In this document: positions 1 through 24,592 of the stretch, piece by piece
How the letters are laid out: each line of letters opens with the position of its first letter
Numbering within the stretch: the stretch's first letter is position 1
Virus record (IMG/VR): IMGVR_UViG_3300032093_000798
Location: 1-24,592 of that record
Length of the DNA stretch: 24,592 nucleotides
From: a virus
Direction: 5' to 3' (one strand)
The notes under the pieces: generated by a model
What the model saw: only the letters and a program-made list of their open reading frames with translations
What the model was told of the DNA's origin: nothing
Database searches by the model: none
Position numbers and translations under genes: made by a program

Positions 1-1632
1 CTCGCCCTTTTCGTTGAAGTCATAGCCCGGAGGATAGCCAAGGTCTTGGCAAGTAAAGGGTCCTACAGAAGGCGTAGGAGTGGGCGGAGACGGAGTCTCA
101 GGGGGAGCAACACACTCACCTTGCGCGTTGTAATCGTACCCCGGAGGATAGCCAAGGTCTTGGCAAGTAACCGGTTGTTGAGTTGGCGGCGGCGTAGGCC
201 GTACAGGCTCACATTGGCCCGTTCTAGGATTGAATTCAAACCCCGGCGAACAACTAAGTGGCGGGGGTGGAGGAGGCGGGGGCGGCGGGGGCGGCGGAGC
301 CACAGTCTCGGGTGCGAATGTCGGCACTGGACCGAAGATGGGTCGCGCAGTAGAAGCCGGGCCTCGTTTGTAATAATCAGTCGAGTCTATAGCTGGGCGG
401 CCAACCGGCGGCACAAGTAGCGACCTGTACCACTCAGCAAGACTCTCGTCATAAGGTTGAAGGGAGCCAATACCCGTACCCACCCCGCGAGGAGTGGGCT
501 GAGTAAGGCGGGTAAGCGGATCGCGGTTATACGGATCTACGCCCTGAACTGACCCAACGCTTGAAGCGTCAGTGCGATACCAATCAGTCAGGGCGGGAGC
601 GAAAGGGCGGAGATTCTCGAAATACTTCCGCCTCCGTTGTTCTTCGGTGTCCGTTTCTCCACCTTCAGCAAAAGATGCGGCCACGCCCCCCTTAGCCATA
701 GCAGTTTTTTGCTCAGGCTCAGACGGGTTTCTAAAGCCAAACTGCCCCGGCTGTCGGGGTAGCTGCTGATTAGGTTGTCCCGGTGGAGGTTGCCTAGGTG
801 GTGCCTGACCGGGTGGTGCCTGCCCAGCCGGTATAGTCGGACGTGTGTAATCCGGGAACTGCGTGGTCGGTGCCCCGGCAGTGTAACCCCCACCAATAAA
901 GTATGGTTGTCCCGGTTCGCCACGTCGCGGGTTGACCTGTCCCCAACTAAATGTAGCAGGGATATACGTCTGAGGCTCAGCGGTCGGCATACTCTTGGCT
1001 TGCGCTTTACGCTCCGCACGATCAATTCCGTACAGGGCAATAGCCTGCATAAGTGGGTTTTGTGCGCTGAAAATGCCCCCCGGACCACCTTGAGCAGTTC
1101 CACCCGCTTGAGGTTGCTGAGTTACCGTCTGCGGGAGATTTAAACTACGTGCCGGAACACTGCTCAAGAACCCTTCAATAGTGTCCTTGTCTCCTTCCAT
1201 GCCAATGCTCTTGGCATAGTTTTCTGCGGCTCGACGATCCATCCCCCTAGCCACGGAAGGGATACCACCCAGCACGGTCGCTCCGGCGTAGGCTTTCATA
1301 CCGGCCTCAAGCCCCTTCTGCAGGTCACCCTTGATCGCGCCGTAAGCTGTGCCAGCCAAAAGCCCCGTTACTTGTGGGTTCTGAATGGCAGCCGTGCCAA
1401 CATCTTTTAGAACACGCCCTGCGCTTGTGAAGAACCGCATGATGGTGTCCAGCACACCTGCTTCAAGCATTCCGGTCTGAGGATTGACCGGCAGTTCCAT
1501 ACCTTGGGAACGTGCAAATTCCTGCAGGCTTCGTACTTCGGCAGGAGTCATGTGGACTAGAGTTGAGTCAGGTCCACGGCCTTGAGCGGCTACAAGGGAC
1601 GCAAGCCCCGCCGCAGGATATCGCTGATTCAT
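1..1632 (-). CDS. Large Pro/Cys-rich virion-associated protein, C-terminus beyond window
   Basis: The frame is open from ATG at 1632 to the left edge, giving 544 codons with no stop; the C-terminus is missing. The first ~190 residues are Ala/Gly-rich with a hydrophobic stretch near residues 85-125. The middle is Pro/Gln-rich, with repeated GQAPP-type units. An AKGGVAASFAEGG segment follows, resembling the KGG motifs of small proteins at 12.8-14.1 kb. Thirteen consecutive prolines (codons at 297-259) precede Cys-containing modules (CSPGFEFNPRTGQC, then two CQDLGYPPGYD copies). The gene starts 34 nt after the C1q-like fibre gene, with a GGGGGG stretch 3 nt before the ATG in place of a normal ribosome site. 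I recognise no family. Position in the tail block suggests a virion, ejection or surface protein; this is inference. Confidence 0.8.
   Translation of the reverse strand, partial: MNQRYPAAGLASLVAAQGRGPDSTLVHMTPAEVRSLQEFARSQGMELPVNPQTGMLEAGVLDTIMRFFTSAGRVLKDVGTAAIQNPQVTGLLAGTAYGAIKGDLQKGLEAGMKAYAGATVLGGIPSVARGMDRRAAENYAKSIGMEGDKDTIEGFLSSVPARSLNLPQTVTQQPQAGGTAQGGPGGIFSAQNPLMQAIALYGIDRAERKAQAKSMPTAEPQTYIPATFSWGQVNPRRGEPGQPYFIGGGYTAGAPTTQFPDYTRPTIPAGQAPPGQAPPRQPPPGQPNQQLPRQPGQFGFRNPSEPEQKTAMAKGGVAASFAEGGETDTEEQRRRKYFENLRPFAPALTDWYRTDASSVGSVQGVDPYNRDPLTRLTQPTPRGVGTGIGSLQPYDESLAEWYRSLLVPPVGRPAIDSTDYYKRGPASTARPIFGPVPTFAPETVAPPPPPPPPPPPPPLSCSPGFEFNPRTGQCEPVRPTPPPTQQPVTCQDLGYPPGYDYNAQGECVAPPETPSPPTPTPSVGPFTCQDLGYPPGYDFNEKGE
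26..170. repeat. In-frame direct repeat (31 bp identical, two copies)
   Basis: Bases 26-56 and 140-170 are identical over 31 bp at a distance of 114 bp, exactly 38 codons. On the minus strand each encodes TCQDLGYPPG of the Cys-rich module in the large protein at the left edge. A more diverged module (CSPGFEFNPRTGQC) lies upstream in the protein, so this is a tandem module array that probably continues beyond the window. Confidence 0.85.
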
Positions 1633-1666
1633 AAACCCCCCGTGGGGAAAAGTTGTTTAAATACTA

Positions 1667-2278
1667 TCATGTAGCAGCCTGATAAATAGCTGAGCCGTAG
1701 TTCGATACCCACGTAACCGACAGGATGATAGACGGGATAGATGGGATGTTATTGATCGGTACGTATGGGATGACCACAGCGGTGTCTGAAGACTCCCAAG
1801 CCAACTCAAAGTAGTCGTTTGCCTTCATAACCAGCACAAAATTCCAAGCAGCCACGATCTCGCTGTTCGGACCGTCAATGACAACCTTGGTAGCCGAGTC
1901 TGGGACATTTACCCCGTTGATACGAGGCCATATATAGACAGCACTTGCGCTACCGCCGGTCTTATCCAACTGCGCCGAGAACTGAAAGTTATAGACCCCC
2001 GTATTGGCTACGTAGATCTTGGAGGTTGGCGTCCCGCGAGTGACTTCGTAATCCGAAACTACCGAGTTGTACGTAAAAAGATTGGTTGTATTGGCTACGG
2101 GATTCGTCTGTGTCGTGGTGTCAAAATACGAAGCGTGTGGGACCGGTGCGTTAATCCGGTTTGATACTTGGTTAAAGTACAGGCGCAGAACATTGTTGAA
2201 CTGCTCTGTGCTGCGCTGATTGTACTCCTTGAGCGCAATCGGCAAATTGGGCGGCACTACACCGCGAGGAGTTGTCAT
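1667..2278 (-). CDS. Tail fibre / C1q-like jelly-roll head protein
   Basis: A 203-residue protein. Residues ~1-45 are a linker or helical segment (ALKEYNQRSTEQFNNVLRLY). From about residue 75 the pattern TSKIYVANTGVYNFQFSAQ, then YIWPRINGV, then YFELAWESSD matches the beta-strand signature of C1q/TNF-like trimeric jelly-roll domains found at tips of phage fibres. In that family the domain forms trimers that bind host surface ligands. Its ATG overlaps the stop of the nozzle-like gene by one base (TAATG), so translation is probably coupled. It may be a short tail spike tip or a capsid/neck fibre. The domain call is from pattern recognition only. Confidence 0.75.
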   Translation of the reverse strand: MTTPRGVVPPNLPIALKEYNQRSTEQFNNVLRLYFNQVSNRINAPVPHASYFDTTTQTNPVANTTNLFTYNSVVSDYEVTRGTPTSKIYVANTGVYNFQFSAQLDKTGGSASAVYIWPRINGVNVPDSATKVVIDGPNSEIVAAWNFVLVMKANDYFELAWESSDTAVVIPYVPINNIPSIPSIILSVTWVSNYGSAIYQAAT

Positions 2279-4569
2279 TACCGGCGACCATCCGGCCTGA
2301 TATCAAGACGCAGGGCACCCATCTGCCACGACACGCCAAGCCCTGAAGAGCCAACCCGTACCGACATCTGACGCGCACGGACACGAGTGAATAACTGCTC
2401 CGTATAGATCTCGTACGGCAGAACCGCCGTCGCGTTGACCTGATTTATATCCGGCGTACTGTAAGCAGAGCCGGGGTAGTTACGCGACAGGACAGATATC
2501 GTCAGGGACGGATTAGTAACCGTTGATCCCAAGAACTTTATGTCCGGTATGATGCGCGAGACAAACCCAAAGTTGTGCCCGTCACCAATGTCAAAGTCTG
2601 ACGACTCAATGAAGCAGTCAATCGGCTCCGCTGTGCCCGTAGACACATCGTCCCAGCCAACCTCGTGATACATAACTTGGTTTGGAGCCGGTAGGGTCAC
2701 AGGCGTGTAGGCCGTATGAGAAGCAGCCGTCGTCCCGTTCGCGCCACGTACACATCCGGTAAGAGTGTTGTTGGTGATACCGGTGTACGTAATTTTCTCT
2801 GAGTCAATAACAATCGTACCTGCGCGTGGGTAGGACGAAGCATCGACAAGCGTGATGGTCGTAATGGAAGCGTTGATATCCGTATCAAGATAAGACGACT
2901 GAACGCTAAATGCCATCTGTGGGTTATCCCGAATTGTCTGAGGCGATAGCGCAGTACGACTTAAATTACCGTACGACCAGACGTTATCAAGGTAGTTATA
3001 GATCACAAACCGGTCATTAACGGTGCTGCCGGTGCCCGGATAGAACCACCAGATTTCGCTGAATGGCTCGTTGTTCCCGCAGACAACTTGAGCAATCTGG
3101 TCCTTGTTCAGCGTGCTGTAGACATGTTGACGAATGGTGCAAGGCAAAGTGTTCACGCGACCGTCATAGACGTAGAACTTGTCCGTTCCCATCCAGTACA
3201 CGGCATTGTTGACGTTGATGACCGAATTCTGCGAAGCCACAGAAATGTCTTGATCAAGGAGCGTGAAGCCAAAGACAAACGGAGGCCCAAGGTACTGCAT
3301 GGAGTACACAGAAGTATCAGTCCAAAGAATAATTTCTTGACGCGCCGTCGTTGCCGCTACGATCTTAGAGCCGTTAGCCAGACGCTGTTCACCAGATTGA
3401 TTCGTAACCTCCGGTACCCACTCGTACGGATTGTCTGCATCCGACCAACGAATCAGCAACGGGTCAAAACTTGTAATGAAATTAGTCGGATCGTATGGGT
3501 TTGCACCAAAGCAGATCGTGAAGTCATCAACCGGCGAGTCAATGATCAGGTTGGTCTTGTTTGGTACGTGCCGACCAGCGTAGCTAAACGAAATGTTTGT
3601 AGCCGTCAGAGAAGACGTAGTAGCCGCCGAGATAGTGACTGACGTGCTGCCGTCCCATGTAGAGAGCACATATGCGCCCGAGACGATGCCACTACCCGTA
3701 ACAATTGCGCCAGTATTGATTCCCGTAGCGTCAGCCACGACCAACGTGACGGAACCTGAAGCAGCGGTGGCAACCGTAGCGAACTTCTCTACGGAGTTAG
3801 CCTTGGCCTCCAGCGTCATGGCGCGAGACCATGTGGTTGGATCAGCAGTCCAGTAATAAAGATCTCCGCCGTTCTCCGCGAAGACCAGATCATCGCCGTA
3901 GTTAAATTGTGACCATAGGCGCAAAGCAAGACCCGCAGGGGTGTTAGACCCCCAGCCGCCAGAACTCCACGGAGGCCCGCCCCAACCGACTGTGCTCGTA
4001 TAAACTGCAGGACCCGCGTCGATATCGTATTGACCGACAACAAGAGAGCCGCCCCCAGTCGCGGATGAGGACGCCGCAGTAGAGCTAAGAATGACAAACG
4101 AATCGGAACTTTCTACCGCGATGACTTCGTACTGCCCGCTGACAGTGATACCGCCTACAGCCGACGCACCGGAGAAGTTAACGTACGTACCGATTGATAC
4201 GCCATGCCCTGTCGAGGTAATGGCAATTTGCTTGCTGCCAGAGGTTGTCCGGATTGGGTTTTGAGTAATGACGCCCGAAAAGGCCAGCGGGGTAATGTCG
4301 TGATACTCGCCGCCCGATTCCACGTAGAACTTCTGATTGGTACCCACGCCAAGCATGGTCAAGCCAGTGCGGAGGGTCCAGTTCCAGAGTGACCGGGCGA
4401 CGCCTTTAAATGTACTACCGATGGACGAAATGTTGGTCCAGCCACCGATCTTTTGGGCGTAGCCACCACGGAACCGCACCTTGTCTACGGTGAAGAAGCC
4501 GCCCTCGCCAGCGTAATTGGTGACTTCTCGATTGACGCCGGGTTTGAAATCGACTCTTTGTAAGGGCAT
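2278..4569 (-). CDS. Tail nozzle-like / packaged-DNA stabilisation structural protein
   Basis: A 763-residue protein. Its N-terminus (PLQRVDFKPGVNREVTNYA, then FRGGYAQKIGGW) is one I recall from podovirus-like phages, where it marks a large tail protein comparable to P22 gp10 or the T7 nozzle. Repeated hydrophobic/aromatic blades (LVFAENGGDLYYW, ILWTDTSVYSMQYLG, VYWMGTDKFYVYDG, EIWWFY) fit a beta-propeller. Three Ser/Thr/Gly-rich insertions interrupt it: ~108-180 (TSTGHGVSIGTYVNFSGA, E1-FCCH-like), ~265-330, and ~560-625 (DASSYPRAGT, KITYTG, LTGCVRGANGTT). The ATG overlaps the endolysin stop (TAATG), with GGAG upstream. It probably caps the tail below the adaptors. The family name is inferred. 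Confidence 0.78.
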   Translation of the reverse strand: MPLQRVDFKPGVNREVTNYAGEGGFFTVDKVRFRGGYAQKIGGWTNISSIGSTFKGVARSLWNWTLRTGLTMLGVGTNQKFYVESGGEYHDITPLAFSGVITQNPIRTTSGSKQIAITSTGHGVSIGTYVNFSGASAVGGITVSGQYEVIAVESSDSFVILSSTAASSSATGGGSLVVGQYDIDAGPAVYTSTVGWGGPPWSSGGWGSNTPAGLALRLWSQFNYGDDLVFAENGGDLYYWTADPTTWSRAMTLEAKANSVEKFATVATAASGSVTLVVADATGINTGAIVTGSGIVSGAYVLSTWDGSTSVTISAATTSSLTATNISFSYAGRHVPNKTNLIIDSPVDDFTICFGANPYDPTNFITSFDPLLIRWSDADNPYEWVPEVTNQSGEQRLANGSKIVAATTARQEIILWTDTSVYSMQYLGPPFVFGFTLLDQDISVASQNSVINVNNAVYWMGTDKFYVYDGRVNTLPCTIRQHVYSTLNKDQIAQVVCGNNEPFSEIWWFYPGTGSTVNDRFVIYNYLDNVWSYGNLSRTALSPQTIRDNPQMAFSVQSSYLDTDINASITTITLVDASSYPRAGTIVIDSEKITYTGITNNTLTGCVRGANGTTAASHTAYTPVTLPAPNQVMYHEVGWDDVSTGTAEPIDCFIESSDFDIGDGHNFGFVSRIIPDIKFLGSTVTNPSLTISVLSRNYPGSAYSTPDINQVNATAVLPYEIYTEQLFTRVRARQMSVRVGSSGLGVSWQMGALRLDIRPDGRR

Positions 4570-5057
4570 TACCGTACTCCCGACAGGTACAACGCACGTT
4601 CGTCGTTGCGCCTTTTAACCAATCCCGGCAGTACTCTACCACCCGCCTTCGTCCATTTCAGGAACTCGTCAGCCGCCTCGTCGAAGTCGCCCCGATTGGT
4701 CTTCATCCGGAGAGAAGATCTCTGGAGATTGCCTAGTCCGACATTGAACGAAAAAGATACGAGAGCATCGAAGATTCCCTGATTGCCAGCAGAAGCAGGG
4801 CAAAGTCGAAGAACACCACGCTCAAACCTGCGAAGGTCTTCAGCAAGAAGCGCATCCACCTCTCCCACCGAAAGGACGCGATCCCAGCCTGCGGGTATCG
4901 GTAGATTCTTCCGCTCCTCATATTTTACTGCCGCGTGGGTAGGATCAATCACATGGCCGACGCCAACCGTCCAAAGCAGCGCCGGACAGCGGTAAGGTTT
5001 TGTCCTTACCCCCTCGTGATGCTTGATCATCTGGATAGCGGCGGGGCTGACCTTCAC
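4569..5057 (-). CDS. Endolysin, GH24 T4-type muramidase
   Basis: 162 residues, the usual size for a single-domain phage lysozyme. The catalytic region is clear: E15 in HHEGVR, position 24 in YRCPALL and T30 in WTVGVGH. Spacing is E-8-x-5-T as in T4 lysozyme, but with Cys where T4 has Asp. Downstream FDALVSFSFNVGLGN and KWTKAGGRVLPGLVKRR are standard GH24 motifs. It hydrolyses the MurNAc-GlcNAc bond of peptidoglycan. No signal peptide or membrane anchor is seen, so export probably depends on the holin encoded 3 nt upstream. Start is GTG with AGGG upstream. Confidence 0.95.
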   Translation of the reverse strand: MKVSPAAIQMIKHHEGVRTKPYRCPALLWTVGVGHVIDPTHAAVKYEERKNLPIPAGWDRVLSVGEVDALLAEDLRRFERGVLRLCPASAGNQGIFDALVSFSFNVGLGNLQRSSLRMKTNRGDFDEAADEFLKWTKAGGRVLPGLVKRRNDERALYLSGVR

Positions 5058-5060
5058 CGC

Positions 5061-5549
5061 TTATCCCTTTTTCTGGAATGCTTGTGTCCCGAACCAAAAG
5101 GCGATGATTGAACTCAGAATCAGCATCTCGTCGTCCGAGAAAACATTCTCCATTGCAATCGCAAACGGGATGCCCGTGGTGTAGGCATACCAGACCCCTG
5201 CGACATTCAGCGCCACGAGTTCCAGCACAAAGATGTAAGTCACGACCGGACGCACCGAAGCGCGCAGATTGATCATCCACTGGCTTGCACCCTTGCCGAT
5301 TTCGACATCGTGTTGGTAAAGCGCCTGACGCTCCTCGGCAGCCGTCTGTGTCTGTATCTGCTCCAGCTTGATCTCTTCTACCCGTGCCTGTGCTATGAAG
5401 CCGCGCTCGGCCAAAGCCAACTCGCGTTCTTTCTGGGCAGCAACGAGAGCAAGCTCATGCTTCTTATCCTGCCGGTCTTGGAAGATCGACAAAATTTTAG
5501 GCAAGCCACCTGCCAGAAATGACAGAAACGTACTGACGAGAGTCATCAT
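5061..5549 (-). CDS. Holin, GTA-type three-TM family
   Basis: 162 residues. The N-terminal hydrophobic helix (~1-23) is followed by a long charged helix rich in Glu, Gln, Lys and Ala (~25-90). RASVRPVVTYIFVLELVALN leads into a membrane segment at ~102-123, and a third hydrophobic segment lies at ~139-157. This order, with the motif before TM2, resembles the 3TM holin family described for gene transfer agents. Holins open the inner membrane at a set time and release the endolysin, encoded directly downstream. Start is one of two adjacent ATGs (5549 or 5546), with GAGGG upstream. No obvious spanin gene follows. Confidence 0.85.
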   Translation of the reverse strand: MMTLVSTFLSFLAGGLPKILSIFQDRQDKKHELALVAAQKERELALAERGFIAQARVEEIKLEQIQTQTAAEERQALYQHDVEIGKGASQWMINLRASVRPVVTYIFVLELVALNVAGVWYAYTTGIPFAIAMENVFSDDEMLILSSIIAFWFGTQAFQKKG

Positions 5550-5561
5550 AGCAGCGCCCTC

Positions 5562-5954
5562 TTAATAAAACGGCGATTCAGCGGGGGTCACATGCGTACT
5601 AAATACAATGTCGGCTCGCTCCGCAGTAAGTATGTTTGCTGCAATCGCTGCCGTTTTATCTTTATTAGCAGGTTCATTTCCAAAAACATACTCTGCGTCA
5701 ACGGTATCGAGTGCCGTTAAAAGATTTTTAAGGCATGTCTTTTGAGTCGCAGCAACGAAATTAGTCAGGGCAGTAAGTTCCGTTTCTGTAAACCGTTTTT
5801 TAAATTCCTGACTAATTATTACAGGGGGGATAGTATTATTTTCCCGAATAAAAACGTACCGCCCCGGATATTTAGCATTTACCACTTCTTCTGTGGCAAC
5901 GATTATCCCAAGAGATACGCCACTAGTTGAAAAAACTTCGTATACGTTCTCCAT
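5562..5954 (-). CDS. Small protein after adhesin, possible tail-fibre chaperone
   Basis: 130 residues beginning MENVYEVFSTSGVSLG. The start at 5954 forms a TAATG junction with the glycine-rich adhesin-like gene, with GGAG 8 nt upstream; a longer frame to 5978 lacks such support. The N-terminal half is beta-like (VNAKYPGRYVFIRENN) and the C-terminal half helical (TELTALTNFVAATQKTCLKN). I do not recognise a family. Small genes placed directly after receptor-binding protein genes often encode assembly chaperones or tail assembly proteins, so that role is inferred from position. It may instead be a minor fibre component. Confidence 0.7.
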   Translation of the reverse strand: MENVYEVFSTSGVSLGIIVATEEVVNAKYPGRYVFIRENNTIPPVIISQEFKKRFTETELTALTNFVAATQKTCLKNLLTALDTVDAEYVFGNEPANKDKTAAIAANILTAERADIVFSTHVTPAESPFY

Positions 5955-6901
5955 TAGAGGATCTCCACAATTACGCATCCAGCGCCGCCGGCACTACCTT
6001 CAGCAGACACATATGCTTGAGTATTAGCATAATCTGTCACTGTAGACGAATAAGGGCCTCCGCCGCCGGCTCCAGTGCCCGGAATACCGCCGCGTGAAAT
6101 CGAAACGGCACCGTAGTTATACAAATATCCCTCGGCGTAAGATTGAGTTCCACCAGCGAATGCTCCAGAACCAGATGCTTGAGTAACCATATAACTATTA
6201 CCGCTTACGTAGTTACTCATTCCTGCACCGCCAGAATTTGCAGCGGATTGAGCGGCAGTAGCAGCAGCCGGTACTAATCCACCTTCGGAAGACACCGCAG
6301 GAATTTTAGGTGTACCGTTAGGCCCTAATGCAGCCGGGAACCCGTAACCTGATGAACTCCCTGTGCCTGCACCCTGTGCAGTATTAGAAGTTGCAAATGC
6401 AGTATTTCCATAAAGTGCTACAGCGCCTCCGCCATAACTATTTGCGCCACCACCTTGTGCATAAAAATCGTAAGTGGCGTTTGCTGTATTTACTACGGTG
6501 CCACCAACAGAGGCAACGTTTTTATTAGCTCCGGCCCCGCCAGTAACTGTCAGACTGATACCGGGACCTACTATGGTAGTAGATCCACCAGTAGCAGCGT
6601 TATTTCCGTTCGTCGCGCCAGCGCCACCAGCGCCTATAGTGATCGTATAAGACTGCCCTTTAGTTACATAAATCGATTTGATAGCAAGCCCGCCAGCAGC
6701 GCCACCTCTACCCCCTGAACTACCGGAAAAGGTCCCGCCATAGTCATATAGGTTGTACCCACCAGTACCGCCACCGCCAGCGCCTATGGCAACAAAATTG
6801 ACCCAGCCTGATGCGGGAGGAGACCAGTTTTGTGTAGAGGTAATAACTTGCACTGCACGAGGGTTAGTCGGCATCGTGTTGAATTGTGAATAAACGCTCA
6901 T
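5954..6901 (-). CDS. Glycine-rich tail adhesin / receptor-binding protein
   Basis: 315 residues from ATG at 6901, which forms an ATGA overlap with the upstream tail-fibre stop; the ATG at 6913 would leave no space for a ribosome site. Residues ~20-45 form a beta segment (VQVITSTQNWSPPASGWVNF). Long Gly/Ala/Ser stretches follow (AIGAGGGGTGGYN, GSSGGRGGAAGGLAI, GGIPGTGAGGGGPYSS), and the protein ends GSAGGAGCVIVEIL. This matches the glycine-rich domain found in phage tail-fibre tips and adhesins, where the Gly-rich loops recognise the host surface. The position between the fibre and a small possible chaperone supports this. Such genes are often mosaic and host-range determining. Confidence 0.8.
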   Translation of the reverse strand: MSVYSQFNTMPTNPRAVQVITSTQNWSPPASGWVNFVAIGAGGGGTGGYNLYDYGGTFSGSSGGRGGAAGGLAIKSIYVTKGQSYTITIGAGGAGATNGNNAATGGSTTIVGPGISLTVTGGAGANKNVASVGGTVVNTANATYDFYAQGGGANSYGGGAVALYGNTAFATSNTAQGAGTGSSSGYGFPAALGPNGTPKIPAVSSEGGLVPAAATAAQSAANSGGAGMSNYVSGNSYMVTQASGSGAFAGGTQSYAEGYLYNYGAVSISRGGIPGTGAGGGGPYSSTVTDYANTQAYVSAEGSAGGAGCVIVEIL

Positions 6902-8007
6902 GTCAAAACCCATCCTCTAGTTGCGTCAGAAAAGCGAAGTTGCGCTGATGCGTAAGGGGCATCCAGAGTTAAATTTTCAGCGAGTCCCTGAATATTTTGT
7001 CCATTACGCGCCACAACATTCGTAGTCAATCTATTTAGTACCGTTATATAAACCGTATCCCCAGCGGCAGGTGAAGCAGGCAAAGTTACCGTCGTTGTCG
7101 CTGCATTGGTCAATACATACTGATTACTTGCCACTGCTGCCTGAGTAGTTCCCGTCACGACGTTCATCGTCGGAAGCCCACCGCCAGAAGCCGAAGCAGA
7201 GATTGAAATACTGCCCGTTGCGTTGGTGACAATGATGCCCGACCCTGCCGTAATCGTAGACAGGGTATAGCCAGAGCCGTTGCCGATCAGGACCTGTCCG
7301 TCTGTCGGAGCAGTAGAAATCCCTGTACCGCCTTGCGCTCTCGTAAGAGCATTCGACAACGTCAGGCTCGTAGCCGACCAGTTTGTACCCGTCAGCGTGC
7401 TGATATTGGCTGAGGTTGAACTCAGGTTTGAGACCGTGGCTGACGTATACGTAGCTGTCGTGCCGGACATCGTGGTGATGTTTGCACTTGTTCCGGTCAG
7501 CGTAGTGATATTGGCCGACGTAGAAGCAAGGGTCGTAACCGTGCCAGAAGTCGCCGTCAGGTTCGTAACCGACAAACTATCAAAGCTGATCGCGCCGCCG
7601 CTCGTGATGTAGCTCGTCGCTTCAACAATGTCTGTGCCGTTACTAACCAGAAGAAGCTTCCTGCCTGCCGCAACCGATACACCGGTCTGGCCCGACACCT
7701 TCACCGTCACAGCGCCTGAAGCGTTGTTGTAGATGAAGTAAAGCTTCTTGTTCGCAGGAACAATCAGGTTCGTATTGGTGCCGCCCGTCCCCGTCAGTTC
7801 GATATACATGTTACGAGCAACGCCCGTAGCACCGTTCGGGATGGTCAGAGTAGTGTCCGTGCCCGTGGCGACGGCCTGAGTAACATAACCCGAGATGGCT
7901 TGCTCAATCAGAGTGCCAAGGTTCGTGTTGGTCGTGTTACCCCAAGTACCGGCCTGCTCACCGGTACCGATGAGTTCAAGAGCCAGATTAGTTGAGTATG
8001 TGCTCAT
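6898..8007 (-). CDS. Tail fibre protein
   Basis: 369 residues. The N-terminus (MSTYSTNLALELIGTGEQAG, then TWGNTTNTNLGTLIEQAI) is a common phage fibre attachment module. Residues ~60-130 form a beta domain (NLIVPANKKLYFIYNNASG). Residues ~145-220 are short Ser/Thr-Asn repeats of about ten residues (STSANITTLTGTSANITTM) like a fibrous shaft. An AQGGTG motif with DGQVLIGNG follows at ~224-245, typical of long tail fibres. The C-terminus (AAGDTVYITVLNR, LRFSDATRGWVL) resembles fibre distal domains. GAGGT lies before the ATG. Its stop overlaps the adhesin-like gene by 4 nt, which may be the tip of the same fibre. Confidence 0.88.
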   Translation of the reverse strand: MSTYSTNLALELIGTGEQAGTWGNTTNTNLGTLIEQAISGYVTQAVATGTDTTLTIPNGATGVARNMYIELTGTGGTNTNLIVPANKKLYFIYNNASGAVTVKVSGQTGVSVAAGRKLLLVSNGTDIVEATSYITSGGAISFDSLSVTNLTATSGTVTTLASTSANITTLTGTSANITTMSGTTATYTSATVSNLSSTSANISTLTGTNWSATSLTLSNALTRAQGGTGISTAPTDGQVLIGNGSGYTLSTITAGSGIIVTNATGSISISASASGGGLPTMNVVTGTTQAAVASNQYVLTNAATTTVTLPASPAAGDTVYITVLNRLTTNVVARNGQNIQGLAENLTLDAPYASAQLRFSDATRGWVLT

Positions 8008-8016
8008 TTAATTACC

Positions 8017-9060
8017 TCACGCCGCGATTTGGGTCCAGTTCGCGCTCTGGTTAGTATTAATCAGACCCCATACGTTCACTGCGGGCGACTGAGACCCGAT
8101 ATTACCTGTTGCAGAAACCCCGGTCACAATTACTATTCTATCCTGCCTTACGTGCACAGTACCGAGTTCTCCGGTCGCTGCCACGCCCGTCACCAAATAG
8201 ACGGAATTTTGAGTTACGGTTCCTAGTTCGCCCGTTGCCCCAACCCCCGTAACCGGGAAGACACAATCGAGCACTAACGAAACAGTTCCAAGTATTATGC
8301 CGCCCTGAACGCCGTCCTCAATTACAACGGCTGTAGCAACAATAACTTCATCGCCAAGCTGTCCAGTACCTGCTACTCCGGTTACTGCAAACGGAGCGTC
8401 CGCGCCAACTGTTACCGTACCAAGCTGCCCAGTACCGGATACCCCAGTAACGTCCGCAGCGGTAGTAATAAATATAGATACAGTGCCGATCTGCCCGGTG
8501 GCTGCAACTCCTGTTACAGCGAGAACTTGATCCGTGACGACGGATATAGTCCCCAAAACTCCCGTACCTTCAACACCGTCTTCTATTACTACCGCCGTGG
8601 CAACGACGATCTCATCGCCTAGCTCGCCTATAGCCTCAAGCCCGGTAACGGCAAGAACTTGATCTGTAACTACAAATACAGTGCCAAGTTCCCCGGTAGC
8701 ATCGACGCCGACTTCTTTAACAATAACGGAATTAGCGATGACTGCTACATCGCCCAATTCGCCCGTAGCTTCAACACCTGTGACCAGTACGTACTGAGTA
8801 GTATCTACCGTTACATCACCAGTCTGCCCCGTACCCGCAACGCCGGTAACGGCTAAAACTTGATCCGTAACTACAAATACAATGCCAAGTTGTCCTGTCG
8901 CCTCTAGGCCAGTAATAACTATTACTTGGTCAGTAGAAAGCGAGACAGTTCCTACCGCACCTGTCGCAGTAAGATTGCCAACACCTTCGCCCCAACCTTG
9001 TTCGCCCCAGCCTACGCCAGAAGCGTTCCAACCGTCGAAGGCGACAATTACGCCTGCCAC
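8017..9060 (-). CDS. Repeat protein with 14 units of about 22 residues
   Basis: 347 residues. A Trp/Gly-rich start (GWNASGVGWGEQGWGEG) is followed by 14 units of ~22 residues with consensus TGVxATGxLGTVxVxTDQVLAV (residues ~29-323), then a Trp-containing tail (WGLINTNQSANWTQIAA). Regular alternation of Val/Ile and Gly points to a beta-solenoid or stacked beta-strand fibre. Similar repeats in phages are, as far as I recall, sometimes annotated as antifreeze-like, which is probably only a fold resemblance. The GTG start at 9060 is weakly supported by AGGC upstream. Location among fibre genes suggests an exposed virion fibre or decoration. Function is not established. Confidence 0.82.
   Translation of the reverse strand: MAGVIVAFDGWNASGVGWGEQGWGEGVGNLTATGAVGTVSLSTDQVIVITGLEATGQLGIVFVVTDQVLAVTGVAGTGQTGDVTVDTTQYVLVTGVEATGELGDVAVIANSVIVKEVGVDATGELGTVFVVTDQVLAVTGLEAIGELGDEIVVATAVVIEDGVEGTGVLGTISVVTDQVLAVTGVAATGQIGTVSIFITTAADVTGVSGTGQLGTVTVGADAPFAVTGVAGTGQLGDEVIVATAVVIEDGVQGGIILGTVSLVLDCVFPVTGVGATGELGTVTQNSVYLVTGVAATGELGTVHVRQDRIVIVTGVSATGNIGSQSPAVNVWGLINTNQSANWTQIAA
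8092..8976 (-). repeat. 66-bp coding tandem repeats (about 14 units)
   Basis: The repeats encode the 22-residue units of the 347-residue protein. Most are diverged at the DNA level, but some pairs stay close: around 8655-8690 and 8856-8891 (three units apart) share most bases. Protein units 6 and 10 both contain ATAVVIEDGV and lie exactly 88 residues (four units) apart, pointing to block duplication. Confidence 0.85.
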
Positions 9061-9073
9061 GGCTATTGCCTAA

Positions 9074-9529
9074 TTAAGCGATTCGGAGGATCGCCGTCGA
9101 AGCAGCAGCGGCAGGGAATTGGATGGTGAAGTTACCAGCAGTCGAGGTCTTGTCACCGCCGAACGCCAGTACCGCAACAGCCTTATTGCCTTGGGTCGCG
9201 TTGTAGATCAGCGCACCGTTCGCCGTAATCGTGGCGCTCGGGAACGTCAGATCATCAAAGTCGATGAAAGCCGTCGTGCTGCTCGAAGTCGGCACCTGCG
9301 AAATCGTCAGCGTCAAACCACCAGCGGGATAGTTCGTGCCAGACGAAGACACTTCATCCGTGGTGCTATACGCAGTCGTAGCCGCGCTCAGCGTAGCCGA
9401 AGAAGTGAACAGGGCCAGCTTAAACACATCCGCAGCCGTCGAGGCGCGGATAACGCCGGTACCAAAGTTGTGGATTCCGTCAAGGATCTCAACCTTGAAC
9501 GAAGTCGCCATTGCCTGAGTAATAGCCAT
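9074..9529 (-). CDS. Virion structural-like protein, 151 aa
   Basis: 151 residues starting MAITQAMATSFKVEILDGIH. The sequence is rich in Ser, Thr and Ala with alternating hydrophobics (FKLALFTSSATLSAATTAYS, FIDFDDLTFPSATITANGAL), typical of small beta-rich virion proteins. It has AGGAG 6 nt before the ATG and starts just after the 81-residue gene stop. This N-terminal pattern is one I recall from uncharacterised structural proteins of environmental phages, but I cannot name a family. It could be a tail, neck or fibre-base component. Confidence 0.72.
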   Translation of the reverse strand: MAITQAMATSFKVEILDGIHNFGTGVIRASTAADVFKLALFTSSATLSAATTAYSTTDEVSSSGTNYPAGGLTLTISQVPTSSSTTAFIDFDDLTFPSATITANGALIYNATQGNKAVAVLAFGGDKTSTAGNFTIQFPAAAASTAILRIA

Positions 9530-9530
9530 T

Positions 9531-9776
9531 TCAGTCTCCTAAACGCGACGCCGCGTCACTAAAACCATTGTCAATCAATTTACGCCGTGCATTCATCCGT
9601 TCGGAATTCTGCGCTTCTTGCAGGTACTTTATCAGGACCTGTTTTAACTCAACCTCATTCTGAGCCCGCAGTACTTTGTTGACTGCACGCTCTGCAATCT
9701 CTTCCGGGGTATGCCCCCGATGTTCAGTCGTCTGAACAAAAACCTGACCAATCTCTCCGCCACCTACAAAACTCAT
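9531..9776 (-). CDS. Small helical protein, 81 aa
   Basis: 81 residues. A short glycine-containing start (SFVGGGEIGQVFVQTTEHRG) precedes a predicted helical stretch rich in Glu, Arg and Ala (PEEIAERAVNKVLRAQNEVE, then LKQVLIKYLQEAQNSERMN). It forms an ATGA overlap with the adaptor gene and lies just before the 151-residue structural gene. No family is recognised. The position between adaptor and structural genes suggests a tail or neck assembly accessory protein, which is inference only. Confidence 0.65.
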   Translation of the reverse strand: MSFVGGGEIGQVFVQTTEHRGHTPEEIAERAVNKVLRAQNEVELKQVLIKYLQEAQNSERMNARRKLIDNGFSDAASRLGD

Positions 9777-10411
9777 GTGACCTGTACTCTCACTTGTCCG
9801 GAACGGTACGCATCCTGACGATCCAAGCCATCGCCAAGGCGCTTCAAGAGACCCAACGCCTCCTGATACTTCTGTTCGTAGTACGTCATCATGTCCTGCT
9901 CACCCTTCAAGTAGGTGTACGCCTCGCGCAACGAGCCATAAAGCAGGACTGACTCAAAGTTATCTCCGAGCCACGAAGTGCCGTAGTTTACGATGGATAC
10001 AGGGTAGTAATAGTAATGAAGTTCAGCCGTATACGCTAAGTCCGGGGTCGGTCCCAGAATCATCGTGTTGTCATCCCAAATTGCATAGTACTTGGGCTTG
10101 CCCGTACTGTTTGGGGGCGGATACGCCGCACGGATGAAGTTCACATCTTTATTCAACAGATACTCGTACTCGCCAGTCACCGGGTCAATCACGGCCAACG
10201 AAAAGGTCGAAAGCCAGTCTGACGGCAACTGGAAGTACGGGAACGTGTTGGTCATCGTACCGGTCACATTCTTACGAATAGCCGGGATCTGAACGGAGTT
10301 ATAAATCCGCTCTTCTGCAAGCTGCACAAAATTCGGGATGTTTGCCACGAAGGAAGCCTCCGTGGACTGACAGTAGTCCTGAATTGCTTGTGAAAGCTGC
10401 GTGTAGTTCAC
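9773..10411 (-). CDS. Head-to-tail adaptor, SU10/P22 gp4-like
   Basis: 212 residues. The N-terminus (MNYTQLSQAIQDYCQSTEAS, then NFVQLAEERIYNSVQIPAIR), the middle FQLPSDWLSTFSLAVIDP and the tyrosine-rich AELHYYYYPVSIV segment fit the phage adaptor family described for Vibrio phage SU10 (P22 gp4-like). These proteins form a ring below the portal, help close the head and hold the tail. The start is GTG, overlapping the upstream stop by 4 nt (GTGA). The C-terminus (YEQKYQEALGLLKRLGDGLD) is helical. It is one of two adaptor-like genes here, the other being at 11177-11902. Confidence 0.78.
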   Translation of the reverse strand: MNYTQLSQAIQDYCQSTEASFVANIPNFVQLAEERIYNSVQIPAIRKNVTGTMTNTFPYFQLPSDWLSTFSLAVIDPVTGEYEYLLNKDVNFIRAAYPPPNSTGKPKYYAIWDDNTMILGPTPDLAYTAELHYYYYPVSIVNYGTSWLGDNFESVLLYGSLREAYTYLKGEQDMMTYYEQKYQEALGLLKRLGDGLDRQDAYRSGQVRVQVT

Positions 10412-10599
10412 GGCGACCAGCCAGACCTGTATTTGGAGTTGTTCTCAAGGTTGATTTGTGACACGAACTTCGTGCCCTTCGTAGCAGCCCCCGCACCCTT
10501 CATCTTCATGTGCGTGACGCCCTTGTTCACGTCCGTCTCCGGGTAGCCATTACGCCCCGTTAATTCGGTGTTCTTCTTGATCTTGCCCATATCTTTCAT
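10408..10599 (-). CDS. Small basic protein, 63 aa
   Basis: 63 residues, rich in Lys, Gly and Asn, beginning MKDMGKIKKNTELTGRNGYP and containing HMKMKGAGAATKGTKF. GAGGT lies before the ATG, and the stop overlaps the adaptor start (GTGA). The Lys/Gly-rich KGAGAATKGTKF segment is similar in character to KGG motifs of neighbouring small proteins. No family is recognised. The clear ribosome site and tight packing support a real gene; a virion-associated or nucleic-acid-binding role is only a guess. Confidence 0.68.
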   Translation of the reverse strand: MKDMGKIKKNTELTGRNGYPETDVNKGVTHMKMKGAGAATKGTKFVSQINLENNSKYRSGWSP

Positions 10600-10604
10600 G
10601 GCAA

Positions 10605-10790
10605 TTACCTCGGGCCAGAAGAGCCACGCATCGGGCTGCGCTGGTTCATCACCTTCGCCATACCACGACCGTACTTCTTCATCTCGCTGTTGGTCTTGCC
10701 GCCAGCACGCATTTTCTTAACGCCCTTGTGCATACGAGACTCGTGCGCTCGCACTTCTTCTCTTGCAACCTTACGCATTCCGTCTTTCAT
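10605..10790 (-). CDS. Small very basic protein, 61 aa
   Basis: 61 residues, mostly Lys, Arg, Gly, Met and Glu (MKDGMRKVAREEVRAHESRM, then KGVKKMRAGGKTNSEMKKYG). The MRAGGKTNSEM segment is close in style to the KGGKVKS motif of other small proteins in this region. The ATG has AGGAG 7 nt upstream and follows the Zn-ribbon gene by 9 nt. No family is recognised. Its charge suggests DNA or RNA binding or internal packing in the virion, which is inference. Confidence 0.68.
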   Translation of the reverse strand: MKDGMRKVAREEVRAHESRMHKGVKKMRAGGKTNSEMKKYGRGMAKVMNQRSPMRGSSGPR

Positions 10791-10799
10791 CTTAATCTC

Positions 10800-11177
10800 C
10801 TAGGTCGTACTGACCGTTACCGTCCCCACCTGCCCTTGGCCTACAAGAGTATTAGGGGTTAATCCTGCGTCGTCGGCTCTTGCCCCGCCTACGGGGTTCC
10901 AGCCCCATTGTATCTCACGGCTACCGTTGGCACCGTCATTACCAATCTCGAAGTAGCTTGTATCCGGCCTTGGATTCCGCAAAGCCTGCGGGTCGTCCAC
11001 GGGATATAAACCAAGTGATAACTGCGGCTGATCCGGCTCCCAGCACTCCGGACAAACCAAGATGTTTACGTTCTTGGTTTTGATCACTATAGACTTCAAC
11101 TGGCGCAGCTTGTACTGAAAGCCACACCGGTCGCACATAGCGATAGCGTGCTTGCCACTTGCAAACCTGTTCGGCAT
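10800..11177 (-). CDS. Zinc-ribbon protein with repeat-like C-terminal tail
   Basis: 125 residues. Cysteines pair as C15xxC18 (CDRCGF) and C42xxC45 (CPECW), a classic zinc ribbon. The start MPNRFASGKHAIAMCDRCGF is a pattern I recall from marine phage genomes. The middle (DPQALRNPRPDTS) is followed by WGWNPVGG and a tail VGQGQVGTVTVSTT that resembles the repeat unit of the 347-residue protein at 8017-9060. The ATG is coupled to the upstream stop (TAATG). The Zn-ribbon may bind a nucleic acid or act structurally in the virion; the role is unknown. Confidence 0.8.
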   Translation of the reverse strand: MPNRFASGKHAIAMCDRCGFQYKLRQLKSIVIKTKNVNILVCPECWEPDQPQLSLGLYPVDDPQALRNPRPDTSYFEIGNDGANGSREIQWGWNPVGGARADDAGLTPNTLVGQGQVGTVTVSTT

Positions 11178-11902
11178 TAGTAGCCACCCAAGAAGCTCTC
11201 ACGTGGGACAAACCGCACCGCCGCCTTTTCGCGGTCTTCCCCAGCCGCCAGATCCCAAGCCTCGTTGTACTCCGCCTTCAGCAGGGTCGTACGCTCCGCC
11301 GCTCCGGGGATCTTCATCGACAGCATGTAAGCCAACCCTGCCACCATGCAGGGGAGGAACCGGTAGGGAACGTCCTGTCCGTTAGAACCCACGCCGGGGT
11401 CCAGCATCCGCCGCAAACGCGTGTAGACCAGCGTCCAAGTCGTGCTGTTATCCGGCTTCGGCCACACGGTGTACTGGGGGTACTGCACCACACCAGCCGC
11501 ATTCGTCGCACCCGTACGGCGATTAATCCAGATCTGAATCGGACGCCCCGTCGCGTTCTTGTTCGGAATGGACAGGTAGGTACTGGACGAAATGCGCGAG
11601 ATGTTGATGTCCTGCTGGTTCGTGCCAGACCCGGTACGGATCACGTGATCGAGCAGGTCAACCGTATCTACCGGCAGATCATACGTACCTTGGTTATAAG
11701 TCAGGATTTGCTGACCTTCTTCCAGCGTCCAGAGATTGATGCCCCGATTCGCCCAGTCCATCAACAAAAGGGCAAGACTGCGCTTGGCGGTCCGAAAGTC
11801 ATATCCCGTCCGCAGTTCAGCACCGCAACGTTCAAAAGCCTCTTCAATAAGCGTATTGAGGTCGAGGTTAAAGTCTGTCGTTGCTGATGTTCTATCAACC
11901 AC
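11177..11902 (-). CDS. Second adaptor-like / connector protein
   Basis: 241 residues. DLNTLIEEAFERCGAELRTG, then LALLLMDWANRGINLWTLEE, TYDLPVDTVDLLDHVIRTG and TWTLVYTRLRRMLDPG follow the order seen in phage tail connector or adaptor proteins (helical entry, beta middle, Y-x-LP-x-D). The C-terminus is helical (LKAEYNEAWDLAAGEDREK). Start is GTG with AAGGGG upstream, 2 nt after the preceding stop. It probably forms a ring between portal and tail, like the 212-residue protein. The family is inferred from pattern. Confidence 0.65.
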   Translation of the reverse strand: MVDRTSATTDFNLDLNTLIEEAFERCGAELRTGYDFRTAKRSLALLLMDWANRGINLWTLEEGQQILTYNQGTYDLPVDTVDLLDHVIRTGSGTNQQDINISRISSSTYLSIPNKNATGRPIQIWINRRTGATNAAGVVQYPQYTVWPKPDNSTTWTLVYTRLRRMLDPGVGSNGQDVPYRFLPCMVAGLAYMLSMKIPGAAERTTLLKAEYNEAWDLAAGEDREKAAVRFVPRESFLGGY

Positions 11903-11904
11903 GT

Positions 11905-12150
11905 TTACTTACCCCTTTGACGATACGCACGGGTTTTTTCGGAGATACCTTTCGGCTGCGCGACGAACTGCTTACCTTGGGCCTTTCCGCGACGTTTGGC
12001 CGCTGTGGTTCGGGCGTATTCAGCAGGGCTGAGACTTTTGATCGCAGCTTCTGGAAGATATCTTTCACCCGTGTCAGAAGATCGTTTACCACTCTTCGTT
12101 CTCCACTTCTGGTCGCCCCAAGCCTTTAAGGACTGCTGCGGGGACTTCAT
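11905..12150 (-). CDS. KWRTKSGK-type small basic protein
   Basis: 81 residues. The order SPQQSLKAWGDQKWRTKSGK, TGERYLPEAAIKSLSPAEYA, KRRGKAQGKQF and PKGISEKTRAYR matches a small family I recall from large and environmental viruses (possibly the DUF5872 group; the name is not certain). It forms an ATGA overlap with the membrane-anchored gene upstream. Conserved Trp, Tyr and many Lys/Arg suggest nucleic-acid binding or virion packing. No catalytic motif is seen. Confidence 0.75.
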   Translation of the reverse strand: MKSPQQSLKAWGDQKWRTKSGKRSSDTGERYLPEAAIKSLSPAEYARTTAAKRRGKAQGKQFVAQPKGISEKTRAYRQRGK

Positions 12151-12404
12151 TTGCCGCGCTCTTCCATCAACTTGACCCGCACCTGCAAGTCATGGATGTC
12201 TTCCATCAGATCGTCCTTGAGTTCCTGCCGCTTGGAGGCGCTCAACGGGCTGTCGGTCGGCACGCCGTCTTCGGTAATGAGGATCGGAATCTTCGACTCG
12301 ATAGCAATCAGCCGATTGTTGAATGATGCAATCTCGGCCAATAGCCAGCCAACGGCGGCCAGAAGAACCGGAAACAACATATCTACAATCTTCTGCATGT
12401 TCAC
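12147..12404 (-). CDS. Single-TM coiled-coil protein, 85 aa
   Basis: 85 residues. The hydrophobic segment MLFPVLLAAVGWLLAEIASF (residues ~9-28) follows a short start, then ~55 charged, mostly helical residues (KRQELKDDLMEDIHDLQVRV). This is the layout of a membrane-anchored coiled-coil protein. GTG at 12404 overlaps the upstream stop by 4 nt; an ATG two codons later (12398) is an alternative. It could be an inner-membrane spanin-like or lysis-accessory protein, but no lipoprotein partner is seen. Confidence 0.72.
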   Translation of the reverse strand: MNMQKIVDMLFPVLLAAVGWLLAEIASFNNRLIAIESKIPILITEDGVPTDSPLSASKRQELKDDLMEDIHDLQVRVKLMEERGK

Positions 12405-12814
12405 TTGCTTGCCCTAACCACATCATCACCCTTAGTGACGGTCACATGGTCGCCCTCGACATCAACCCTCATCGGCATCTCTTTGCGATCCAGCCGATCC
12501 AACTTGGCGATAAGTTCCTTGATAACCGCGTACTCAGGCTTCTCTTCCTTCTCCACCGTGCCTGCAATGCCATTAAGCATGGAGATCAAAGCAGTCAGAG
12601 ACGCGCCAAGCAAACCCATCACGGCAGCGATCTTGTCGTTATCCAAGAAGAGGCTAGAGACGACGCCAATTACGACGATGGCCGTAATGTACTTTAGACC
12701 GTCCTTGCCGATAGCCTTACCAGCAACAGTCTTAGCAGACGCTTTAGCCTCAAGCCGATTGAGTTCAGCCTGAACTTGCGCCTTAAAAAGTTCGATGTCA
12801 GTCCCGGTATCCAC
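12401..12814 (-). CDS. Two-TM membrane protein, holin-like, 137 aa
   Basis: 137 residues. A helical N-terminus (IELFKAQVQAELNRLEAKAS) is followed by membrane segments YITAIVVIGVVSSLFL and AAVMGLLGASLTALISML (residues ~42-85), then a charged helix and a short beta tail (MRVDVEGDHVTVTKGDD). The GTG start has AAGGAG 7 nt upstream and overlaps the preceding gene by 17 nt. The two-TM topology and coiled ends resemble some holins, but a clear holin lies with the endolysin at 5.1-5.5 kb. This may be a second holin, an antiholin or a membrane-associated virion factor. Confidence 0.7.
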   Translation of the reverse strand: MDTGTDIELFKAQVQAELNRLEAKASAKTVAGKAIGKDGLKYITAIVVIGVVSSLFLDNDKIAAVMGLLGASLTALISMLNGIAGTVEKEEKPEYAVIKELIAKLDRLDRKEMPMRVDVEGDHVTVTKGDDVVRASK

Positions 12815-13097
12815 CGCCCTTCTCCTTGTACCGCTTGGCTAACAACTGCGCCTTACGCGCTGACCACTGGCCTGCTGCCGTACCCTGAACCGCACTATTC
12901 TTAATACTATTAAACAGACTCTTCCGCATACTCGGCTTAGTGTAGTTGCCAGCCGCGTTGACCTTGCTCTTCACCTTGCCGCCTTTTGCGTGGCGGATTG
13001 GCTCCCCAGTGCCCTCAACAGGCTTATTGTCCCCACGACGCTTGGCCCTAGGAACTTTACTGGGGGCAATCACGCCCATGCCGCGACACGCCATCAT
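12798..13097 (-). CDS. Small basic protein with KGGKVKS motif, 99 aa
   Basis: 99 residues. The sequence HAKGGKVKSKVNAAGNYTKP, then MRKSLFNSIKNSAVQGTAAG and QWSARKAQLLAKRYKEKGGG resembles a family I recall from marine phages. The AKGGKVKS motif also occurs, slightly changed, in the neighbouring 260-residue protein. The ATG overlaps the upstream stop by one base (TGATG). Its Lys/Arg-rich composition and helical middle suggest a nucleic-acid or virion-packing role, not proven. Confidence 0.75.
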   Translation of the reverse strand: MMACRGMGVIAPSKVPRAKRRGDNKPVEGTGEPIRHAKGGKVKSKVNAAGNYTKPSMRKSLFNSIKNSAVQGTAAGQWSARKAQLLAKRYKEKGGGYRD

Positions 13098-13879
13098 CAG
13101 ATGTACCGTCCTCGGGTTCTGCCCCGCTTAGCGATACCGTCAGCACGGCTAGAAGCCGAAGATTTGACCTTGCCACCGCGCTTGTAGCCGCCCGCCATGT
13201 CAGAGGACAATTTCTCGTCCAACATGCGCTCAGCCTCTTCACGCTTACGCCTCGGGGATGAAGCACGACGAGCCGCTGCAGACTCGCTCGCACGATAACG
13301 CTCCGAGTACGACGGGATGTCTTTGCGGGCAAGAACCTTGCCCTCCATCTCCGATATCTTGTCACCGGCTCTACGGAACTGCCCAGCCGTACGACCGTAA
13401 GCAGAACCTGCAGCGGAACCGAGCTTGGCTGCACCCGCCGTCATAGCGATGTCTTTAGCGTAGCCCCGCGCTTTGGCTGCACGCTGCTCAGCGTCCATAC
13501 CGGTCTCTTCAGCCTGAGTACGGAAGTTAGTCGCCCGGTCACTCGGAAGCGCCGAACGATTACGCTCCATCGCTGCGGTAGCCCGCTTGGCGATCATCTG
13601 ATCTTCAATACGGCGGTTACTCGCTTCCGTCTCTCCTGCAGACGCCCGGCGACCACCACGAGTGGTTGGGCCTTTCGGAATTGGTGCTGCAGGGGTAGCA
13701 GGCGCTGCGCTAGCGGGAGTTTCTTTGCCCTTGGCTCGCAACTCTTTCAGCAGTTTAAGATTACCTTCCATTGATCGTGGGCGGTTTTTATACGCTTCCG
13801 GATCAAGGCGACGAATTTCCGCGCCGACTTTGCCGTAGCGTTCCTCGTCGGTCATCTCACTCAGCTTTTTGCTAGCCAC
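13097..13879 (-). CDS. Basic Ala/Arg-rich protein with ADGIA tail, 260 aa
   Basis: 260 residues, rich in Ala, Arg, Glu and Lys. A charged start (KKLSEMTDEERYGKVGAEIR) leads to a Pro/Ala linker (~55-70), an Arg-rich middle with helical tendency, an Ala/Gly stretch (DIAMTAGAAKLGSAAGSAYG) and a basic C-terminus RGGKVKSSASSRADGIAKRG followed by RTRGRYI. The last motif recurs in the 79-residue neighbour. The GTG start overlaps that gene by 8 nt, with AAGGG upstream. No family is named; internal virion or DNA-associated roles fit the composition. Confidence 0.75.
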   Translation of the reverse strand: MASKKLSEMTDEERYGKVGAEIRRLDPEAYKNRPRSMEGNLKLLKELRAKGKETPASAAPATPAAPIPKGPTTRGGRRASAGETEASNRRIEDQMIAKRATAAMERNRSALPSDRATNFRTQAEETGMDAEQRAAKARGYAKDIAMTAGAAKLGSAAGSAYGRTAGQFRRAGDKISEMEGKVLARKDIPSYSERYRASESAAARRASSPRRKREEAERMLDEKLSSDMAGGYKRGGKVKSSASSRADGIAKRGRTRGRYI

Positions 13880-14111
13880 AGTAGCCGCCCTTCATCATTT
13901 TGATCATCTTGCCTTTGGTCTTGCCCTTATGAGCAATGCCATCAGCGGCTTTTCGATAAGAACCGCCTGACTTAGCCATACCGCCCTTCGCCTTCTTAAC
14001 AACCTTATCCGGCATATCAAGGCTCATGCCCGGAGCCGCCATCGAACGGCTGTATATGCCACGGGGACTCGTCGGGCCATATGACCCACGCGTTTTTGGA
14101 CCTTTGCTCAT
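13872..14111 (-). CDS. Small basic protein with ADGIA motif, 79 aa
   Basis: 79 residues. Ser/Gly/Arg-rich start (MSKGPKTRGSYGPTSPRGIY), then KKAKGGMAKSGGSYRKAADG and IAHKGKTKGKMIKMMKGG. The KGG and ADGIAxKGKTKG motifs match the C-terminus of the adjacent 260-residue protein. ATGA overlap with the 49-residue gene. No family is recognised. The shared tail implies a common partner or location, perhaps virion binding, which is inference. Confidence 0.72.
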   Translation of the reverse strand: MSKGPKTRGSYGPTSPRGIYSRSMAAPGMSLDMPDKVVKKAKGGMAKSGGSYRKAADGIAHKGKTKGKMIKMMKGGYCG

Positions 14112-14257
14112 TTTGATTTGCTCCTAAATTTGCGGCCTTTGTCGGCCTTCATGAACTCTTTCCCCACTTTTGCGGGGATACCCAATCGCTTAGCCGCCTT
14201 CGGATCATTAGCGACCAAGGCCATCAATCTATGCTGTTTGCCGGACTTACTGGGCAC
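14108..14257 (-). CDS. Small conserved phage protein, 49 aa
   Basis: 49 residues from GTG at 14257, chosen because GGAG lies 7 nt upstream and the resulting start (PSKSGKQHRLMALVANDPKA, then AKRLGIPAKVGKEFMKADKG) matches a short family common in phages (typically MPAKSKKQxxLM...IPxxVxKEF). A longer frame to 14344 only adds residues encoded antiparallel to the coiled-coil gene. It overlaps the upstream gene by 11 nt. Function unknown. Confidence 0.75.
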   Translation of the reverse strand: MPSKSGKQHRLMALVANDPKAAKRLGIPAKVGKEFMKADKGRKFRSKSK

Positions 14258-14489
14258 GATGCTGCTCCACAAGCCTGTCAATCTTCTGCTCCAACCGATC
14301 AAGCCTATCGAGAAGTAATTGGGCATCAGCACGAACTTCAGCACGGGTCACGTGCTCTCTAGCCACTTCTTCACGGGTTTTGTTAAGAAGAATATTCAGC
14401 CGTTTTAATTCGTCTGACTTTTCTTTCATAACGTACCCAATCACGGCTACGACCCCACTAAGCGCAAGGTTCCAAACAAGCATGTCCAT
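14247..14489 (-). CDS. Single-TM coiled-coil protein, 80 aa
   Basis: 80 residues. Hydrophobic N-terminus LVWNLALSGVVAVIGYVM (residues ~4-21) followed by a heptad-like coil (ELKRLNILLNKTREEVAREH, then LLLDRLDRLEQKIDRLVEQH). This is the layout of a membrane-anchored coiled coil. The ATG follows the DUF6321-like stop by 3 nt; no strong ribosome site is seen, so coupling is likely. A spanin-like or membrane-tether role is possible; the sequence alone does not decide. Confidence 0.72.
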   Translation of the reverse strand: MDMLVWNLALSGVVAVIGYVMKEKSDELKRLNILLNKTREEVAREHVTRAEVRADAQLLLDRLDRLEQKIDRLVEQHRAQ

Positions 14490-14492
14490 GTC

Positions 14493-14747
14493 TTAACACT
14501 TCCATGCACGTAAGGACTTGTTGATACGACTGTTGGGATCGTTCGCAGTCTTGGCGCTCGTGAGTTTCTTCTTCATCCCCGACATCCGGGCACAGAAGGA
14601 TTTCTTACGAGGTCCGCCTTCAGGCTGCGGAGCCTTGAGTCCCGGCTTACCGGGGTTCGCCCGGTTATAAGAAGCACGGCCTTTGGCATTTAAACCCCCT
14701 TTGGGATTCTTGCCTTCGGCACGTTGCCAAGCCGGTGACTTAGCCAT
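14493..14747 (-). CDS. DUF6321-like small basic protein
   Basis: 84 residues. The blocks SPAWQRAEGKNPKGGLNAKG, RASYNRANPG, RKKSFCARMSGMKKKLTSAK and NDPNSRINKSLRAWKC match, in order, the pattern I remember for DUF6321, found in many environmental phages and some bacteria. Two Cys (CARM and the C-terminal Cys) and many Lys/Arg suggest nucleic-acid or virion contact. It overlaps the 95-residue gene by 8 nt. Function unknown. Confidence 0.85.
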   Translation of the reverse strand: MAKSPAWQRAEGKNPKGGLNAKGRASYNRANPGKPGLKAPQPEGGPRKKSFCARMSGMKKKLTSAKTANDPNSRINKSLRAWKC

Positions 14748-15027
14748 AAAACACCGTAATTGTCGCGCTAGTCGGAAGTTCTACATAGATGTCTGTATAG
14801 AACACAATTCCTTGGCCCGGAATAAGGGTCGAATATGGGTTGTTAGTATTTCCGGGAATGTTATACCGAAGTCGAATGGGGCCGGTTGCTCCACCATCCC
14901 GAAAAGTAACATCTCCGGCACCGCTAAACGCCGCTAAACCTTGGTACCCTTTCAATCGGTACCGTCCAATCACCAAAGTGCCAGTTGCTTCAGTATGTGC
15001 CGATAGGACATCTGTTTGCATTGTCAT
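14740..15027 (-). CDS. Small beta-rich structural-like protein, 95 aa
   Basis: 95 residues with alternating hydrophobics and Gly (GTLVIGRYRLKGYQGLAAFS, then FYTDIYVELPTSATITVFYG). The compact beta pattern without basic tails suggests a small virion decoration or plug protein. CAGGAG lies 7-8 nt before the ATG, and a stable hairpin lies just upstream (15052-15067). No family is recognised. Confidence 0.7.
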   Translation of the reverse strand: MTMQTDVLSAHTEATGTLVIGRYRLKGYQGLAAFSGAGDVTFRDGGATGPIRLRYNIPGNTNNPYSTLIPGQGIVFYTDIYVELPTSATITVFYG

Positions 15028-15051
15028 GTCTAATCTCCTGTAATGGATGAA

Positions 15052-15067
15052 GGGGGCTTACGCCCCC
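15052..15067 (-). other. Stable RNA hairpin with GTAA loop
   Basis: On the minus strand GGGGGC-GTAA-GCCCCC forms a 6-bp all-GC stem closed by a GNRA-type tetraloop (GUAA). It lies between the 65-aa and 95-aa genes and is not followed by a T-tract, so it is a poor terminator. It may stabilise or process the mRNA or pause transcription. Confidence 0.7.
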
Positions 15068-15076
15068 AACGAAATC

Positions 15077-15274
15077 TTACAGAGTCAGACTGGTGTACAG
15101 CGGGATGTACTTAGTGGTCCCGTTAATGCTGACCGGGATGTAACCCAACTGGGTCGCACCAACCGTGCCAGAAACGGCGCTGCCCGAAGTCATCACGGTG
15201 CTGCCAATCACGAGCGTGTCGGACTGAAAACCGTTTTGCGAAACAACCGGGCCGGAAAACGTAGTAGTAGCCAT
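15077..15274 (-). CDS. Small beta-rich structural-like protein, 65 aa
   Basis: 65 residues beginning MATTTFSGPVVSQNGFQSDT. GAGG lies 8 nt before the ATG at 15274; a TTG two codons upstream is less likely. Ser/Thr/Gly-rich beta pattern (VIGSTVMTSGSAVSGTVGAT, then QLGYIPVSINGTTKYIPLYT) like a small capsid or fibre decoration protein. It is the first gene after the capsid terminator, with a structured leader (15299-15343). No family is named. Confidence 0.72.
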   Translation of the reverse strand: MATTTFSGPVVSQNGFQSDTLVIGSTVMTSGSAVSGTVGATQLGYIPVSINGTTKYIPLYTSLTL

Positions 15275-15298
15275 TTTCAAAACCTCACATGCGAGTTG

Positions 15299-15343
15299 TG
15301 CTTATCAGTCTGCATGTCGTCAGTCGGGGCTGTCTGATAAGCA
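15299..15343. repeat. 10-bp inverted repeat in leader of the 65-aa gene
   Basis: TGCTTATCAG (15299-15308) and CTGATAAGCA (15334-15343) are perfect inverted copies separated by 25 nt. The element lies between the capsid terminator and the 65-aa gene start. In leftward mRNA it would form a stem with a large loop; as DNA it could be a protein-binding dyad. No matching partner was noticed elsewhere. Confidence 0.7.
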
Positions 15344-15376
15344 AAAAATTTTCCCGATGAACGACTGTATAACACC

Positions 15377-15418
15377 AAAAAAGAGGGGCTACAAGCCTCT
15401 AGGAACTTGTAACCCCTC
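15377..15418 (-). terminator. Intrinsic terminator after major capsid gene
   Basis: On the minus strand GAGGGGTTACAAG pairs with CTTGTAGCCCCTC (13 pairs including one G-U) around a 10-nt loop, followed by six T. It starts 28 nt after the capsid stop. It would end or attenuate head-gene transcripts, so the small-protein and tail genes may need read-through or their own promoter. Confidence 0.93.
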
Positions 15419-15445
15419 AACGCTTACCCTCTCAGGAGAAAGCTA

Positions 15446-16354
15446 TTAGGACGCGCCCGGCGAGGCAAACATGCCCAGCGGGTCCGACCAGCCGAAGCTA
15501 TAACGCTCGCGGCTCTTGTACCGGACGTTGCCGGTGTCGAAATCGCCGTCCATGCTGTTTTGCAGCGGGGTGCGAACGAAGTGCTTCATGCCGTTCGGAA
15601 CGTCGGTCGTCAAGAACCAAGCGTTCGTGTCAGTCAGGAAGTGGTTGACGGTGTAACCGCCCGGAATCGAACCCATCGCCTTGAGGGCGTTGATGTCGTT
15701 GTCAGCGGTCGCGACACGGAGTTCCGTATCGAGGAGGCGCTTAGCAGTGAACATCAAAGCCGGGGGCACGATGAGCTTGTTGGGCTTCGCCGCGATCAAG
15801 AGACCACGCTCGTCGGTCCAACCAGCGATCTGAATGACAGCCGCTTCCAACGAGGTTTCGTTGAGATCCGAAGCCGTCAAACGGTTGCTGTTGACACCGC
15901 CGGTAACCAGCGGGTGGCTGGCCGAGAACAAAGGCTGACCGTCACCGCCCGTGTAGGACGAAGAGAAGCCGTTGTTAAGGACCGAGGCCGCCTTGACCTG
16001 CTTCGTGTACGCCATAGCGCGAGCAAGAGCCTTCGTATAACGCTTGCTGAGCGAGTCGTACAGGTTGTCTTCAACCGCCTCTTCCGTGATGGAGAAGCCG
16101 AGAGCGATGGTCTCGTGGTTGTAACGAGCCGTCCAAGCTTCCTGCGCGTTGTCATACGCAATGGCGGCACCCTCGGCCTTAACCGGGGCAGCGGAGAATC
16201 CGCTCAGCTTCGTCTCTTCTTCGAAGGAACGCTCGGAGGTCTCCGTCTCGTAGATCTCCTTGTGCTCTTCGCCGTAGGTCTTGTACTCAAGGCCGAACAG
16301 GGCATTCAAGCCCGGCAGGAGCTCTTTAAGTAATTGTGCACGTGAAATAGCCAT
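15446..16354 (-). CDS. Major capsid protein, Mu gpT-like HK97 fold
   Basis: 302 residues. Start MAISRAQLLKELLPGLNALF. Pattern FSASHPLVTGGVNSNRLTAS, then SLEAAVIQIAGWTDERGLLI and NKLIVPPALMFTAKRLLDTE matches the Mu gpT-type capsid signature (HP..., GN, the repeated VPP motif) and the C-terminal ERYSFGWSDPLGMF. This family forms the icosahedral shell. GGGAG lies 9 nt before the ATG. It is followed by a strong terminator and preceded by a probable decoration protein, the expected order for a head module. No frameshift extension is seen. Confidence 0.9.
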   Translation of the reverse strand: MAISRAQLLKELLPGLNALFGLEYKTYGEEHKEIYETETSERSFEEETKLSGFSAAPVKAEGAAIAYDNAQEAWTARYNHETIALGFSITEEAVEDNLYDSLSKRYTKALARAMAYTKQVKAASVLNNGFSSSYTGGDGQPLFSASHPLVTGGVNSNRLTASDLNETSLEAAVIQIAGWTDERGLLIAAKPNKLIVPPALMFTAKRLLDTELRVATADNDINALKAMGSIPGGYTVNHFLTDTNAWFLTTDVPNGMKHFVRTPLQNSMDGDFDTGNVRYKSRERYSFGWSDPLGMFASPGAS

Positions 16355-16370
16355 GTCTTAGAACTCCCTA

Positions 16371-17030
16371 TTAAAGTCCGACCGGGTTGTTGTAAGCGTG
16401 GCCGCCCGTGATGACACCGGAATCAACGTACGGAGCGTTGAACTTCACGATGACTTCCGGGTAGTACACGGTACCGCTCACTTCAAACGCCGAGTCCTGA
16501 ACCACATCAACGATGCGAATCGGCAGCGACGCCGTGGTGTTGACCGAACCCACGAGGAGACCCTGCTGAGAGTCGCCGCTTGTCGTGTTCAGCGTATTCG
16601 CCACGAGCGGCACGTTCAGACCGATGCTCGAATAGGTGAAACCGGTCGAGGTGGAAACCACCAACGAAGCCGTCACACCGACCGCTTGGAACAGCGTATT
16701 CGGATCATCAGCGACGTACGCCGTGATGTAGGTGCCAGACTTGACCGAAGTGCCCGAAATCCACGACTGCGAATAGGTCGGCTGACCCGTCACAGAGGAC
16801 ACGAACGAACAGCCCAAGAACACACCAGCAAAACCGGTGGTCGGAGCCGTTGAGGTTTCGGTCGTTACAGCTACCGTGCCGTCATTGACAAACTTCAGCG
16901 GGTCACCGAAACCAATGCTTGACGCACTGGAAGCGATACGACGCTGACGGGTCGCTCCGGCAAACGGCAGTCCACCGATCAGATTGACCGGTTTCAAGCC
17001 ATACGGCTTGCTAACAGTAGGATATGCCAT
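16371..17030 (-). CDS. Probable head decoration / stabilisation protein
   Basis: 219 residues, start MAYPTVSKPYGLKPVNLIGG. Rich in Ser, Thr, Gly and Val with alternating beta pattern (FAGVFLGCSFVSSVTGQPTY, then YYPEVIVKFNAPYVDSG), as in capsid decoration proteins encoded beside the capsid gene. GGAG lies 6 nt before the ATG. It sits directly before the major capsid gene in transcription order. The family is inferred from position and composition. Confidence 0.72.
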   Translation of the reverse strand: MAYPTVSKPYGLKPVNLIGGLPFAGATRQRRIASSASSIGFGDPLKFVNDGTVAVTTETSTAPTTGFAGVFLGCSFVSSVTGQPTYSQSWISGTSVKSGTYITAYVADDPNTLFQAVGVTASLVVSTSTGFTYSSIGLNVPLVANTLNTTSGDSQQGLLVGSVNTTASLPIRIVDVVQDSAFEVSGTVYYPEVIVKFNAPYVDSGVITGGHAYNNPVGL

Positions 17031-17048
17031 TGATCACTCCAAAATAAG

Positions 17049-17498
17049 TTATTTGCCCTTGCCGAACGAGACCGTAGTCTTCTTCTCAGTGAAGAGGGGC
17101 ATACGCTCGTCGTTCAGCCTCATAAAGTTGTTGTCCACAGACTGCATCTGAGACTGAGCCTGCTTGGCGTAATAATCATCACGCTGCTTCATCAGTTCAG
17201 CCGGAGCCTTACAGAGCAACAATCCACCGATCTCAATGTTGTCTTTAAAACGTCCATTGGGGTCGGCTTGCATCATCAACTTGGGTTGTTCAGAAGCCTT
17301 AACCGGCTCCCAACCTTCCCGAAACTTTGCAGACGTATTAGAGGGATCTGCTTGACCCATAATACTGGTCCGAATCCAGCGGAATACCCAGCCTTCCTGC
17401 GGCTCCGGTTCAGGGAGCGTTTGGGGCGGGGCCCACGTCATCTTTCGTTGCGTGGACTCTCTGTTCTCGATTTCACGAGCGAGTCTGTTCTCAGCCAT
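17049..17498 (-). CDS. Head-module protein, 149 aa
   Basis: 149 residues. A charged start (ENRLAREIENRESTQRKMTW), then Pro-rich linker, EGWVFRWIRTSIMGQAD and LLLCKAPAELMKQRDDYYAK. GGAGG lies 9 nt before the ATG. Located between the scaffold-like and decoration genes, so it probably acts in head assembly. I recall homologous proteins upstream of capsid genes in environmental phages, but the function is not known. Confidence 0.7.
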   Translation of the reverse strand: MAENRLAREIENRESTQRKMTWAPPQTLPEPEPQEGWVFRWIRTSIMGQADPSNTSAKFREGWEPVKASEQPKLMMQADPNGRFKDNIEIGGLLLCKAPAELMKQRDDYYAKQAQSQMQSVDNNFMRLNDERMPLFTEKKTTVSFGKGK

Positions 17499-17499
17499 T

Positions 17500-18471
17500 T
17501 TAGTTAGCCTCCAGTTTCATAAGTTCACGTGCGTACTGTTCGTTGCTCAGACCCAGTCTTTTGGCGATAGCAACTTGAGTCGGTGTCAGGCGGACCTGAC
17601 GCGGCGCGGTTCCCCGCGTTACCGGAGCCACTACATTGGCTGGTTTTGTGCGAGCGGGCTTTTGTGCCTGCTTCGTTTGAATCGGCTCATCCTCTTCGGC
17701 GTCGTCAAACGCTTCCGGGAATCGCTTCTTCATAGTCTCATCGACTCGGCGGTAATACTCGTCAGAACGAGGATCTACACCAGACCGGACTAGTTTTTCG
17801 TGCAGGCCGAGTGCGAGGGCAGTCATCTCCTCGTCTACGCCAAACCAAGTATTTTTGTCCCTCCACGCAACGGCTTTTGGGTCCGCTTGCGGTTCAGGCG
17901 CAGCTTGGGGCGTCGGTACCTGTGGAACCTGTTCTACTCTTTCCTCTGCTTTTTGTAAAGCAGGTGCGAAATGTTCTATACGTTGGAGGCGCAGCTTGAT
18001 GTCGGTCATCGCCTCCTGAGCATTAGCAATCTGTTCGGAATCCCCAGACTCGTAAGCCTGTTTCAACCGTTCCTTAACAACGCCTAGTTCGACGTTAGCA
18101 GTCTTGATAGCGTGCTCTCTGACAGCTTTCTTATCGACTTCGGACCGTTCTTTAAGTTGTTTAAGCTCATGCTCTCGGAGTTGTACAAACCGAAGAGCCT
18201 CTTCACGCTCTCGGATAGCCCGCTCCTTTTCTCGGCGCTCGTCGTGCCAGACCTTTTTCATCTGGGAGAGGCGCTTCTTAACCTTCTCGGAGTACTCCTC
18301 AAGGTCATCGTTGTCGAGTTCCTCTACAACCTCCTTGGGCATAGGGACTCGGCCCCGGTCTTCTGGCGGGGTATCGTCTTCGATTTCGACTTGAATATCG
18401 TCGCTATCGTCTTGTTTTTGCTCAGCTTTTTCTTCAATCTCGTCGGGGAACTTATATTCTTCATTAGCCAT
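17500..18471 (-). CDS. Scaffold-like protein
   Basis: 323 residues with a strongly acidic N-terminus (residues ~1-60), a long charged coiled coil (~65-170: EALRFVQLREHELKQLKERS), a Pro/Gln linker, a second acidic segment and a basic C-terminal part ending LGLSNEQYARELMKLEAN. Acidic-coil-basic architecture and the LGLSxEQYAxELMKL end are typical of capsid scaffolding proteins, which guide shell assembly and then leave. GAGGT lies before the ATG. Position between GroES and capsid supports the call. Confidence 0.82.
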   Translation of the reverse strand: MANEEYKFPDEIEEKAEQKQDDSDDIQVEIEDDTPPEDRGRVPMPKEVVEELDNDDLEEYSEKVKKRLSQMKKVWHDERREKERAIREREEALRFVQLREHELKQLKERSEVDKKAVREHAIKTANVELGVVKERLKQAYESGDSEQIANAQEAMTDIKLRLQRIEHFAPALQKAEERVEQVPQVPTPQAAPEPQADPKAVAWRDKNTWFGVDEEMTALALGLHEKLVRSGVDPRSDEYYRRVDETMKKRFPEAFDDAEEDEPIQTKQAQKPARTKPANVVAPVTRGTAPRQVRLTPTQVAIAKRLGLSNEQYARELMKLEAN

Positions 18472-18482
18472 GATGTTTTACC

Positions 18483-18860
18483 TCAAACGCGACGAATGCC
18501 ACGGGGATCGTCTACAACTGCTTCCACCGTGTCGTCGTTAATGATGCGGAACTCACGTCCGTGGATGACCAGTCGGGTACCGGCGTAGGGGCGGGTAAGG
18601 ACGAAATCGCCCTCTTTACACCAAGGTCCGGTGGGAAACCGTTCCTTATCGTTGTAGCAAAGGTCACCCATCTTGATGACGAACAGAACGACCGTAGTCA
18701 TTTCCTCAGTTCGTTTGGTGTCCTCAGCTTTAATGATGCCGCCTTCGTATTCCTCTTCGACGTGCGGAACCGCACAGAGGATTCGATAGCCCTTCGGGTC
18801 TGGCAGTTGTGAAGCCTTTTTGGCTTCCTCCTGCGTTTTCTCAATGTCGATATTACTCAT
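18483..18860 (-). CDS. GroES-like co-chaperonin (Cpn10)
   Basis: 125 residues from ATG at 18860 (GGAG 7 nt upstream); a longer frame to 18956 lies antiparallel-free but inside the 64-aa gene and lacks family similarity. KGYRILCAVPHVEEEYEGGI (residues ~23-42) carries the GG-I-I mobile-loop motif that binds GroEL; GDFVLTRPYAGTRLVIHGRE and INDDTVEAVV are standard Cpn10 beta-barrel motifs. It would cap host GroEL to fold the capsid or scaffold, as T4 gp31 does. It has a ~20-residue charged N-terminal extension. No GroEL gene is in the window. Confidence 0.88.
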   Translation of the reverse strand: MSNIDIEKTQEEAKKASQLPDPKGYRILCAVPHVEEEYEGGIIKAEDTKRTEEMTTVVLFVIKMGDLCYNDKERFPTGPWCKEGDFVLTRPYAGTRLVIHGREFRIINDDTVEAVVDDPRGIRRV

Positions 18861-19047
18861 CGTCGCGCTCCAAGCGTTTTGCAAGGTCTTTAATGTGGTT
18901 CCGTGCGAGGTCGAGACCCTGTAACGCCCCGCAAAGTCTTTTGTACTCCGCCTCATCCAATTTGCCTTGGATCAGCGTTTCTACGATCAATGTGCGCTCG
19001 TCTTGGAGTTTTGAGTCCAAGTATTCCAGAGCGTTTGAATAACCCAT
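18853..19047 (-). CDS. Small helical protein after portal, 64 aa
   Basis: 64 residues, almost entirely helical and charged (LEYLDSKLQDERTLIVETLI, then LDEAEYKRLCGALQGLDLAR). AAAGGAG lies before the ATG. It sits between the portal and GroES genes and overlaps GroES by 8 nt. No family is recognised. It may help portal or head assembly; this rests on position only. Confidence 0.72.
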   Translation of the reverse strand: MGYSNALEYLDSKLQDERTLIVETLIQGKLDEAEYKRLCGALQGLDLARNHIKDLAKRLERDDE

Positions 19048-19050
19048 TAA

Positions 19051-21618
19051 TTACTCCTTTGGTTGGCCTTCTTTCCTCGATCTGGGACTGCTAGCCATTG
19101 GATTGATCCGGCGTTGTTCCTGTTGGTCCTTCGCCTTGGCAATCTCGACGCCCAACCGGGTCCCTTCAAGTTGCTGATAGTTCGACTCTTCCGCCTTGTG
19201 CTGCTGAATCTCCGCACCGAGACGGGCGGCTTCAAGCTGCTGACGGCCAGAGATTTCTGCTTCTCTGAGTCGATTGATGTCTTCTTTTGAAGCCGCATCG
19301 AGCAGGATCTGCTGCTCTCTGAGTCGAAGCTCTTCCTGCTTGGCCTGAGCTTCCATCTGCGCCTGCATCCGCTTGGTTTCGGCTTGCATTTGTTTGATCT
19401 GCAAGTCCATCTGCTGCATCTGCACGAGCGGGTCCTGCATCTGCTGCATCGCCTGCTGCATCTGCACTTCGGCCTGATCCTTCTGCAGGAGTCTCGCTGC
19501 TGCCGCAGCACTGATCTGAGATAGTTGAACCTCGATCTCTGGCGGCAGGTCGTACTCCTCGTTCTCGTCTTGCGGAAGCGCCGGGAGGCTGGCACCCAAC
19601 TGCTTCTCGATCTCGCGGCGGTATTGGAACGCCACGTGCTCCATGATGTGCGCCTGCAGAGTTGATGTGATCTGCTGCGCCATCGGATTCTGTCCAATCA
19701 TCTGCGCCATCTTCGGGTCTTGTCCCAAAGCCATGTGCACTGCGATGTGGGCTTCGTGATCCTGATACATAAACGCCTTGAGCGGTTTGCCCGTGATGGC
19801 ATCCATGTTCTCTGTCACCGGATCGCGAGGCTTCTGATCCTCCGGCATCGGAATGATCTTATCGACGTTCTTCACGCCCAAAGTCTCGATCATCTGGCGA
19901 TGTAGATACGGAAGATCGTAAAGCTGCGGCGCGGTCTGACTTAGCTGCAACACAGCTTGGTACTGCACCACCTTCTGCGACATGGTGGACGCGTTCGGAT
20001 CTGAGACCGGAATGACATCGACGTTGTCGTAGTCCGACTTCTTCGCGCTGGCCTTACCAACCTCCGGCTCGTAGCTGTACTCCTCTGGCGTATTGTCTCG
20101 GATGATTGTGGCGAGGAGCTTGAACTCCTGTTTCATCGCGTAGTACACGCGAGCCTGCACCGCCGTCATCACCTTCAACACGCGCTCAAGTACAGCGAGT
20201 GTCGTGCCCACCGGAGACTGCGAGGACATATCGGAGATCTTCAGATCCGACACCGCAGCGAAGCGGCGGCCTTCCTCGACCACCTTGTCCATCAACATCG
20301 CCAAAGTCTGCGATGGCTCCTTATACGGAAGCGGAAGGATGTTGTCCTTGATCGCGCCCGAAGGTACGTCTACGTCTCGGAACTCTCCCGGTGCAATCGG
20401 AGTATCGTCTCCCTTAATACGTAGTCCTCGGGACTTAAGTCCTCCGGGGAGATTTGAGAGAGTTCCTGCATCGATAAGTTGTCGAAGGAGGGACGTTGCA
20501 GCCTTACTATGTCCCCCGATGAGGTGTATAAGGCCGAAATAGTAAAATCCAAATCCGGGAATGTATCCGTAGTGGACGAAGTGTTGTCGCTTTTCTTTGA
20601 GTTCATCGTCTTCTCTCCAGTTTCGTCGAATCGCCAGAATCGTTCCTGTTCCCTTCTCAATCGTCACCACGTACGGTAGTGCGATCCCTGTCTCGTTGTT
20701 GTCGTCGTCCACATCCGGATAGCCCGCCAAGTCCAAATTGACGTGCATCTCCAGCAACTGGAACCGGTCGTCCATCGAAGCACTAAAGCCTTGATCCTCG
20801 GCCTTCTGCTTCTCGACCTCGTCCATGACACGCATCGGCTCACCGAGATCCACGTCCCGATAGAACCCAGCGTATTGAAGTTTGTGTAGTTCATTCTTCG
20901 TCTTACGCATCCGGTGCGTAACACGCTCCGCCGTTTCTAAGTTCGCAGCACCGTAGGGCACCACGATATCTTCGGCGGGGATGTAGATCGAAGTCTGACG
21001 ACCCAGTGACGGATCGTAGTACACCTTCTTAAACGCGTTACCGGCAAGAGACATGCTGAGCAACATGCGCTCGTGCTCCGGGCGGTACTCCTTCATCACC
21101 TCGGTCAACTGATAGTTCATGTCGTCACCGACACGAATCGCAGAATCTTTCTTCTCCGGGGTTTCTTTGCCGACAATCTTGGTCTTCACCGGACCCATCG
21201 CCGGGAACGTCTCCATGATCGTCTCAGACTGGAACTTGACCGCACTCTCCATCAGGAGCGGGTGGAACACGCCACACGCACCCGGCCACGGCTCCGTCCG
21301 ATCCTCGTAGCGAATACCCAGAATCTTCAAACCTTTGACGTAGGTATCCAGCCAGTCTTTGCGGCTCGCGAGGTCCTGCTCGTAGTTGCCGATCAGTTCA
21401 GAGGCCATGCTCTGTAGCTCGTTCTCGCTCATGTAGTCGGCGAGGTTGGCATCAAAGTCCTCAGCGCGAGGCTCTGCCTTCTCCAACTCGATCATCATCC
21501 CATCGATGCCGATGCGAACCTCTTCAGGGTCCACGATCTCAATCTCAATCGGCTCCATCTCCGCAGCCATAGCCGCGATGCCTTGGGGAGCCTCCATCAA
21601 ACTTTTATCGACGGCCAT
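19051..21618 (-). CDS. Portal protein, P22-like
   Basis: 855 residues. The block LASRKDWLDTYVKGLKILGI, then EPWPGACGVFHPLLMESAVK and ETIMETFPAMGPVKTKIVGK is the characteristic start of large portal proteins of podovirus-like phages; DMSSQSPVGTTLAVLERVLK and the RQLIDAGTLSNLPGGLKSRG region also fit. Residues ~690-840 form a Gln/Met-rich coiled coil, comparable to the C-terminal barrel of P22 portal. The dodecameric portal sits at one capsid vertex and passes DNA. AGGAG precedes the ATG, 9 nt after the large terminase stop. Confidence 0.93.
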   Translation of the reverse strand: MAVDKSLMEAPQGIAAMAAEMEPIEIEIVDPEEVRIGIDGMMIELEKAEPRAEDFDANLADYMSENELQSMASELIGNYEQDLASRKDWLDTYVKGLKILGIRYEDRTEPWPGACGVFHPLLMESAVKFQSETIMETFPAMGPVKTKIVGKETPEKKDSAIRVGDDMNYQLTEVMKEYRPEHERMLLSMSLAGNAFKKVYYDPSLGRQTSIYIPAEDIVVPYGAANLETAERVTHRMRKTKNELHKLQYAGFYRDVDLGEPMRVMDEVEKQKAEDQGFSASMDDRFQLLEMHVNLDLAGYPDVDDDNNETGIALPYVVTIEKGTGTILAIRRNWREDDELKEKRQHFVHYGYIPGFGFYYFGLIHLIGGHSKAATSLLRQLIDAGTLSNLPGGLKSRGLRIKGDDTPIAPGEFRDVDVPSGAIKDNILPLPYKEPSQTLAMLMDKVVEEGRRFAAVSDLKISDMSSQSPVGTTLAVLERVLKVMTAVQARVYYAMKQEFKLLATIIRDNTPEEYSYEPEVGKASAKKSDYDNVDVIPVSDPNASTMSQKVVQYQAVLQLSQTAPQLYDLPYLHRQMIETLGVKNVDKIIPMPEDQKPRDPVTENMDAITGKPLKAFMYQDHEAHIAVHMALGQDPKMAQMIGQNPMAQQITSTLQAHIMEHVAFQYRREIEKQLGASLPALPQDENEEYDLPPEIEVQLSQISAAAAARLLQKDQAEVQMQQAMQQMQDPLVQMQQMDLQIKQMQAETKRMQAQMEAQAKQEELRLREQQILLDAASKEDINRLREAEISGRQQLEAARLGAEIQQHKAEESNYQQLEGTRLGVEIAKAKDQQEQRRINPMASSPRSRKEGQPKE

Positions 21619-21627
21619 TTAAATCTC

Positions 21628-23136
21628 CTAATAGAACCCAGCGCCTCGGTGGCTCTTGAACCATTTCGTTGGCTCCGGCTCATCCGATGGCAACCTAATA
21701 AAGCCCCCCTGCCGAAAGCGCAGTAAGGCGAGCGTGGTCGCGTCCACCAAGTCGTCATTCGACCCGGAGGGGAAATCATTACATTCCTCCACGACCTCCC
21801 ATGCCCAACGTCTGTCGGGCACCCAGACTATACCCGCCGAAAAGAGGTCCGTCACCGCGTTAACTCGGCTGATCTTGTCTTGGCCCTTACCCGGTGTGAA
21901 CTCCGATATCGGCACACCCATGCGCCGCATCTCCTGATACAGCGCCGCACCGTTAGATTTCTTCTCCACGATGAAACTATCGGGCTGCCACTCCTTGTAC
22001 TCCTCCAGCACGAGGGCCTTAAGCTCTGGGAACTCCAAGCGTTCTTTGACCGCATTGAGCAGAATTATGTTGTAGTTCTGCGTGCTCTCGTTCTTAAACA
22101 CGCCCCACGTGAGCAAGGCGTTGTAGTCCGCACGGGTGTTCTTTTCTTGGGCGGCGTCCAAGGACATGATGATGAACTCACAGGACGGCGGGGACTCTGC
22201 CTCCCACGTCTGCCACCACTCCCGTTTGATGAGCGCACCCTCTTCGGAGGTCGGCTCCTGCATGTACTGGGCTTGCCAATACCGCACGTCCATACTGGCC
22301 TTTTTAGCCAGCAACTCATCGATCCCCCAGAACTCAGGCCACAGCGGCTTATCGTTCAGAATCGCGGGAAATTCCACCACTTCCCACTCATCCGCATCCT
22401 CGTTCTTGGTCATGTGGTCGATGATCTTGCCCGTCAGATCCATTTTGGACCAACGAGTCATCACCACGATGATCGCACCACCCGGCATCAATCGTTGTAC
22501 GGGACCTGACTGGAACCACTCCCAAGCCGGTTCAAAGACATCCGCACGTCCTTGCTTAGCTTCCTGCTCAGAGTGAGGGTCATCAATAATAAAAAGGTCG
22601 GCACCGCGACCAGCAAGAGCACCGCCGACACCAATAGCGAAGTACTCACCGTTAAAATTAGTGCCCCAACGAGAAGCACTCTTTGAATCAGCCTGAAGCT
22701 CGACGGTAGGGAAAATATCACGGTACAGGTCACTCCCGACCAAGTTACGCACACGCCTACCGAAGTTCACCGCCAGATCGGCAGTGTGGGAGGCCATAAT
22801 CACTTTCTTCTGCGGGTATTTGCCCAGAAACCAAGCAGGGGCAAGGTAAGAAATCATTTCAGACTTACCATGTCGCGGCGCAATGTTAACAATTACGCGC
22901 TTTTTTACCCCATCGGCTATGTCTTCAAAAATCTTGGCGAGCCGTTTGTGGTGAGGGCCGACCTTATAGCCGGGATATACGTGATGTATAAAGTCGAGGA
23001 AGGAATCCTTGCCCAACTTCTGCGTAATCTGGCTTTGATACTGCTTCAGGAGGGTCGCCACCCGCCGTTTCTCTTTGTCCGGCAGGTTTGGCAGCGCCAA
23101 CTTCAGCTTTTGCAGGTTTTCAGCGGTGAGTTGCAC
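21628..23136 (-). CDS. terL: Terminase large subunit
   Basis: 502 residues from GTG at 23136, 5 nt after the Cys-rich gene stop; a TTG start at 23202 would overlap that gene by 61 nt and is less likely. Walker A is APRHGKSE (residues ~86-93, K91), Walker B LFIIDDP (~181-187), motif III VVMTRW (~224-229). Nuclease residues: D327 in IIMSLDAA, Glu in IVEKKSNG and Asp in NDDLVDATTLAL. It powers DNA translocation into the prohead and cuts the concatemer. Length is usual for the family. Confidence 0.97.
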   Translation of the reverse strand: MQLTAENLQKLKLALPNLPDKEKRRVATLLKQYQSQITQKLGKDSFLDFIHHVYPGYKVGPHHKRLAKIFEDIADGVKKRVIVNIAPRHGKSEMISYLAPAWFLGKYPQKKVIMASHTADLAVNFGRRVRNLVGSDLYRDIFPTVELQADSKSASRWGTNFNGEYFAIGVGGALAGRGADLFIIDDPHSEQEAKQGRADVFEPAWEWFQSGPVQRLMPGGAIIVVMTRWSKMDLTGKIIDHMTKNEDADEWEVVEFPAILNDKPLWPEFWGIDELLAKKASMDVRYWQAQYMQEPTSEEGALIKREWWQTWEAESPPSCEFIIMSLDAAQEKNTRADYNALLTWGVFKNESTQNYNIILLNAVKERLEFPELKALVLEEYKEWQPDSFIVEKKSNGAALYQEMRRMGVPISEFTPGKGQDKISRVNAVTDLFSAGIVWVPDRRWAWEVVEECNDFPSGSNDDLVDATTLALLRFRQGGFIRLPSDEPEPTKWFKSHRGAGFY

Positions 23137-23141
23137 TAGAT

Positions 23142-23336
23142 TTAGTCTTCGACCAGCGATTTGATGCCAAATTCTTCTTTGCCCCACAGCCCAATCGGGC
23201 AAGACGTGTCAGCAAGCCGGGTTTTCCCCTGAATAATGCATCCACACTGCTTGCAGATGCCCAATTTGTTGTGTTCGCACGGGTCGCAGTACGAAAGGCG
23301 GTCCTGCACGGTCTCTTTAGCGGCCAACTTAACCAC
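23142..23336 (-). CDS. Small Cys-rich (zinc-binding) protein between terminase genes
   Basis: 64 residues from GTG at 23336, with AAGGAGGT 5 nt upstream, one of the strongest ribosome sites in the window; it lies inside the last codons of the small terminase gene, overlapping by 8 nt. Cysteines at 17, 20, 28, 31, 33 and 46 (CDPCEHN, CKQCGC, CPIGLW) form a zinc-binding knot seen in small proteins of many tailed phages. The function is unknown. Placement suggests a role with packaging. Confidence 0.85.
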   Translation of the reverse strand: MVKLAAKETVQDRLSYCDPCEHNKLGICKQCGCIIQGKTRLADTSCPIGLWGKEEFGIKSLVED

Positions 23337-23883
23337 CGATTACCTCCTTTTCCTCAATCACCCGGTACTCGATACCCTCCAGCACCGACATAAGCTCTTT
23401 TTCCACCTCTTCGATGGGCTTAATGATGTGTGTGGTCTCCGTCCGCTTCTTGAAAGCGTCTACACCATCTACTTCACCAAGCTTGGAGAGCGCCTGAATA
23501 CGGGTTTTGCTCTCTGAGGCGTTGTTGTACTCATCCAACAGAGCGTTTACGACAAAATTCTTCAGTTGGACGAGGTCTTCGACCACTTCAAAGTCGTATT
23601 TTGCCACCATTCCGGCCAGTACCGCCTTAGTACTGTCCCGTAATGCATTGTAATTTGGGCGTGTTTTAGGGTTTTGGATGATGTCTTTGGCAATTTTCTT
23701 GCCTTCTTCGACATCGGAGGGGTCTACCTGCAGGGTAGTGCCGGTCATCTCACACAAATCGGTGATGGTATGGGCTATGCCATCCAGTTCTTCACGGGCA
23801 GATAGCTCCGGCAACGCATCGGATGCGTTCTTGGGAAGAGGGATGTCCTCTTCTATGTCTGGCACGTGTGGTTCCATCTGCAT
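23329..23883 (-). CDS. Probable terminase small subunit
   Basis: 184 residues from ATG at 23883 (MQMEPHVPDIEEDIPLPKNA); ATGs at 23877 and 23928 are alternatives, none with a good ribosome site. The sequence is mostly helical and charged (IAHTITDLCEMTGTTLQVDP, FEVVEDLVQLKNFVVNALLD, IEEVEKELMSVLEGIEYRVI). Position directly before the Cys-rich protein and large terminase supports a DNA-recognising small subunit. No clear HTH motif was read, so the call rests on context. Upstream the frame stays open through Pro-rich codons of the G-rich region, but that part is not counted as protein. Confidence 0.62.
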   Translation of the reverse strand: MQMEPHVPDIEEDIPLPKNASDALPELSAREELDGIAHTITDLCEMTGTTLQVDPSDVEEGKKIAKDIIQNPKTRPNYNALRDSTKAVLAGMVAKYDFEVVEDLVQLKNFVVNALLDEYNNASESKTRIQALSKLGEVDGVDAFKKRTETTHIIKPIEEVEKELMSVLEGIEYRVIEEKEVIGG

Positions 23884-24098
23884 GGGGTTTGGCCCAAGTT
23901 GTTGGATATATAGCACAGAAAAGGGCATGGAACCAAATTTAAAGCGGGGTGGGTTTTTATACAGAGGGGGTGGGGGTAGGTTGGCTGGGTTTTGAAAAGT
24001 GTGGTGTCGTTTGTGTAAATCCAAGGGGTGTGGGGGAGCGGGGGGGCCCCAAAAATTTCCGGGGGGTGGCGGGGGAGTGGGGTCGCGCTGACAAGATT
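23884..24098. other. G-rich divergent intergenic region, quadruplex-prone
   Basis: No gene is supported here. The plus strand carries many G-runs: 23966-23989 (GGGGG, GGGGG, GG, GG, GGG) and 24025-24082 (runs of 4, 5, 7, 6, 5 and 4 G with short loops), enough for one or more G-quadruplexes. A homopolymer patch C4-A5-T3-C2-G6 lies at 24047-24066. On the minus strand TATAAA (23961-23956) and TATATA (23912-23907) could be -10 boxes for the leftward block, but no good -35 is seen. It separates divergent transcription units and may hold control or packaging sites. Confidence 0.6.
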
Positions 24099-24126
24099 TT
24101 GCAACGTAAGTTACGATTCGTATAAT
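24099..24126 (+). promoter_or_regulatory. Sigma70-type promoter for rightward genes
   Basis: TTGCAA at 24099-24104 (4 of 6 to TTGACA), a 16-nt spacer and a perfect TATAAT at 24121-24126. The transcript would start near 24133, giving a leader of about 40 nt before the ATG at 24172. It is the best promoter match I found in the window and faces away from the structural genes. Confidence 0.75.
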
Positions 24127-24171
24127 GGGAACCGTCGAGGCAACACCGCCCGACATAAACGGAGAAAGCAT

Positions 24172-24573
24172 ATGAAGATCATTCAAGAGGCCAATCGTTC
24201 TGCACGTAACAACGCGAAGAGTGTGGCGATCATCATTAAGCGTGATGGCAAGCGTGTTGGTGAATTGGTCAAAGCACTGCAGAAAGCTGATATCAACGTG
24301 CTCCATGTTTCAGTTGACGCCAACTCGTACAACGTCCGCGTTACTGGATCGCGTGCTGATCTCGATGTGATGTTTGGTGTACTGCGCCGAGCAGGACTGA
24401 CGCCAAGCAGCAGACCGGAAGAGAAAGAGCAGTACTACACCACGTTCTGGAATTTCCCTACCGGATTCCGCGAATACGTCTGGATCTCGTTTGCTTCCAC
24501 GTCGTGCAAGCGTGTGCAAGTACGAACGGAGATGCAGGAAGTGCCGGTCTACGAAACGGTCTGCGAAGAGTAA
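24172..24573 (+). CDS. Rightward small protein of unknown function, 133 aa
   Basis: 133 residues from ATG at 24172 with GGAG 7 nt upstream; the same frame is open further upstream, through the promoter, but without a ribosome site. N-terminus MKIIQEANRSARNNAKSVAI, then IKRDGKRVGELVKALQKADI looks alpha/beta; WNFPTGFREYVWISFAS and TEMQEVPVYETVCEE follow. No family is recognised. It is the only rightward gene here and begins another transcription unit, possibly early functions. Confidence 0.85.
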   Translation: MKIIQEANRSARNNAKSVAIIIKRDGKRVGELVKALQKADINVLHVSVDANSYNVRVTGSRADLDVMFGVLRRAGLTPSSRPEEKEQYYTTFWNFPTGFREYVWISFASTSCKRVQVRTEMQEVPVYETVCEE

Positions 24574-24580
24574 CAACCAC

Positions 24581-24587
24581 AACGGAG
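24581..24587 (+). promoter_or_regulatory. Ribosome-binding site for a gene beyond the right edge
   Basis: AACGGAG at 24581-24587, 7 nt after the stop of the rightward gene, repeats the AACGGAG used by that gene at 24158-24164. A co-transcribed next gene probably starts just outside the window. Confidence 0.55.
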
Positions 24588-24592
24588 CGGGA

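Follow-up and report, generated by a model that had tools for sequence, protein, structure and literature searches.

The window analysed here is the whole of an IMG/VR virus record, a 24,592-base fragment carrying tailed-phage structural genes on the minus strand (Table 1). The portal gene is followed by a GroES-like gene (g157), the acidic g323, g149, g219 and then the capsid gene; a series of small genes occupies the interval between capsid and g241, and the tail genes lie beyond g241. Homologues of g241 carry the annotations "adaptor protein" or "tail adaptor". The capsid protein falls into phage capsid families with the HK97 fold. Named relatives are Synechococcus phage MinM2, Planktothrix phages Pag-Yong1 and Pra-JY27, Phage DSL-LC04, Pelagibacter phages HTVC023P/HTVC027P and Roseobacter phages CRP-901/902. 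Upstream in ORF g325 (23900-24120) there is an odd low-complexity, proline-rich stretch that is probably non-coding, the real start lying further inside. At the other end, the edge protein (1-1632) combines a hydrophobic Gly/Ala-rich stretch, a polyproline run and CQDLGYPPGYDxNxxGEC repeats and is possibly a large internal virion protein.

Table 1. Genes and sequence features of the window discussed in the text.
Feature	Position	Strand	Description
Terminase	21628-23202	-	structural gene
Portal	19051-21618	-	structural gene
g323	17500..18471	-	acidic composition; probable scaffolding protein; phrog_28737
g149	17049..17498	-	head-region protein; phrog_36003
Major capsid protein	15446..16354	-	Phage_capsid_4 / Mu-like gpT; upstream border of tag interval
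g84	14493..14747	-	DUF6321 (Pfam PF19846, E 1.6e-20); untagged here
g78	14108..14257	-	49-residue helical domain; probable GTG start at 14257; untagged here
g79	13872..14111	-	ORF; short body (MSKGPKTRGSYGPTSPRG...), long-tailed tag class
g79 tag	13875..13991	-	AKGGMAKSGGSYRKAADGIAHKGKTKGKMIKMMKGGYCG; tag profile
g79 tag core	13911-13946	-	ADGIAHKGKTKG; exact pattern match 13912-13943
g260	13097..13879	-	ORF; conserved N-terminal module (residues ~3-52), hypervariable middle, C-terminal tag
g260 tag	13100..13180	-	RGGKVKSSASSRADGIAKRGRTRGRYI; C-terminal, runs up to stop codon
g260 tag core	13109-13144	-	ADGIAKRGRTRG; exact pattern match 13110-13141
g99	12798..13097	-	phrog_17747 family (E 2e-27)
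g241	11177..11902	-	portal-adaptor / head-tail connector; downstream border of tag interval

Two of the small genes, g260 and g79, encode proteins with a common module of about 27 residues, KKGGxVxSASxR-ADG[IC]Ax[RK]G-K-T-[RK]G-[KR]-[M/F/I/Y]-[V/C/I], here called the tag. The original prediction had seen short basic motifs in five proteins, g260, g79, g99, g61 and the edge protein, and the peptides it quoted are present at their places on the minus strand. A six-frame search of the window with a profile of 96 tags from other phages, g260 relatives excluded, gave exactly two significant places, residues 233-260 of g260 (E 5e-12) and residues 42-70 of g79 (E 1.7e-10), whereas g99 (E 1.9), g61 (E 4.5) and the edge protein (E 27) scored as noise; the motif thus stands for two of the five. 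In g99, AKGGKVKS is the variable Gly-Gly stretch ahead of the protein's own conserved domain (homologues read EGGKVKS or KKGGES), and none of 115 g99 homologues carries the ADGIA module. The GGKTNS of g61, which had been taken for a weaker version of the tag, is a conserved piece of the g61 family itself; a true tag is found at the N terminus of three g61 relatives. The recurring unit is therefore the ADGIA module together with the KGG-SAS stretch ahead of it, and not KGGKVKS by itself. In a 17-member alignment of the g260 family the N-terminal block and the C-terminal tag are kept while the middle varies. AlphaFold confidence for the g260 tag is low (pLDDT about 46-50), and residues 243-252 are modelled as a short helix, which is how a peptide that becomes folded upon binding a partner would be expected to look. 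The N-terminal module of g260 (13720-13875) also recurs within predicted proteins of about 1,000-1,235 residues in other viral contigs.

The distribution of the tag was examined by scanning IMG/VR with a degenerate DNA pattern for ADGIAx[..]G[..]T[..]G. At least 120 stretches matched, as did at least 120 with the ADGCA variant, while a reversed control pattern of similar stringency matched none, excluding chance as the source of the ADGIA module. In 120 of the loci, 145 complete tagged ORFs were found. Exactly three residues follow the core in 100 of these, with the consensus KKGGKVGSASKRADGIAQRGKTRGKMC at the stop; the usual ends are basic-hydrophobic (KMC, RMV, KFV). A second class extends about 10-15 residues past the core and often finishes in GGxC or GKAC. 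Among 266 profile-selected C-terminal tags the core is near-invariant (D in 263, G in 265, A in 254, G in 265, K in 247, T in 265 and G in 257), and K and R interchange freely at the other basic positions. The codons of the core residues have an entropy near background and are nearly as diverse as those of the bodies; with residues this constant and codons this free, selection must act on the peptide, and a DNA-level element such as a recombination site or an RNA signal can be dismissed. Codon bias is confined to the last Gly (GGA/GGG) and the last Arg/Lys (AGG/CGG, AAG), which fits a ribosome-binding site: judging from these codons, the end of the tag (e.g. 13097-13108) appears to double as that of the next gene. 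The core also matches the Walker A pattern GxxxxGK[ST] literally in 205 of 218 tags (g260 has R for K); none of the tagged proteins with such a core was recognised as an ATPase.

The 347 distinct tagged proteins found were sorted into 107 body clusters, of which 80 have a single member. The figure of 107 is an estimate, since it shifts with the BLAST cut-offs used on low-complexity bodies and more than one family may be hidden in the largest cluster. When one member per cluster was aligned, only the starting Met and the tag were conserved. Tags can be present or absent on homologous bodies: with some contigs included twice in these counts, 29 of 34 homologues of the g260 body are tagged (85%), as are all 14 complete homologues of the g79 body (partly in the long-tailed, partly in the three-residue class), 48 of 123 homologues of g78, the most frequent body (39%), and 9 of 150 complete homologues of g84 (6%), whereas no tag was seen in 1,361 homologues from fourteen further families, which included capsid and adaptor. 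The tag is thus a portable short linear module borne, usually at the C terminus, by many unrelated bodies. The central claim of the original prediction, a common tag on unrelated proteins, is in this way strongly supported for g260 and g79, and well past these two, by the body clusters and by gain and loss on homologous bodies, and further by conservation at the protein level and restriction to one genome interval.

Turnover is much quicker among tagged bodies than among the untagged genes around them: 45 of 68 tagged bodies had no homologue in the other 33 loci of a capsid-selected sample, as against 32 of 249 untagged small genes from the same interval (p 4e-16). They are small and poor in order-promoting residues (0.22, versus about 0.30-0.36 in neighbouring structural proteins), and 81% of the body clusters are net positive. 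A Gly/Ala-rich hydrophobic segment is present in 17 of the 107 clusters, compared with 7.2 +- 2.3 in shuffles. Outside DUF6321, no well-supported Pfam domain was found on the bodies of the 107 tagged representatives, and the Pfam scan recognised no known enzyme or anti-restriction protein among them.

The sample just mentioned consisted of loci picked by their capsid gene, independently of the tag, 34 of which span capsid to adaptor. Thirty-two of the 34 contain at least one tag, and up to four occur per locus; 70 of the 73 tags fall inside the capsid-adaptor interval. Of 18 long records, 13 contained strict matches, and these were all clustered within about 2 kb. Other structural genes of the same lineage accompany the tag in 183 of 185 tagged loci, and the tag is confined to this one lineage of phages with Mu-gpT-like capsids. 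Random distribution of the motif, which would have spoken against a shared function, is to that extent contradicted, since the motif keeps to a single phage lineage and a single interval. A scan of 84,980 cellular genomes (257 Gb) gave seven pattern matches. Only two contigs, from Chitinophagales and gammaproteobacterial MAGs, carry true tags, three in all, and both belong to the same phage lineage; the other five matches are not tags. The isolates bearing a tag are MinM2, Pag-Yong1 and Pra-JY27, the tagged protein being WEV89192.1 in MinM2 and UMO75986.1 in Pag-Yong1, and MinM2 and its two near-identical relatives have one variant tag, GGMIGRDGCAKRGRTKGRFI; tblastn against isolates with the bare tag was a weak search, the query being too short. 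No canonical tag was present in the region read of HTVC023P, HTVC027P, CRP-901, DSL-LC04 and 023Pt_psg01, nor in that of Alcaligenes and Caulobacter phages and two spring-water phages, so this virion type can dispense with the tag.

Tags of the same genome share a dialect at two positions. Agreement at positions 18 and 19 (ADGIA-x-[RK]) exceeded expectation (z 7.9 and 4.5) and persisted when G+C was matched (z 6.2 and 4.0), ruling out G+C content as the cause. The effect was replicated in new contigs (p 0.0085 for position 18, 0.013 for position 19). At the equivalent K/R positions 23 and 25 the replicate contigs showed no dialect, and the agreement first seen at the last two residues was lost there (z 0.7 and 1.5); at position 11 agreement was weak at first and clear in the replicate. 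Codon identity between tags is 0.47 within and 0.40 between loci, so that copying of tags within a genome could contribute in part to the shared dialect. Recent copying is unlikely to be the sole cause, however, as the dialect at positions 18 and 19 was replicated and was seen as well in tag pairs with codon identity up to 0.5. Residues common to tags on unrelated bodies form the pattern that a common partner would produce, and the dialect suggests that one such partner reads the tags of a given phage. The common partner of the original prediction thus receives indirect support from the dialect.

The partner was sought through the relatedness of individual genes. Relatedness followed tag position 19 best for g149 (z 5.6), g323 (z 4.4) and the capsid (z 4.0), these being three of about 95 tests with linkage uncontrolled and the capsid value having risen from 0.2 to 4.0 upon thinning. 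For g125 and g212, relatedness showed little association with position 19. The correlations are no more than suggestive of g149, g323 and the capsid as candidate tag partners.

What might such a partner do with the tagged proteins? In T4, the capsid targeting sequence is N-terminal and is cut off by the prohead protease. The T4 internal proteins are described as highly diverse, with conservation limited to the capsid targeting sequence (PMC3012670). The present system resembles T4 in that one short terminal peptide is borne by diverse small phage proteins with hypervariable bodies. It differs in that the tag mostly sits at the C terminus, with N-terminal copies confined to a few g61 relatives, in the sequence of the tag, in the unrelated phage lineage and in that packaging is here a prediction; moreover, the scans of window proteins brought up no recognisable gene for a prohead protease. 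Encapsulin cargo-loading peptides are likewise short, sit on dedicated cargo and are read by an HK97-fold shell protein (PMC8346489, PMC10960027). The tag, too, has a Gly-rich stretch ahead of it, and the capsid next to the tag genes comes from phage capsid families. However, the cargo that encapsulin peptides load consists of cellular enzymes and the compartment holds no genome, while the tag is found on phage proteins; in place of enzymes encoded beside a genome-free shell, there is here a phage capsid gene that forms part of a terminase-portal-capsid operon. The ejection proteins of P22/T7-type phages are comparable as small head-operon accessory proteins, some tagged bodies having Gly/Ala-rich hydrophobic segments. 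Nevertheless, PHROG and Pfam scans of the 107 tagged representatives gave no match to ejection-protein families, and ejection-protein sets are not known to share a C-terminal tag.

The combination of hypervariable small proteins, a constant peptide and a location in the head operon recalls T4 and for this reason favours loading into the procapsid; targeting to the capsid interior, as put forward in the original prediction, fits both the position among head genes and the T4 precedent. One member of the head-assembly pathway (capsid, scaffold or a neighbour) would read the tag and bring accessory proteins into the procapsid, a varying set whose members are small, largely disordered and for the most part basic; these would then travel in the virion and could be delivered along with the DNA. 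We give this reading about an even chance of being correct. The single partner, its membership of the head, the loading into virions and the delivery to the host are what we infer, as would be any part played by the cargo in anti-defence or DNA entry. As a mechanism it would be a variation on a known theme. The wider proposal, that the tag is a general, mainly C-terminal sorting signal with a two-residue dialect for each phage, by which an open-ended, fast-evolving arsenal is loaded into particles, is put forward more tentatively, as something short of an even bet.

Several other roles for the tag can be envisaged. It might anchor the accessory proteins elsewhere on the particle, as minor exterior decoration or on the portal-adaptor-tail machinery: the stretch that holds the tag genes, from capsid to adaptor, is also home to cement and adaptor genes, and any virion partner would fit the within-genome dialect. 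The fact that position 19 tracks g149, g323 and the capsid most, and g125 and g212 little, makes this unlikely, as do the disorder-prone, hypervariable bodies, which do not resemble cement or tail proteins of the usual kind. If the tag bound nucleic acid, condensing DNA or coating it before ejection without any protein partner, this would account for the basic character of the tag and of most bodies and for the phosphate-binding pattern of the core. Unspecific DNA binding, however, needs neither the strict D, G, A and T nor a dialect at positions 18 and 19, and the tag is found in one lineage only, though any phage DNA would serve; this role is quite improbable. Plain DNA binding had been the second option of the original prediction, and it fits less well with near-invariant D, G, A, G, K, T and G and with the swapping of K and R at the other basic positions.

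ClpX recognises short C-terminal signals, among them the basic-hydrophobic end of MuA. It is conceivable, but very doubtful, that the tag with its exposed hydrophobic C terminus is a degradation or remodelling signal by which a host unfoldase such as ClpX clears used assembly helpers. A core that usually stops exactly three residues short of the stop codon, with a basic-hydrophobic end after it, is what such a signal would look like. It would need a free C terminus, however, and a sizeable class has 10-15 further residues, while three g61 relatives have the tag at the N terminus; in addition, the strict conservation sits in the internal DG[IC]AxxGKTxG core and the dialect is phage-specific. 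Still less probable is that the tags are relics of gene duplication, derived from one ancestor whose body diverged fast while its end was conserved, with no present-day common partner. This would explain why tagged genes adjoin in one interval and why the middle of g260 is hypervariable even among close relatives. It does not explain tags on bodies with independent relatives (DUF6321, the phiKZ165.1-type domain of g78, g61 with its N-terminal tag), and near-invariant residues together with a dialect at low codon identity require present-day selection.

The tag appears to be undescribed as a sequence family. The bare tag matched no PHROG family, Pfam and PHROG scans of the 107 tagged proteins named only body domains, no solved structure matched the tag, and a text search of the open PMC literature for the letters of its core returned nothing relevant. 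Regardless of function, about a hundred unrelated protein types at one operon position carry one short peptide that seems to have escaped description. If procapsid loading is correct and the tag serves to load virions, small proteins that now lack annotation, hundreds of them in a widespread uncultured lineage, would become recognisable, from sequence alone, as virion cargo, and the proteins brought into the cell with phage DNA would become readable for that lineage. The tag would then be an independent, C-terminal answer to the problem that T4 met with an N-terminal targeting sequence.

Two bodies that are untagged in this genome deserve mention. The g84 protein scores 73.9 bits against DUF6321, above the curated Pfam cut-off of 28.5. 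In some GenBank phage records, including MinM2 (9188-9433) and Pelagibacter phage Greip, DUF6321 proteins are labelled "RecA-like recombination protein", a label for which no support was seen. The family consensus of the g78 domain is 79% identical over 43 residues to PHIKZ165.1 of phiKZ (4001-4177 of the phiKZ stretch examined), and the domain is also N-terminal in a structural protein of phage 121Q and in a head-operon protein of Shewanella phage vB_Sb_QDWS. It constitutes a second portable module.
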